A program made the translations under genes and the position numbers. Below the pieces are notes generated by a model. It was not told the origin of the DNA, did not search any database, and saw only the letters and a list, made by a program, of their open reading frames with translations. From positions 62,001-126,000 of the forward strand of contig NZ_JAIWPT010000010.1 in the NCBI RefSeq assembly GCF_021191695.1: 64,000 bases of DNA, in the 5' to 3' direction. Below are positions 1 to 64,000 of the stretch, piece by piece. Source of the DNA: Proluteimonas luteida (GTDB taxonomy: Bacteria > Pseudomonadota > Gammaproteobacteria > Xanthomonadales > Xanthomonadaceae). Position 1 is the first letter of the stretch. Each line of letters starts with the position of its first letter.

Positions 1-1451
1 TGGACCTCGAACTCGTAGATCGCCTCCATGCCGAGATCCTCGAACGCGAGCACCTTCGCCGCCTTGATCGCCTTCGACACCAGGTACGCCGAGCCGCCGA
101 CCGCCATCAGGTAGACGGACTTGTGTTTCCTGATCGCGTCGATCGCCGCCGGGCCGCGCTCGGCCTTGCCGACCATGCCCAGCAGGCCGGTCTGGTCGAG
201 CACCTGTTCGGTGAACTTGTCCATGCGCGTGGCCGTGGTCGGGCCGGCCGGGCCGACGACCTCGCCCGCCACCGGATCGACCGGGCCGACGTAGTAGATG
301 AAGCGGCCCTTGAGGTCGACCGGCAGCGTCTCGCCGCGGTTGAGCATGTCGACGATGCGCTTGTGCGCGGCGTCGCGGCCGGTCAACAGCTTGCCGCTGA
401 GCAGCAGCACCTCGCCCGGCCTGAAGGTGGTCACCTCTTCCGGCGTGATGCTGTCGAGATCGACGCGGCGCGCGCCGGTCGGGTTGTAGGTCAGCTCCGG
501 CCAGTCGGCCAGCGACGGCGGATCGAGCATCACCGGACCGCTGCCGTCGAGGGTGAAATGCGCATGGCGGGTCGCCGCGCAGTTGGGGATCATCGCCACC
601 GGCAGGTTCGCCGCGTGGGTCGGGAAATCCTTGACCTTGATGTCGAGCACGGTGGTCAGGCCGCCGAGGCCCTGGGCGCCGATGCCCAGCGCGTTGACCT
701 TGTCGTAGAGCTCCAGCCGCAGCTCCTCGGCACGGTTCGACGGGCCGCGCGCCTGCAGGTCGGTGATGTCGATCGGCTCCATCAGCGACTCCTTGGCCAG
801 CAGCATCGCCTTCTCGGCGGTACCGCCGATGCCGATGCCGAGCATGCCCGGCGGGCACCAGCCCGCGCCCATCGTCGGCACGGTCCTGAGCACCCAGTCG
901 ACGATGGAGTCCGACGGATTGAGCATCGCGAACTTGGACTTGGCCTCCGAGCCGCCGCCCTTGGCCGCGACGATGACATCGACCGTGTTGCCCGGCACGA
1001 TCTTGACGTTGACCACGCCGGGCGTGTTGTCCTTCGTGTTGCTGCGCTTGCCGGCCGGATCGGCCAGCACGCTGGCACGGAGCTTGTTGTCCGGATGGTT
1101 GTAGGCGCGACGCACGCCCTCGTTGACCATGTCCTCGACGCCCATCGTGGCATCGTCCCAGCGCACGTCCATGCCGATCTCGAGGAACACGGTGACGATG
1201 CCGGTGTCCTGGCAGATCGGGCGGTGGCCCTCGGCGCACATGCGCGAGTTGATCAGGATCTGGGCGATCGCATCCTTCGCCGCCGGGGACGCCTCGCGCT
1301 CGTAGGCGGCGGCGAGGTTGCGGATGTAGTCGACCGGGTGGTAGTAGCTGATGTACTGGAGCGCGTCGGCGACGGACTGGATCAGGTCTTCCTGGCGGAT
1401 CGAGACGGGCGCGCGGACGGATGCGTCGCGGACGGGCGGATTATGGGTCAC
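1..1451 (-). CDS. Fumarate hydratase, class I (iron-sulfur), 3' end outside window
   Basis: Class I fumarase, which interconverts fumarate and malate in the TCA cycle using an oxygen-labile 4Fe-4S cluster. The reverse-strand reading contains CAEGHRPICQDTG (top strand about 1201-1245), CPPGMLGIGIGGT (about 820-860) and KGGGSEAKSK (about 940-970), all typical of FumA/FumB-type enzymes; the cysteines in the first two motifs are candidate cluster ligands. About 483 codons are present and the C-terminal end lies beyond base 1, consistent with a 500-550 residue family. The start is taken as GTG (1449-1451), followed by THNPPVRD; no ATG lies near the N-terminal homology. A class II fumarase is present at 54643-56049, so the genome carries both types. 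Confidence 0.93.
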   Translation of the reverse strand, partial: MTHNPPVRDASVRAPVSIRQEDLIQSVADALQYISYYHPVDYIRNLAAAYEREASPAAKDAIAQILINSRMCAEGHRPICQDTGIVTVFLEIGMDVRWDDATMGVEDMVNEGVRRAYNHPDNKLRASVLADPAGKRSNTKDNTPGVVNVKIVPGNTVDVIVAAKGGGSEAKSKFAMLNPSDSIVDWVLRTVPTMGAGWCPPGMLGIGIGGTAEKAMLLAKESLMEPIDITDLQARGPSNRAEELRLELYDKVNALGIGAQGLGGLTTVLDIKVKDFPTHAANLPVAMIPNCAATRHAHFTLDGSGPVMLDPPSLADWPELTYNPTGARRVDLDSITPEEVTTFRPGEVLLLSGKLLTGRDAAHKRIVDMLNRGETLPVDLKGRFIYYVGPVDPVAGEVVGPAGPTTATRMDKFTEQVLDQTGLLGMVGKAERGPAAIDAIRKHKSVYLMAVGGSAYLVSKAIKAAKVLAFEDLGMEAIYEFEV

Positions 1452-1594
1452 GGCTGGCCTCTGGGCTGGCGGATGGCGATTGCTGAACTTGTTATTTTAC
1501 CGCCCGGATCAGCCGCATTGCCCGCGCCGCCAGAGCCGGCTTGCATCCATGCCGCGTCGGCACGAAGCCGGCGGCAGACCACCGGAGCCCCCCG

Positions 1595-2467
1595 ATGTCC
1601 CATCGCCCCCGCATCCTGATGTGCCCACCGACCCATTTCGCGGTGGACTACGTGATCAATCCCTGGATGCACGGCAACCAGGGCAGCGCCGATCCCGAGC
1701 GCGCCCGACGCCAGTGGCAGGCGCTGGTGGACGTGATCGCCACCCGCGCCACGGTGGAATGCATCGAAGCCGGCCCGGGACTGCCCGACATGCCCTTCAC
1801 CGCCAATGCCGGCCTCGTGCTGGGGACGACTTTCGTCCCCAGCCGCTTCCGTCATGCAGAGCGGCGCGGCGAGGAAGCGAGGTTCATCGACTGGTTCGAG
1901 CGCCGCGGCTTCCGGGTGCGGACGTTGCCCGACACCTTGGCGTTCGAGGGCGCCGGCGACGCGCTGCTCGACCGCGGCCAGGCGCTGCTGTGGCTCGGCC
2001 ATGGCCATCGCAGCGATGCCGCGGCCGCGCCCGAGATCGAACGCATGCTCGGGATCGAGACCGTACCGCTGCAACTGGTCGATCCGCGTTTCTACCATCT
2101 CGACACCTGTTTCTGTCCGCTGTCCGGGGGCGGGCTTATGTACTGCCCGGATGCCTTCGACGCCGCCTCCCGCGCGACGATCGAGGCCCGCGTGCCGGCC
2201 GATCTGCGGCTGCCGATGGACGACGCCGATGCGCTCGCCTTCAGCTGCAACGCGGTCGATCTCGGCGACCTGCTGGTACTGCACCGGGCCAGCGACGGAC
2301 TGCGACGGCGTCTGGGCGACGCCGGCCACGCTGTCCACGAGGTGCCGCTCGACGAGTTCCTCAAGGCCGGCGGTTCGGCCAAATGCCTGACCCTGCGCCT
2401 GGACGAGCCGGCGATGTCCTCCTTGCCGGAACGGCCCGCGGCCCATCCGCGCTTGTCGCATCGTTGA
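1595..2467 (+). CDS. Amidinotransferase-fold hydrolase, arginine deiminase/DDAH-like
   Basis: A 290-residue protein of the pentein (guanidino-group-modifying) superfamily. Visible landmarks are CPPTHFAVDYVINPWM near the N terminus, DMPFTANAGLV, FEGAGDALL, FYHLDTCFCPL with a candidate catalytic His, and GGSAKCLTLRL near the C terminus with the expected nucleophilic Cys. Members hydrolyse or transfer the guanidinium group of arginine, methylarginine or related compounds; the exact substrate cannot be read from sequence. The ATG at 1595 is preceded by GGAG at 1584-1587; an upstream in-frame ATG at 1541 has no good ribosome site. It is divergent from the fumarase and followed by the BON-domain gene. 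The annotation as COG1834-type is firm, the substrate is open. Confidence 0.85.
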   Translation: MSHRPRILMCPPTHFAVDYVINPWMHGNQGSADPERARRQWQALVDVIATRATVECIEAGPGLPDMPFTANAGLVLGTTFVPSRFRHAERRGEEARFIDWFERRGFRVRTLPDTLAFEGAGDALLDRGQALLWLGHGHRSDAAAAPEIERMLGIETVPLQLVDPRFYHLDTCFCPLSGGGLMYCPDAFDAASRATIEARVPADLRLPMDDADALAFSCNAVDLGDLLVLHRASDGLRRRLGDAGHAVHEVPLDEFLKAGGSAKCLTLRLDEPAMSSLPERPAAHPRLSHR

Positions 2468-2514
2468 CGGAGATGGGCGCATCATTGAGGTCCACTCTTC
2501 CGAGCGAGCCTGCC

Positions 2515-2844
2515 ATGACCCCGCAATCCCCTGCCCCCGACGACCTGCTTGGCGACAACGTCGTCACCGCGCTGGCCCGCGACCCCGGCATCGAGGCCGG
2601 CGAAGTGCTGGTCGAGGTGGCCGACGGCGTCGTCACGCTGACCGGCGATGTCCCCGAGCGCCCGATGATCGAGGCGGCGCTGAAGCTGGTGTCCTCGCTG
2701 GACGGCGTGCGCGAGGTCCGCAACCTGCTGCACTTCGACGACGGCAGCCGCTCCGCCGGCCGCCCGGGCGAGGCGGTCGCCGGCGCCGAAACCCAGGGCG
2801 GGCCGGGCTCGACCGCGGAACTCGATCTGGAAGAAGACGGCTGA
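2515..2844 (+). CDS. BON-domain protein
   Basis: A 109-residue protein with one BON domain at about residues 8-70: a short helix, GEVLVEVADGVVTLTGDVPER, then IEAALKLVSSLDGVREVRN. BON domains are small alpha/beta modules thought to bind phospholipid or other envelope components, as in OsmY. There is no signal peptide or membrane segment, so location is uncertain. The tail (about residues 75-109) is Gly/Glu-rich and low complexity. The ATG at 2515 begins MTPQSPAPDD. The gene lies 47 bases after the amidinotransferase gene on the same strand and may be co-transcribed. Specific function unknown. Confidence 0.8.
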   Translation: MTPQSPAPDDLLGDNVVTALARDPGIEAGEVLVEVADGVVTLTGDVPERPMIEAALKLVSSLDGVREVRNLLHFDDGSRSAGRPGEAVAGAETQGGPGSTAELDLEEDG

Positions 2845-3043
2845 GCGCGGTTTCCAGTCGATGCGCAGCCGGCGGCCCGGATGACGGGCAGTCCGGTGTT
2901 CTCCTGCGCCATCGCCGTCGTGCGCCGATGCGTCGCCGGCCGCTGCCGCGCGCCCATGGTGTCGCGACACGCATCAAATGCCGGTCCGTGCCTGCCCTGC
3001 CTGTGACATCTGATGGATGTCGCGACACCGGTCCGGATCGGCC

Positions 3044-4954
3044 ATGAGCACATCCAACGACAGCGCCGCCGGGCCGCCACCCGGCACCGGCAAGCCCGAA
3101 CGGCGTCCGGCCGCGGAAGGACGCCCCAGCCTGCGCGAGCGTTTCAAGGCGATGCGCAACCTGCGGCCGTTCCTGCGGCTGATCTGGCAGACCAGCCCGG
3201 CGCTGACCCTGACCAGCATGAGCCTGCGCCTGATCCGGGCGCTGCTGCCGGTGGTGATGCTGTACATCGGCAAGCTGATCATCGACGAGGTGATCCGCGT
3301 CGTCGGCCTGGGCATCGGCTTCGACGATCTGGGCAGCGCGTGGCACAGCGGCGCGCTGACCCATCTGGCCGGGCTGCTGGCGCTGGAATTCGCGCTGGCG
3401 ATCGGCTCGGACCTGCTCGGGCGCATCGTCAGCTACGCCGACAACCTGCTGTCGGAGCTGTTCACCAACGCGACCAGCGTACGGCTGATGGAGCACGCGG
3501 CCACGCTCGACCTCGAGGACTTCGAGGACCCCGACCTGCAGGACAAGCTCGACCGCGCGCGCCGCCAGACGATGGGCCGCATGAACCTGATGGGCCAGTT
3601 GTTCGGCCAGGTGCAGGACGCGATCACCGTCGTCAGCTTCGCCATCGGCCTGCTGGTCTACGCGCCGTGGCTGATCCTGCTGCTGGCGATCGCGCTGGTC
3701 CCGGCCTTCGTCGGCGAATCGCATTTCAATGCACTGGGTTATTCGCTGAACTTCCAGTGGACGCCCGAGCGGCGCCAGCTCGAGTACGTCCGCCAGACCG
3801 GCGCCAGCGTCGACACCGCGAAGGAAGTGAAGATCTTCGGCCTGCACCGGTTCCTGATCGACCGCTACCGCACGCTGGCCGACCGGTTCTTCCTCGCCAA
3901 CCGCGGGCTGGCCCGCCGGCGGGCCTTCTGGGGCACGCTGCTGGCCGCGCTCGGCACCCTCGGCTACTACGTCGCCTATGCCTACATCGCCTGGCACACG
4001 GTGCGCGGCGATTTCACCATCGGCGACCTGACCTTCCTGGCCGGCAGCTTCCGGCGGCTGCGGCAATTGCTGGAGAGCCTGCTGATCGGCTTCTCGCAGG
4101 TCGCCGGCCAGGCGCTGTACCTCGACGACCTGTTCTCGTTCTTCGAGATCGAGCCGGAAATCACCTCGCCGGCCGATCCCGTTCCATTCCCGCAGCCGAT
4201 CCGCGAGGGCTTCGTCTTCGAGAACGTCGGCTTCCGCTACCCGGGCGCCGAACGCTGGGCGGTGCGCAATCTCGACTTCACCCTGCATGCCGGCGAGGTG
4301 CTGGCGCTGGTCGGCGAGAACGGCGCCGGCAAGACCACGCTGGTCAAGCTGCTGGCGCGGCTGTACGACCCGGACGAGGGCCGCATCCTGCTCGATGGCC
4401 GCGACCTGCGCGACTACGACCTCGACGCGCTGCGCGCCAACACCGGGGTGATCTTCCAGGACTTCGTGCGCTACCACCTGACCGCCGGCGAGAACATCGG
4501 CGTGGGCCGGATCGAGGCAATGGACGATGCGGCGCGGATCAACGACGCCGCGCGCCGCTCGATGGCCGACGAGATCATCGCCACGCTGCCCGGCGGCTAC
4601 GACCAGTTGATCGGGCGCCGCTTCAAGACCGGCGTCGACCTGTCCGGCGGCCAATGGCAGAAGATCGCCATCGCCCGCGCCTACATGCGCGACGCGCAGG
4701 TGATGATCCTCGACGAACCGACCGCCGCGCTCGACGCGCGCAGCGAGTACGAGGTGTTCAAGCGTTTCAAGGAACTGTCGCACCAGCGCACCGCGGTGCT
4801 GATCTCGCACCGCTTCTCCAGCGTGCGCATGGCCGACCGCATCCTGGTGCTCGAACAGGGCCGCATCGAAGCCAGCGGCACCCACGAGCAGCTGATGGCC
4901 CAGGGCGGCCGCTATGCGGAACTGTTCGAACTGCAGGCTGCCGGCTACCGGTGA
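3044..4954 (+). CDS. ABC exporter, fused permease and ATPase
   Basis: A 636-residue half-transporter with an N-terminal transmembrane domain (about residues 30-340) and a C-terminal ATPase (about 375-630). Walker A GENGAGKTT is at about residue 424, the Q-loop reads GVIFQDFVRYH, the signature LSGGQWQKIAIARA, Walker B MILDEPTAALDA near residue 557, and the H-loop ISHRF. It should act as a homodimer in the inner membrane, exporting lipid, peptide or drug; the substrate is unknown. No precursor peptide, protease or maturation gene lies nearby, so a bacteriocin role is unsupported. The start is the ATG at 3044 (MSTSNDSAAG); an in-frame ATG lies 27 bases upstream. The first 40 residues are Pro/Gly/Arg-rich and poorly conserved in character. 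Confidence 0.9.
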   Translation: MSTSNDSAAGPPPGTGKPERRPAAEGRPSLRERFKAMRNLRPFLRLIWQTSPALTLTSMSLRLIRALLPVVMLYIGKLIIDEVIRVVGLGIGFDDLGSAWHSGALTHLAGLLALEFALAIGSDLLGRIVSYADNLLSELFTNATSVRLMEHAATLDLEDFEDPDLQDKLDRARRQTMGRMNLMGQLFGQVQDAITVVSFAIGLLVYAPWLILLLAIALVPAFVGESHFNALGYSLNFQWTPERRQLEYVRQTGASVDTAKEVKIFGLHRFLIDRYRTLADRFFLANRGLARRRAFWGTLLAALGTLGYYVAYAYIAWHTVRGDFTIGDLTFLAGSFRRLRQLLESLLIGFSQVAGQALYLDDLFSFFEIEPEITSPADPVPFPQPIREGFVFENVGFRYPGAERWAVRNLDFTLHAGEVLALVGENGAGKTTLVKLLARLYDPDEGRILLDGRDLRDYDLDALRANTGVIFQDFVRYHLTAGENIGVGRIEAMDDAARINDAARRSMADEIIATLPGGYDQLIGRRFKTGVDLSGGQWQKIAIARAYMRDAQVMILDEPTAALDARSEYEVFKRFKELSHQRTAVLISHRFSSVRMADRILVLEQGRIEASGTHEQLMAQGGRYAELFELQAAGYR

Positions 4955-5035
4955 ACATCGCGGCCGACATCGGCTGATTTCGAGTGGACGCGATCGACGC
5001 CTGCAACGTCCACTGAAAAAACCGCAAAAGACTTG

Positions 5036-5064
5036 TTGACGCTCCCCGATTCCCTGCCTACAAT
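5036..5064 (+). promoter_or_regulatory. Sigma-70 promoter of the tRNA pair
   Basis: A -35 box TTGACG (5036-5041) and a -10 box TACAAT (5059-5064) are separated by 17 bases. Both are near consensus and sit just upstream of the two tRNA genes, with transcription predicted to begin about ten bases before the first. Confidence 0.8.
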
Positions 5065-5082
5065 TTCGCGCTCCCAAACACC

Positions 5083-5158
5083 GGGGCCATAGCTCAGCTG
5101 GGAGAGCGCCTGCATGGCATGCAGGAGGTCGGCGGTTCGATCCCGCCTGGCTCCACCA
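5083..5158 (+). tRNA. tRNA-Ala (anticodon GGC)
   Basis: A 76-base cloverleaf beginning GGGGCCA and ending with an encoded CCA. The anticodon stem CCTGC/GCAGG closes the loop ATGGCAT, placing GGC at 5116-5118. The D-arm (GCTC...GAGC) and T-arm (GGTTCGATC) are canonical, and the acceptor stem GGGGCCA pairs with TGGCTCC with one G-T wobble. Confidence 0.97.
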
Positions 5159-5204
5159 CATTTCCGGATCACAGGCCGATCCGGCGATGCCTGAAAGAAA
5201 CTGC

Positions 5205-5280
5205 GTCCCCATCGTCTAGAGGCCTAGGACACCACCCTTTCACGGTGGACACCGGGGTTCGAATCCCCGTGGGGACGCCA
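5205..5280 (+). tRNA. tRNA-Glu (anticodon TTC)
   Basis: A 76-base cloverleaf beginning GTCCCCA and ending GCCA with encoded CCA. The anticodon stem CCACC/GGTGG encloses CTTTCAC, placing TTC at 5239-5241. The T-loop reads GGTTCGAATCC. It lies 46 bases after tRNA-Ala in the same predicted transcript. Confidence 0.97.
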
Positions 5281-5290
5281 CTTCTTCGAA

Positions 5291-5316
5291 AAGCCCGCGA
5301 AAGCGGGCTTTTTTTT
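5291..5316 (+). terminator. Rho-independent terminator of the tRNA operon
   Basis: A perfect 8-bp stem AAGCCCGC/GCGGGCTT with a GAAA loop is followed directly by a run of T, starting 10 bases after tRNA-Glu. Confidence 0.92.
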
Positions 5317-5435
5317 GTGACCCGCCATCCATGGCGGCCACCCTCCGGGCCATCGCTGACGCAATGTCAAAAAACGTTCCAGACGGTTTTTTGGTTCTTC
5401 GCCCAAGTCCGGGGAATACGGTCGTCCGACCTTGC

Positions 5436-5515
5436 GCAGGTCGGCCCCACGCGGCCGACGCGCGCGGTGCCCGGATTCGCGAACTCCCTCCGTCGGGGGC
5501 GTTGCCCCGACCTAC
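5436..5515. repeat. REP pair (BIME), GTAG family A, short form
   Basis: Two hairpins face each other. The first reads GCAG then GTCGGCC...GGCCGAC; the second reads CGTCGGGGG...CCCCGACCTAC, the complement of a GTAG-headed hairpin. The GTAG tetranucleotide at the foot of a hairpin is the known mark of REP sequences recognised by REP-associated tyrosine transposases. The middle is shorter than in the other four copies. Confidence 0.75.
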
Positions 5516-5560
5516 GGTCGAGCCCCTCGGAATCGGGGACGGGCCGGAACCTTGTTCTTT

Positions 5561-5666
5561 GCCACGGATCCACGCGGATGTGCACGGATAGAGCAAATAC
5601 AGAGACCGAGGCGATGCCACGCCCCCGCTGCTTCTGATCCGCCTCATCCGCGTCCATCCGTGGCCG
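5561..5666. repeat. Palindromic element D (GCCACGGAT ends), short copy
   Basis: The left end reads GCCACGGATCCACGCGGATG and the right end holds the complementary pattern CATCCGCGTCCATCCGTGGC, so the ends are inverted repeats. The same ends bound the 40544-40714 repeat between the metH genes. Confidence 0.65.
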
Positions 5667-5712
5667 AACCGCTTTTCTTTGGTTCTTCTCCGATTCCCGG
5701 GATTCACCTGTC

Positions 5713-5826
5713 GTAGGTCGGGGCAACGCCCCCGACGCGGGACGCCCGGTCAGCCCGCATCGGCGGATCCCCCGGCATCTCGCAAACCCGGACACCACGC
5801 GCGTCGGCCGCGTGGGGCCGACCTGC
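5713..5826. repeat. REP pair (BIME), GTAG family A, reverse order
   Basis: Starts GTAGGTCGGGGCAACGCCCC and ends with the complement of a GCAGGTCGGCCCC-type hairpin (CCGACCTGC). About 114 bases, matching the copies at 9918, 10054 and 24177 but in inverted orientation. Confidence 0.78.
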
Positions 5827-5867
5827 GCAAGGTCGACCTGGCCACGCCAGCGGACCGGCACGCCCGC

Positions 5868-6371
5868 TCAGGGCGTCGCGGTATCGGCCTCGCTCGCGGG
5901 GGTGCCGTCGGCAGCGGCGCGCAGCGTCGCCACGCCATGGCCCTGCTCGACCAGGTACTGCAGCCATTTGCCGAGGAAGGTGTTCATGCGCATGCGGTGG
6001 TCGACCACTTCCGACGGCGGCGGGAACATGCCGATGACATCCTGCCAGCGACGACCGACATAACAGTGCGTCGCCTCCACCTGCTTCGCATCGCGGTAGA
6101 CGCGCAGGTAGGCGGAAGGATCGGGTTCGCCGGTCGCCGGATCGAGCATCGTGTAGCTGAGCCGAAGCTCGGTCGTGTAGCGATGCTGGGCGATGATGTC
6201 CAGGCGCACCGCAAGCGCGCCTTCGACCTCGGACAGATAGGCGCCGGGCGCGAGGTCGCCGGGCTGGAACAGCCGCGTCAACCGGATGTGGTTCTCGGCG
6301 TAGAGCCCCATCAACCAGCCGAAACGCCCCAGTGCGGGGAGGCGTGGTCGACGGGTCAGGACATTCACCAT
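5868..6371 (-). CDS. YqiB-type protein (DUF1249)
   Basis: A 167-residue cytoplasmic protein of the DUF1249/YqiB family. Shared landmarks include the early MGLYAENHIRLTRLF segment, RYTTELRLSY in the middle, and the C-terminal block HRMRMNTFLGKWLQYLVEQGHG, matching the family's NQFLADWLRYCLAHG-like ending. No signal peptide or membrane segment is present, and the biochemical role of the family is not known to me. It runs antisense to the REP-rich gap downstream and lies 134 bases from the end of ppsR on the same strand. The last 20 residues (AAADGTPASEADTATP) are low complexity and probably dispensable. Confidence 0.8.
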   Translation of the reverse strand: MVNVLTRRPRLPALGRFGWLMGLYAENHIRLTRLFQPGDLAPGAYLSEVEGALAVRLDIIAQHRYTTELRLSYTMLDPATGEPDPSAYLRVYRDAKQVEATHCYVGRRWQDVIGMFPPPSEVVDHRMRMNTFLGKWLQYLVEQGHGVATLRAAADGTPASEADTATP

Positions 6372-6505
6372 GCCCCGATCCTACACGCTGCGGAATGAAT
6401 CCTGCAGCCCATGACGAAAACGCGTGCCCTTGCCGACCGCCATCGCGATCCGGATGGCGCCTCCGCGGCTGCCGCGCGTCCCGGCCGCGGCGATCCGCTG
6501 GCCGT

Positions 6506-7327
6506 TCAGTACATGACGCGGTCGATGCCCAGCGTCGACATGACCTTGCTGGAGATCTCCTCGATCGAGGTGTTCGTGGTGCTCAGCGAGGGGATGCGCT
6601 CGGCCCGGAACAGTGCCTCGGCGGCGGTGACCTCGCGTCGGCAGGTCTCCAGCTGCGCATACCGCGAGTTCGGCCGGCGCTCCTGGCGGATCTGGGCCAG
6701 CCGTTCGGGATCGATCGTCAGCCCGAACAGCTTCCTGCGGTGCGCCTTCAGGCGCGCCGGGAGGCGATCGTGCTCCAGGTCTTCGTCGGTCAGCGGATAG
6801 TTCGCGGCGCGCACGCCGTGATGCAGGGCCAGGTAGATGCAGGTCGGCGTCTTGCCGGCGCGCGACACCGCGACCAGGATGACGTCGGCCTCGTCGTAGT
6901 TGATCGACATGCCGTCGTCGTGGGTCAGGGCGAAGTTCATCGCGTTGATGCGGCGGTGGTAGCTCTCGAAATCCACCATGCCGTGGGCGCGGCCGACGCG
7001 CGACTCGCGGGTGACCGACAGCTCGCGCTCCAGCGGCTCGATGAAGGGCGCGAACACGTCGAGCACCAGCGCCCCGCTCTCGCCCAGCACCCCGGCCAGT
7101 GCGGAATCCACGCAGGAACTGATGACGATCGGGCGCGTCCCCATCGCCTCGCCGCGCGCACGGATCAGTGCGGCGACTTCCCGTGCGCGGTCCTCGTTGT
7201 CGACGAACGGGATGCGGTTGGTGCTGAACTGGGTCCCGGTGAACTGGGTCAGCAGGCTGTGGCCGATGGTTTCGGCGGTAATGCCGGTGCCATCCGAGAC
7301 GTAGAACACAGGACGGGGGCTGGACAT
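6506..7327 (-). CDS. ppsR: PEP synthetase regulatory protein PpsR
   Basis: A 273-residue bifunctional ADP-dependent kinase / Pi-dependent pyrophosphorylase of the DUF299 family. It reversibly phosphorylates the threonine next to the catalytic histidine of PEP synthase, turning the enzyme off and on. It opens with the family's [19 protein letters not shown] and contains [14 protein letters not shown], the P-loop-like nucleotide site. Length equals the family norm. The ATG at 7325-7327 gives [13 protein letters not shown]; the larger frame upstream is not homologous. It is divergent from ppsA with 109 bases between the starts, the arrangement also seen in E. coli, so enzyme and regulator are likely co-controlled from the shared spacer. 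Confidence 0.95.
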
Positions 7328-7372
7328 GCACGCTCCGCTGGTGCGTGTGAGCGCCGCGGCGCCCGGGGAGGC

Positions 7373-7378
7373 TAAAAT
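7373..7378 (+). promoter_or_regulatory. Possible -10 element of ppsA
   Basis: TAAAAT lies 59 bases before the ppsA TTG start in the ppsR-ppsA spacer. No convincing -35 box is present, so this is tentative. Confidence 0.35.
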
Positions 7379-7436
7379 AACCGTTCCGCACCGGGACCGC
7401 CCGCCCGGTACTCCCACCGCGAAACGGAGTTTTCCC

Positions 7437-9815
<2,379 letters not shown>

Positions 9816-9844
9816 GCGGATCGGCCGGTTTCACTGCGGTACGG

Positions 9845-9871
9845 AAAAGCCCGGGATATCCCGGGCTTTTT
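9845..9871. terminator. Bidirectional-looking terminator after ppsA
   Basis: A perfect inverted repeat AAAAGCCCGGG / CCCGGGCTTTT around ATAT, with T-runs on both strands, lies 30 bases after the ppsA stop and upstream of the REP copies. Confidence 0.88.
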
Positions 9872-9917
9872 CCTGGTTCTTCTCCAAATCCCGGGTATGA
9901 CGGCCGCCCTGCCCTGC

Positions 9918-10031
9918 GTAGGTCGGCCCCACGCGGCCGACGGGCGCGGTACCTGGTTCGCGAGGTGTTGCAGGCCTCGCCTGTGCGGCCTGGCCGGATG
10001 TTCCGGCGTCGGGGGCGTTGCCCCGACCTAC
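9918..10031. repeat. REP pair (BIME), GTAG family A, tandem copy 1
   Basis: Starts GTAGGTCGGCCCCACGCGGC and ends GGGGGCGTTGCCCCGACCTAC-type hairpin, giving terminal inverted repeats GTAGGTCGG/CCGACCTAC. 114 bases. Confidence 0.82.
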
Positions 10032-10053
10032 GACGATCGGTACGGAAAAGTGC

Positions 10054-10169
10054 GTAGGTCGGCCCCATGCGGCCGACGAGCGCGGCGCCTGGGTTCGCGG
10101 GGTGTTGCGGGCCTCGCCCATGCGGCCTGGCCGGGATTTTCCGGCGTCGGGGGCGTTGCCCCGACCTAC
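10054..10169. repeat. REP pair (BIME), GTAG family A, tandem copy 2
   Basis: 116 bases, same order and ends as the copy at 9918; the middle (about 60 bases) is also alike but diverged, including a shared GTTGC(A/G)GGCCTCGCC stretch. Confidence 0.82.
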
Positions 10170-10182
10170 GCCACGAGAGGGA

Positions 10183-10755
10183 TCAGGACGCCAGCGCCAG
10201 CGCGCCGAAATGGCGGCGGTAGTGCTGCAGTTCGGCGATCGAGTCGTGCACGTCGCTGAGCGCGGTATGCGAGGCGTGCTTGGTGAAGCCGGCCAGCACC
10301 TGCGGCGCCCAGCGCCGCGCCAGTTCCTTGATCGTGCTGACGTCGAGGTTGCGGTAGTGGAAGAACTTCTCCAGCGCCGGCATCTGCCGGTGCAGGAAAC
10401 GCCGGTCCTGGCAGATCGAATTGCCGCACATCGGCGACTTGCCCGGCGCCAGCCATTCGCGCAGGAACTCCAGCGTCCGCGCCTCGGCCTCGGCCAGGCC
10501 CACACCCTGGTCCAGCGCACGCTGCCACAGGCCGGACCGCCGGTGCTGGTTGCGGTTCCAGTCGTCCATCGCTTCCAGGGTGTCGAGCGACTGCGCGATC
10601 GCCAGCTCCGGGCCTTCGGCGAGCACGTGGAGGTTGGCATCGGTGACGACCGTCGCGATCTCCAGGATCTGGTCGTGGTCGGTGTCGAGCCCGGTCATTT
10701 CGAGATCGATCCAGATCAGTCGTCCTTCGCCAAGCCTGTCTGCCGTTGCCGTCAT
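10183..10755 (-). CDS. orn: Oligoribonuclease
   Basis: A 190-residue DEDDh-type 3'-5' exonuclease that degrades RNA oligomers, especially dinucleotides, to mononucleotides in the cytoplasm; it also completes cyclic-di-GMP turnover in many relatives. Motif I is [12 protein letters not shown] near residue 13, motif II lies in [10 protein letters not shown], and motif III is [11 protein letters not shown] with the catalytic His and Asp. Length is close to the 181-residue E. coli enzyme, with a short N-terminal extension. The ATG at 10753-10755 gives [11 protein letters not shown]. The 3' end abuts the REP pair at 10054-10169. Confidence 0.96.
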
Positions 10756-10861
10756 GGGTCGCGTTCGTCCGGGTGACTACGCATGATAGCCCAGCATTCA
10801 GGCCGCGCCGCCGCCGGCGCTCGGCGGCGGTCGCAGCAGACGGGCGAAGACTGCCAGCCTC

Positions 10862-12325
<1,464 letters not shown>

Positions 12326-12373
12326 TCAAACAATTCATTTCATTTATGGCAAGGCCGGGTCCACAGTGGCTGT

Positions 12374-12805
12374 ATGAAATCCGCAAGCCATCGCGCCCTG
12401 CCCGTGCTGCATGCGACCCGGACGCGGCTGCGCCGCGGGGTGCGCGGCAGCCGCTGGGCGCAGGTCGCGATCATCGTCGCGGTGTGGGCGCTGGCCGAAG
12501 CGCTGGTGCATGCGCTGCACCTGCCCGTTCCCGGCGGCATCCTCGGCATGCTCGGGCTGCTGCTCCTGCTGTCGACCCGCGGCGTCGCCAGCCGGACCCT
12601 CGACCAGGGTTCGGATTTCCTGCTGGCCGAAATGCTGCTGTTCTTCGTGCCGGCGGCGCTGATCGTGCTCGACAACCCGCAACTGCTGGGCCTGCTCGGC
12701 CTCAAGCTGCTGGCCGTGGTCCTGGCCGGCACCTGCCTGGTGATGGTGTGCACGGCGTTGACCGTCGACCTGTGCTGCCGCTGGAGCGCGCGCCATGGCC
12801 GCTGA
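12374..12805 (+). CDS. CidA/LrgA-family membrane protein
   Basis: A 143-residue integral membrane protein of the CidA/LrgA (holin-like) family, with about four hydrophobic segments from residue 30 to 135. The conserved LHLPVPGGILGMLGLLLLL stretch and EMLLFFVPAALIV are family hallmarks. In Gram-positives these proteins influence murein hydrolase export, autolysis and small-acid (pyruvate/acetate) handling; the role in Gram-negatives is less certain. The ATG at 12374 begins MKSASHRALP. The 3' end overlaps the cidB-like gene by 11 bases, so the two are translated together. Confidence 0.88.
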   Translation: MKSASHRALPVLHATRTRLRRGVRGSRWAQVAIIVAVWALAEALVHALHLPVPGGILGMLGLLLLLSTRGVASRTLDQGSDFLLAEMLLFFVPAALIVLDNPQLLGLLGLKLLAVVLAGTCLVMVCTALTVDLCCRWSARHGR

Positions 12806-13496
12806 CGCCTGGGCCGGCTGGCTGTCGCCGCTGTTCTGGTCGGCGGCGACGATCCTGGCGTACATGGCGGCCCGGCAGCTGTACCGGCGCGCGCCGCACT
12901 GGTGGGCTTCGCCGCTGCTGCTGGCGCCGGTCGTGCTGTTGCTGCTCGCCCTCGCCCTGCACACCAGCTATCGCGAATACATCCGCGGCACCCACTGGCT
13001 GCTACTGATGCTCGGGCCGGTCACGGTGGCGTTCGCGGTGCCCATCCACCGCCAGCGGGCATTGATCCGCAGGCACTGGAAGGTGCTGGGATTCGGTGTG
13101 CTGGTCGGCAGCACGGTGGCGATCCTCAGCGCCTGGGTCCTGGCGACGCTGCTGCACCTGTCGCCGGAACTGCGCGCGAGCCTGGCACCGCGCTCGATCA
13201 CCACGCCGTTCGCGATGACGATCTCCGGCGAGGTCGGCGGCATTCCCGAACTGACCGCGGTCTTCGTGATCCTGACCGGCATCTGCGGCGCGGTGCTGGG
13301 CCAGCTCGTGGTCCGGTTCCTGCCGCTGCGCACGTCGATGGCGCGCGGCGCGCTGCTGGGCATGGGCGCGCACGGCGCCGGCGTGGCCAAGGCGCGCGAG
13401 ATCGGCAACGAGGAAGGCGCGATCGCCGGCCTGGTGATGGTGCTGGCCGGGCTGCTGAACGTGGCGCTGGCGCCGCTGCTGATCCGGTTGCTGTAG
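12795..13496 (+). CDS. CidB/LrgB-family membrane protein
   Basis: A 233-residue multi-pass membrane protein of the LrgB/CidB family (seven or so hydrophobic segments). Family motifs include [23 protein letters not shown] and [22 protein letters not shown]-like sequence near the C terminus (here [18 protein letters not shown]). It partners the preceding CidA-type protein; the overlapping reading frames and the divergent LysR gene make a standard three-gene unit. It probably functions with its partner in membrane or organic-acid homeostasis. Confidence 0.9.
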
Positions 13497-13597
13497 GCGT
13501 CTGCCGGGCCCGGGTTGGCCGCGCATGCACACCGGTGCGATGCGCCGCAGCGGCTATCCTCGGCAACCCGCCCGCTCCCGGCCACGCCGCCATCCCG

Positions 13598-14098
13598 ATG
13601 CACGATCCGGTCCGCAGCTTCCCGCCCGTCGCGCGCGCCGATGCACGGGTGCTGATCCTGGGCAGCATGCCCGGCGAAGCGTCGCTGTCCGCGGGCCGCT
13701 ACTACGCGCATCCGCGCAATCTGTTCTGGCCGATCATGGGCGCGCTGGCCGGCGCCGGTCCGGACCTCGCCTATGCGGCACGCATCGCGAAGCTGCAGGC
13801 GACGGGCATCGCGCTGTGGGATGTCATCGCCGAATGCGTGCGGCCCGGCAGCCTGGACGCGCGCATCCGCGCCGGCAGCGTGGTCGTCAACGACCTGCCC
13901 GGATTCCTGGCGCGATATCCCGGAATCTCGCGGATCTGCTTCAACGGCGCGACCGCCGAGACACTGTTCCGGCGCCACGTGCTGCCGCGCCTCGCCGATG
14001 CGCCGACCCTCATGCGCCTGCCGTCGACGAGCCCGGCGCATGCGGCGATGGGATTCGCGGACAAGCTGGCCGCCTGGCGGGCCGGCCTGGGCACCTGA
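13598..14098 (+). CDS. DNA-deoxyinosine glycosylase (hypoxanthine-DNA glycosylase)
   Basis: A 166-residue enzyme of the uracil-DNA glycosylase superfamily, HDG type, which removes hypoxanthine produced by adenine deamination. Landmarks are [15 protein letters not shown] (motif 1), [14 protein letters not shown], a central [18 protein letters not shown], and the C-terminal LPSTSPAHA (motif 2). Length fits the family (160-180). The start is the ATG at 13598 ([10 protein letters not shown]). TATCCT at about 13555 could be its -10 element. It is cytoplasmic and stands alone between cidB and a pirin gene. Confidence 0.88.
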
Positions 14099-14206
14099 TG
14101 CCCCCCCGGTTGCGAACGGAACGATGCGTCCACCGTATCCACGTCCACTCCGGCAACGGCGATGGCATGCTGGGCGTCCGCTCGCCACCGCCAGCAGGTT
14201 GCAACG

Positions 14207-15067
14207 ATGACCACGATCATTCCGCCCCGTGTGCACGACCTCGGCGGCTTCCAGGTCCGCCGCGCGGTGCCGACGCTGCAGGCGCGCAGCGTCGGTCCGT
14301 TCGTGTTCGTGGACCACATGGGCCCGGCGATCTTCGAGCGCGGGCACGGCGTCGACGTGCGCCCGCATCCGCACATCGGCCTGGCCACGGTGACCTTCCT
14401 GTGGTCGGGCACCATCCGGCACCGCGATTCGCTGGGTTCGACCCAGGACATCACCGCCGGCGACGTGAACTGGATGACCGCCGGGCGCGGCATCACCCAC
14501 TCCGAACGCACGCCGTTGCAGCTGCGCGAAGGCGAGCACCCGCTGCATGGCATGCAGACCTGGGTGGCGCTGCCGAAGGCGCACGAGGAAACGGCGCCGG
14601 CCTTCCATCACCACCCGGCGGCAGCGCTGCCGCAGTTCCTGCGCGATGGCGCGCGGGTCCGGATCATCGCCGGCCGCGGTTTCGGCGAGGAATCGCCGGT
14701 GCAGGTATTCGCCGATACGCTGAACGTCGCGCTGGATCTCGACCCCGATGCCGAGATCGCGATTCCGCCGTCGCACCGGGAACGTGCGCTGTACGTGCTG
14801 GAGGGCGATGCGCAGATCGACGGCGTCGACGTGCCCGATCGCCACCTGGTGCTGCTGGATCCGGGATCGCCGGCGGTGCTGCGTGCGCGTACCCCGCTGA
14901 AGGCGATGCTGTTCGGCGGCGAGCCGCTCGATGGGCCGCGCCATCTGTGGTGGAACTTCGTGTCGTCGTCGAAAGACCGTATCGAGCAGGCCAAGCAGGA
15001 CTGGCTGGACGGCAGGTTCAGCAAGGTCGGTGGCGACGACGAGTTCATCCCGCTGCCTGAACGGTGA
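14207..15067 (+). CDS. Pirin family protein
   Basis: A 286-residue bicupin of the pirin family. The N-terminal cupin carries the metal-binding RPHPHIGLATVTF, with a further His in RGITHSERTP and a Glu downstream; the C-terminal cupin holds FGGEPLDGPRHLWWNFVSSS, a pirin hallmark. Some bacterial pirins are quercetin dioxygenases, others bind partner enzymes; this cannot be decided here. The ATG at 14207 begins MTTIIPPRVHDLGGFQVRR, with AGGTTG upstream. A second pirin lies convergently at 15703-16560, separated by one secreted protein gene. Confidence 0.92.
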   Translation: MTTIIPPRVHDLGGFQVRRAVPTLQARSVGPFVFVDHMGPAIFERGHGVDVRPHPHIGLATVTFLWSGTIRHRDSLGSTQDITAGDVNWMTAGRGITHSERTPLQLREGEHPLHGMQTWVALPKAHEETAPAFHHHPAAALPQFLRDGARVRIIAGRGFGEESPVQVFADTLNVALDLDPDAEIAIPPSHRERALYVLEGDAQIDGVDVPDRHLVLLDPGSPAVLRARTPLKAMLFGGEPLDGPRHLWWNFVSSSKDRIEQAKQDWLDGRFSKVGGDDEFIPLPER

Positions 15068-15144
15068 CTTTTGTCACAATTCGTGGCGCATTGCAGCATG
15101 CAACTGGAGTATGTTCAGAACCCTGCCTGACAGGGGGAAGTGCG

Positions 15145-15606
15145 ATGCGTGTCTCCACATGGTTGCCGACCACCGGCGTGCTGCTGTTGTGCCTGTGCGC
15201 GGGGAGCGCGGCGGCGCAGAGCCGCAACCAGTGCCCGACACTGCCTGCCGATGCCGGCGTGCAGTGGCATGTGGTCGACGGCGACGATTTCATCTTCTGC
15301 CGCGCGGTGGACTCGAGCACCGGCGAACAGGCGTTCGCGGTGTCGATCGGGCGCAGCGCGCAGTTCAAGCCGCGACGCGGCACCCGCATCGGCGAGCGCG
15401 TCACGATCGACGGCAGCCCGGTGTACTGGCACGAGGGCGACGTCGCGCTGGCGCCCAACCTGCTGATCCGGGAAACGCTGGTCGAGCTGGACTCGGGCGA
15501 CTACGCGCACATCATCGTCCGCGCCCAGGACCAGGCCCGGCTGGCGAAATCGCTGGCCGATGCGCAGTCCCTGCGGTTCTCCGGGCAGCATCTCGGCGGC
15601 AGGTAG
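15145..15606 (+). CDS. Exported protein of unknown function
   Basis: A 153-residue protein with a clear Sec signal peptide (LLLCLCAGSAAAQS, cleavage near residue 25). The mature part has two cysteines (CPTL and FIFCRAVD) that could form a disulfide and looks like a small beta-rich domain; I recognise no family. The start ATG at 15145 has a strong ribosome site (GGGGGAAG). It follows the pirin gene on the same strand and ends at a hairpin facing the second pirin. An in-frame ATG at 15064 would spoil the signal peptide and overlap the pirin stop. Confidence 0.75.
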   Translation: MRVSTWLPTTGVLLLCLCAGSAAAQSRNQCPTLPADAGVQWHVVDGDDFIFCRAVDSSTGEQAFAVSIGRSAQFKPRRGTRIGERVTIDGSPVYWHEGDVALAPNLLIRETLVELDSGDYAHIIVRAQDQARLAKSLADAQSLRFSGQHLGGR

Positions 15607-15650
15607 CCAGCGGTTCCGGATCGGCGCGTTCCGCCGGATGCGTTCCGATC

Positions 15651-15671
15651 CCCGGCGCGGCCCGCGCCGGG
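15651..15671. terminator. Stem-loop between convergent genes
   Basis: CCCGGCGCG/CGCGCCGGG with a 3-base loop lies between the secreted-protein gene and the second pirin. It lacks a T-run, so intrinsic termination is only probable. Confidence 0.45.
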
Positions 15672-15702
15672 ACCACGACCGGGGCCGGAACGCAGGCGCG
15701 CG

Positions 15703-16560
15703 TCAGAAACGGCCTTCCTGGAAATCGACGAAGGCCTGCATCAGCTCCTCGCGGGTGTTCATGACGAACGGCCCGTGGCGCGCGACCGGCTCGCGCAACG
15801 GTCGGCCCGCCACCAGGATCAGGCGCGCGCCCGCCGCGCCTGCCGCCAGCCGCAGATGGTCGCCGCCACCGAGCAGCGCCAGCTCCTGCGTGGCCAGCAC
15901 GCGCGCGTCGTCGCCCTCGCCCACCGACACCTCGCCCTCGTAGGCATAGGCGAACACGTTGTGGCCCTCGGGCAGCAGGTACTGCCAGCGCGCGCCGGGC
16001 GCCAGGACGATGTCGAGATAGACCGGGTCGGTCGCCGGCTGCGAGATCGGGCCGGCGACGCCGTCGACGCTGCCGGCGATCACCTTCACCGTGACGCCGT
16101 CGGCGGGCGCGGCCACGGGCAGCTGCTCCGGCGCGAACTCCTGGTACCGGGGCGCGGTCATCTTCTCCCGTGCCGGCAGGTTGACCCACAGCTGGAAACC
16201 ACGCATGCGTCCCTCCTCCTGCTCGGGCATCTCCGAATGCACCAGGCCGCGGCCGGCGGTCATCCACTGCACGCTGCCGGGCACCAGCAGGCCCTCGTTG
16301 CCGTGGTTGTCGCGATGGCGCATGCGGCCGTCGAGCATGTAGGTCACGGTCTCGAAACCGCGATGCGGGTGTTCGGGAAAGCCGGCCAGATAGTCCTCGG
16401 CGCGGTCGGTGCCGAACTCGTCGAGCAGCAGGAACGGGTCGAGGTCGGGCAGCTGCGGCGAACCGATGACCCGGGTCAGCTTGACCCCGGCACCGTCGCT
16501 GGCGGGCATGCCGCGGACCGTGCGGACGATGCGGGCATCCTGGGTATCGCTGGCGTGCAT
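15703..16560 (-). CDS. Pirin family protein (second copy)
   Basis: A 285-residue pirin of a different subgroup from the one at 14207. The metal site lies in FPEHPHRGFETVTYMLDG (His-x-His) with His in GRGLVHSEMPE; the region MRGFQLWVNLPAREK is typical of YhhW/pirin enzymes. The ATG at 16558-16560 gives MHASDTQDARIVRTVRG. Some relatives degrade quercetin with Fe, Cu or Ni. The gene faces the other pirin and is divergent from the amidotransferase gene at 16711, with 150 bases between the starts. Confidence 0.92.
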   Translation of the reverse strand: MHASDTQDARIVRTVRGMPASDGAGVKLTRVIGSPQLPDLDPFLLLDEFGTDRAEDYLAGFPEHPHRGFETVTYMLDGRMRHRDNHGNEGLLVPGSVQWMTAGRGLVHSEMPEQEEGRMRGFQLWVNLPAREKMTAPRYQEFAPEQLPVAAPADGVTVKVIAGSVDGVAGPISQPATDPVYLDIVLAPGARWQYLLPEGHNVFAYAYEGEVSVGEGDDARVLATQELALLGGGDHLRLAAGAAGARLILVAGRPLREPVARHGPFVMNTREELMQAFVDFQEGRF

Positions 16561-16698
16561 GTCGGACTCCAATCGGGGAATGCCCCCAAGATGCGGCCAT
16601 CCGGCGCCCGCCACCACCGCGACCGGCGGAACGGAAGGTTGTGCCGGCGTAACGACCGCGGCAAGCGCCGGGCTTTGCGGCAGGCCGAAGCCGCCGCA

Positions 16699-16704
16699 TA
16701 GAAT
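16699..16704 (+). promoter_or_regulatory. -10 element placed for a leaderless transcript
   Basis: TAGAAT ends six bases before the ATG at 16711. If used, transcription would start at or next to the A of the start codon. No ribosome site is visible upstream of this ATG. Confidence 0.4.
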
Positions 16705-16710
16705 CGGGCC

Positions 16711-17466
16711 ATGCCCCGCATCCTCGTCTTCCAGCATGTCGCCGCGGAACCGCTCGGCACGCTCGACCCGTTGATCCGCCAGCGCGGCCACCGCATCCGC
16801 TTCGTCAATTTCGAGCGCGAGCCCGACGCCCAGCCCAACGTCGACCGCTATCGCGGGCTGATCGTGCTCGGCGGCCCGATGAACGTCGAGGAACAGCACG
16901 TGCGGCCGCACCTGCGCACCGAACTGCGCGCGATCGAGCGCATGCTGCAGCAGGGCAAGCCGGTACTGGGCATCTGTCTCGGCGCGCAGTTGCTGGCGCA
17001 CGTACTGGGCGCGCCGGTGCGGCGCATCGCGCGGCCGGAGATCGGCTGGTACCCGCTCAGGACCACCGATGCCGGGCGCAGCGACCGGATCCTCGGCCCG
17101 ATCGGCAGCGACGCCGCGGTGTTCCAGTGGCACGGGCGGCATTTCCAGATTCCCGAGACCGCCACCCACCTGGCCTGGACCGAGCACTGCGAGCAGCAGG
17201 CCTTCCGCTGGGGCGACAACGCCTACGGCTTCCAGTTCCACCTGGAAATGGACGAGCCGCTGATCGAGCGCTGGCTGGCCAATCCCGTCTATCGCGCCGA
17301 GCTGCTGGCCTCCGGACTGCCGCACGACGCCGACGCGATCCGCGCCCATACCCGCGCCCACATCGCCACGATGCAGGCCCAGGCCGACCAGGTGTTCAAC
17401 AATTTCCTCGACCTGATCGGCCGGCCGCAGCGGCGCATCGTGCTGCCGTCGCGCGAGTTCGTGTAG
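16711..17466 (+). CDS. Class I glutamine amidotransferase-like protein
   Basis: A 251-residue stand-alone glutamine amidotransferase domain of the GMP-synthase-like type. The nucleophile elbow is GICLGAQLLA (Cys near residue 91) and the His-Glu pair is in GFQFHLEM near residue 175. Such proteins release ammonia from glutamine or hydrolyse gamma-glutamyl compounds; without a synthetase partner nearby the acceptor is unknown. The C-terminal 60 residues form a helical extension common in this subgroup. The ATG at 16711 lies just after a -10-like TAGAAT, so the message may be leaderless. Confidence 0.88.
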   Translation: MPRILVFQHVAAEPLGTLDPLIRQRGHRIRFVNFEREPDAQPNVDRYRGLIVLGGPMNVEEQHVRPHLRTELRAIERMLQQGKPVLGICLGAQLLAHVLGAPVRRIARPEIGWYPLRTTDAGRSDRILGPIGSDAAVFQWHGRHFQIPETATHLAWTEHCEQQAFRWGDNAYGFQFHLEMDEPLIERWLANPVYRAELLASGLPHDADAIRAHTRAHIATMQAQADQVFNNFLDLIGRPQRRIVLPSREFV

Positions 17467-17523
17467 GGCAGCCGATGTCCCGCGCCCGCTGCCGCCGTGC
17501 CCGGCACACGGCGGGTCGCGGTC

Positions 17524-17745
17524 CTACGGCAGGCCGATGTCCGGCAGGGAGATCTCCGGCACCTGGATGTCGGGGCCGAGCACGTAGAACAGCTCGCCAA
17601 GGCTTGGCCAGCCCAGCAGCGGCGCCAGCCACCAGTAGGCGGCGATGACGATCAGCGCGGTGACGACCAGGCGCAGCACCAGTCCGGCCACCTTGAACGC
17701 GACGTAGATGCCGAGGATGACCAGCACGAAGCCGAGCCAGCTCAT
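17524..17745 (-). CDS. Small membrane protein, coupled to trhO-type gene
   Basis: A 73-residue protein with one or two hydrophobic segments (residues 3-45: LGFVLVILGIYVAFK and LVVTALIVIAAYWWLAPLLG) followed by a short polar tail ending PDIGLP. I recognise no family. Its ATG (17743-17745) overlaps the stop of the upstream rhodanese gene as ATGA, so translation is probably coupled. It is predicted to sit in the inner membrane. Confidence 0.65.
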   Translation of the reverse strand: MSWLGFVLVILGIYVAFKVAGLVLRLVVTALIVIAAYWWLAPLLGWPSLGELFYVLGPDIQVPEISLPDIGLP

Positions 17746-18500
17746 GCGGCATCGGCCTCCGCGGCGTCGTGCAGCGGGCGCAGTGCCGGGTCCAGCGCGA
17801 CGCGGTCGTCGAACACGAAGCAGCGGCCGTCGTAGCCGAAACCGCCGACCTGCTCGAAGTAGCCGAGGATGCCGCCGTCGAGCTGCAGCACGTTGTCCAT
17901 GCCGTCGGCCCGCATCCACAGCGCCGCCTTCTCGCAGCGGATGCCGCCGGTGCAGAAGCTGACCACGGTCGCATCGCGCAGGCCTTCGCGATGCGGGGCG
18001 AGCGCGTCGGGCAGCTCGGTGAAGTTGTCGATCGGCAGCGTCAGCGCATCACTGAAGGTGCCGTGGCCCACCTCCTCGCGGTTGCGGGTGTCGAGCAGCA
18101 CGAGCCGCCGGCCGCCATCGTCATGGCCCTGCGCCAGCCAGCGCGCCAGGTCCCGCGGCGCGACCGCCGGCGCGCGCGCCGCGGCCCGCAGCGGCATGGC
18201 CTCGTCGCGGCGGAAGCTGATGATCTCCGGCTTGACCTTGACCTTGAGCCGGGCGAACGGCTGCGCCGCGCTGTGGCTGGTCTTGACCTGCAGCGCGGCA
18301 AAGCGCGCATCGCTGCGCAGCGCGTCGACGAAACCGTCGATGGCCCCGCCGGCGCCGGCGAGGAACAGGTTGATGCCTTCCGGGGCGACCAGCACCGTGC
18401 CGCGCAGCGCGGCGCCTTCGGCGCGCGTGCGCAGCCGGTCGGCCAGCGCGGCCGGGTCGTCGATGGCGACGAAGTGGTAGGCGGCGATGTTGACGATCAT
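17742..18500 (-). CDS. trhO: TrhO-type rhodanese (tRNA uridine 34 hydroxylase family)
   Basis: A 252-residue protein of the YceA/TrhO family, which in E. coli hydroxylates uridine 34 of certain tRNAs in an oxygen-dependent way. The N-terminal ferredoxin-like domain holds LRGTVLVAPEGINLFLAG; the rhodanese domain (about 110-225) has VLLDTRNREEVGHGTF and the active-site loop CTGGIRCEKAALW. It is about 100 residues shorter than the E. coli protein, lacking the C-terminal extension, as is common in xanthomonad-type members. The ATG at 18498-18500 gives MIVNIAAYHFVAI. The following small membrane protein overlaps it by 4 bases. Confidence 0.88.
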   Translation of the reverse strand: MIVNIAAYHFVAIDDPAALADRLRTRAEGAALRGTVLVAPEGINLFLAGAGGAIDGFVDALRSDARFAALQVKTSHSAAQPFARLKVKVKPEIISFRRDEAMPLRAAARAPAVAPRDLARWLAQGHDDGGRRLVLLDTRNREEVGHGTFSDALTLPIDNFTELPDALAPHREGLRDATVVSFCTGGIRCEKAALWMRADGMDNVLQLDGGILGYFEQVGGFGYDGRCFVFDDRVALDPALRPLHDAAEADAA

Positions 18501-18633
18501 GGCGCGCAGTTTACGCGGGCGGCGCCGGCCCGCAGGCCGGCTGGCCGCCTGTCCGCTGAACGGAGGCGGCATCGCCGCGCGGGATGACGGGACATGCGCG
18601 ACCGGCGCGACCGCGCACCGGTCCGCACGGCGA

Positions 18634-20187
18634 TCAGTCGTTCTCGTGGTACTCGCGCACGAAACGGTCGAACAGGCGCACGCCGTAGCCGGTCGCGCCC
18701 GACGGCGACGTCGCCGTGCCGGTCGACTCGTTCCACGCCATGCCGGCGATGTCCAGATGCGCCCAGGCTTGGCCGGGCTCGATCCATTCGCCGATGAAGT
18801 GCGCCGCGGTGCCCGAGCCCGGACGGCCGCCACCGTTGCGCAGGTCGGCGATCGGCGATTCCAGCGCCTTGCCGTAGGACGGCAGCATCGGCATGCGCCA
18901 GACCGCTTCCCCCGCGGCCTCGCCGGCGGCCGTGAGCTGCGCAGCCAGAGCGTCGTCGGGCGAATACAGGCCGGCGAAATCGCTGCCCAGCGCGGTGACG
19001 ATCGCGCCGGTCAGCGTGGCGATGTCGACGATGACCTTCGGCTTGTCCTGGCGCTGCACGTACCACAGCGCATCGACCAGCACCATGCGGCCCTCGGCGT
19101 CGGTACTCATGATCTCGAAGGTCTTGCCCGACGCGGTGCGGATCACGTCGCCCGGGCGCATCGCATCGCCGGCGGGCATGTTCTCGGCGAGCGCGGCGAC
19201 CGCGACCGCGTTGACCGGCGCGCGGCGGCCGGCCAGCGCCAGCACCGCGCCGGTGGCCGAGGCCGCGCCGGTCATGTCGTACTTCATCCGCCACATGCCG
19301 TCGCTGCCCTTGATCGAGATGCCGCCCGAATCGAAGGTGATGCCCTTGCCGACGAAGGCCACCGGCGCATCGCCACGCGCGCCGCCGTTGTAGCGCACCA
19401 GCATCAACCGCGGCGGACGCACGCTGCCCTGGCCGACGGCCAGCAGGCTGCCCATGCCAAGCCGCTCCATCGCCGGCACGTCGAGCACCTCGATGCTGAC
19501 GCCCGGCATGCCCGAGAACGCGGCGCGGGTGCGGGCGACGAACTCCTCGGGCCCCAGTACGTTGGCCGGCTCGGTGACGAGGTCGCGCGCGAACCACACC
19601 GCATCGGCGACCGGCTTCCAGTCCGCTGCCCAGGCCTGCGCGGCGGCTGCCCCGGCAGGCGTGCGGATCACCAGTTCGCCGTCGCCGGTCGCGCCGTCTT
19701 CGGCAGCGGTCCGGTACTTGCGGAACCGGTACTGGCCCAGCGCGGCACCGAACGCCAGGTGCGCGCCGGCGCCGGACTCCGCGCCCTCCCACAGCAGTTC
19801 GATGCGCGGCGCGTCGCTGCGGGCCGCGAACTGGCCGACACGGCCGCCCAGATCCTCGAGCAGGCGCGGCGTCGGTGCATCGCCGCCAGTGCCGACCAGC
19901 AGCACGCGGTCGTAGCCGCCGATGCCGGGCAGGTCGAGCTGGCTGCCGGCCTTGCCGGTGAACCGGGCCGCGACGACCGCGCGCGACAGTGCACCGGCGC
20001 TGGCCGCATCGACCTGGGCGAACGCCGCGCCCGGCTCGGCGCCCTCGCGCACGGCGATCGCCAGCGTGCCGGCGGCGGGCGCCTGCAGCGCGTCGAAACG
20101 GATCTCGCGCTGCGCGGCGGCGGGCAGCGCGACACAAGCGAGGGCGGAAGCCAGCAGCCAGCGCTGCAGCGGACGTGTGGGGGTCAT
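18634..20187 (-). CDS. Leucyl aminopeptidase (M17) with signal peptide
   Basis: A 517-residue M17 metallo-aminopeptidase that removes N-terminal residues from peptides using two metal ions. The catalytic core has GKGITFDSGGISIKG (Lys near residue 281 and the first Asp ligands) and STDAEGRMVLVDAL near residue 363, where the usual Asn of NTDAEGR is Ser while the Asp and Glu ligands remain. The N terminus is a Sec signal peptide (LLASALACVALPAAAQ), so this copy is exported, unlike the cytoplasmic PepA. The ATG at 20185-20187 begins MTPTRPLQRW. The divergent 500 bases upstream hold no gene. Confidence 0.9.
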   Translation of the reverse strand: MTPTRPLQRWLLASALACVALPAAAQREIRFDALQAPAAGTLAIAVREGAEPGAAFAQVDAASAGALSRAVVAARFTGKAGSQLDLPGIGGYDRVLLVGTGGDAPTPRLLEDLGGRVGQFAARSDAPRIELLWEGAESGAGAHLAFGAALGQYRFRKYRTAAEDGATGDGELVIRTPAGAAAAQAWAADWKPVADAVWFARDLVTEPANVLGPEEFVARTRAAFSGMPGVSIEVLDVPAMERLGMGSLLAVGQGSVRPPRLMLVRYNGGARGDAPVAFVGKGITFDSGGISIKGSDGMWRMKYDMTGAASATGAVLALAGRRAPVNAVAVAALAENMPAGDAMRPGDVIRTASGKTFEIMSTDAEGRMVLVDALWYVQRQDKPKVIVDIATLTGAIVTALGSDFAGLYSPDDALAAQLTAAGEAAGEAVWRMPMLPSYGKALESPIADLRNGGGRPGSGTAAHFIGEWIEPGQAWAHLDIAGMAWNESTGTATSPSGATGYGVRLFDRFVREYHEND

Positions 20188-20686
20188 GCGGTCTCCAGGT
20201 GATCGGTGCGGGCCCGGCCTCCCCGCCGGACACCCGACCATAACAATCCCGGGCGCGGCGCCCCCCCTGTCGATGGTCATGGTGCCCGCGCCTCCGCGAG
20301 GCACCGGCATGCCAACGGCGTGGCCGCGCCGGCAACGCTGTCGTCCCGGGCGCCGCGAGGGATCCGCTTCCTCCGCCCGGCGACCGCGTGAAGACAGGCC
20401 GCGCCCCGGGACACCATGTCGGGACGACGGGGTCGAATGGATCGACGCCTGTGGGAAGCGTTTCGGGCCGGCGGGCGACACCGTCGCGTATCGTTCGGGA
20501 CGCGACGCGCGCGGCGGGATATGCCCGTCCATGATGGTTGCCCGCCCCCGCTGCCTGCGCAGACGAGGCGTCGCAGGACAACGGTAACGGGCAGGTCTGC
20601 AACGCTAGCAGCGTTCGTGTGTCGGTTGCATGCCGCGCTGCGCGCGTTGCCGCCAACACTGTGTTGCGGCAGGCCGTATTCAGTGC
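20188..20686. other. Intergenic region without a supported gene
   Basis: About 500 bases upstream of the exported aminopeptidase. Open frames on both strands are Arg/Pro-rich shadows with no recognisable family and no convincing ribosome site. I see no REP copy here. Confidence 0.6.
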
Positions 20687-21052
20687 TCAGCGCGACAACA
20701 GGTAGCCCGGCAACGCCATCAGCCCGACCAGCAGGCCGATCGCGACGACGATCAGCGCGACCCGCATCGGACTGGCGCGCACGATGTCGCCGAAGGTCTC
20801 GGCGGTGCCGTCGCGTTCGGCCTGTGCCTGCGCGGCGCGGGCGCTGGCCTGACGCTCGCGCTGGTAGTCGGCCATCAGCCGCTTGGCCTCGTCGATGCGG
20901 GCGCTGTCGCGGATCCAGATGCCGCCGTGCGAGATGCCGAACGGGCTGGGACTGGTCTGGTACCAGTCGATGCTCGCGGCATCGAGGAATGCGCGCACGT
21001 CGGCGGCCTCGTCCTCGGGCACGTAGCGCAGGTTGAGCAGCAGTTTCGCCAT
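20687..21052 (-). CDS. DUF6164-type protein with C-terminal membrane anchor
   Basis: A 121-residue protein. The N-terminal part (MAKLLLNLRYVPEDEAADVRAFLD, then WYQTSPSPFGISHGGIWI) matches a small conserved family seen in xanthomonads and relatives; residues 40-85 are helical and charged, and the end (VALIVVAIGLLVGLMALPGYLL) is a single membrane segment. The function is unknown. Start chosen at 21050-21052, since the family begins MAKLLLN; two in-frame upstream ATGs give only a MRAIMRA extension. The next gene upstream (HD hydrolase) ends 37 bases away on the same strand, suggesting an operon. Confidence 0.7.
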   Translation of the reverse strand: MAKLLLNLRYVPEDEAADVRAFLDAASIDWYQTSPSPFGISHGGIWIRDSARIDEAKRLMADYQRERQASARAAQAQAERDGTAETFGDIVRASPMRVALIVVAIGLLVGLMALPGYLLSR

Positions 21053-21089
21053 GGCGCGCATGATAGCGCGCACGGCTCCTCCGCCCGCG

Positions 21090-21719
21090 TCAGCGTTTGG
21101 TGGTGATCGCGCGGCGCAGGTTGGCGCGTGCCTGCGCGTCGAGGCGGGCGTGGAACCCGTCGCTGAGGAAGATGCGTTCGCGCGCCAGCAGAGCCTTGAG
21201 GAACTTGCGCCGGTTCAGCGCGTACAGCCAGCGCGGGACCTGCCGGTATTCGGCGGCGATCGCGCGGTCGTAGGCGTCGAAGGCCTCGGGCGGCGCACCG
21301 AGGATCGCCATGTCGCAGTCGAGGAAACGCCGGGTATCGTCGCCGCGCGCATCGGCCGGAAAGTCGTCCGGCACCAGCGCGCCGTGGCACGCGGTCAGCT
21401 CGATCAGCTCGACGACACGCGCGACATCGATGCCGGCGTCGGGCAGCCACCTGGCGATCTCCCGGGCGGCGAGCTGCGCCGAACGCGCCTCGTTGTCCTT
21501 GCGCCCGGCCTCGTAGATCGCGTCGTGGTACAGGATCGCGAGCCAGACTTCCCGGGGCTGCGCCCAGCCGCCGGTCGCGGCGACGGCGTCGAAATCCAGA
21601 AGCAGCGCGTCGATGTGGTGCTGGTTGTGGTAGGCGCGCGGCGGCGTCGCATAGGCCTGCGCCAGCGCCTCGCGCATCGGTGCGGGCAGCGCCAGCGGCG
21701 TGGGCGCGGAGGATGCCAT
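21090..21719 (-). CDS. HD-domain metal-dependent hydrolase
   Basis: A 209-residue predicted phosphohydrolase of the HD superfamily. The metal-binding residues are in YHNQHHI (residue about 31) and LAILYHDAIYE (His-Asp pair near 65), with a further His in TACHGAL and Asp in LDCDMAILG. Members of this group are often annotated as predicted metal-dependent HD hydrolases; substrate unknown. The ATG at 21717-21719 begins MASSAPTPLALP. It starts two bases after the stop of the DMT transporter gene, so they are probably co-translated. Confidence 0.85.
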   Translation of the reverse strand: MASSAPTPLALPAPMREALAQAYATPPRAYHNQHHIDALLLDFDAVAATGGWAQPREVWLAILYHDAIYEAGRKDNEARSAQLAAREIARWLPDAGIDVARVVELIELTACHGALVPDDFPADARGDDTRRFLDCDMAILGAPPEAFDAYDRAIAAEYRQVPRWLYALNRRKFLKALLARERIFLSDGFHARLDAQARANLRRAITTKR

Positions 21720-21721
21720 CG

Positions 21722-22183
21722 TCAAGCCGCCTGCCACGGCCGCACCACCAGCAGCGCGCCGACGCAGACCAGCAACGCGCCGACGATGCGGGTCAGGTCC
21801 GCCGGCCGTGCCTGCGCCAGCACGCCGAAATGGTCCAGCAGCAGCGAGCCGGTGACCTGGCCGAACACGATCAGGCAGATCAGTCCGGCGGCGCCGAGCC
21901 GCGGCACCAGCAGCGTGCCGCAGAACACGAACACCGCCCCGATCACGCCGCCCAGCCACAACCACGGCGGCAGCGCGACCAGTGCGCGCAGGCCCGGCCA
22001 CGCGGTGCGCGACAGCAGCAGGACGACGCCCAGCACCAGCGTGCCGACCAGGAACGAGGCGAACGAGGCGAACAGCGGTCCCTGGGTCGTCGCCCCGAGC
22101 CGTGCGTTGATCAGCGCCTGCAGCGGCAGCGCCATGCCCACCAGCGCGGCGATGACGATGCTTGCGGCCAGCCAGAGGTTCAT
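21722..22183 (-). CDS. DMT-type membrane protein (DUF606/YdcZ)
   Basis: A 153-residue protein with five hydrophobic segments of the DUF606 half of the drug/metabolite transporter superfamily. Typical features are ALPLQALINARLG at residues 18-30, FASFLVGTLVLG and the central WLWLGGVIGAVFVFCGTLLVPRLGAA. Such small proteins may work as dimers; the substrate is unknown. GGGAG lies seven bases before the ATG at 22181-22183. It heads a likely operon with the HD hydrolase and DUF6164 genes. Confidence 0.85.
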   Translation of the reverse strand: MNLWLAASIVIAALVGMALPLQALINARLGATTQGPLFASFASFLVGTLVLGVVLLLSRTAWPGLRALVALPPWLWLGGVIGAVFVFCGTLLVPRLGAAGLICLIVFGQVTGSLLLDHFGVLAQARPADLTRIVGALLVCVGALLVVRPWQAA

Positions 22184-22284
22184 GCGGTGCTCCCGGTACG
22201 GTGATCCGCGCGCAGTCTACGACCTGCCGCCGTCACGCCGCGTGCAGTCGCGACGCGCGCAACTGCAGTGGCGAGCAACGCGGT

Positions 22285-23562
22285 TCAGGCGTGCGTCGAC
22301 TCCCGGCGCAATGTCAGCAACGCGGCCAGGCTCAGCGCCGCGGCGGCGGCAAGGTAGTAGCCCACGTACTGCAAGCCGTAGTTGCCGGCCAGCCAGGTCG
22401 CGATGTAGGGCGCCAGCGACGCGCCGAAGATGCCGGCCAGGTTGAACGCCAGCGACGCGCCGGTATAGCGCACCGAGGTCGGGAACTGTTCGGCCAGGAT
22501 CGTGCCGACCGGCCCGTAGGTCAGGCCCATCAGCGCCAGCCCGAGCATCAGGAACACCAGCGTGCCGGAGGTGTCGCCGGCCACGAACAACGGTGCGAAG
22601 AACAGGCCGAACAGCAGGATGGCGACGGTCGCGACGATCATCGCCCGGCGCCGGCCGAAGCGGTCGGCGTACAGCGCCGCCAGTGGAATCGTCGCCGCGA
22701 AGCACAGCACGCCGACCAGTTGCAGCATCAGGAAGCGCTCGCGCGTATAGCCCAGCTGCGCGGTGCCCCAGCTCAGCGCGAACACCGTCATCAGGTAGAA
22801 CAGCACGAACGTCGCCAGGGTCAGCAGCGTACCGACCAGCAATGCGCGCGGCTGGCCCAGCAGCACCTCGCGCATCGGCAGGCGCACGCGCTCGTGCTGG
22901 TCGAGCACCTTCTGGAACGCGGGCGTCTCTGTCAGGCTCAGCCGGACCCACAGGCCGACCAGCACGAGCACCGCGCTGGCCAGGAACGGAATGCGCCAGC
23001 CCCAGGCGAAGAACGCCGCATCGTCCATCAGTTCGGTCAGCAGCAGGAAGATCGCCGTGGCCAGGAAGAACCCGATCGGCGCGCCCAGCTGCGGGAACAT
23101 GCCGTACCACGCGCGCTTGCCGGGCGGCGCGTTCTCGGTCGCCAGCAGCACCGCCCCGCCCCACTCGCCGCCGAGCCCCAGCCCCTGCCCGAACCGGCAC
23201 AGCGCCAGCAGCAGCGGCGCGGCGATGCCGATCTGCGCATAGGTCGGCAGCAGGCCGATGACCACCGTGGAGATGCCCATCGTCAGCAGCGCCGCGACCA
23301 GCGTCGCCTTGCGGCCGACGCGGTCGCCGAAATGGCCGAACACCGCCGAGCCGATCGGCCGGGCGAAGAATGCCAGCGCGAACGTGGCCAGCGACTGCAG
23401 CGTCGCCGACGCCGGGTCGCCGGCGGGAAAGAACAGTTTCGGGAACACCAGCACCGCGGCGGTGGCATAGATGTAGAAGTCGAAGAATTCGATCGTCGTG
23501 CCGATCAGGCTCGCGAACAGGACCCGGCCCTTGCGGTTGGCCGGCGGTGCGGTATCGGTCAT
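22285..23562 (-). CDS. MFS transporter, metabolite:H+ symporter type
   Basis: A 425-residue, 12-helix major facilitator of the MHS family (relatives: ShiA, ProP, KgtP). Family motifs are GTTIEFFDFYIYATAAVLVFP in helix 1, the loop 2-3 motif GHFGDRVGRKATL, and RFGQGLGLGGEWGGAVLLATE in helix 4. Members import organic acids, shikimate or betaines with protons; the substrate is not determinable. The ATG at 23560-23562 begins MTDTAPPANRKGR; no good ribosome site is visible. It stands in the same direction as the DMT gene but 100 bases upstream. Confidence 0.9.
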   Translation of the reverse strand: MTDTAPPANRKGRVLFASLIGTTIEFFDFYIYATAAVLVFPKLFFPAGDPASATLQSLATFALAFFARPIGSAVFGHFGDRVGRKATLVAALLTMGISTVVIGLLPTYAQIGIAAPLLLALCRFGQGLGLGGEWGGAVLLATENAPPGKRAWYGMFPQLGAPIGFFLATAIFLLLTELMDDAAFFAWGWRIPFLASAVLVLVGLWVRLSLTETPAFQKVLDQHERVRLPMREVLLGQPRALLVGTLLTLATFVLFYLMTVFALSWGTAQLGYTRERFLMLQLVGVLCFAATIPLAALYADRFGRRRAMIVATVAILLFGLFFAPLFVAGDTSGTLVFLMLGLALMGLTYGPVGTILAEQFPTSVRYTGASLAFNLAGIFGASLAPYIATWLAGNYGLQYVGYYLAAAAALSLAALLTLRRESTHA

Positions 23563-23706
23563 GACTGAATGCGCTGTGGAGGCGCACCGATTCTGCCAGT
23601 GATGCGGCCGCGATGCGCAGCCGGATGCACGGGGCCGGCAACGGCCACGCGATGGGCGGCGGTGATGCGACACTGTCGGCCTGCGCAAAGGGAGGAACCA
23701 CACGCC

Positions 23707-23958
23707 ATGACCTGGCAATCGATCGCGTTGACACTGCTGCTCGGCGGCGTGCTGCTACCTGTCTCGCTGTACCTGCACCGACGCAAGCGGACCTCACCCG
23801 CCCGCGTGGTGGACATCGTCGCGCTGGCGTGGCTGTTCTTCCTGGTACAGCGTGCCGCCGACGGCCCGCCGTTGCTGCTCGGGGCGCTGATGTTCCTGGG
23901 GTGCTTCCATCTGGGATTGCTGATGGGGTGGTCGCCGATTCGTCGCGCCAGCGACTGA
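23707..23958 (+). CDS. Small two-helix membrane protein, unknown
   Basis: An 83-residue protein with a hydrophobic N terminus (WQSIALTLLLGGVLLPVSLYLH), a basic linker RRKRTSPAR, and further hydrophobic stretches (VDIVALAWLFFLV and LLLGALMFLGCFHLGLLMG). An AAAGGAGGA-type ribosome site precedes the ATG at 23707, which is the main support for it being a gene. No family recognised. It is divergent from the MFS gene and followed by a REP cluster. Confidence 0.6.
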   Translation: MTWQSIALTLLLGGVLLPVSLYLHRRKRTSPARVVDIVALAWLFFLVQRAADGPPLLLGALMFLGCFHLGLLMGWSPIRRASD

Positions 23959-24018
23959 TCGTCGGTGAGAACGTGCTGTTCCCCGGTTTCGAGATGAGGC
24001 GCGCCAGAGGTAGGAGAG

Positions 24019-24079
24019 GTAGGGCGGGTCTCGACCCGCCACGTCGGGCGACACAATGGCGGGTCGAGACCCGCCCTAC
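24019..24079. repeat. REP pair (BIME), GTAG family B
   Basis: GTAG followed by the hairpin GGCGGGTC-TC-GACCCGCC, a short middle, then the exact complement ending CCGCCCTAC. Single members of this family occur at 30639-30660 and, degenerate, at 54592-54609. Confidence 0.82.
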
Positions 24080-24176
24080 CCGGCCGAGGTTGGTCCGCTA
24101 CAGGTCGCTCCCCTGAGTTGGGAGAAGCACCAAAAAAAGGTTCATCACCCAAGTCCGGGAAAGACGCGCGCCTTGC

Positions 24177-24290
24177 GTAGGTCGGCCCCACGCGGCCGAC
24201 GCGCGTGGTGTCCGGGTTTGCGAGATGCCGGGGATCCGCCGATGCGGCGTGACCGGACGTCCCCGCGTCGGGGGCGTTGCCCCGACCTAC
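24177..24290. repeat. REP pair (BIME), GTAG family A
   Basis: 114 bases with ends GTAGGTCGGCCCC and GGGGCGTTGCCCCGACCTAC as in the other copies. Its middle is closest to the inverted copy at 5713-5826 (shared CCGGGTTTGCGAGATGCCGG-like sequence). Confidence 0.82.
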
Positions 24291-24322
24291 GACCGGTGAA
24301 TCCCGGGAATCGGAGAAGAGCC

Positions 24323-24356
24323 AAAAAAACCGGCCGGTGAAGACCGGCCGGTTTTT
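24323..24356. terminator. Bidirectional terminator
   Basis: A run of A, the stem CCGGCCGGT/ACCGGCCGG around GAAG, then a run of T. It can end transcripts from either side; the gene at 24442 converges on it. Confidence 0.9.
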
Positions 24357-24441
24357 CGATTGCTGCGTCGGTGATGGGGCGCGGCATCACCAGTCCCGGT
24401 CCCTCACGGTACCGCGGCTGGCTTCCACACGCCCATCGACC

Positions 24442-24894
24442 TCATGCCGCGTTCTTCATCGCCAGCTTGCGCGCACGCATGACGTCGTGGCACTCGCGGA
24501 CCTCGGGCAGCAGGCGGATCACGATGTCGCGCGCGGCCGGCGGAGTGGCTTCGTCACGGGCAACCTCGTCGAAGGCTTCGAGCAGGCGGTCCTCGGACTC
24601 CTCCAGCTCGGCGACATAGCCGTATTCCTTGTCGCCGAAGGTGGCGCGCAGCTTGCCGTACATCTTCTGCATGGCGCCGACGAAGGTACCGGTGGTATCC
24701 GGCTTGCCGCCGGCGGCCTGCACCACCGCGGTCAGTTCGTCGACGATCTGCAGCTTCACCGTCGCGATGCGCGCGAACAGGGTCGCCAGCTCGGCGTCGT
24801 CCACCTTGCCCGCGGCCTCCTCGTAGAAGTCCTTGCCGTCGCGGGCGATGGCGATGAGGTCGTTGAGGCTGTGGGCGGTCTTGTTGCTGGTCAT
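24442..24894 (-). CDS. Four-helix-bundle protein, PA2169 family (DUF2383)
   Basis: A 150-residue, all-helical ferritin-like protein. It starts MTSNKTAHSLNDLIAIARDGKDFYEEAAGKVDD, typical of the PA2169/DUF2383 family, and carries acidic and His residues spaced along helices (ECHDVMRARKLAMKNAA at the end). Family members are usually linked to general stress and stationary-phase expression; no enzymatic role is established. A GGGAG ribosome site precedes the ATG at 24892-24894. The 430 bases upstream contain no gene and may hold its control region. Confidence 0.85.
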   Translation of the reverse strand: MTSNKTAHSLNDLIAIARDGKDFYEEAAGKVDDAELATLFARIATVKLQIVDELTAVVQAAGGKPDTTGTFVGAMQKMYGKLRATFGDKEYGYVAELEESEDRLLEAFDEVARDEATPPAARDIVIRLLPEVRECHDVMRARKLAMKNAA

Positions 24895-25327
24895 TCGATA
24901 TCTCCCAGTCGAAAAATGTTCGGGTCGCCATCGCTCGAAGCGGTGGCGTGAAGCCGGTTTGCGGATTTCCGTGCATCTCTCGGTGAAGATGCCTTCGCAG
25001 ACCGGCATCGTCCGTCGCGCTGTCCTGTCGGAATGGCCCTGTCGCATGGGCCGAGTGGCGTCCGGATCGACAGGACAAAACGTAACAACCGGGCACGCAA
25101 GGGCGCGTGATATCCACGTGCCTGCGGGATGAAGAAGACAGGGGTTCAGCGGATGGGCAGGTAGCTGACTGCGTCCGTCGGCACGGACAGAAGTCCGGTA
25201 CCGCGCTGCGTCCGGGACGACGACGGGAGATCGGGCTGCCGCTGCACGCAGGCGCGGCAACGCCATGACGAAAACGCCGCGACCGTTGCCGGCCGCGGCG
25301 TCGTCGGGGGCGATGGCGCGCGCGGAA
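24895..25327. other. Intergenic region without a supported gene
   Basis: About 430 bases between the four-helix-bundle gene and the S9 peptidase gene, upstream of the former and downstream of the latter. The only recognised element is the hairpin at 25268-25301. Short frames here are shadows. Confidence 0.6.
25268..25301 (-). terminator. Terminator of the S9 peptidase gene
   Basis: On the minus strand ACGCCGCG/CGCGGCGT-type stem arms enclose about 16 bases and are followed by TTTT, starting 27 bases after the peptidase stop. Confidence 0.65.
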
Positions 25328-27367
25328 CTACTTCGCCGCCTTGGCCTCGGCCGGCAGCGCGTAGTCGATTTCGTAGGGTGGCGGCTCGCCGCCGGGACCG
25401 GTCAGGTAGTGGGTCATCCACTGCATCAGCCGCAGCGAGTAGTCGTAGCGCGAGGCCGCGCGGCTGTTGCCGTGGCCTTCGCCCGGATACAGCACCAGCC
25501 GCACCGGCGCCTGGCCCGCGAGCTGCAGGTAGCGGTACATCATGTAGGACTGCGTCACCGGCACCCGCGGATCGGCCTCGCCGTGCAGGATCAGCGTCGG
25601 CGTGCGCGAGTTCTGCGCGTGGTTGATCGGGCTGGCCTGGCGGTACATCTCCGGGCTCTCCCACGGCCAGGTCTGCATGTGCACCAGGTACTGCTCGCGC
25701 GGGATGTCGCCGCTCGTCACCAGGCTGGCCTGGTCGGAGATGCCGACGAACATCACCGAGGCGGCGAAGCGTTCGCTGTAGTACGTCGCGCCCCAGGCGC
25801 TGGCATAGCCGCCGTAGGAACCGCCGGTGATGCCGACCTTGTCGCGGTCGACCAGGCCGCTCTCGACCAGATGGTCGACGCCGTCGACCAGGTCGTCGAA
25901 CTCCTCCATGCCCGGCCGACCGTGGTCGAGCTTGGAGAACGCGACGCCGCGGCCGGTGCTGGCGCGGTAGTTGGGGAAGAACGTGGCGAAGCCCTGCGCC
26001 GCGGCGACCTGCGCAGGCTGCGCGTAGGCGGTCAGCCAACCGTTGGAGTAATGCGCCTCGGGGCCGCCGTGCACGACCAGGATCAGCGGCACCCGTGCGT
26101 TGCCGCGGCGCTCCAGCGGATGCACCAGGATGCCCTCGAGCTCGAGGCCGTCGCGCGCGGCGTAGCGCACCACTTCCTGCCGGGCCAGGCGCACGTCCCC
26201 GAGCCAGGGATTGCTGTCGGTCAGGCGCGTGGCCTCGCCGGCACCGGCGGCCAGCTGGAACACCTCCGACGGGTGCGCGGGCGTGCTGCCGACCAGCACG
26301 ATGTCGCCGCTGCCGCCGGCGACGCTGAGGCCCGAGAACACCGGACCGCCAGCGGCCAGCAGAGTGCGCTGGCCGCTGCCGTCGACGCCGATCTCGGCGA
26401 CGCGGCTGTCCACGCCTTCCTGGCTGACGAACACCAGGCGCGTGGCATCGCGCCAGGCAACGTTCCAGACATGGCCTTCGAGGCCGGGCAGCAGGTCGCG
26501 CTGGGTGCCGCCATCGCGGCCGACGACGGTCAGGCGGCCCTCGCGCGGATCGTTGACGTCGGCGGCGGAGATGATCGCCAGGTGCGCGCCGTCCGGGCTC
26601 CAGGCCAGGTCGCCGAGCTTGCCGGGATTGTCGACGCGGCCGAGTTCGCGGCCCTCGGTCGAGTAGATGCGCACGCGCGCATCGACCATCGTGTCGTCGG
26701 TCAGCTGGCGTGGCGCGACCACCACCGCCAGCCGGTCGCCGGCCGGGCTCCACTGCACCGCCTGCACGCTGCCTTCGATGTCGAGCCGGCGCGGCTCGCC
26801 GCTGCCGCCCAGCTCGGCGATCCACAGCTCGACCGGACGCCAGTCCTCTTCGTAGACCTTCTGGCTGAAGCCCTTGTCGCGCAGCGCCTTGCGCGCGTCG
26901 CTCTCGGCGCGGGTGGCCAGCAGCGCGGCGCGGCGGCCATCGGGCGACAGGCTGTAGCTGCCGATGTCGACCTTCAGTTTCGCCACCTGGGTGGATTCGC
27001 CGCCGTGCAACGGAATCGAGTACAGGCTGCGGGTGGCGTCGCCCTCGCGCTTGGACAGGTAGGCGATGCGACGGCCGTCGGGCAGCCACTGCGGGCCGGC
27101 CACGTTGACCTTGCCGGTGACGTAGCCACGGCTGTTGCCGGCGCGGTCGACGACATGCAGTTCCGAGTAGGCGGGGCCGTCGGGATCGACGCCAGGCGCG
27201 CGCGGCACAGACAGCAAGTAGGCCGACTCGCCGCCATCGGGCGCGACCACCGCCTGCGTCACCATGCGCGTCCTGGCGACATCGTCGACGGTCAACCCCG
27301 CCTGCGCAGCCGCCACGCCGCTCGCCAGACACAGCGCGCACAGCACGCTCCAGATCCATCGTTGCAT
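25328..27367 (-). CDS. Exported S9 family peptidase (prolyl oligopeptidase type)
   Basis: A 679-residue serine peptidase. The N-terminal signal peptide (WIWSVLCALCLASGVAAAQA) sends it to the periplasm or outside. Residues about 30-390 form a beta-propeller with WSPDG-type repeats (for example DLAWSPDGAHLAI), and residues about 420-670 form the alpha/beta hydrolase with GGSYGGY (Ser517 nucleophile) and YPGEGHGNSR (His). It resembles the S9C acylaminoacyl/dipeptidyl peptidase branch and likely trims peptides taken up as nutrients. GGGGG lies before the ATG at 27365-27367. The terminator at 25268-25301 follows. Confidence 0.93.
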   Translation of the reverse strand: MQRWIWSVLCALCLASGVAAAQAGLTVDDVARTRMVTQAVVAPDGGESAYLLSVPRAPGVDPDGPAYSELHVVDRAGNSRGYVTGKVNVAGPQWLPDGRRIAYLSKREGDATRSLYSIPLHGGESTQVAKLKVDIGSYSLSPDGRRAALLATRAESDARKALRDKGFSQKVYEEDWRPVELWIAELGGSGEPRRLDIEGSVQAVQWSPAGDRLAVVVAPRQLTDDTMVDARVRIYSTEGRELGRVDNPGKLGDLAWSPDGAHLAIISAADVNDPREGRLTVVGRDGGTQRDLLPGLEGHVWNVAWRDATRLVFVSQEGVDSRVAEIGVDGSGQRTLLAAGGPVFSGLSVAGGSGDIVLVGSTPAHPSEVFQLAAGAGEATRLTDSNPWLGDVRLARQEVVRYAARDGLELEGILVHPLERRGNARVPLILVVHGGPEAHYSNGWLTAYAQPAQVAAAQGFATFFPNYRASTGRGVAFSKLDHGRPGMEEFDDLVDGVDHLVESGLVDRDKVGITGGSYGGYASAWGATYYSERFAASVMFVGISDQASLVTSGDIPREQYLVHMQTWPWESPEMYRQASPINHAQNSRTPTLILHGEADPRVPVTQSYMMYRYLQLAGQAPVRLVLYPGEGHGNSRAASRYDYSLRLMQWMTHYLTGPGGEPPPYEIDYALPAEAKAAK

Positions 27368-27490
27368 CGAATTCCCCCTTGCAGGCCACCGTGAAACAGG
27401 TCCGCGACTTTGCAGGGTAATGCCGGTCGAGGCAACCGCCGTGCTTGCGCGGCGGCGGTCGCAGCAGGCAAGCGAAGCGCGCTCGGCCCT

Positions 27491-28315
27491 TCAGCGCGGG
27501 CCGGACGCCGCCCGCGCCAGCCGCGCGGCCACGCGCGGAAACACCTCGGGCAGCAGGCGCCGGAGGTCCTCGGGCACGCGCGCCACCCACGCGGCCTCGT
27601 CGCGCGGCGGCAGGTCGCCGCGCCAGGCGAAGGCCACGCGGTTGCTCATCTTCGGCTCGTCGACCACCAGCACCCGGGCGTCGCCGAAGGCCCGGCGCAG
27701 CCGGGCCACATGGGCCTCGGGATTGCGCACGTACAGGTTGCAGGCCAGCACGCCGTCGTCGCGCAGCGCATCATGGCAGGCATCGTAGAACGCCTGGGTG
27801 GACAGCGCCTCGGGGATGCCGCGCTCGTCGTAGCCGTCGACCAGCAGCACGTCGAACCGGCCCGGCTGGCGGCCGACGAACGCGGCGCCATCGTCGAGCA
27901 CGACCTGCAGCCGCGCATCGTCGTCGGGCACCCCGAATGCGCCGCGCAGCGCGATGACGTGCGGATTGTTCTCGACGATCTCGACCCGCGTGCCCGGCAG
28001 GTTGCGGTGGCAGAACTTGGCCTGCGAGCCGCCGCCCAGGCCGACCATCCCCAGTACCCGCGGCGCCGGCTGCCACAGCAGCGTGGCCAGCATCGTGCGG
28101 GTATAGGGCACCAGCAGGCGGTCGGGGTCGCCGGTGACCATGCGGCTCTGGGTCTGGCGGCGCACGAACTGCAGCGAGGTGAAGCCCTCGTGCCGGCGCA
28201 CGTAGGGCTTGCGCAGCCGCGGCCCGGCCCCGCCGCGCAGCCGCGCGAGCAGGCGCGCCAGCAACGGCCGGATCCGGCCGCCTGCGGCCTGCGTGTCGCC
28301 GGTATCGTCGCGCAT
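27491..28315 (-). CDS. Spermidine-synthase-like methyltransferase-fold protein
   Basis: A 274-residue Rossmann-fold protein of the spermidine/spermine synthase superfamily. The nucleotide-binding segment is VLGMVGLGGGSQAKFCHRNLPGTRVEIVENNPHV, with LDDGAAFV and FDVLLVDGYDERGIPE where polyamine synthases have the catalytic Asp region. Without the synthase-type N-terminal beta domain being clear, true polyamine synthesis is doubtful; it may be an aminopropyltransferase-like or methyltransferase-like protein. The ATG is at 28313-28315, eight bases after the 5'-nucleotidase stop, so the two form an operon. Confidence 0.78.
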   Translation of the reverse strand: MRDDTGDTQAAGGRIRPLLARLLARLRGGAGPRLRKPYVRRHEGFTSLQFVRRQTQSRMVTGDPDRLLVPYTRTMLATLLWQPAPRVLGMVGLGGGSQAKFCHRNLPGTRVEIVENNPHVIALRGAFGVPDDDARLQVVLDDGAAFVGRQPGRFDVLLVDGYDERGIPEALSTQAFYDACHDALRDDGVLACNLYVRNPEAHVARLRRAFGDARVLVVDEPKMSNRVAFAWRGDLPPRDEAAWVARVPEDLRRLLPEVFPRVAARLARAASGPR

Positions 28316-28323
28316 GCCGCCGC

Positions 28324-29229
28324 TCAGCGGTTCGACCAGCCGTGCGGCACGTGGCCGGCGGCGACATGCGGCCGCGCCGAATCGATGTTGTGCTGCGAAT
28401 CGTCGAAGAAGATGTCGGCGCCGAACGCGTCGAGGAACGGCCCCTTCGGCCGGCCGCCGAGGAACAGCGCCTCGTCCAGGCGTACGCCCCAGGCGCGCAG
28501 CGTGCGGATCACCCGCTCGTGCGCCGGCGCCGAGCGCGCGGTCACCAGCGCGGTGCGGATCGGCGCGTCCTTGCCGGGCGGATACGCCGCCTGCAGGTCG
28601 TGCAGCGCGGCCAGGAAACCGCGGAACGGCCCGCCGGTCATCTCCTCGCGCGCGCGTTCGCGCTCGTGCCGGTGGAAGGCGTCGAGGCCGTCCTCCTGCG
28701 ACACCCGCTCGCCCTCGTCGCCGAAGATCACCGCGTCCCCGTCGAAGGCGATGCGCAACTGGTCGGAGCGGTGTGCCGCGGCGCGCGCCGGGATGATCGT
28801 CGCCGCGGCGATGCCGTTCTCCAGCGCACGGCGCACCGACTCGGGATTGGCCGACAGGAACAGCTGGGTGCCGAACGGCTTGATGTAGGGCCAGGTCGGC
28901 TCGCCCGAGGTGAACGTGGCCCGGATGATGCCCAGGTCGTGGTGCTGGATCGAGTTGAAGATGCGCAGGCCCGTGTCGGCGGAGTTGCGCGACAGCAGGA
29001 TCACCTCGACCCGCGGCGCATCGGCAGGCGCGTCGATGTTCAGCGCCAGCAGCTTGCGCACCAGCGGGAAGGCGATGCCGGGCTCGAGGATGTCGTCCTC
29101 GTGCGCGCGCTGGTGTTCGGCATAAGCGTCGATGCCCTCGCGCTCGAACAGCGCATGGCTGTCCTCGAGGTCGAACAGCGCGCGCGAGGAGATCGCGACG
29201 GTCAGCGTGGGGACGGAGGTATCGGCCAT
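28324..29229 (-). CDS. 5'-nucleotidase, cytosolic NT5C1-like
   Basis: A 301-residue protein of the bacterial 5'-nucleotidase family related to animal cytosolic 5'-nucleotidase I. It begins with a segment carrying LTVAISSRALFDLEDSHALF (Asp-rich haloacid-dehalogenase-like motif), continues with ILLSRNSADTGLRIFNSI, IAFDGDAVIFGDE, and ends with LGGRPKGPFLDAFGADIFFDDSQHN, matching HAD motifs III and IV. It dephosphorylates nucleoside monophosphates in the cytoplasm. The ATG at 29227-29229 begins MADTSVPTLTVAI. The spermidine-synthase-like gene follows closely. Confidence 0.87.
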   Translation of the reverse strand: MADTSVPTLTVAISSRALFDLEDSHALFEREGIDAYAEHQRAHEDDILEPGIAFPLVRKLLALNIDAPADAPRVEVILLSRNSADTGLRIFNSIQHHDLGIIRATFTSGEPTWPYIKPFGTQLFLSANPESVRRALENGIAAATIIPARAAAHRSDQLRIAFDGDAVIFGDEGERVSQEDGLDAFHRHERERAREEMTGGPFRGFLAALHDLQAAYPPGKDAPIRTALVTARSAPAHERVIRTLRAWGVRLDEALFLGGRPKGPFLDAFGADIFFDDSQHNIDSARPHVAAGHVPHGWSNR

Positions 29230-29386
29230 ATCGCGGAAGTATGCGCGATGCGCGCATGGCCGCGAAGCCGTGCGCGACGGCATGCCTGCCGGAACCGTGT
29301 CACACCCCGCCCTGACCATCGACACTGGTCGCGCCTGCGGCGACGGCGGACGCTGGCATCACCGCCAGATCACGGAGACCGCGAAC

Positions 29387-30526
29387 ATGCGCCTACCCCC
29401 GATTCCATCGTTGCTGCTGATGCTGCTGGCAGGGCTGGCAGCCGCGGGCGCCAGCGCGGCGGCGCCCGCCCCGCCCGCGGACGCGGACCCGTACGCCGAG
29501 GCCCGCGCGATCATCGCCAACCTGCAGCGCGTGGTCGCGCCCGGCGGCGTGCAGGAGCAGCGCACGGTCCGCATCGGCGGCATCGACCAGTGGATCAGCG
29601 TGCGCGGCAACGACCGTGACAACCCCATCCTGCTGTACCTGCACGGCGGTCCCGCGTCGCCGATGATGCCGGCCTCGTGGACCTTCCAGCGCCCGTGGGA
29701 GGATTATTTCACCGTGGTGCAATGGGACCAGCGCGCCGCCGGGCGCACCTATCGCGCCAACGATCCCGATGCGGTCGCCCCGACGATCGCCATCGACCGC
29801 TACGTCGCCGACACGATCGAACTGATCGACCACCTGCGCACGGCCTACGGCAAGCGCAAGGTGGTGCTGGTCGGCCACAGCTGGGGCACGGTGCTGGGCA
29901 TGCGCGTGCTCGTCGAGCGCCCCGACCTGCTGCATGCCTACGTCGGCATCGGCCAGGTCATGCATCCTCAGGCCGACGAAGCCATCGGCTACCGCTACGC
30001 GCTCGACCGGGCCCGTGCCGAAGGCAATCGCGAAGCCATCGCCGAACTGGAGGCGCTGGCGCCCTATCCCGGCGACGACCTGCGCAACGGCCGCATCGAT
30101 GCCCAGCGCAAATGGGTCATCCACTACGGCGGCCACAGCGCGTACCGCGACAGTTCCGACTACTTCTTCCGGGCCCAGCGCCTGTCGCCCGACTACGACG
30201 CCGACGACCGACGCGCCATCGCCGCGGGCAGCGCGCTGACCCTCGACCGCATCTTCGGCGAGTGGCCGACGGTCGACTTCACCGGCATCCGCCGCGTCGA
30301 GGCCCCGGTGGTCATGCTGATCGGCCGGCACGACTACACCACGCCGTCGCAGCCGGTCGCCGACTGGCTGGCCACGGTCGAGGCCCCCTACAAGCACGGC
30401 GCCTGGTTCGAGCAGTCGGCGCATTTCGCACCGATCGAGGAGCCGGGCCGGACACTGATGACGCTGGTCCGGCGGGTGCGGCCACTCGCGGTGGATGCGG
30501 GAGACGGAGCGGCGCTGGAGGATTGA
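29387..30526 (+). CDS. Exported alpha/beta hydrolase, prolyl iminopeptidase-like
   Basis: A 379-residue hydrolase with a signal peptide (LLLMLLAGLAAAGASAAAP) and the S33 peptidase layout: oxyanion segment LYLHGGPASPMMPASW, QWDQRAAGRTY, nucleophile GHSWGT (residue about 167), acid in LIGRHDYTTP, and His in QSAHFAPIEEP. Prolyl iminopeptidases cleave N-terminal proline from peptides; related esterases look the same, so the substrate is tentative. GGAG lies before the ATG at 29387. Single gene, divergent from the 5'-nucleotidase; a family-B REP follows 113 bases after the stop. Confidence 0.86.
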   Translation: MRLPPIPSLLLMLLAGLAAAGASAAAPAPPADADPYAEARAIIANLQRVVAPGGVQEQRTVRIGGIDQWISVRGNDRDNPILLYLHGGPASPMMPASWTFQRPWEDYFTVVQWDQRAAGRTYRANDPDAVAPTIAIDRYVADTIELIDHLRTAYGKRKVVLVGHSWGTVLGMRVLVERPDLLHAYVGIGQVMHPQADEAIGYRYALDRARAEGNREAIAELEALAPYPGDDLRNGRIDAQRKWVIHYGGHSAYRDSSDYFFRAQRLSPDYDADDRRAIAAGSALTLDRIFGEWPTVDFTGIRRVEAPVVMLIGRHDYTTPSQPVADWLATVEAPYKHGAWFEQSAHFAPIEEPGRTLMTLVRRVRPLAVDAGDGAALED

Positions 30527-30638
30527 GACGGTGGGCCGGCTCGCTGGCGTGGAATGTCGATGACGGGCACACCGCGTGCCCGCGAGTACGAGCCGCATAT
30601 GTGCGGAGCGGCTCGACGCGCGATATCTCCACCGGCCC

Positions 30639-30660
30639 GGCGGGTCGAGACCCGCCCTAC
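30639..30660. repeat. Single REP, GTAG family B
   Basis: GGCGGGTC-GA-GACCCGCC followed by CTAC, the complement of a GTAG-headed hairpin, between the hydrolase and the convergent NAD kinase gene. Confidence 0.78.
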
Positions 30661-30710
30661 GCCTGGCAGGCGCGGAACCGGTCCGGGCGATGGGCCGGAC
30701 CCTGCCCCGC

Positions 30711-31481
30711 TCACACCACGAACTGCTCGCTGAGGATCCGCTCCTCGAGGTTGTGCTCGGGATCGAACAGCAGGGTCACGGTGCGGTCCTGCGATTCGCG
30801 GATCGTCACCTCGACCACGTCGCGGACCTCGTGCGAATCGGCGGTCGCGCTGACCGGGCGCTTGTAGGGGTCGAGCACGCGGAAGCGCACCTCGGTGTCG
30901 GCGCGCAGGATGGCGCCGCGCCAGCGCCGCGGTCGGAACGGCGCGATCGGCGTCAGCGCGATCACCCCCGAGCCCAGCGGCAGGATCGGGCCATAGGCGG
31001 AGAAGTTGTAGGCGGTGCTGCCGGCCGCGGTCGCGACGATGACACCGTCACCGACCAGTTCCTCGAGCCGGGTGATGCCGTTGAGGTCGATGCGCAAATG
31101 CCCGGCCTGGCGGGTCTGGCGCAGCAACGAAACCTCGTTGTAGGCCAGCGAGCCGATGGTCGCGCCGGATTCGGTCTGCGCGACCATCTCCAGCGGGCGC
31201 AGGATCGCCGGTTCCGCGCCAGCGATGCGCTCGCGCAGTCCATCCTGCCGGTACTGGTTCATCATGAAGCCGACCGAGCCCAGCTTCATGCCGTACACCG
31301 GCAGGCCCAGATGGCCGTGCCGGTGCAGGGTCTGCAGCATGAACCCGTCGCCGCCCAGCGGCACCAGCACGTCGGCCGCTTCCGGCGCGTGCTGGCCATA
31401 CCGCTCGACCAGCCGCTGCAGCGCGGCCTGCGCGTCGTCGGTCTGGCTGGAAAGGAAGGCGAGGCGTTGAGTCTGTTGCAT
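30711..31481 (-). CDS. nadK: NAD kinase
   Basis: A 256-residue ATP/polyphosphate-dependent NAD kinase, the only route to NADP in bacteria. The GGDG loop is in [16 protein letters not shown] (residue about 45), followed by NxG-type [22 protein letters not shown] and the [19 protein letters not shown] segment. The start is the ATG at 31479-31481 (MQQTQRLAF); an in-frame ATG 15 bases upstream is less likely. The length is slightly shorter than E. coli (292), as in alphaproteobacterial/xanthomonad types. It lies downstream of the glutamate dehydrogenase gene on the same strand, separated by a 267-base spacer with a repeat. Confidence 0.94.
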
Positions 31482-31662
31482 CGGCGATGTCCGCAAGGAT
31501 CGTTCGCAGCTTAACCGCAGCGCGGGGCGATGCGTATTTCAGTGCGGCGTCGCGATCGGGTCGAGGCCGTGCCATCTACCCGTCGGCGCTTGCCAACGGT
31601 CCCATCGCGGTATCCATCACTTGCCAACGTCATTGCGGTGGGCCGGCCGCAGGAAACCGAAG

Positions 31663-31713
31663 CCCCCTCATCCGGCGCTGCGCGCCACCTTCTCCCGCAC
31701 GCGGGAGAAGTGG
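31663..31713. repeat. Palindromic repeat with CTTCTCCCGC stem
   Basis: CCCCTCATCCGGCGC..., then CACCTTCTCCCGC-AC-GCGGGAGAAG, a strong hairpin. It shares the layout CCCC(C/T)(C)ATCCG...CACCTTC(C/T)CCCGC with the reverse complement of the insertion inside metH2 at 42774-42966, so both belong to one family. Here it sits between gdhB-type and nadK genes and may also act as a transcript end. Confidence 0.7.
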
Positions 31714-31748
31714 AAAGGCGCCAACACGTCGACGGGCTGTGGCCGGGA

Positions 31749-34700
31749 TCAGCCGCGCTGCACCAGCTGCGACACCCGCTGCACCGCGACCGATGCGGTC
31801 GGGTAGTCGAGCGCCTTCTGCGCGGCCAGCTCGCTCAGCATCGTCAGGGTGAAGCGCAGGGTCTGGTCGTCGCGCTGCAGCCAGGCGGCGACCTTCTCCT
31901 CCGGCGTCGCGCCCTGCATCGCCAGCACCTGCGCGACCAGTGCGCGCTGCTGCTGGCCCAGTTCCTCGCGCAGCACGCCGCGCGCGACCGCGTGCCAGCG
32001 GCCGTCGACCTCCAGCGCGTCGATCTGCTCGGTCAACCACGGCAGGTTCAGCGCCTCGCCGAGGCGGAAGTGCAGGCGCGCGACGTCGATGACCTTCTCG
32101 CCGCGCTCGGCGGCCAGCTCGATGATGTCGCAGCACGGCTCCAGGTACGGCAGCGCGGCCAGCTGTTCGCCGAGGCCTTCGGGCACGCCCTTGTCGCGCC
32201 ACGCCTGCAGGCTGGCCTCGAGCTGCGGCCGCTGGCTGTCGGCGATGATCTGGCGGCCGTTGCGGATCGCATGGAAGCCGTCGTGGTAGCGCTCGACCGC
32301 GGTGGTGATGTCCGGGATCGCACCGGGACGCGCCAGCAGCCAGCGGGTGAACGCCCGCTGCAGGGTCCAGATCACCTGCAGGGCGTCGACCTGCACCGAC
32401 TCGGACACCTTGCCGTCGAGCGCGTCGATCTGGCCCCACAGCGCACGCGCCTCGATCGTCTCGCGGCTGATCGTGAACGCCTTCGCCACCTCGCCCGGCG
32501 AACGGCCGCTGTCCTCCTGCATGCGCAGCAGGAAGGTCGCGCCCATGCGGTTGATCATGGTGTTGGTCACCGCGGTGGCGATGATCTCGCGCTTCAGGCG
32601 GTGGTGCTCCATGTCGGCGGCGTACTTCTTCTGCAGCGGCGCGGGGAAGTAGCGCTGCAGCTCGCGCGACAGGTACGGGTCCTCGGGGATGTCGGAGTCG
32701 AGCATCTGGTCGAACGCGACCAGCTTCGAGTACGACAGCAACACCGCCAGTTCGGGCCGGGTCAGGCCCTGGCCCTTGAGCTTGCGCTCGCCGATCTCCG
32801 CGTCCGACGGCAGGTACTCGATCTGGCGGTCGAGCAGGCCCTGCGCTTCCAGCGTGCGGATGAAGTGCTGCTTGGAGCCGAGCCGGCTCAGGCTCATCCG
32901 CTCCATCAGGCTCAGCGCCTGGTTCTGGCGGTAGTTGTCCCACAGCACCAGCGCCGCGACCTCGTCGGTCATCGACGCCAGCAGCCTGTTGCGCGCCGGC
33001 AGCGTCATCCTGCCCTCGCGCACCAGGCCGTTGAGCAGGATCTTGATGTTGACCTCGTGGTCGGAGGTGTCGACGCCGGCCGAGTTGTCGATGAAGTCGG
33101 TGTTGAGCATGACCCCGTTCAACGCCGCCTCGATGCGGCCAAGCTGGGTCAGGCCGAGGTTGCCGCCCTCGCCCACCACCCGGCAGCGCAGGTCGCGGCC
33201 GTCGACGCGCAGCGCGTTGTTGGCGCGGTCGCCGACGTCGCTGTTCTGCTCGCCCGAGCTCTTGACGTAGGTGCCGATGCCGCCGTTCCACAGCAGGTCG
33301 ACCGGCGCGCGCAGGATCGCCGACATCAGCGCGATCGGGCTGATCTCGCCGGCGGTTCCCTCGATGCCCAACGCCTGGCGGGCCTGCGGCGACAGCGGGA
33401 TCGACTTGGCGCTGCGCGGCCACACGCCGCCGCCCTTGCCGATCAGCGTGCGGTCGTAGTCCTCCCAGCTCGAACGCGGCAGCGCGAACAGGCGCTCGCG
33501 CTCGGCGAACGAGCGCGCCGCGTCCGGGGACGGGTCGATGAAGATGTGGCGGTGGTCGAACGCGGCGACCAGGCGGATGTGGCGCGACAGCAGCATGCCG
33601 TTGCCGAACACGTCGCCGGACATGTCGCCGATGCCGACGCAGGTGAAGTCCTGCGCCTGCGAATCGTGGCCGAGCGCGCGGAAGTGGCGCTTGACCGACT
33701 CCCAGGCGCCGCGCGCGGTGATGCCCATGCCCTTGTGGTCGTAGCCGACCGAGCCGCCGGAGGCGAAGGCGTCGTCGAGCCAGAAGCCGTGCTCGCGGGC
33801 GATGCCGTTGGCGGTGTCGGAGAACGTCGCCGTGCCCTTGTCGGCCGCGACCACCAGGTAGGGGTCGTTGTCGTCGTGACGGACCACGCGCTGCGGCGGC
33901 ACGATCGCGCCGTCGACGATGTTGTCGGTGATGTCGAGCAGGCCGTTGATGAACAGCTTGTAGCAGGCCACGCCCTCGGCGAACTGGGCGTCGCGGATTT
34001 CGGCCGGGGAGTTGCCGCCGACCGGTGGACGCTTGACGATGAAGCCGCCCTTCGAGCCGACCGGCACGATGACCGTGTTCTTGACCATCTGCGCCTTCAC
34101 CAGGCCCAGCACCTCGGTGCGGAAGTCCTCGCGCCGGTCGGACCAGCGCAGGCCGCCGCGCGCCACCGGGCCGAAGCGCAGGTGGATGCCCTCCACGCGC
34201 GGGCCGTAGACGAAGATCTCGCGGTAGGGGCGCGGCTTGGGCAACTCGGGCACGCGCGCCGAATCGAACTTGAAGGCGATGGTCTCGCGCGTCGCGCCGT
34301 CGGCGCCGTGCTGGTAGTAGCTGGTGCGCAGGGTCGCGTCGATGACGCCGAGGTAGCTGCGCAGGATGCGGTCCTCGTCGAGGCTGGAGACGCGGTCGAG
34401 CAGCGCCTTGAGGGTGCGGCGCGAGGCGTCGTACTGGGCGTTGCGGCCCTGCCGGCGCGCTTCGAGCACCGGCGCGAGCAGCACCATCGTCGCCTCGTCG
34501 CCACCGGCCAGCGCACGCAGCTGGCGCTCCAGCCTGGCGACGCCGGCGGCGATCTCGGCCTTGCTCTCGCGGCCCGTGTCGGGGTCGAAACGCGCCTCGA
34601 ACACCTCGACCAGCATCCGCGCCAGCAGCGGATAGCGGTTCAGCGTGTCCTCGACGTAGGCCTGCGAGAACGGCACGCCGACCTGCAGCAGGTACTTGCA

Positions 34701-36902
34701 GTAGCCGCGCAGCATCGCGACCTGGCGCCATTCCAGGTCGGCGCCGAGGACCAGGCGGTTGAAGCCGTCGTTCTCGGCGTCGCCGCGCCAGACGCGGTCG
34801 AAGGCCTCGGTGAACGCGGCGGCCTGGGCATCGACATCGATCGTGCCGGCCAGCGGCTCGACCTCGAAATCCTGGATGTGCAGCGGCGTCTCGTCGATGA
34901 CGATGCGGTGCGGATGCTCGGTGACGACGCGCAGGCCGAGGTTCTCCATCACCGGCAACACGTCCGACAGCGCGATGTCCGCATGGCGGCGGTAGAGCTT
35001 GAAACGCAGCGCGCGCTCGCCGGGCGCCACCGACGGCAACGTGCACAGGCTCAGCGCCAGCACGTCATCGTGCTCGACCGCGGCCAGCTTCTCGACGTCG
35101 GTCGCGGCAACCGCCGGCGAGGCCTGCTCGATGTAGTCGGCCGGCAGCAGGCGGCCGATGCGATGGGCCAGCGCGAGTCCCTCGGCCTCGCCATGGCGGC
35201 GCACCAGCTCGTCGCGCAGGTCGTCCTGCCAGTTGCGCATGATCGACGACAGCTCGGCTTCCAGCGCGGCCTCGTCAACCTCGAAGCGCTCGCCCGGGCG
35301 CGGGCGCACGATCAGGTTCAGCTGCGCCAGCGGCGATTCGCCCAGCAGCACGCTGGCGTCGACCTGGTCGGCATGCATGACCCGGCGCAGCAGCTGCTCG
35401 ATGCGGCGGCGCACGTCGGTGCTGAAGCGGTCGCGCGGGATGTACACCAGCACCGAATAGAAGCGGCCATAGCGGTCGCGGCGCAGGAACATGCGGCTGC
35501 GCACGCGCTCCTGCAGGCCGAGCACGCCGGTGGCCAGGCGCAGCAGTTCGTCGGGCGTGGACTGGAACAGCTCGTCGCGCGGCAGCGTCTCGAGGATGTG
35601 CTTGAGCGCCTTGCCGCTGTGGCCGGTCGGCTTGAGGCCGGATTCGCTCATCACGTGCTCGAAGCGGTCGCGGACCAGCGGAATCTCCCACGGGCGCCGG
35701 GTGTAGGCGCTGGACGTGTACAGGCCGAGGAAACGCTGCTCGCTGAGCGCATTGCCCTGGGCGTCGTAGCGCATGACGCCGATGTAGTCCATGTAGCCGG
35801 GACGGTGCACGGTGCAGCGGGTGCTGGTCTTGGTCAGGATCAGTGCATCGACCTGGCCGACCGCGCGCAGGTTGTGCGCGGCCAGCGTTTCCAGCGGACG
35901 CGACTTCACCGCGCCCGGCGCGCGCAGCAGGCCCAGGCCGCTGCCGTCGACCGCCTCGAGCACGCCGTCGCCGCCCTTCTTCCGCACCTTGTACTCGCGA
36001 TAGCCGAAGAAGGTGAAGTGGTCGTTGGCGGCCCAGCGCAGGAACTCCTGCGCCTCCCGCCGGACCGCGTCGGACACCGGCATCGGCCGCGACACCAGGT
36101 CGGCGGCGGCCTGCTGCATCTTCTCGCGCATCACGCTCCAGTCGGCGACGATGACGCGCACGTCGCCCAGCACCTTGCGCACGAGCGTCTCGATGCGCGC
36201 ATTGTCCTCGGGCGTCTGGCGATCGATCTCCAGGTGCATCACCGACTCGGCCTCGCCCTCGCCGACGCCGGTCAGGCGACCGCATCCGTCGCGGGCGATC
36301 TGCAGCACCGGATGGCCGAGCACATGCACGCCGATCCCCTGCTCGGCCAGCGCCATCGTCACCGAATCGACCAGGAACGGCATGTCGTCGTTGACGATCT
36401 GCAGCACCGTGTGCGGCGACTCCCAGCCATGCGTCTTGAGCCCCGGGTTGAACAGGCGCACGTTCGCCGTGCCCGGCTTGCGCTTCTCGGCGAAGGCGAA
36501 CAGGTCGGCCGCCAGCGCGGCCCAGCCGTCGGCGCTGTGCAGCGGCAGCTCGTCGCTGGTCATGCGCCGGTAGAACGCCTGGGCGAAGGCCTCGGCGTCC
36601 TTGTGCGCGGACTTGCCGGTACGCCGGCGCACGGCGTCGAACACCGGCGCCAGCAGGCTCGACGGCACCAGCCGGCTGGCCGCGCGCGCCTTGAGCGGGG
36701 GCGCGGACACGGTCTTCGCCGGGCGGGCGGGGCCGGCGGCAGCCGCGGCCCGCTCCTTGCGCGGGCCCGCGGCCTTGCCGGCCGGCTTGGCCGCGGCCTT
36801 GCCCGCGGGCGTCTTCGATGCGCCACGGGTCGCGCCTGCGGCGCGGGCACTGGCGTCCTCGGAACGGGTCTTCTTGCTGCCGGTCTTGCGGGATGTGTTC
36901 AT
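31749..36902 (-). CDS. gdhB: NAD-specific glutamate dehydrogenase, large (180-kDa) type
   Basis: A 1717-residue NAD-dependent glutamate dehydrogenase that deaminates glutamate to 2-oxoglutarate. The N-terminal regulatory region holds ACT-like parts (VLQIVNDDMPFLVDSVTMALAEQGIGVHV), the centre holds the catalytic PVGSKGGFIVKRPP and the dinucleotide region GIGDMSGDVFGNGMLLS, and the long C-terminal helical region ends SVAVQRVSQLVQRG. Most relatives are about 1600-1650 residues; the excess is an Ala/Lys/Pro-rich tail at residues 1-80 (see findings). The ATG at 36900-36902 begins MNTSRKTGSKK. It feeds amino-acid carbon into the TCA cycle. Confidence 0.95.
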   Translation of the reverse strand: MNTSRKTGSKKTRSEDASARAAGATRGASKTPAGKAAAKPAGKAAGPRKERAAAAAGPARPAKTVSAPPLKARAASRLVPSSLLAPVFDAVRRRTGKSAHKDAEAFAQAFYRRMTSDELPLHSADGWAALAADLFAFAEKRKPGTANVRLFNPGLKTHGWESPHTVLQIVNDDMPFLVDSVTMALAEQGIGVHVLGHPVLQIARDGCGRLTGVGEGEAESVMHLEIDRQTPEDNARIETLVRKVLGDVRVIVADWSVMREKMQQAAADLVSRPMPVSDAVRREAQEFLRWAANDHFTFFGYREYKVRKKGGDGVLEAVDGSGLGLLRAPGAVKSRPLETLAAHNLRAVGQVDALILTKTSTRCTVHRPGYMDYIGVMRYDAQGNALSEQRFLGLYTSSAYTRRPWEIPLVRDRFEHVMSESGLKPTGHSGKALKHILETLPRDELFQSTPDELLRLATGVLGLQERVRSRMFLRRDRYGRFYSVLVYIPRDRFSTDVRRRIEQLLRRVMHADQVDASVLLGESPLAQLNLIVRPRPGERFEVDEAALEAELSSIMRNWQDDLRDELVRRHGEAEGLALAHRIGRLLPADYIEQASPAVAATDVEKLAAVEHDDVLALSLCTLPSVAPGERALRFKLYRRHADIALSDVLPVMENLGLRVVTEHPHRIVIDETPLHIQDFEVEPLAGTIDVDAQAAAFTEAFDRVWRGDAENDGFNRLVLGADLEWRQVAMLRGYCKYLLQVGVPFSQAYVEDTLNRYPLLARMLVEVFEARFDPDTGRESKAEIAAGVARLERQLRALAGGDEATMVLLAPVLEARRQGRNAQYDASRRTLKALLDRVSSLDEDRILRSYLGVIDATLRTSYYQHGADGATRETIAFKFDSARVPELPKPRPYREIFVYGPRVEGIHLRFGPVARGGLRWSDRREDFRTEVLGLVKAQMVKNTVIVPVGSKGGFIVKRPPVGGNSPAEIRDAQFAEGVACYKLFINGLLDITDNIVDGAIVPPQRVVRHDDNDPYLVVAADKGTATFSDTANGIAREHGFWLDDAFASGGSVGYDHKGMGITARGAWESVKRHFRALGHDSQAQDFTCVGIGDMSGDVFGNGMLLSRHIRLVAAFDHRHIFIDPSPDAARSFAERERLFALPRSSWEDYDRTLIGKGGGVWPRSAKSIPLSPQARQALGIEGTAGEISPIALMSAILRAPVDLLWNGGIGTYVKSSGEQNSDVGDRANNALRVDGRDLRCRVVGEGGNLGLTQLGRIEAALNGVMLNTDFIDNSAGVDTSDHEVNIKILLNGLVREGRMTLPARNRLLASMTDEVAALVLWDNYRQNQALSLMERMSLSRLGSKQHFIRTLEAQGLLDRQIEYLPSDAEIGERKLKGQGLTRPELAVLLSYSKLVAFDQMLDSDIPEDPYLSRELQRYFPAPLQKKYAADMEHHRLKREIIATAVTNTMINRMGATFLLRMQEDSGRSPGEVAKAFTISRETIEARALWGQIDALDGKVSESVQVDALQVIWTLQRAFTRWLLARPGAIPDITTAVERYHDGFHAIRNGRQIIADSQRPQLEASLQAWRDKGVPEGLGEQLAALPYLEPCCDIIELAAERGEKVIDVARLHFRLGEALNLPWLTEQIDALEVDGRWHAVARGVLREELGQQQRALVAQVLAMQGATPEEKVAAWLQRDDQTLRFTLTMLSELAAQKALDYPTASVAVQRVSQLVQRG

Positions 36903-37103
36903 GGTGACGAAAGGTCCGATGCAATGAGGCCCGCGTTCTCACGCGGGCCGACGGAAGGAAGGGCGACGACAGGTGGCGGCAACGCGCGATGCGCGCGGCG
37001 GGCGACCGGGTCGGGAACGACGGCCGTCGCGCGGCCGCGGGGGCGGCGCGGACGGCGGAAACCCACGGCGCTGGAATGCGGGACGCGGCGCACCGGACCG
37101 GCT

Positions 37104-38252
<1,149 letters not shown>

Positions 38253-38437
38253 GGCATCGCACTCCGGCAAAAAATGAATCCCGTCATTGTACCCGGATCG
38301 CCGGGGCAAACCGATGTCGCGGCATTGCGCATCGCAGCATCCGTATCGCCCCGGCGCGGGCGGCCGCCCGCCGGCGCGCCGGTGCGGTTCACCGGCGGTC
38401 GCGATGAACCGTCGCATGTCCGGCTGACGCGTGCGGC

Positions 38438-38466
38438 TTGACCTGCCCGCGACGCACGCAGAAAAT
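38438..38466 (+). promoter_or_regulatory. Promoter of the sahR-metH operon
   Basis: TTGACC (38438-38443) and GAAAAT (38461-38466) are spaced by 17 bases. Transcription would start just upstream of, or inside, the palindrome at 38469-38490. Confidence 0.55.
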
Positions 38467-38468
38467 CA

Positions 38469-38490
38469 TCTCTGTATCGCGATATGGAGA
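38469..38490. promoter_or_regulatory. Candidate SahR operator
   Basis: The perfect palindrome TATCGCGATA (38475-38484) is extended by TCTC and GAGA arms two bases away on each side. It lies at the predicted transcription start and covers the ribosome-binding GGAGA, a position suited to repression by the ArsR-type protein encoded next. Confidence 0.6.
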
Positions 38491-38496
38491 TATCCA

Positions 38497-39426
38497 ATGG
38501 ATCTGGACGCTTGGTCCGCCCGCCTGAAGGTCCTGGCCGATCCGACCCGCGTGCGCCTGCTGGCGCTGCTGGAAGTCGAGGAACTGACCGTCGCCGAGCT
38601 GTCGTCGATCACCCGCCTGGCGCAGCCGCGCGTGTCCACCCACCTGGCCAAGCTCAAGGAAGCCGGCCTGGTCCGCGACCGCCGCGCCGGGGTGTCTGCC
38701 TACTACCGTTTCGACGACGCCGCGCTCGATCCCGCCCAGCGCGCACTGTGGCAGGCGCTGAGCACCGGCAGCGACGATCCGCTGCTGCGCCAGGACGCCG
38801 AGCGCATCGCCGGCGTGCTGGCGATGCGCGCCGCCGACCAGAACTGGGCCGACACCGTGGCCGGCGACATGGAACGCCACTACTCGCCCGGCCGCACCTG
38901 GGAAGCGCTGGCGCGCTCGGCGCTGCCGCTGCTGGAGACCGGCGACGTGCTCGACATCGCCTCCGGCGACGGCGTGCTGGCCGAACTGCTGGCCCCGCAC
39001 GCGCACCGCTACGTCTGCCTCGACGCCAGCAAGCGGGTGGTCGCCGCGTCGGCCGAACGGCTCAAGCGCTTCCGCAACGTGGAGGTGCGCGAGGGCGACA
39101 TGCACGCCCTGCCCTTCGACGACGCCAGTTTCGACCTGGTGGTGCTGATGCATGCGCTGACCTACGCCACGAAGCCGGCGCAGGCGGTCACCGAGGCCGC
39201 CCGGGTGCTGCGCCCCGGCGGCCGGCTGCTGCTGTCGAGCCTCAACCGCCACGGCCACGAGAGCGCGGTGCAGGCCTACGGCCACGCCAACCTCGGCTTT
39301 CCGGACAAGGAGCTGCGCCGCTTCGTGACCCGCGCCGGGCTGGAGATCCACAGCGCCGAGACCGTGACCCGCGAGAAGCGCCCGCCGCATTTCGAGGTGA
39401 TCTCGATCATCGCGAGGAAGCCGTGA
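38497..39426 (+). CDS. sahR: SahR-type ArsR regulator with methyltransferase-like sensor
   Basis: A 309-residue protein fusing an ArsR winged helix-turn-helix (residues 1-75: [36 protein letters not shown]) to a SAM-methyltransferase-like domain (about 120-305: [33 protein letters not shown]). This is the layout of SahR, a repressor whose methyltransferase-like domain senses S-adenosylhomocysteine and controls SAM-cycle genes; that role is inferred from the architecture and from metH directly downstream. The ATG at 38497 follows GGAGA inside a palindrome, suggesting autoregulation. Its TGA overlaps the GTG of metH1 (GTGA). Confidence 0.85.
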
Positions 39427-40541
39427 GCCGGGGTCCCCGGGGATCACTGCCGTGGCGCGACCCCGCGCGCGTGGGCAAGCTCGAAGCGGCGCTGGCCGAA
39501 CGCATCCTGGTCCTCGACGGCGCGATGGGCACCATGATCCAGCGCCACGGGCTGCAGGAGGCCGACTACCGCGGCGAGCGCTTCGCCGCCGGCTACGACG
39601 CGCTGTCCGCCGCCGACGGTCACGCCCATGGCCCCGGCTGCGGCTGCGAAGGCCACGACCAGCGCGGCAACAACGACCTGCTGACCCTGACCCGGCCGCA
39701 GCTGATCCAGGACATCCACCGCGCCTACCTCGAAGCCGGCGCCGACATCGTCGAGACCAACACCTTCAATTCGACCGCGGTCTCGCTGGCCGACTACCGC
39801 CTGCAGCACCTGGCGCGCGAGCTCAACCGCGAAGGCGCGCGGCTGGCGCGCGAGGCCTGCGACGCGGTCGAGGCGACGACGCCCGACCAGCCGCGCTTCG
39901 TCGCCGGCATCCTCGGCCCGACCAGCCGCACCGCGTCGATCAGCCCCGACGTCAACGATCCAGGCTACCGGGCGGTGACCTTCGACGACCTGGTGGCGAT
40001 CTACCGCGAAGCGACCGCGGGCCTGATCGAGGGCGGCGCCGACGTGCTGATGGTCGAAACCGTGTTCGACACCCTCAACGCCAAGGCCGCGCTGTTCGCG
40101 ATCGAGAGCGTGTTCGACGATATCGGCGCGCGCCTGCCGGTGCTGATCTCCGGCACCATCACCGATGCCTCCGGCCGCACGCTGTCGGGGCAGACCGCCG
40201 AGGCGTTCTGGTACTCGCTGCGGCACATGCGCCCGCTGGCGGTCGGCCTGAACTGCGCGCTCGGCGCGAAGGACCTGCGGCCGCATGTCGACACCCTGGC
40301 CCAGGTCGCCGACGCCTACGTGTCCTGTCATCCCAACGCCGGCCTGCCGAACGCCTTCGGCGGCTACGACGAGACTCCGGAGGACATGGCCACGGTGCTG
40401 CGCGAGTTCGCCGGGGCCGGCCTGCTGAACATCGTCGGCGGCTGCTGCGGCACCACGCCGGACCACATCCGCGCGATCGCCGAGGCGGTACGCGGCCTTG
40501 CGCCGCGGGTGCCGGTTCGCGACCGGGTCCAGGCGGCATGA
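39423..40541 (+). CDS. metH: Methionine synthase, homocysteine-binding subunit (split metH, part 1)
   Basis: A 372-residue homocysteine S-methyltransferase domain, equivalent to the first part of one-chain MetH. It starts [26 protein letters not shown] and contains [34 protein letters not shown] and [17 protein letters not shown]. The zinc ligands are Cys278 (NCALG) and Cys341/Cys342 (GGCCGTTP). It must act with MetH2 to methylate homocysteine. The GTG start at 39423 overlaps the sahR stop, so translation is coupled. Unusual: a His/Cys-rich insertion at residues 67-78 ([12 protein letters not shown]) replaces a short loop. A repeat element lies between its stop and metH2. Confidence 0.94.
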
Positions 40542-40543
40542 TT

Positions 40544-40714
40544 GGCCACGGATCGACGCGGATGAACGCGGATGAGAAGCGAAGCCCCGGCAGGAGCGCC
40601 CCATGGGCGCGAGCATGGGCGAGAGCGGAGATCGTTGTCGCGTCGATCGCGCCCATAGGGCGCTCCTACGAACGCTTTGCCCCTATCCGCGTTCATCCGC
40701 GTCGATCCGCGGCC
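40544..40714. repeat. Element D with a nested family-C REP pair, between metH1 and metH2
   Basis: The outer ends are inverted: GGCCACGGATCGACGCGGAT at the left and its near-complement ending GATCCGCGGCC at the right. Inside lie two inverted hairpins, GCAGGAGCGCC...GGGCGCG (40590-40612) and CGCGCCC...GGGCGCTCCTAC (40648-40669), the latter the complement of a GTAG-headed REP. Without the REP pair the element would match the short copy at 5561-5666. Confidence 0.75.
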
Positions 40715-40731
40715 AGAACGGACTCTCCCGC

Positions 40732-43578
<2,847 letters not shown>

Positions 43579-43589
43579 CGGCCAGGCGC

Positions 43590-44168
43590 GTGACAGGGGC
43601 CGACGACCAGCGTCGCAGGCTGCAGGGTATCGCGCAGCAATCCCCATGGTTCATGCAGGCCCTGCGTGCCGCGCGGGCGCTTGCGCTTCCGTCCTGGTGC
43701 ATCGGCGCGGGTGCCGTGTGCAATCTCGTCTGGGACCATCTCCACGGCTACCCCTCGCCATCCTTTCTCGCGGACATCGATCTTGCGTATTTCGATCCGG
43801 ACGAACCGCCGGGCAGAGAGCGGGACCACCAGGCGGAAATGGAACGCATCTGCCCGGGCATGCCCTGGGAGGTGACCAACCAGGCGCACGTCCACCTGTG
43901 GTTCGAGCGGCACTTCGGCCATGCCGTGCCGCCGCTGCGCAGCCTCCATGACGCCGTTGCGTCCTGGCCCGAGTTCGCCACGTCCGTCGGGATCGGGCTC
44001 GGCGCGGACGGAACTGTGCAGATCATCGCGCCGTTGGGCCTGGACGACCTGTTCGCCATGCGGATCCGTCGCAACCCCGCCCGGGTCAGCGTCGAGACGT
44101 TCCGGCAGCGCATCGCCGGCAAGCGCTACACCGATCGCTGGCCCCGCGTCGAAATCGTCGCGGGTTGA
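43590..44168 (+). CDS. Nucleotidyltransferase-like protein (DUF925/PF06042)
   Basis: A 192-residue protein of the COG3575/DUF925 family. It has the characteristic ALALPSWCIGAGAVCNLVWDHLHGYPSP followed by DIDLAYFDPDEPPG, which carries the two Asp residues expected for metal binding in nucleotidyltransferase folds. No partner antitoxin or HEPN gene is adjacent, so a toxin role is unsupported. The start is GTG (43590-43592), 11 bases after metH2; no ATG lies before the conserved region except Met27. It may be co-transcribed with metH2. Function unknown. Confidence 0.8.
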   Translation: MTGADDQRRRLQGIAQQSPWFMQALRAARALALPSWCIGAGAVCNLVWDHLHGYPSPSFLADIDLAYFDPDEPPGRERDHQAEMERICPGMPWEVTNQAHVHLWFERHFGHAVPPLRSLHDAVASWPEFATSVGIGLGADGTVQIIAPLGLDDLFAMRIRRNPARVSVETFRQRIAGKRYTDRWPRVEIVAG

Positions 44169-44256
44169 CGGATCCGGGCGCTGCCATCGTCCTCCGCCCT
44201 CGTCCGGACGCCACATCCGCTATCGTGGGAAGCCGACCCGTGCACGAGGAGCCCCC

Positions 44257-45666
44257 ATGTTTCCGTCCTTCTCCCGCCTTGCGGCCGCAGCCACGCTCGC
44301 CGGCCTCGCCGCCTGCAGCGGTCCGTCCGACGATCCGGCATCGGCCACGGCCGCGCCCAGCGGCGAGCCGGCATCCGGTCACGTGCTGATCGAGAACGCC
44401 CGCGTATTCGACGGCGAACGCGACCTGGGCGAAGTCACCCTGGTGCTGCGCGACGGCGTCATCGAGCGCATCGCCGAGGCCGGCGCGAGCGACCTGCCGG
44501 AGGATGCCGAGCGCATCGACCATCGCGGCCGCTTCATCATCCCCGGCCTGGTCAACGACCATGCCCACGTCGGCAATACCGCCGGCACCGAGCATGGCGA
44601 CCGCTTCTACACCCGCGACCATGTGGTACGCGACCTGCGCCAGTTCCAGGCCTATGGCGTCACCACCGTCGTCGCGCTGGGCATGAACGGCGAGGGCTTC
44701 TTCGACATCCGCGACGAAGTCGCCGGCGATCCGGCCCTCGGCGCGCAGCTGTTCGGCGCGGGCGCGGGGATCGGCGCGGTCGACGGGGCACCGCCGGCGG
44801 CGGCCATGGGACTGGCCTCGGATCCGGTCGCACGTCCGGCCGACGCCGACGCGGCGCGCGCCGCGGTCCGCGCGCAGGCCGATGCCGGCGTGGACTTCAT
44901 CAAGCTCTGGGTCGACGACCTCGGCGGCAAGGCACCGCAGATGCGGCCCGAAATCTACAGGGCGGCCATCGACGAGGCCCATCGCCACGACCTGCTGGTC
45001 GCCGCGCACATCCACGACCTCGCACCGGCCGCCGATCTCGTCGACAGCGGCGTCGACATCATTGCCCATGGCGTGCGCGACGCACCGGTCGGCGACGATC
45101 TCGTCGCCGCGATGCAGGCCGCCGGTACCGGCTACATCGCCACGCTGCAGATCGACGAGGCCAACTACATCTACGCCGAGCAGCCCGACTGGCTCGACAC
45201 CCCGTTCCTGCGCAACGCGCTGCCCGATGCGGTCCACGCGCAATGGGCCGACGCCGCGTGGCGCGAGGCGAAACTGGCCGATCCGGCGACCCGGGGTTTC
45301 CGCGATGCGCTGGCGACGAACCTGCGCAACCTGGGCACGCTGCGCGAGGCGGGCCTGCCGATCGGTTTCGGCACCGATGCCGGCGCACTGCCGCACCGCG
45401 TGCCCGGCTTCGCCGAGCACCGCGAACTGCAGCTGATGCAGCAGGCCGGCTACACGCCAAAGCAGGCGCTGACCACCGCGACCCGCGACGCCGCGCGCCT
45501 GCTCGGCTTCGACGACCGCGGCCTGCTGCAGCCCGGCAAGCGCGCCGATTTCGTCGTGCTGTCCGCCGACCCGCTGGCCGACATCCTCAATACCCGGGGC
45601 ATCGAGGAAGTCTGGCAGGCGGGCCAGCGCGTGTCGGGGCCGGTCGCGGACTACCGGGCGGAGTGA
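44257..45666 (+). CDS. Amidohydrolase lipoprotein
   Basis: A 469-residue metal-dependent hydrolase of the amidohydrolase superfamily. A lipoprotein signal ends LAGLAAC with Cys20 as acylation site, so it is membrane-anchored. The TIM-barrel metal site includes NDHAHVGN, a Lys in DFIKLWVDD, His in AAHIHDLA and IAHGVRD, and Asp in FGTDAGALPH. Relatives are annotated imidazolonepropionase-like or prolidase-like (Xaa-Pro, Xaa-Arg) enzymes; the substrate here is open. A CGAGGAG ribosome site precedes the ATG at 44257. A long hairpin follows its stop. Confidence 0.88.
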   Translation: MFPSFSRLAAAATLAGLAACSGPSDDPASATAAPSGEPASGHVLIENARVFDGERDLGEVTLVLRDGVIERIAEAGASDLPEDAERIDHRGRFIIPGLVNDHAHVGNTAGTEHGDRFYTRDHVVRDLRQFQAYGVTTVVALGMNGEGFFDIRDEVAGDPALGAQLFGAGAGIGAVDGAPPAAAMGLASDPVARPADADAARAAVRAQADAGVDFIKLWVDDLGGKAPQMRPEIYRAAIDEAHRHDLLVAAHIHDLAPAADLVDSGVDIIAHGVRDAPVGDDLVAAMQAAGTGYIATLQIDEANYIYAEQPDWLDTPFLRNALPDAVHAQWADAAWREAKLADPATRGFRDALATNLRNLGTLREAGLPIGFGTDAGALPHRVPGFAEHRELQLMQQAGYTPKQALTTATRDAARLLGFDDRGLLQPGKRADFVVLSADPLADILNTRGIEEVWQAGQRVSGPVADYRAE

Positions 45667-45684
45667 AGGCCCGTTTCGGGCGTG

Positions 45685-45710
45685 TGCCGGCCGTCTTCGC
45701 ACGGCCGGCA
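45685..45710. terminator. Stem-loop between convergent genes
   Basis: TGCCGGCCGT/ACGGCCGGCA, a perfect 10-bp stem with loop CTTCGC, lies 18 bases after the amidohydrolase stop and between convergent genes. There is no T-run. Confidence 0.6.
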
Positions 45711-45775
45711 ATCCCGCGTCCCATCCACAGGCGTGCCCCGGGACGCGACCGGCGTCGCAGCCCCGGCTCTGCGGA

Positions 45776-46618
45776 TCAGGCCACCCGCGTCCCTGCCTCG
45801 CGCATCCCGCCGATCATCGAACCGATCGCGGCTGCGGTCTCGTCCGGCCGTTCCATCGGGAACAGATGCCCGCCTTCGATCCACGCCAGCCGCGCGCCGA
45901 CCACGCGGCGGGTCGCACGCAGGCCGATGTGGCGCACCTCGCGCGAGCGGGTGCCGGCGACGAAGGCGACCGGCGCGACGCAGGCCTGTGCCGCCGCGAC
46001 CACCGTCCGGGTCGGCAGGCTGCGGTAGATGCGGTATTCGACCTCGTGGTCGAAACGCAGCCGGCGACCGCCGTCGTCGGCGGCCTCGGTACCGTGCCGG
46101 GCATAGTCGCGCAGCATCGCCGCGTGCCAGCCTGCGAAACCGGGCTTGTCGCGGAAATGCGCCTGCACCGCGGCGACGTCGGGCCAGCGGGTGCGGCGTT
46201 GCGCGGTCTGGTCCAGCGGCATCAGGTAGCGGTCGAATCCGAAGCGGCGGCCCCAGCGCACCATGCCGCCGCCGAGGCCGGCGATCAACGGCGAATCCAG
46301 CAGCACGATGCCCGCCACCCGCGGACCGAGCCGGGCGCCGGCGAGCAGGCTCAGGTAGCCGCCCAGCGAATGCCCGACCAGCCACAGCCGCGCATCCGCG
46401 GCCACGTTGTCCTCGACATGCGCAAGCAGTTCGTCGCGCAGCCCGTTCCAGCGCCGGTCGACGGGAAACCGCGGATCGTGGCCGAAGCGCGCGACCGACG
46501 AGATGGTGAAGGATTCCGCGAACGGCGCCAGCAACTGCCGGTAGACCGGCGCCGGAAAGCCGTTGGCATGGGAGAAGACCAGGTGCTCGTGGTGCATCGC
46601 GCGCGGCCCTGCCGACAT
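45776..46618 (-). CDS. Alpha/beta hydrolase
   Basis: A 280-residue alpha/beta hydrolase without signal peptide. It starts HEHLVFSHANGFPAPVYRQLL (oxyanion region HANGFP), has the nucleophile GHSLGGYLSLLAG (Ser near residue 92), an acid in VAGTRSREV region and His in IEGGHLFPMERP. This subgroup (HANGFP motif) is frequent in gammaproteobacteria; the substrate is unknown. The ATG at 46618 overlaps the upstream TGA (TGATG), indicating translational coupling to the DUF2058 gene; Met10 (MHHEHLVF) is another possible start. Confidence 0.85.
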   Translation of the reverse strand: MSAGPRAMHHEHLVFSHANGFPAPVYRQLLAPFAESFTISSVARFGHDPRFPVDRRWNGLRDELLAHVEDNVAADARLWLVGHSLGGYLSLLAGARLGPRVAGIVLLDSPLIAGLGGGMVRWGRRFGFDRYLMPLDQTAQRRTRWPDVAAVQAHFRDKPGFAGWHAAMLRDYARHGTEAADDGGRRLRFDHEVEYRIYRSLPTRTVVAAAQACVAPVAFVAGTRSREVRHIGLRATRRVVGARLAWIEGGHLFPMERPDETAAAIGSMIGGMREAGTRVA

Positions 46619-47292
46619 CACCACACCAGGTCGTCGGGCACCTGGTAGCGCGGATCGGCGTAGGGGTCGTCGCCTGCCGGTGCGTCGGGGTCGACCCGCA
46701 ACGCAACTGCCGCCGGGAAGATCGCCTCGGCCTCGGCCAGCACCGCGGCGGTCACCAGCAGGTAGCGGCCGTTGAGCTGGACCACGCCCAGTTCGCCGGC
46801 ATTGAGCGCCTGCAGTTGCGCGGCATCGACATGGATGCGCTTGATCTTGCCGCCGTATTCGAAATGCCGGGCGATGTCGGCCTCGGCGATGTTCAGCGCC
46901 TTGTCCTTGAGGAAGGCCTCGAGCTTCGCGCGCGCCTCGCGGCGCAGGCGGGCCTCCTCCTGCTTCTTCCGCTCGGCCTCGATGCGCTCGTCCTTTTCGC
47001 GCTGGGCGCGGATCGCATAGGCCTTGGCCAGGTCGATGTCGCCCTGCGGCGGACGCGGCTTGCGCGCGCCCTGCCCGCCCGGCTTGCCGGCGGACTTGCC
47101 CGGCCTGGCCGGGTCGTTGCCGCCGCCGGCACCCGGCTTCGACCGCGCATCGGCCTTGCCGCCACCCGGGCGCGGCCCGCGGCGGTCCTGGCCACGTTCG
47201 CCGGGCCGCGGCCGGCGCTCGTCGCGGGAAGTGGGCTTGGCCGGCGCCTTGAAGCCGAGGCCAAGCAGCTGGTCGCGCAGGGTATCGCTCAT
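46618..47292 (-). CDS. YaiL-type protein (DUF2058)
   Basis: A 224-residue protein of the DUF2058/YaiL family, described as nucleoprotein- or polynucleotide-associated. The N terminus MSDTLRDQLLGLGFK is conserved; residues about 20-85 are a long Gly/Pro/Arg/Lys-rich disordered linker (GKSAGKPGGQGARKPRPP); residues 86-130 form a charged coiled helix (REKDERIEAERKKQEEARLRREARAKLEAFL); the C-terminal domain has GKIKRIHVDAAQLQALNAGELGVVQLNGRYLLV. It probably binds nucleic acid. Start at 47290-47292. It is between slyX and a coupled hydrolase gene. Confidence 0.85.
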   Translation of the reverse strand: MSDTLRDQLLGLGFKAPAKPTSRDERRPRPGERGQDRRGPRPGGGKADARSKPGAGGGNDPARPGKSAGKPGGQGARKPRPPQGDIDLAKAYAIRAQREKDERIEAERKKQEEARLRREARAKLEAFLKDKALNIAEADIARHFEYGGKIKRIHVDAAQLQALNAGELGVVQLNGRYLLVTAAVLAEAEAIFPAAVALRVDPDAPAGDDPYADPRYQVPDDLVW

Positions 47293-47306
47293 CGGTCGAC
47301 GGTCAC

Positions 47307-47543
47307 TCAGTAATGCGGGGGCGGCGGTTCCTGCGCCGGATCGGGGAACTGGACGCTGCGTGCCTGCTGCAGGTCGTCCATCACCCGGCGCAGCAGGCCG
47401 GTCTGGGCGCCGAGTTCCAGGCGCATCGCGCTCAGCGCGTCGTTGAGTTCGCCCAGCGTCTGTTCCTGGAACGCCAGGCGCGTCTCCAGCTCGGTCACCC
47501 GCGCTTCCATGTCGTGCAGCGCCGGTGCGTGGTCGATGCTCAT
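47307..47543 (-). CDS. slyX: SlyX family protein
   Basis: A 78-residue coiled-coil protein. Heptad-like stretches MEARVTELETRLAFQEQTLGELNDALS and the terminal PPPPHY are hallmarks of SlyX. Its function is unknown; in E. coli slyX neighbours the FKBP gene slyD, and here too it sits near FKBP-type isomerase genes. It ends 14 bases before the DUF2058 start, forming a likely operon. Confidence 0.9.
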   Translation of the reverse strand: MSIDHAPALHDMEARVTELETRLAFQEQTLGELNDALSAMRLELGAQTGLLRRVMDDLQQARSVQFPDPAQEPPPPHY

Positions 47544-47604
47544 CGTGGGGCTCCTGGCCGGATGCCGCGGCCGTGGGCGCGCGGCATCCCGGGGGTGGAC
47601 GGCA

Positions 47605-48375
47605 TCAGCCGCCCGAGACGATGTCCAGCAGCTCGACCTCGAACACCAGCGCCTGGTTCGGGCCGATCGGGCCGGTGCCCATCTCGCCGTAGCCGAGGCT
47701 GGCCGGGATCCACAGCTGGTACTTGCTGCCGACCGGCATCAGCTGCAGGCCTTCCTGCCAGCCCGGCACGACCTGGTTGAGCGCGAACTGCGCCGGCTCG
47801 CCGCGGTCGTAGGAGCTGTCGAAGGTCTCGCCGTTGAGCAGCGTGCCCTTGTAGTGCACGCGCACGGTGTCGTTCGGGCCGGGCTTGGCGCCGGTGCCCT
47901 CGGTGATCACCTTGTACTGCAGGCCCGATGCGGTGGTCTGCACGCCTTCCTTGCCGGCGTTCTCGGCGAAGAAGGCCTCGCCCTCGGCGGCGTTGACCTT
48001 GCTCTTCTCTTCCATCTCGGCGATCTGCTTGGCCTGCATGCGCTCGCCGAAGGCCTGCATGATGGTCATCGCCTGCTCGTCGCTGATCTCGATGGCCTTG
48101 TCGTTGATGGTCTCGTCGATCGCGCGGGTCAGCGTCTTGAGGTCGATCTCGTCCTTGATCTGCTTGAGCTGCTCGCCCATCTGGTTGCCGATGATGTAGC
48201 TGATCTGCTCGCGCTCGCCCTTGAGGCCGGCGATCTCGCCGCCCGCGGCCGCGGTGTCGGCGGCGCCTTCGACCGGCTTGCCGGTCTCCTTGTCGATCGG
48301 CTTGCACGCGGTCATCGCCAGCGGCAGGGAAACGGCGAGCATGCCGGCCAGGGCGATACGCTTGGATGTCTTCAT
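47605..48375 (-). CDS. FKBP-type peptidyl-prolyl isomerase, lipoprotein
   Basis: A 256-residue Mip/FkpA-type isomerase. The signal peptide ends LAMTAC with Cys24 as lipid attachment site. Residues about 55-140 are the helical dimerisation domain (ISYIIGNQMGEQLKQIKDEIDL...), and residues 150-250 the FKBP domain with VRVHYKGTLLNGETFDSSYDRG, VVPGWQEGLQLMPVGSKYQLWIP and LVFEVELLDI. It assists folding of envelope proteins. The ATG at 48373-48375 begins MKTSKRIALAGM. A second FKBP gene lies 115 bases upstream on the same strand. Confidence 0.93.
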   Translation of the reverse strand: MKTSKRIALAGMLAVSLPLAMTACKPIDKETGKPVEGAADTAAAGGEIAGLKGEREQISYIIGNQMGEQLKQIKDEIDLKTLTRAIDETINDKAIEISDEQAMTIMQAFGERMQAKQIAEMEEKSKVNAAEGEAFFAENAGKEGVQTTASGLQYKVITEGTGAKPGPNDTVRVHYKGTLLNGETFDSSYDRGEPAQFALNQVVPGWQEGLQLMPVGSKYQLWIPASLGYGEMGTGPIGPNQALVFEVELLDIVSGG

Positions 48376-48490
48376 CAGGAACAGCTCCGGGAAAGTGTCG
48401 GGGAAAGTGGCCGGGCCGCGGCGGCGGGTCCGGCGATCGGGAATCCGTGGGCGATTGCGTTGCGGATCGGACAGTGGAATACGCGGTGGG

Positions 48491-49411
48491 TCAGAGGATG
48501 TCGAGCAGTTCGACGTCGAACACCAGGGTGGCGTTGGGCGGGATGTTCGGCGGGCTGCCGCGCGGCCCGTAGGCCAGGTCGCCGGGGATCCAGAAACGGT
48601 ACTTGCCGCCGATCGGCATCAGCTGCAACCCCTCGGTCCAGCCGGCGATCACCTGGTCGAGGCCGAATACCGCCGGTGTGTTGCGCGAATACGAACTGTC
48701 GAATTCGGTGCCGTCGAGCAGCGTGCCGCGATAGTGCACGCGCACCCGGTCGGTGGCGCGCGGGCGCGGGCCCTGCCCCTGCCGCTCGACCTGGTACTGG
48801 ATGCCCGAGGCGGTGGCGAACACGCCGGGCTTGCCGCGGTTGCCGGCGAGGAAATCGGCGCCGGCCTTGCGGTTGGCCTCGGCGGCGTTGGCCGCCTGCA
48901 GGCGTGCACGGTCGGCCATCGACTGGCGGATCGCCTCGATCTCGGCTTCCGCGATCTCCGGCGTGCCGCCCTCGGCGGCGCTGCGCACGCCGCGGACCAG
49001 CGCCGGCAGCGCGATCTCGTCCTTCATCGGCAGCAGCTGCCGGCCGATGTCGCCCCCCACCAGCAGGCCGACCTTGGCCTTGTCGACCGGCGGCGGTTCG
49101 CTGCCCGGCGGCAGCCCGGGGACCGGCCGCCCGCTGCGCGCGGAGATGCGCTGCGCCAGCGCCAGGCCGGTCGCCTGCCGCTCGGTCTCGTCCAGCGCCG
49201 GTTCGCCGCCGGCCAATGCATCGGCGAGCGCAGCTTCGAACGTGGCGTAATCGAGATCGGGCGCGACCTGGGTCAGCGACCGGCCCACGTCCAGGCCCAC
49301 GACATAGCTGGTCCGGTCGCGCTCGGACAGCGCCGGATCCGCGGCCCGGACGGGCGCGAAGAACGCGGCCAGCAGCGCCAGCAACAGCCCGGCGCGCATT
49401 GTGTTCAGCAT
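48491..49411 (-). CDS. FKBP-type isomerase with duplicated N-terminal domain
   Basis: A 306-residue exported FKBP. The signal peptide ([18 protein letters not shown]) is cleaved by signal peptidase I. Two FKBP_N-like helical segments follow: residues about 30-80 ([21 protein letters not shown]) and about 110-185 ([23 protein letters not shown]), the second continuing into the C-terminal FKBP domain ([46 protein letters not shown]). The FKBP core is close to that of the neighbour at 47605. AGGAGAGG precedes the ATG at 49409-49411; an upstream in-frame ATG is less suitable. Confidence 0.9.
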
Positions 49412-49531
49412 CAGCAACCTCTCCTGCTCCGATCGCATCGCCCGTCGCGACGCAGCCGCCTATTGTCGCGGCGACGGCCGGACGGGGCAATCGCCGCGTC
49501 CTGACGGCCCGGGCCCGGAGTCAACTGCGCT

Positions 49532-50134
49532 TCATCGCGTGTCCGGCACCCCCGCCGCCAGCGCGCGTTCGATCGCGGCGACGATGTCGGGGTCGTCGGG
49601 CAGCGTGCGGCTGGCCCACTGGCCCAGCACCCGGCCGTCGCGACCGATCAGGTACTTGTGGAAGTTCCATTCCGGCGCCTGCCCGGTCGCAGCGGCGAGC
49701 TGGCGGAACAGCGGCGTCGCCTCGGGGCCGACCACATGCACCCGCTCGAACATCGGGAACCGCACGCCATAGGTCAGCGTGCAGAACTCCTGGATCGCCT
49801 GTTCGTCCTCGAATTCCTGTCCCTTGAAATCGCCCGACGGAAAGCCCAGCACCGCGAATCCGCGCGCGCGGTAGCGCGAATGCAGTGCCTCCAGCGCCTC
49901 GAACTGCGGCGTGAGCCCGCATTTGCTGGCCGTGTTGACCACCAGCAGCACGTCGCCGCCATACGCCCGCCGCAGGTCGACGGGTTCCCGGCCCGCCAGT
50001 GGCCGGTAGCTGTGGTCGAGCAACCCGGCGCCGGCCGCCGGCGTCTGCGCGATGGCCGGCGATGCCGGCAGCAGGCCGACCATCGGCATCGACGCAAGCA
50101 GCAGCGAAGCAACCAGTCTCGAAAGTGCATGCAT
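49532..50134 (-). CDS. Exported glutathione peroxidase-like protein
   Basis: A 200-residue thiol peroxidase of the GPx family with a signal peptide (LVASLLLASMPMVGLLPASPAIAQ). The peroxidatic Cys is in VVNTASKCGLTPQFEAL, the catalytic Gln in SGDFKGQEF, the likely resolving Cys in IQEFCTLTYGV, and the Trp/Asn in EWNFHKYLIG. It probably reduces peroxides in the periplasm, with thioredoxin-like partners rather than glutathione. Start at 50132-50134. It is divergent from the YtrA-type operon; the 136-base spacer holds that operon's promoter. Confidence 0.9.
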   Translation of the reverse strand: MHALSRLVASLLLASMPMVGLLPASPAIAQTPAAGAGLLDHSYRPLAGREPVDLRRAYGGDVLLVVNTASKCGLTPQFEALEALHSRYRARGFAVLGFPSGDFKGQEFEDEQAIQEFCTLTYGVRFPMFERVHVVGPEATPLFRQLAAATGQAPEWNFHKYLIGRDGRVLGQWASRTLPDDPDIVAAIERALAAGVPDTR

Positions 50135-50204
50135 GGCGGCATCCTCGGCGCACGGGCCCGGGGGCCCCTGCCATTGGTTGGGTGGAAAAAACGCACGGGC
50201 GGTG

Positions 50205-50232
50205 TTGACACCCCGAGATGTGGTGTTATAGT
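50205..50232 (+). promoter_or_regulatory. Promoter of the YtrA-type operon
   Basis: TTGACA (50205-50210) and TATAGT (50227-50232) with 16 bases between. The -10 box lies within the operator-like palindrome. Confidence 0.8.
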
Positions 50233-50244
50233 TGCCTACAACAC
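50223..50244. promoter_or_regulatory. Candidate operator for the GntR/YtrA regulator
   Basis: Inverted half-sites GTGTTATAG and CTACAACAC (8 of 9 positions complementary) around TTGC. The overlap with the -10 box predicts repression by the regulator encoded at 50563-50934. Confidence 0.75.
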
Positions 50245-50270
50245 CTACCCACTAGAGCAGGACGGTCCCC

Positions 50271-50558
50271 ATGAACCGCAGGCTCCACACCCCGATCATC
50301 GCATGCAGCGCATCCGCCCTGGCCCTGGCCGCCGGGCTCGTGCTGGCCATCCCGGCCGCATCCGGAATCGACCCCGCCGCAGCGCCTGCCCCGGCCCGCA
50401 CGACGGCCCCCGCGCCAGAACGCGCGGTGCGCGGCGAGCGCGGCCTCGTCGAGACCGGCAGCGAGGCGACCCCGCAGCGCAGCCGCAGCAAGCGGGCCCG
50501 CAGCGCCATCGCGATGCCCTACTTCTCGTTCTCGCGGGGCGCGGGTGGAAGGAGCTGA
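50271..50558 (+). CDS. Unknown 95-residue protein, first in YtrA-type operon
   Basis: Starts with a signal-peptide-like or membrane-anchor segment (IIACSASALALAAGLVLAIPAAS), followed by an Ala/Pro-rich stretch, then a basic region RSRSKRARSA and the ending AMPYFSFSRGAGGRS. I recognise no family. It is the first gene after a strong promoter and operator, and its stop lies inside the ribosome-binding region of the regulator gene, suggesting coupled translation. GAGCAGGA precedes the ATG at 50271. Xanthomonad ytrA operons often start with a small uncharacterised protein, which supports it as a real gene. Confidence 0.65.
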   Translation: MNRRLHTPIIACSASALALAAGLVLAIPAASGIDPAAAPAPARTTAPAPERAVRGERGLVETGSEATPQRSRSKRARSAIAMPYFSFSRGAGGRS

Positions 50559-50562
50559 GGCC

Positions 50563-50934
50563 ATGGCCAATATCGAATGGAGCGACGGCGCTCCGATCTA
50601 CAGGCAGCTGAAGGAGCGCGTCATCGCGATGATGCTCGACGGCGTGCTCAAGCCCGGCGACGCGCTGCCGTCGGTGCGCCAGGTCGCGGCCGACTACCAG
50701 CTCAACCCGATCACCGTCTCGCGCGCCTACCAGGAGCTGGCCGACGAGGCCCTCGTCGAGAAGCGTCGCGGCCTGGGCATGTTCGTCACCGAGGAAGCCT
50801 CGAAGAAACTGCGCACCAGCGAGCGCGAGCGTTTCCTGCAGGACGAGTGGCCGCAGGTGGTCGAACGTATCGAACGCCTGGGACTGTCGGCCCGGGACCT
50901 GCTGCAGTCCATCGGCCATGGAGCAAAAGAATGA
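50563..50934 (+). CDS. GntR-family regulator, YtrA subfamily
   Basis: A 123-residue regulator with only a winged helix-turn-helix (residues 8-75: PIYRQLKERVIAMMLDGVLKPGDALPSVRQVAADYQ, then NPITVSRAYQELADEALVE) and a short dimerising tail, the layout of the YtrA subfamily. It should repress the operon by binding the palindrome overlapping the -10 box. The start is the ATG at 50563 behind AAGGAG; an in-frame ATG at 50545 is less suitable. Its stop overlaps the ABC ATPase start by 4 bases (ATGA). Confidence 0.92.
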   Translation: MANIEWSDGAPIYRQLKERVIAMMLDGVLKPGDALPSVRQVAADYQLNPITVSRAYQELADEALVEKRRGLGMFVTEEASKKLRTSERERFLQDEWPQVVERIERLGLSARDLLQSIGHGAKE

Positions 50935-51809
50935 ACGCCGTCCCCGATTCGTCCCCGGTCGTCGTCGCCCGCAACCTGCGCAAGACCTACAAGGGTACGC
51001 AGGCCCTCGACGGCGCCAGCTTCGAGATCCCGGCCGGCCGCATCGTCGGCCTGATCGGCCCCAACGGCGCGGGCAAGACCACGGCGCTGAAGGCGCTGCT
51101 GGGCCTGATCCGCTTCGACGGCGAACTGTCGGTGCTCGGCCGCGACCCGCGTACCGAGCGCGACGCGCTGATGAACGACGTCTGCTTCATCGCCGACGTC
51201 GCCGTGCTGCCGCGCTGGATCCGGGTCCGCGACGCGATCGACTTCGTCGAGGGCGTGCATCCGCGCTTCGACCGCGCGCGCTGCGAACGCTTCCTGGCCA
51301 ACACCAAGCTGTCGCCGAAGCAGCGCGTGCGCGAGATGTCCAAGGGCATGATCGTGCAGCTGCACCTGGCGCTGGTGATGGCGATCGACGCGAAGCTGCT
51401 GGTGCTCGACGAGCCCACCCTCGGCCTGGACATCCTCTACCGCAAGCAGTTCTACCAGCGCCTGCTGGAGGACTACTTCGACGAGCAGAAGACGATCATC
51501 GTCACCACCCACCAGGTCGAGGAGATCGAGCACATCCTCACCGACGTGCTGTTCATCCAGAACGGGAAGATCGTGCTGGATGCGCCGATGGACGACGTCG
51601 GCGAGCGCTTCGTCGAGGTGCTGGTCAATGCCGACCGGCTCGACGCGGCCCGCGCGCACCGTCCGATCGACGAGCGCGCGCTGCCGTTCGGCAAGACCGT
51701 GATGCTGTTCGACAACGTCCCCGCCTCCACCCTGTCGGCGTACGGCGAGACCCGCACGCCGGGCCTGGCCGACCTGTTCGTGGCCACGATGAAAGGAGCC
51801 TACGCATGA
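50931..51809 (+). CDS. ABC transporter ATP-binding protein (YtrB-like)
   Basis: A 292-residue ATPase. Walker A is GLIGPNGAGKTTALKAL near residue 38; Walker B is LLVLDEPTLGLD near residue 160; the H-loop is VTTHQVEEIEH. The signature is degenerate, MSKGM instead of LSGGQ, as in other YtrA-linked ATPases. The C-terminal 70 residues follow a regulatory-like extension. It pairs with the permease at 51806. The start overlaps the regulator stop and its own stop overlaps the permease start, so the three genes are translationally linked. Confidence 0.92.
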   Translation: MNAVPDSSPVVVARNLRKTYKGTQALDGASFEIPAGRIVGLIGPNGAGKTTALKALLGLIRFDGELSVLGRDPRTERDALMNDVCFIADVAVLPRWIRVRDAIDFVEGVHPRFDRARCERFLANTKLSPKQRVREMSKGMIVQLHLALVMAIDAKLLVLDEPTLGLDILYRKQFYQRLLEDYFDEQKTIIVTTHQVEEIEHILTDVLFIQNGKIVLDAPMDDVGERFVEVLVNADRLDAARAHRPIDERALPFGKTVMLFDNVPASTLSAYGETRTPGLADLFVATMKGAYA

Positions 51810-52867
51810 ACGCGACCGCCGACCGCATTGCAACGCCCGCCCCGGTCCGCACCGGCACGCCGGCCCATGCCACGCACCGGTTCCGCCTGCTGCTGCGACG
51901 CGAGTACTGGGAACACAGGGGCGGGATCTTCTGGGCGCCGCTGATCGCCGGCGGCATCTCGCTGCTGCTGTCGCTGGGCCTGCTGGTGGTGGCCATCGTC
52001 TTCGCCCACAGGTCGGCCGCGGACGGCAACACGGTCCTGATGGCCAGCAACGGCGTGACCATCAACGGGCTGGATCTCGGCGCGCTGGCCGCCCAGCTCA
52101 GCCGCGAGGACATGCGCCAGCTCGCCGACGGTCTGTATGTGACCTTGCTGATGGCCTCGAGCTGGCCGTTCATGGTCATGATCTTCGTCGCGTTCTTCTA
52201 CTGCCTGGGCGCGCTGTACGACGACCGCAAGGACCGCAGTGTGCTGTTCTGGAAGTCGCTGCCGATCTCCGACAGCGCCACGGTGCTGTCGAAGGTGGTC
52301 ACCGCGACGCTGGTGATCCCGCTGCTCGCCACGCTGATCGCGATCGTCACGATGCTGCTGTTCCTCGTCGCGCTGAGCATCGCGGCGGCCGCGCACGGCG
52401 CCAATCCGCTGCCGCTGCTGTGGGGCAACGGCACCGCGTTCCTGCTGGCCGCGCAGTACCTGGCCGCGATCCCGGTGTACGCGGCGTGGGCATTGCCGAC
52501 GGTCGGCTGGCTGCTGCTGTGCTCGGCCTGGGCGAAGTCCAAGCCGTTTCTGTGGGCGGTGCTGATCCCGGTCGCCTTCGGCGTGGCGGCGTCGATGACC
52601 GGCCTGCTGCAGCTGGCCGGCCTCGACCGCCACTGGCTGTGGGGCAACGTGATCGCACGGCTGCTGCTGGGCACGGTGCCGATGACCGGCGCCGACCTGT
52701 CCTACGTGCAGCGCTCGGCGATGCAGGGCGGCGACGTCACCGACCTGCTGAGCTTCGCCGGGGTCTACTCCAACTTCGCCACGCCGGCGATGTGGATCGG
52801 CATCGCCGGCGGCGCGCTGATGATCTTCCTGGCCATCCGCCTGCGCCGCTGGCGCGAGGAAGGCTGA
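51806..52867 (+). CDS. ABC transporter permease of the YtrA-type operon
   Basis: A 353-residue membrane protein with about six hydrophobic segments: residues 45-65 (FWAPLIAGGISLLLSLGLLVVAIV), 115-135, 160-190, 210-240, 250-270 and 325-345. The pattern of a cytoplasmic N terminus (HRFRLLLRREYWEHRGG), a large loop after helix 1, and RKDRSVLFWKSLPISD is typical of ABC-2 type permeases next to YtrA regulators. The substrate is unknown; related operons respond to cell-wall-active antibiotics. ATG at 51806 follows AAAGGAG and overlaps the ATPase stop. Confidence 0.88.
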   Translation: MNATADRIATPAPVRTGTPAHATHRFRLLLRREYWEHRGGIFWAPLIAGGISLLLSLGLLVVAIVFAHRSAADGNTVLMASNGVTINGLDLGALAAQLSREDMRQLADGLYVTLLMASSWPFMVMIFVAFFYCLGALYDDRKDRSVLFWKSLPISDSATVLSKVVTATLVIPLLATLIAIVTMLLFLVALSIAAAAHGANPLPLLWGNGTAFLLAAQYLAAIPVYAAWALPTVGWLLLCSAWAKSKPFLWAVLIPVAFGVAASMTGLLQLAGLDRHWLWGNVIARLLLGTVPMTGADLSYVQRSAMQGGDVTDLLSFAGVYSNFATPAMWIGIAGGALMIFLAIRLRRWREEG

Positions 52868-52937
52868 CCGCAATCCACGCCTTCCCGACACCGGTCGTCC
52901 GATCCGTCCGACCTCCCTGCCTACAGGAATCCACACC

Positions 52938-53804
52938 ATGCGCCGACTGCCCCGCCTCCCGCACCGCTCTTCCCGCCTGCCCGCCGCCCTGCTCTTGGCC
53001 GCGCTGCTCGCCGCGCCGCTGGCCGCCCTGGCCGACGGGCCGCAGTGCCGCAACAGCGAACCGCGCGACCTCGCGCTCGACCTCGCGGGCGTGCGTACCG
53101 TGCGCTTCGAGATCGGCAACAGCAAGCTGCGCATCGATGGCGCGGCCTCGCCGGACGCCACCCTGCGCGGCCGCGCCTGTGCGTCGTCGGACACCCAGCT
53201 GCGCAGTCTCGTGCTCGAGCAGCGCAAGTCCGGCGACACCCTGACCGTGAGCCTGCGGCGCGAGTCCTCCGGCAGCGGCTGGTTCGGCAACAACTACGCG
53301 TACCTGGACCTGGCCGGCCAGGTGCCGGCGGACGTGCTGGTGCAGGCGGTCGTCGGCTCCGGCGATGCCTGGGTGACCGGGGTATCGGCGGCCAGCGCCG
53401 ATGTCGGCTCCGGCGACGCCGAGCTGCGCCGCGTCGCCGGCCGCGTCACCGCGAAGGTGGGATCGGGCGACATCAAGCTCGACGACGTCGGCACGCTGAA
53501 GGTGCTGTCGATCGGCTCCGGCGACATCGATGCGCGCAACGTGCGCGGCGCGGTCGAGGTCGGCAGCGTCGGCTCCGGCGACCTGGAGCTGCAGAAGGTC
53601 GGCGGCGACGTGCGCGTCGGCAGCCTCGGCTCGGGCGACATCGACGTGCGTGACGTCGGTGGCAGCGTGCGTGTCGACTCGATCGGCTCGGGCGACCTCG
53701 ATGTCCGCGGCGTCGCCGGCGACTTCGAGGTCGGCAGCAAGGGCAGCGGCGACATCTCGCACCGCGACGTCCGCGGCGCCGTGACCCTGCCGCGCCGGCG
53801 CTGA
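52938..53804 (+). CDS. Exported GSGD-repeat protein (DUF4097/DUF2807-like)
   Basis: A 288-residue protein with a signal peptide (LPAALLLAALLAAPLAALADG). From about residue 135 it has eight GSGD units spaced 17-19 residues apart (for example VGSGDIKLDDVGTLKVLSI), predicting a right-handed beta-helix or beta-solenoid of the putative auto-transporter adhesin-like head domain type. It lies 70 bases after the permease, on the same strand, and shares the operon's neighbourhood in related genomes to my knowledge. It is probably a periplasmic or surface protein; no enzymatic motif is seen. Confidence 0.83.
   Translation: MRRLPRLPHRSSRLPAALLLAALLAAPLAALADGPQCRNSEPRDLALDLAGVRTVRFEIGNSKLRIDGAASPDATLRGRACASSDTQLRSLVLEQRKSGDTLTVSLRRESSGSGWFGNNYAYLDLAGQVPADVLVQAVVGSGDAWVTGVSAASADVGSGDAELRRVAGRVTAKVGSGDIKLDDVGTLKVLSIGSGDIDARNVRGAVEVGSVGSGDLELQKVGGDVRVGSLGSGDIDVRDVGGSVRVDSIGSGDLDVRGVAGDFEVGSKGSGDISHRDVRGAVTLPRRR
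53515..53760 (+). repeat. Coding 57-base tandem repeats in the GSGD protein gene
   Basis: Four or more consecutive units of 57 bases (19 codons) each start with GG(C/T)TC(C/G)GG(C/T)GAC. DNA identity is high at the GSGD codons and lower elsewhere. Upstream units are 51-54 bases. Confidence 0.7.
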
Positions 53805-53855
53805 GCCCCGCCCCGCGTTTTCCCCGGCCACATCCGCCACAGCCTGGAGCCCGCC

Positions 53856-54530
53856 ATGCGCCGTCGAACCCCCGTTGCTACCCCTGCCCGTGCCGCCGCC
53901 GTCGCACTGCTGGCCGGCGCCGCGCTGCTGTCCGCCGCCTGCAGCCGCGCGCCCGAACCGCTGGTCCAGGTCGACGGTGGCGAGGATGTCCTCGACCTGC
54001 AGGCCGATGCCTCCGGCTCGCTGCTCGGCGACAGGGACATCACCCTCAGCGCGGCCGGCCACCCCAGGGTCAAGGTCACCGCGGCCGGCGACTTCATCGT
54101 CGACGGCAAACCGCTCGACCTCAGCGCCGAACAGCGCGCACTGGTGCTGGCCTATCGCGGCGAGATCGACGGCGTCGCCCGCAAGGGCGTGGAGATCGGC
54201 AAGCAGGGCGCCGCATTCGGGGTCAGCACCGCGGCCGCGGCGTTGCGCGGCGCGTTCTCCGGCGACAATGCCGATACCCAGGCGAAGATCGAAGCCGAGG
54301 CCGAGCGCTTCAAGCAGCAGGCACTGGCGATCTGCGACAACGTCGCCGCGGTGAAGCAGGCGCAGGACCGGCTGTCGGCCGCACTGCCGGCATTCGCGCC
54401 GTATGCGGAAATCGACGACAGCGACGTCGACGAATGCGGCAGCGACCGCAGCGTCGCCCGCGCGGTCGGTCGCGATGGCTGGAACCCCGCCGCGGAAGCG
54501 GACGCCGCTGCGGAAACCGCAGCCGAATAG
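53856..54530 (+). CDS. YggN-type lipoprotein (DUF2884)
   Basis: A 224-residue protein with a lipoprotein signal ending LLSAAC (Cys29). The body resembles the YggN/DUF2884 family: DRDITLSAAGHPRVKVTAAGDFIVDGKPLDLS, QRALVLAYRGEIDGV, then a helical region KIEAEAERFKQQALAICDNV and a low-complexity Ala/Glu tail. The family has no assigned function. It ends the YtrA-type gene group, 51 bases after the GSGD protein. Start at 53856. Confidence 0.82.
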   Translation: MRRRTPVATPARAAAVALLAGAALLSAACSRAPEPLVQVDGGEDVLDLQADASGSLLGDRDITLSAAGHPRVKVTAAGDFIVDGKPLDLSAEQRALVLAYRGEIDGVARKGVEIGKQGAAFGVSTAAAALRGAFSGDNADTQAKIEAEAERFKQQALAICDNVAAVKQAQDRLSAALPAFAPYAEIDDSDVDECGSDRSVARAVGRDGWNPAAEADAAAETAAE

Positions 54531-54545
54531 CGTCGCATCCCTCCT

Positions 54546-54609
54546 GTCGGGCCACGGCCCGACCTGCGACGAGGCAGCCCGGGCACGCTGGGGCGGGTCT
54601 CGACCCGCC
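54546..54609. repeat. Two single REP-like hairpins after the YggN-type gene
   Basis: GTCGGGCC-AC-GGCCCGAC followed by CTGC (54546-54567) is a variant of the GCAGGTCGG type, and GGCGGGTC-TC-GACCCGCC (54592-54609) is a family-B hairpin without its GTAG foot. They lie between convergent genes. Confidence 0.6.
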
Positions 54610-54642
54610 GCCCCCGTCAACGCGCGAATGTCGGGCCCGCGA

Positions 54643-56049
54643 TCAGCCGCCGCTGCCGCCGTGGATGCCGCCCTGGGTCAGCGCGGCCGGGTCGAGCAGC
54701 TTCTGCAGCGCCGCCGCGTCGAGCCCGCTGTCCTCCAGCGCGACATCCAGCACCGGGCGGTTCTCCTTGTAGGCCCGCTTGGCGATCGCGGCGGCCTTCT
54801 CGTAGCCGATGATCGGATTCAGCGCGGTCACCAGGATCGGGTTGCGCGCCAGCGCCGCCTCGACGTTGTCGCGGCGGACCTTGAGCCCGGCGATCGCGCT
54901 GTCGGCCAGCAGCCGCGACACGTTCGACAGCAGCTTGATCGAATCCAGCAGGTTGGCCGCGATCAGCGGCAGCGCGACGTTGAGCTGGAAGTTGCCGGTC
55001 TGACCGGCCACGGTGATCGCGGCGTGATGGCCGATGACCTGCGCGGCGGCCATCACCGTCGCCTCCGGAATCACCGGGTTGACCTTGCCCGGCATGATCG
55101 AGCTGCCCGGCTGCAGCGCCGGCAGTTCGATCTCGCCCAGCCCGCCGAGCGGCCCTGAGTTCATCCAGCGCAGGTCGTTGGCGATCTTGATCAGGGCGAC
55201 CGCCAGTGCGTTGAGCTGGCCCGACAGCTCCACCGCGTCGTCCTGGGTGGCGATGCCCTCGAACCTGTCGGTCGCCGACTCGAAGGTGCTGCGGGTCAGC
55301 GTCGACAGCGCCCGGCTGACCTTCTTCCCGAACTGCGGATGGGCGTTGATGCCGGTGCCGATCGCGGTGCCGCCGATCGGCAGCCGGCGCAGCCGCTTGA
55401 GCGTATCGGTCAGCCGCGCCTCGGCCGAGGCGAGCTGCGACGACCACGCGCCGAACTCCTGCGCGAAGGTCAGCGGCATCGCGTCCATCAGGTGGGTGCG
55501 ACCGGTCTTGACCACCTTGGCCAGCGACTTGCCGCGCCTGTCGATCGTGCGGCGCAGGTGCTTGAGCGCCGGCAGCAGGTCCTCGACGACGGCCAGCTGC
55601 GCCGAGACCCGGATCGCGGTCGGCACCACGTCGTTGGAACTCTGGCCCAGGTTCACGTGGTCGTTGGGATGGACCTTGCGGGTCGCGGTCGAGGCCAGCG
55701 TCGCGATGACCTCGTTGGCGTTCATGTTCGACGAGGTGCCCGAGCCGGTCTGGTAGATGTCGACCGGGAACTGGGCGTCGTAGTCGCCGTCGGCGACCTT
55801 CAGCGCGGCGCTGCGGATGGCCTTGCCGCCGGTTGCCGACAGCAAGCCGAGGTCCGCGTTGACCTCGGCGGCGGCGGCCTTGATCAGCCCCAGCGCACGG
55901 ATGAAGCCGCGCGGCATCGGCTGGCCGGAGACCGGGAAGTTCTGCACCGCGCGCTGGGTCTGCGCGCCCCACAGGGCGTCGGCGGGGACCTGCAGTTCGC
56001 CCATGCTGTCGTGTTCGGTACGGAAAGCGTCTTGCGCGGGTTTGCTCAT
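54643..56049 (-). CDS. fumC: Fumarate hydratase, class II
   Basis: A 468-residue iron-free fumarase of the fumarase/aspartase superfamily, active as a cytoplasmic tetramer. The signature GSSIMPGKVNP is near residue 315, with TGSGTSSNMNANEV near 95-108 and LGQSSNDVVPTA at about 130-142. It begins MSKPAQDAFRTEHDSMGELQVPADALWGAQTQR. Together with the class I enzyme at the left end of the window it gives oxygen-robust and iron-dependent versions of the same step. Start ATG at 56047-56049. Divergent from purB with 150 bases between the starts. Confidence 0.95.
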   Translation of the reverse strand: MSKPAQDAFRTEHDSMGELQVPADALWGAQTQRAVQNFPVSGQPMPRGFIRALGLIKAAAAEVNADLGLLSATGGKAIRSAALKVADGDYDAQFPVDIYQTGSGTSSNMNANEVIATLASTATRKVHPNDHVNLGQSSNDVVPTAIRVSAQLAVVEDLLPALKHLRRTIDRRGKSLAKVVKTGRTHLMDAMPLTFAQEFGAWSSQLASAEARLTDTLKRLRRLPIGGTAIGTGINAHPQFGKKVSRALSTLTRSTFESATDRFEGIATQDDAVELSGQLNALAVALIKIANDLRWMNSGPLGGLGEIELPALQPGSSIMPGKVNPVIPEATVMAAAQVIGHHAAITVAGQTGNFQLNVALPLIAANLLDSIKLLSNVSRLLADSAIAGLKVRRDNVEAALARNPILVTALNPIIGYEKAAAIAKRAYKENRPVLDVALEDSGLDAAALQKLLDPAALTQGGIHGGSGG

Positions 56050-56199
56050 CTTGTTTCGGCTCCAGGGGAATGCGATGGGAGGCTGGCGACATCGCTGGCG
56101 GGCCCGCTCAGGATACGCGAGCGCTCGTGCACGGGGGGCGGCACGCCGCGGGCGCAGGCGCTAAAATGATCGCTTCGCCCGCCGCGCCCGAATCCCGCC

Positions 56200-57582
56200 A
56201 TGACCGACGCTCCGAAGATCGAAGCCGCCCTGCTCGCGCTGTCCCCGCTCGACGGCCGCTATGCCTCGAAGGTCGATGCGCTGCGCCCGATCTTCTCCGA
56301 GTACGGGCTGATCCACGCGCGGATGAAGGTCGAGATCGAGTGGCTGATCGCGCTGGCCGACGAGCCCGGGATCCCGGAACTGCCGGCCTTCGACGACGCC
56401 TCGCGCACGCGCCTGCGGGCGCTCGCCGACAGCTTTTCGGTCGCCGACGCGGCCCGGGTCAAGGCCATCGAACGCACCACCAACCACGACGTCAAGGCGG
56501 TCGAGTACTTCATCAAGGAACGGCTGCGCGACGACGTGGCGCTGGCGCCGGCGCTGGAGTTCGTGCATTTCGCCTGCACCAGCGAGGACATCAACAACCT
56601 GTCCTACGCGCTGATGCTGGCCGAGGCGCGGCAGACCGTGCTGCTGCCGGCGCTCGACACCCTGATCCGGACGCTGCGCGCGATGGCCCACGCGCATGCG
56701 GCGCAGCCGTTGCTGTCGCGCACGCACGGCCAGACCGCCTCGCCGACGACGGTCGGCAAGGAGATCGCCAATGTCGTCGCGCGCCTGCAGCGCCAGGGCG
56801 AGGCGCTCGGCAGCGTGGCGCTGACCGGCAAGATCAACGGCGCGGTCGGCAACTACAACGCGCACGTCGTGGCCTACCCCGACGTCGACTGGCCGGCGTT
56901 CGCGCAGCGCTTCGTCGAATCGCTGGGGATCGAGTTCAATCCCTTCACCACCCAGATCGAACCGCACGACTGCGTCGCCGAGATCAGCGACGTGCACAAG
57001 CGCATCAACACCATCGGCATCGACCTGTGCCGCGACGTCTGGGGTTACATCTCGCTGGGCTATTTCAGGCAGGCGCTGAAGGAAGGCGAGGTCGGCAGCT
57101 CGACGATGCCGCACAAGGTCAACCCGATCGATTTCGAGAACGCCGAAGGCAATTTCGGCATCGCCAATGCGCTGTTCGAGCACTTCGCCGCGAAGCTGCC
57201 GGTCAGCCGCTGGCAGCGCGACCTGACCGACTCGACGGTGCTGCGCGCGCTCGGCACCGCGTTCGGCCACACCCTGGTCGCGCTGGACGCGCTGCAGCGC
57301 GGACTGGGCAAGCTCAGCACCAACCCCGAGCGCCTGGCCGCCGATCTCGACGCGTCGTGGGAAGTGCTGGCCGAGGCCGTGCAGACGGTGATGCGCCGCC
57401 ACGGCCTGCCCAATCCCTACGAGCAGCTGAAGGCGCTGACCCGCGGCCAGGGCATCACCGCGGCGTCGATGCAGGCGTTCGTCGACGGCCTCGACCTGCC
57501 CGATGCCGACAAGGCGCGGCTGCGGGCGCTGGTCCCGGGCAGCTACATCGGCCTGGCCGAACGGCTGGCGCGGGAAGTCTGA
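56200..57582 (+). CDS. purB: Adenylosuccinate lyase
   Basis: A 460-residue enzyme of purine synthesis that splits SAICAR and adenylosuccinate with release of fumarate. It opens IEAALLALSPLDGRYASKVDALRPIFSEYGLIHARMKVEIEW and carries the superfamily signature SSTMPHKVNPIDFENAEGN near residue 300; RTHGQTASPTTVGKE lies near 175. It belongs to the E. coli-like PurB branch. The ATG at 56200 begins MTDAPKIEA. TAAAAT at 56162-56167 is a possible -10 element. Confidence 0.96.
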   Translation: MTDAPKIEAALLALSPLDGRYASKVDALRPIFSEYGLIHARMKVEIEWLIALADEPGIPELPAFDDASRTRLRALADSFSVADAARVKAIERTTNHDVKAVEYFIKERLRDDVALAPALEFVHFACTSEDINNLSYALMLAEARQTVLLPALDTLIRTLRAMAHAHAAQPLLSRTHGQTASPTTVGKEIANVVARLQRQGEALGSVALTGKINGAVGNYNAHVVAYPDVDWPAFAQRFVESLGIEFNPFTTQIEPHDCVAEISDVHKRINTIGIDLCRDVWGYISLGYFRQALKEGEVGSSTMPHKVNPIDFENAEGNFGIANALFEHFAAKLPVSRWQRDLTDSTVLRALGTAFGHTLVALDALQRGLGKLSTNPERLAADLDASWEVLAEAVQTVMRRHGLPNPYEQLKALTRGQGITAASMQAFVDGLDLPDADKARLRALVPGSYIGLAERLAREV

Positions 57583-57622
57583 GCCGCGCCACGGCGGCTG
57601 TCTCGCGGTTCCCTTTCGGACC

Positions 57623-57707
57623 CGTCGTTCCCGCGCAGGCGGGAACCCGGCGTCTTTCGTCCGGATCGCCTGCAAACCACCGGATTCCCGCCTGCGCGGG
57701 AACGACG
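57623..57707. repeat. Inverted repeat pair after purB
   Basis: CGTCGTTCCCGCGCAGGCGGGAA at the left faces TTCCCGCCTGCGCGGGAACGACG at the right, each a hairpin in itself. Forms a BIME-like unit of a further repeat family, lacking the GTAG foot. Confidence 0.7.
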
Positions 57708-57838
57708 TCGACCGGAAATCACCGCAAGCGCGCCGCCACGACGGGCGGCGCAGCTCGCAGGCATGCGTTCCGATCATTGCGACACCATCTCCACGCGGGC
57801 TCGGGCAGGCTTGCCGCAAGTCGTCCGGAGTCCCCGCC

Positions 57839-58414
57839 ATGCCGCAAGTCGCCAAGCGTCAACAGGCAGGATCGCATCCCCTTGCCCCGCTGCACCTGCT
57901 TCCGGCATGCCTGCTGGCGTCGGCGCTGGCCGCCTGCGGGACCGACGGCGACAGCCAGCGCGGGTCGGCCTCGACCGACCCGGCCGAAGCCGGCCGCCAG
58001 GTGCTGTCGGCGACGACCGGCGGCGAACTGGTGGATCCCGCCAGCGGCGCGCTGTGCACCGGCAACGACGTGCGCATCACCCGCGACGATTTCCGCATCG
58101 TGCTCGACGGCGACTGCGGCGCGGTCGTCGTCACCGCGTCCAACGGCACCCTGAACGTCGCCAGCGCGGCATCGCTGCATGTCGAGGGCAACCACGTCAC
58201 CGTGCTCAATACGAAAGTCGGCGACGTCGAGGTCGGTGGCCGCGACAACACCCTGAACCTGACCGAGGCCGGCAACGTGCGCATCGCCGGCGACAGCAAC
58301 AGCGTGCTCGCGCGCCACGTCGACTCGGTCGAGTTCACCGGCACCGGCAACCTGATCAATCCCGACAACACGCCGCCGGTCGAGGACAACGGTCGCGGCA
58401 ACCGCGTGCTGTAG
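57839..58414 (+). CDS. DUF3060-type lipoprotein
   Basis: A 191-residue protein with a long lipoprotein-like leader ending LASALAAC (Cys33). The body is a repeated beta pattern typical of DUF3060/beta-helix proteins (DDFRIVLDGDCGAVVVTASNGTLNVASAASLHVEGNHVTVLNTKVGDVEVGG is described over residues 75-135). Function unknown; the fold is similar in style to the GSGD protein of the YtrA-type operon but shorter. Start at 57839. It stands between the purB repeat and the VOC gene. Confidence 0.78.
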   Translation: MPQVAKRQQAGSHPLAPLHLLPACLLASALAACGTDGDSQRGSASTDPAEAGRQVLSATTGGELVDPASGALCTGNDVRITRDDFRIVLDGDCGAVVVTASNGTLNVASAASLHVEGNHVTVLNTKVGDVEVGGRDNTLNLTEAGNVRIAGDSNSVLARHVDSVEFTGTGNLINPDNTPPVEDNGRGNRVL

Positions 58415-58448
58415 GCCGTGGCCCGCACACAGCGGACGACCCGACGCC

Positions 58449-58850
58449 ATGCGCCTGCTGCTGAACATCGACGTCGACGACCTCGACGCCGCCTGCCGCT
58501 TCTACGTCGACGCGTTCGGACTCGCCCCCGGCCGCCGGCTCGGGGATTCGGTCGTCGAGCTGCTGGGCGCCGAGGTGCCGCTGTACCTGCTGTGCAACCC
58601 GCCGGGCAGCATCGCCGCCGGCGCCGCAGTGCGCGACTACCGGCGCCACTGGACGCCGCTGCACGTCGATGTCGTGGTCGACGACCTCGACGCGGCACTG
58701 GCGCGCGCACGCGCCGCCGGCGCCGCCCAGGAAGGCGACATCCGCGACGCGCCCTACGGCCGGATCGTGCAGCTGGCCGACCCGTTCGGCCACGGCTGGT
58801 GCCTGATCGCCTTCAACGCCCTCGGCTACGACGCCATCGCGGACGGATGA
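58449..58850 (+). CDS. VOC family (glyoxalase-like) protein
   Basis: A 133-residue vicinal-oxygen-chelate protein with two beta-alpha-beta-beta-beta units. The start MRLLLNIDVDDLDAACRFYVDAFGL and the end YGRIVQLADPFGHGWCLIAF are typical; candidate metal ligands are His in LHVDVVVDDL and others at the family positions, but a complete set cannot be assigned. The substrate is unknown; glyoxalase, bleomycin-resistance or dioxygenase-like roles are possible. 34 bases after the DUF3060 gene. Start at 58449. Confidence 0.83.
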   Translation: MRLLLNIDVDDLDAACRFYVDAFGLAPGRRLGDSVVELLGAEVPLYLLCNPPGSIAAGAAVRDYRRHWTPLHVDVVVDDLDAALARARAAGAAQEGDIRDAPYGRIVQLADPFGHGWCLIAFNALGYDAIADG

Positions 58851-58991
58851 GAATTCCGCCTGCGCCCGGCGGCCGGAGGCGGCTGCGACGCCGCCATGCG
58901 ACACGTGCCGGGTGCCTGTCCGGGTACCGGACCGCGCCGCCGCCGCGGGCCGGCGGTGCGGGCGCCATGCCGATCCTTTAGGCTTGCGCGC

Positions 58992-60197
58992 ATGAGCACA
59001 CTCCCCTTCGAAATCGACGCCGGCGGCCGCGGACCGCTCGGCATGCCGCCCGCCGAATTCCTGCGCGACTACTGGCAGAAGCGCCCGCTGCTGATCCGCG
59101 ATGCCTTTCCCGGCTTCCAGGCGCCGCTGCAGCCCGAGGACCTGGCCGGGCTGGCCTGCGAGGAATTCGCCCTCGCCCGCCTGATCCGCCACGACCGCGC
59201 CCGCGACGGCTGGACGGTCGACAACGGCCCCTTCGAGGAAGCGCTGTTCCCGGGCCTCGGCGACCACGACTGGACCCTGCTGGTGCAGGACGTCGACAAA
59301 TGGGATGCCGACGTCGCCGCGCTGCTGCCGCATTTCGCGTTCCTGCCGCGCTGGCGCATCGACGACGTCATGGTCAGTTTCGCCGCGACCGGCGGCTCGG
59401 TCGGCGCGCATGTCGACCAGTACGACGTGTTCCTGCTGCAGGGCCTGGGCCATCGGCGCTGGCAGATCGACGCCTCGCAGGCGATGGGCCGCGGGCTGCC
59501 GCCGCAGGACTTCCGCGACGACGTCGAGCTGAAGCTGCTGCGCGCCTTCACCCCGACCCACGACTGGGTGCTGGGGCCCGGCGACATGCTGTACCTGCCG
59601 CCGATGGTGCCGCACCACGGCGTCGCCGAGGATCCCTGCCTGACCTTCTCGGTCGGCATGCGCGCGCCCTCGGCCGCCGAACTGATGGGCGACTACATCG
59701 ACACCCTGGCGGCGGAGGCCGACGACTCGATCCGCTATCACGACGAGACCCTCACGGTCCCGAAGGATCCCAACGAGATCGACGCCGACGCGATGGCGCG
59801 TGTGGTCGAGGCGCTGAACGTCATGCGCATGAACGATCCCGACCGCCTCGGCGACTGGTTCGGGCGCTTCATCACCGGCTATCGCAATGCCCACCAGGTC
59901 ATGCCCGGCGACCCGCCGCCGCCAAGGATCGAACTGGAATGGCTGCTGTCGCAGGGCCAGGCCGTGCTGCAGCGCAATCCGTTCTCGCGCATGGCCTGGC
60001 GGCGCGCGGCCAGGGGGGCGCGGCTGTTCGTCGCCGGCGCGGATCTCGCCCTGCCGGTCCGCGACGCGCGCACCCTGGCCGCCGCTGCGCGGATCGACGG
60101 CGGCACCTATGCGGCGCTGTCCGAGGCCGGCCGCGATGCGCTGCTGGAACTGCTGGCCCAGGGCCACTACTCGCTGCTGGCGGACGACGACGCATGA
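58992..60197 (+). CDS. roxA: Ribosomal protein L16 arginine hydroxylase RoxA (YcfD)
   Basis: A 401-residue JmjC-type 2-oxoglutarate oxygenase that hydroxylates an arginine of ribosomal protein uL16. The iron triad is His140 and Asp142 in GAHVDQYDVFLLQ and a His at 208/209 in MVPHHGVAED; the C-terminal dimerisation and winged-helix parts follow. It starts MSTLPFEIDAGGRGPLGMPPAEFLRDYWQKRPLLIR. The ATG at 58992 lacks a clear ribosome site but follows a -10-like TTTAGG. The stop overlaps the next gene by 4 bases. Confidence 0.93.
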   Translation: MSTLPFEIDAGGRGPLGMPPAEFLRDYWQKRPLLIRDAFPGFQAPLQPEDLAGLACEEFALARLIRHDRARDGWTVDNGPFEEALFPGLGDHDWTLLVQDVDKWDADVAALLPHFAFLPRWRIDDVMVSFAATGGSVGAHVDQYDVFLLQGLGHRRWQIDASQAMGRGLPPQDFRDDVELKLLRAFTPTHDWVLGPGDMLYLPPMVPHHGVAEDPCLTFSVGMRAPSAAELMGDYIDTLAAEADDSIRYHDETLTVPKDPNEIDADAMARVVEALNVMRMNDPDRLGDWFGRFITGYRNAHQVMPGDPPPPRIELEWLLSQGQAVLQRNPFSRMAWRRAARGARLFVAGADLALPVRDARTLAAAARIDGGTYAALSEAGRDALLELLAQGHYSLLADDDA

Positions 60198-61108
60198 GCG
60201 CCCCGGGCGCCGGCTTCAGCGTCGCGACGGTCGACGACGCCGACGCCCTGGCGGCCGCCTACGCGGTCCGGAGCACGGTGTTCGTCGGGGAGCAGCAGGT
60301 GCCGCCGGCGCTGGAACGCGACGCGCTCGACACGCTGAGCCGGCACGTGATCGCCCGCGACGCCGACGGACGCGCGATCGGCACCGGTCGGCTCGGCCCC
60401 GACGGCCGCATCGGCCGCCTCGCGGTACTGGCCGGCTGGCGCGGCCGCGGCGTCGGCGACGCGCTGCTGCGGGCGTTGCTGGAACTGGCGGACGCGGCCG
60501 CCCTGCGCACCACGACGCTGCACGCGCAGCTGGCGGCGATGGATCTGTATGCCCGGCACGGCTTCGTCGCGCATGGCCCGGTGTTCGACGAGGCCGGCAT
60601 CGCGCACCGCGCCATGCGCCGCGTCGATGGCGCCGGTTTCGCGGTCGACGACCTCGACGCGGCGATCGACGTCAGCGTGACCCTGGTCCAGTCCGCGCGC
60701 CGCCACCTGTGGCTGCGCAGCCGCGACCTCGACCCCGGCCTGTTCGACCGTCCGGAGGTGTTGCGCGCGTTCCGCCGATTCGCCACCGCCGGTCGCGGCG
60801 GCGTTGTGCAGGTGCTGCTGCAGGACGCCTCGGCCCCGCAACGCGAGCATGCGCCGCTGCTCGCGCTGGCCCAGCGCCTGCCCAGCGCATTCGCGTTCCG
60901 CGCCGTCGACGATGCCGTCGACCGCAGCTTCGCCGGTGCCTTCCTGGTCAACGACAACGGCGGTTTCCTGGTCCGTGCCCTCGGCCACCGCTTCGACGGC
61001 GAGGCCGCGACCCGGCAGCCGGGACAGGCCCGCCAGCTGGCCATGCAGTTCGCGCCGGTCTGGGAGCGTTCACGTCCCTGCACCGAGTTCCGCGCGCTCG
61101 GCATCTAG
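60194..61108 (+). CDS. GNAT acetyltransferase with C-terminal DUF7931-like domain
   Basis: A 304-residue two-domain protein. Residues 1-145 are a GNAT domain of the ElaA/YjcF-like type: VRSTVFVGEQQVPPALERDALD, then GRIGRLAVLAGWRGRGVGDALLRALL (acetyl-CoA loop GWRGRGVG) and YARHGFVAHGPVF. Residues about 150-304 form a phospholipase-D-like or nuclease-like domain (LRSRDLDPGLFDRPEVLRAFRRF), annotated DUF7931 in relatives. Function unknown. The ATG at 60194 overlaps the roxA stop, so translation is coupled; the two may act on the same process. Confidence 0.85.
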   Translation: MSAPGAGFSVATVDDADALAAAYAVRSTVFVGEQQVPPALERDALDTLSRHVIARDADGRAIGTGRLGPDGRIGRLAVLAGWRGRGVGDALLRALLELADAAALRTTTLHAQLAAMDLYARHGFVAHGPVFDEAGIAHRAMRRVDGAGFAVDDLDAAIDVSVTLVQSARRHLWLRSRDLDPGLFDRPEVLRAFRRFATAGRGGVVQVLLQDASAPQREHAPLLALAQRLPSAFAFRAVDDAVDRSFAGAFLVNDNGGFLVRALGHRFDGEAATRQPGQARQLAMQFAPVWERSRPCTEFRALGI

Positions 61109-61217
61109 CGGAACACCGCCGCATCCGCGCCCTGCCGCCGCTCGCGGCGCGGCGTCCGGACCTGCATTGCCGCTGTCGATACGACCATCGATGGTGCACC
61201 GCGGCGGACGCTGCGCG

Positions 61218-61223
61218 TATACT
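61218..61223 (+). promoter_or_regulatory. Likely -10 element of the sucA promoter
   Basis: TATACT lies 91 bases before the sucA GTG in a 205-base intergenic stretch. The matching -35 box is poor (no TTGACA-like sequence), so another factor may assist. Confidence 0.5.
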
Positions 61224-61313
61224 GTCCGGCCACAACGCCGCCCGCTCCGGTGCGCACGGACATGCGCGCCGGGTCAGGCCCCGCCCCTTCCCAAAGAGCC
61301 CGAATCGCCAGAC

Positions 61314-64000
61314 GTGGACAGTCTCCTGAAGCAGTTTGCGCAGTCCTCCCAGTTCGGCGCCAATGCCGCCTACATCGAAGATCTCTACGAGCAGTATCTG
61401 GTGGAGCCCGACAGCGTCGGGACGAAGTGGAAGCAGTGGTTCGACACGTTTCATGGCCGCGAAGCCGGCGACGTCCCCCATTCGGCGGTCATCGCCGAGG
61501 TTGCCGAAGCCGGCAGGCTGGCCGCGCGCGGCAACGCGCCGGGCGCCGGCAGCGCGACAGGCGACGAGCGTGAGCGCCATGTCGGCCGCCTGATCACGGC
61601 CTACCGCTCGCGCGGGCACCTGGGCGCGCAGCTCGACCCGCTGGGCCTGACCCCGCCGATCAATCCGCCGGACCTGGGGCTGCCGTTCCACCACCTGACC
61701 GAGGCCGACCTCGACGACGAGTTCAGCACCGGCGGCGTGGCCGGCCAGCCGCGGATGAAGCTGCGCGACCTGCTGGCGCTGCTCAAGGCCACCTATGCCG
61801 GGCCGATCGGCGCCGAGTTCATGCACATCCCCGACTTCGAGCAGCGCAACTGGCTCTACCGGCGCCTCGAGGCGGCCGGCGGCCGCTTCGCGCGCAGCCC
61901 GGAGGAGAAGAAGCGCATCCTCGAACGCCTGACCGCGGCCGAGGGCCTGGAGCGCTACCTGCACACCAAGTACGTCGGCCAGAAGCGCTTCTCGCTGGAA
62001 GGCGGCGACGCGCTGATCCCGCTGCTCGACGACCTGATCCAGCGCGCCGGCAAGGACGGCGTCAAGGACATCGTCATGGGCATGGCCCACCGCGGCCGCC
62101 TCAACGTGCTGGTCAACACCCTGGGCAAGAACCCGCGCAAGCTGTTCGACGAGTTCGAAGGCAAGTTCGACCACAGCGCCGACGACCGCGCCCATACCGG
62201 CGACGTGAAGTACCACATGGGCTTCTCCGCCGACCTGGCCACGCCGGGCGGCGCGGTGCACCTGGCACTGGCGTTCAACCCCTCGCACCTGGAGATCGTC
62301 AACCCGGTGGTGGCCGGCAGCGTGCGCTCGCGCCAGCACCGCCGCCGCGACCGCGAACGCAAGATCGTGCTGCCGGTGCTGCTGCACGGCGACGCGGCGA
62401 TCGCCGGCCAGGGCGTCAACATGGAACTGTTCCAGATGTCGCAGGCGCGCGGTTTCGCGGTCGGCGGCACGGTCCACATCGTCGTCAACAACCAGGTCGG
62501 CTTCACCACCAGCGACCGCCAGGACGCGCGCTCGACGCTGTACTGCACCGACGTGGCCAAGATGGTCGGCGCGCCGGTGCTGCACGTCAACGCCGACCAC
62601 CCGGAGGCCGTGGTGTTCTGCGCCGAGCTGGCCTACGACTTCCGCCAGCAGTTCGGCAAGGACGTGGTCATCGACCTGGTCTGCTACCGCCGCCACGGCC
62701 ACAACGAGGCCGACGAGCCGGCGGCGACGCAGCCGCTGATGTACCAGGTGATCCGCAAGCACAAGACCCCGCGCGAGCTCTACACCGACCAGCTCGAGCA
62801 GGAGGGCGTGCTGAGCGCCGCCGACGCCAAGGCGATCGTCGACCGCTACCGCGACAAGCTCGACGCGGGCGAAGTCACGACCGAGCTGGCGAAGGGCCGC
62901 GCCGCGGACTACGACCTGACCATCGACTGGGATCCCTACCTCGCCGGCCGCCTCAGCGACAACCTCGACACCAGCGTGTCGCTGGAGAAGCTGACCGCGC
63001 TGGCCAGGAAGATCAACACGGTTCCCGACGAGGTGGTGCTGCATCCGCGCGTCGCCAAGATCTACGAGGACCGCCGCAAGATGACGGCCGGCGAGCTGCC
63101 GGGCGACTGGGGCTTCGCCGAGAACCTCGCCTACGCGACCCTGCTCGATGCCGGCAACCGCCTGCGCCTGGTCGGCCAGGACAGCGGACGCGGCACGTTC
63201 TTCCACCGCCACGCGGTGCTGCACGACCAGAAGACCGGCAACGACTACATCCCGCTGCAGCAACTGGTGCAGGACCCCGAGGACGCGACCATCATCGACT
63301 CGCTGCTCAGCGAGGAGGCGGTGATGGCGTTCGAGTACGGCTACTCGACGTCCGAGCCCGGCACGCTGTGCATCTGGGAAGCCCAGTTCGGCGATTTCGC
63401 CAATGGCGCCCAGGTCGTCATCGACCAGTTCCTGTCGTCGGGCGAGGCCAAGTGGGAGCGCCTGTGCGGCCTGGCGCTGTTCCTGCCGCACGGCTACGAG
63501 GGTCAGGGCCCGGAGCACAGCTCCGCGCGCCTGGAGCGCTTCCTGCAGCTGTGCGCACTCGAGAACATGATGGTCTGCGTGCCGACCACGCCGGCGCAGG
63601 CCTTCCATATGATCCGCCGCCAGCTGTGCATGAGCACGCGTAAGCCGCTGGTGGTGATGACGCCCAAGTCGCTGCTGCGCCACAAGCTGGCGGTGTCGAC
63701 GCTGGAGGAACTGGCCGACGGCGAGTTCCAGCACCTGCTCCCCGATACCGATGCCGATCCGGCCAAGGTCAAGCGCATCGTCGCCTGCTCGGGCAAGGTC
63801 TACTACGACCTGCTGGAGGAGGCCCGCAAGCAGGAGCTGGACTCGGTGGCGATCCTGCGCGTCGAGCAGCTGTACCCGTTCCCGCGCGAGCTGCTGGCCG
63901 CCGAGTTCAAGCGCTACGCCAAGGCCACCGACATCGTCTGGTGCCAGGAGGAACCGCAGAACCAGGGCGCGTGGTACCAGATCAAGCATCACCTGGAGTT
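61314..64000 (+). CDS. sucA: 2-oxoglutarate dehydrogenase E1, 3' end outside window
   Basis: The thiamine-diphosphate-dependent E1 subunit of the 2-oxoglutarate dehydrogenase complex, which decarboxylates 2-oxoglutarate and hands the succinyl group to SucB. The 895 codons present run from DSLLKQFAQSSQFGANAAYIEDLYEQYLV through MGMAHRGRLNVLVNTLGK, GDAAIAGQGVNMELFQMS (ThDP/metal region), RRHGHNEADEPA and PHGYEGQGPEHSSARLERF. A full enzyme would be about 940 residues, so about 45 are missing beyond base 64000. The start is GTG at 61314, matching xanthomonad SucA starts; no ATG fits. sucB would be expected downstream. Confidence 0.96.
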   Translation, partial: MDSLLKQFAQSSQFGANAAYIEDLYEQYLVEPDSVGTKWKQWFDTFHGREAGDVPHSAVIAEVAEAGRLAARGNAPGAGSATGDERERHVGRLITAYRSRGHLGAQLDPLGLTPPINPPDLGLPFHHLTEADLDDEFSTGGVAGQPRMKLRDLLALLKATYAGPIGAEFMHIPDFEQRNWLYRRLEAAGGRFARSPEEKKRILERLTAAEGLERYLHTKYVGQKRFSLEGGDALIPLLDDLIQRAGKDGVKDIVMGMAHRGRLNVLVNTLGKNPRKLFDEFEGKFDHSADDRAHTGDVKYHMGFSADLATPGGAVHLALAFNPSHLEIVNPVVAGSVRSRQHRRRDRERKIVLPVLLHGDAAIAGQGVNMELFQMSQARGFAVGGTVHIVVNNQVGFTTSDRQDARSTLYCTDVAKMVGAPVLHVNADHPEAVVFCAELAYDFRQQFGKDVVIDLVCYRRHGHNEADEPAATQPLMYQVIRKHKTPRELYTDQLEQEGVLSAADAKAIVDRYRDKLDAGEVTTELAKGRAADYDLTIDWDPYLAGRLSDNLDTSVSLEKLTALARKINTVPDEVVLHPRVAKIYEDRRKMTAGELPGDWGFAENLAYATLLDAGNRLRLVGQDSGRGTFFHRHAVLHDQKTGNDYIPLQQLVQDPEDATIIDSLLSEEAVMAFEYGYSTSEPGTLCIWEAQFGDFANGAQVVIDQFLSSGEAKWERLCGLALFLPHGYEGQGPEHSSARLERFLQLCALENMMVCVPTTPAQAFHMIRRQLCMSTRKPLVVMTPKSLLRHKLAVSTLEELADGEFQHLLPDTDADPAKVKRIVACSGKVYYDLLEEARKQELDSVAILRVEQLYPFPRELLAAEFKRYAKATDIVWCQEEPQNQGAWYQIKHHLE

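Follow-up and report, generated by a model that had tools for sequence, protein, structure and literature searches.

The 190-base spacer that separates the two methionine synthase genes of Proluteimonas luteida is best read as a non-autonomous copy of an inverted-repeat element, termed D, whose long form carries a GxxExxY (PF13366) gene for a predicted PD-(D/E)XK nuclease between the same arms; the probability of this reading is put at roughly 0.65. The spacer lies in the window, the 64,000-nucleotide stretch of this genome that was analysed (Table 1). It is called a non-autonomous relative rather than a full element because no GxxExxY gene lies between its arms (40542-40731), the sole match in the genome being the copy on contig C45.

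Methionine synthase is encoded in the window by two proteins: MetH1, for which S-methyl_trans is the sole Pfam match, and MetH2, which comprises the pterin-binding domain, two B12-binding domains and the activation domain. As the initial annotation stated, the sequence between them is almost wholly repeat; its 31-nt outer arms (97% complementary) enclose an inner GTAG pair. The inner inverted pair occupies 40579-40612 and 40647-40680 at 79%, and its GTAG-tagged palindromes form an inverted doublet of the REP type, the left unit reading GCAG. The metH2 ATG lies 16 bases past the outer arm, not the 18 first reported; the weak ribosome site described in the same place was confirmed, no GGAG, GAGG or AGGA word occurring from -18 to -5 before metH2 in the window. 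The further implication that the repeat had split MetH was rejected, as the metH1 stop precedes or overlaps the metH2 start in all 37 Luteimonas junctions read. The spacer repeat is an insert in an already split junction and did not itself split MetH, because 17 of the 37 junctions overlap, 20 hold varied inserts and the unit is absent from the other 36. Many genomes of other families have MetH open frames of about 1240-1330 residues, suggesting a fused protein there. The loop after GDDV in the MetH2 activation domain contains an in-frame palindromic repeat of its own, roughly 50-60 residues long (about 42770-42960; CCCTTCCCCCGCGCGCGGGGGAAGG ... CCCCACCCCTCCCCCGCGG); among 30 Luteimonas read, this loop is short in most and long and variable also in G010, G034, G022, G035, G028, G015 and a few more.

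Table 1. Features of the metH region and the compared insertion sites. Positions without a contig prefix refer to the window.
Feature	Position or locus	Strand	Details
metH1 (homocysteine-binding half of methionine synthase)	39426..40541	+	translation; Pfam PF02574, 2.2e-98; start codon not settled
metH1 stop	TGA within ATGA 40538-40541 (stop 40539-40541)	+	
metH1-metH2 spacer, 190 bases	40542..40731	+	counts as an insert where 17/37 Luteimonas have the 4-base NTGA overlap
metH2 (pterin, B12 and activation domains)	40732..43578	+	Pfam
D left arm, built of CACGGATNNA-type units, each about 10 nt	40543..40573	+	inverted-repeat scan
D right arm	40685..40715	-	inverted-repeat scan
Inner GTAG-type REP, left, GCAGGAGCGCCCCATGGGCGCGA	40590..40612	+	reads GCAG
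Inner GTAG-type REP, right, GTAGGAGCGCCCTATGGGCGCGA	40647..40669	-	
Second D copy	5561..5664	.	20-nt arms at 90%; different, REP-free middle
REP doublets away from D	C22:10883-10961, C12:27234-27310		window genome
REP doublets away from D	C48:167271-167344, C22:66967-67058		window genome; units with 2 mismatches
Nuclease site, D element present	L159, L178, L183, L188		
Nuclease site, decayed copy	L165		
Nuclease site, empty	L162, L164, L167		8-nt overlap
Nuclease site, gaps of 1-4	L160, L172, L184, L187		
Nuclease site, DUF559-type elements	L161, L163, L176		
Nuclease site, other sequence	rest of the 30 loci read		
D site 1 (G019 stretch)	empty in G016, G036		one arm left in G071
D site 2 (G019 stretch)	empty in G072, G016, G036, G071		

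A MetH2 search matched 60 of 61 genomes, and junctions were read in 40, of which 37 are Luteimonas, the window genome (G000) included. The D site is empty in the 17 Luteimonas junctions with the 4-base NTGA overlap, and in the 20 spaced ones the distance to the closest in-frame start is 39-713 bases. Two of these spacers contain another gene; in L045 and L047 (G004, G025) this is a short dehydrogenase-like gene, identified by eye. The comparison of sister spacers that the initial annotation proposed found the window's D plus REP unit at 0 of 36 other Luteimonas junctions, and the whole unit is thus not conserved among these relatives. When 18 spacers were scored against the window's D arm with 200 single-base shuffles each, both ends exceeded all shuffles in six (G000, G001, G028, G003, G019, G013) and the left end alone did so in G030. 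In an inverted-pair scan of these seven, five had pairs; G001 and G030 had none, and their D-like remains, which have other middles and start 2 bases past the metH1 stop as in the window, appear decayed or doubtful. Other junctions hold different palindromes, judged by eye to be of the CCCTCCCC type and the CGTC type. A tree built from the 40 metH regions intermingles junctions with overlap and junctions with inserts in a clade of 11 around the window species, G000, G001 and G030 being interspersed with overlap species; therefore, a single gain with loss and repeated gain fit alike. A check for target duplication found GCATGA at both spacer edges, yet these words contain the stop and start codons, and no duplication was seen by eye at two other compared D sites.

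D is a dispersed family. A D 17-mer with up to 3 mismatches has seven matches in the window, which are overlapping units of four arms, versus 0.95 expected and a count reached by 0 of 100 shuffles; with up to 2 mismatches, the 4.1 Mb genome holds 38 matches and none of the reversed pattern. A 9-kb stretch of G019 contains two further D sites whose occupancy varies across Luteimonas, some having a copy there and others an empty site; the filled copies contain D inside D.

The long form of D was recognised on contig C45 of the window genome, where D arms flank an ORF matching NCBIfam TIGR04256 (GxxExxY); this ORF and its L. terricola relative score 127 and 133 bits with Pfam PF13366. The gene occurs in 8 of 52 Luteimonas genomes. 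Seven of the eight occupy one shared site, judged from the flanks, with D arms on both sides, amid enoyl-CoA hydratase-like and acyl-CoA carboxylase-like genes (names taken from sequence, not from a family search); the eighth (L075) lies elsewhere and has CTCGCGAAGGCGCGAAGG-type arms. The site was surveyed through a carboxylase search, which matched 52 of 52 genomes, and 30 loci were read, revealing filled, decayed and empty states (Table 1). In the C45 copy itself (L077, G000 C45:178925-179367), the GxxExxY frame meets no stop codon ahead of the right D arm and runs on across it; six other aligned Luteimonas rows differ in this. Genomes with at least 10 D-arm matches number 9 of 52, and six of these nine carry a D-type gene versus one of the 43 others (G036), a comparison that ignores relatedness. 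The association has exceptions: no GxxExxY gene was matched in G028 (32 D matches) or G018 (10), a decayed copy is all that G016 (12) has, and G036 has the gene yet only 2 D matches.

A structure model of GxxExxY built from 26 sequences (pLDDT 94.8, pTM 0.86) has a PD-(D/E)XK fold. Its best Foldseek match is 4ic1 (SSO0001; 2.3e-5), followed by the LHK and lambda exonucleases and Hjc resolvases (8e-4 to 3e-3); VIA Z scores are 9.6 to 4ic1 and 6.8 to Hjc 1gef, the latter within reach of unrelated folds. D73, E83 and K85, the D...ExK residues, are invariant in the 26 sequences, and fold and residues together mark the modelled protein as a PD-(D/E)XK nuclease. A sequence search of the PDB returned a single, unconvincing match (E 0.33), and with PADLOC one of two proteins matched Cas4 weakly. 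From the model, the natural guess would be a nuclease that processes junctions or ends; PD-(D/E)XK folds are by themselves not transposases.

The arrangement extends well beyond Luteimonas. A scan of named genomes yielded 80 GxxExxY loci (the best 80 of 570, ranked on similarity to the query from Luteimonas) from more than a dozen phyla, judged by record title. For each ORF, the upstream 450 bases were aligned with the downstream 450 in reverse complement, and the scores were compared with 100 first-order shuffles. Matched ORF-spanning inverted arms exceeded all shuffles in 67 of 86 testable loci, that is 60 of 79 named loci (L111 lacked flank, L072 was left out, and L071 and L080 are the same gene) and 7 of 7 in Luteimonas; 19 of the 79 named loci have no arms above shuffles, and a few of the 60 positive ones, such as L113, lack visible units. 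The same procedure found arms at 0 of 28 loci of the control family UPF0102, a small gene present in 28 of the 31 genomes of the same set. These 31 genomes were chosen from the 80 loci after the arm result, mostly for clear arms, so the 29 of 30 GxxExxY loci with arms among them, which overlap the earlier loci, is biased upward; 60 of 79 gives a fairer estimate. Arms of at least 24 nt have their best lag at 8-10 in 67 of 74 cases, and the spacer's own arms (31 nt, 97%) are likewise inverted arms of 8-10-nt units. The unit sequences differ among loci (CACGGATNNA, GACAGGATTNA, CGCCAAGGA, CACAGAGGA and others). GxxExxY is chiefly chromosomal, since 8 of 72,556 plasmid records match.

Two further ORF families were found in comparable settings. 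GC-rich palindromic arms that match each other enclose DUF559 (PF04480) genes at 27 of 30 loci in Luteimonas; in the 31 chosen genomes they do so at 20 of 21 full-length loci (first-order shuffles; 7 of 28 rows excluded as partial). These genes (L219-L248, L341-L368) sit within matched CCCTCCCC/GGGGAGGG-type palindromes, and similar palindromes stand alone at the metH junctions of other species. The four-helix ORFs of TIGR02436 (L311-L340), which we take to be the ORF of rRNA intervening sequences, have matched inverted arms in 25 of 29 loci from the 31 chosen genomes, one of the 30 being too short and left out; the arms consist of 7-nt tandem units, with the best lag at 7 or 14 in 14 of 17. 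An excerpt of PMC12907096 places DUF559 in Vsr-like PD-(D/E)XK endonucleases. Together, these data point, with slightly better than even confidence, to a cross-phylum class of minimal selfish elements, in which one protein of about 125 residues (GxxExxY, DUF559 nuclease or the TIGR02436 four-helix protein) would lie between matched arms with a family-characteristic unit (8-10 nt, GC-rich palindrome or 7 nt); each subfamily would own its arm sequence and spawn ORF-less hairpin followers, the metH spacer being one.

The TIGR02436 arms also lend some substance to a different account, in which D lives as a parasite of the transcript, comparable to the 23S rRNA intervening sequence: RNase III would cut the stem out of the mRNA and render the insertion harmless, as it excises the Coxiella intervening sequence according to an excerpt of PMC4990558. 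The ORF family and arm period of TIGR02436 differ from those of D, and the reading would account for tolerance of the insert, not for its spread; it is unlikely, if not negligibly so.

Spread by another enzyme, for example a RAYT, is the core of a second account, in which the nuclease gene, a passenger, frequently inserts into palindromes that are already present. D loops do contain REPs, further palindromes and further D copies, and G028 is rich in D without a nuclease match. Set against this, the arms track the nuclease tree: the arm motif requires 10 changes versus a shuffled mean of 32.0 (minimum 26 of 300), and the 64 RAT/RAG arms alone require 3 versus 21.2 (minimum 16), with 75 of 96 proteins labelled and 21 of 96 arms unlabelled. 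Co-inheritance of gene and arms alone is enough to explain this match; recognition of the arms by the nuclease would be a step beyond it. Arms also differ by nuclease subfamily, by eye, even within a single genome. Divergent copies with visibly different arms occur in two genomes that have ten matches apiece (18 read; arm scan without shuffle control); median identity among copies is 0.31 and 0.35, the best being 0.63, and because of this divergence no recent burst is indicated. Other ORF families, moreover, bear arms of other kinds. A passenger gene is thus considered improbable.

About equally improbable is a third account, in which the concentric layout arises by hairpin template switching (quasi-palindrome correction), not by successive insertion. 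It would fit the centre of the REP doublet at metH, which is 0.5 base off the D centre, and arms that match within a copy yet differ among species: at the shared nuclease site, 37 of 42 comparisons, indels included, place an arm closer to its partner in the same copy than to its counterpart on that side in another species. Nonetheless, REP doublets and D exist separately. Convergent REP doublets away from D span 74-92 bases versus 80 at metH, and other D copies of the window genome have no REP inside; with up to 2 mismatches the REP pattern has 36 genomic hits versus 30 for the reversed control, so weight is placed only on the 14 hits with 0-1 mismatch and on paired hits. In other nests the centres lie 1 to about 39 bases apart, and near-centring is not very improbable because residual loops are short in several of them; the concentric layout was accordingly dropped as proof of a special mechanism.

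Nesting of the REP doublet in D, on the other hand, is supported, because the two are also found apart. The pair of GTAG-type REPs reported in the middle of the spacer is present, as is the D copy first placed at 5561-5666, which ends at 5664. This copy is enclosed by a perfect GTAG REP inverted pair (5491-5516 / 5712-5737), whose REP recurs at 10008, 10146 and 24267; with the REP pair inside D at metH, nesting therefore occurs in both orders. D loops elsewhere hold other repeats, including further D copies, and a triple nest, in which D encloses a GTAG REP pair that itself encloses a second D, occurs in G003 and G019 (L310; L277 site 2). The initial annotation's proposal that the REP pair entered an existing element thus stands as nesting; a literal insertion into the metH copy is less secure, since no sister was found with the same D lacking the REP there.

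The insert may also matter to its host. The spacer RNA folds at -138.2 kcal/mol into a nearly end-to-end single hairpin, whereas shuffled sequences average -79.5 (z -13.4) and none of 200 was as stable; at gathering score, Rfam matched two tRNAs only in the whole window (5083-5277), and nothing in the spacer. An SD-like word precedes metH2 in 12 of 17 overlapping versus 2 of 20 spaced junctions (base rate 0.10), so insertion probably breaks the translational coupling of metH1 and metH2. An effect of the spacer on MetH1:MetH2 expression is plausible, and the insert would then alter that ratio. That the spacer is a host regulatory hairpin, kept to set the MetH1:MetH2 ratio or mRNA half-life, is very doubtful despite the stable fold and the weak start site downstream, since the unit is absent from the other 36 Luteimonas junctions, the 4-base overlap is common and D arms also occur at unrelated genes.

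Under the preferred reading of the spacer as a non-autonomous D copy, the GxxExxY nuclease would act in trans on D hairpins, whose arms are extruded in single-stranded or cruciform DNA, and would thereby spread ORF-less copies, in the way proposed for RAYT transposases and REPINs. Such copies would survive where both neighbouring genes retain their stop and start codons, and the loops of their hairpins would gather further palindromes. At metH, a likely consequence is that metH2 loses its coupling to metH1 and gains a long stem cleavable by RNase III, which could make MetH1 and MetH2 separately tunable. We infer both the mobility of D and the driving role of the nuclease. Weighing against this model, no target duplication or transposition event was made out, copies are divergent, 19 of 79 loci are armless, very few plasmid records match, and G028 and G018 hold D without the gene. 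As annotation names GxxExxY and DUF559 are common, yet little is known of what the proteins do. If these and the four-helix family do drive inverted repeats, many unexplained intergenic palindromes in bacteria would gain an owner, and REPIN-RAYT would become one case of a wider way of life. Luteimonas offers a direct test system, in which D copies number in the tens, there is one nuclease gene, and sister species have filled and empty sites.

The nested look of the spacer alone is ordinary, because an excerpt of PMC3733652 already describes REP dimers (GTAG or CGTC) nested in larger palindromes in A. variabilis and H. neapolitanus; the difference is that the outer palindrome D also occurs alone and with a nuclease gene of its own. 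The new part is a nuclease gene between matched inverted ends in many phyla, with ORF-less relatives, which was not found described in the open-access literature searched. Nothing there linked GxxExxY or DUF559 with inverted ends, which does not prove absence in print. In the excerpts seen, GxxExxY appears in a remark on CRISPR neighbours and a virus gene table, and PF13366/PDDEXK_3/TIGR04256 in a count of expanded families. Open-access searches for D sequence words (an 8-mer being unspecific) and for split MetH (the term 'meth' being unspecific) gave nothing apparently relevant among the matches listed.

Among known systems, the 23S rRNA intervening sequence with its S23 ORF (excerpt of PMC4990558) is a small selfish unit that sits in a transcript and contains an ORF, and the D family likewise has a small ORF between inverted ends. 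It differs in having an S23-type protein in rRNA rather than a nuclease; the TIGR02436 loci have 7-nt units, and the spacer lies between protein genes, not inside an rRNA gene. MITEs (general knowledge and an excerpt of PMC3733652) resemble D in being short and ORF-less, with matched inverted ends and a longer ORF-bearing relative, whereas the long form of D holds a putative nuclease rather than a recognised transposase, its middles vary among copies and no target duplication was made out. The closest functional parallel is REPINs with RAYTs (excerpts of PMC3116915 and PMC3733652), which share with D many intergenic inverted hairpin doublets and an enzyme gene tied to the repeat family. In D, however, the enzyme is a predicted PD-(D/E)XK nuclease rather than a tyrosine transposase, the arms mostly consist of 3-4 units of 8-10 nt rather than one short palindrome, and the GxxExxY gene itself lies between the arms. 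The different arms of each GxxExxY copy within one genome, in turn, recall the pairing of one RAYT with each REP family.
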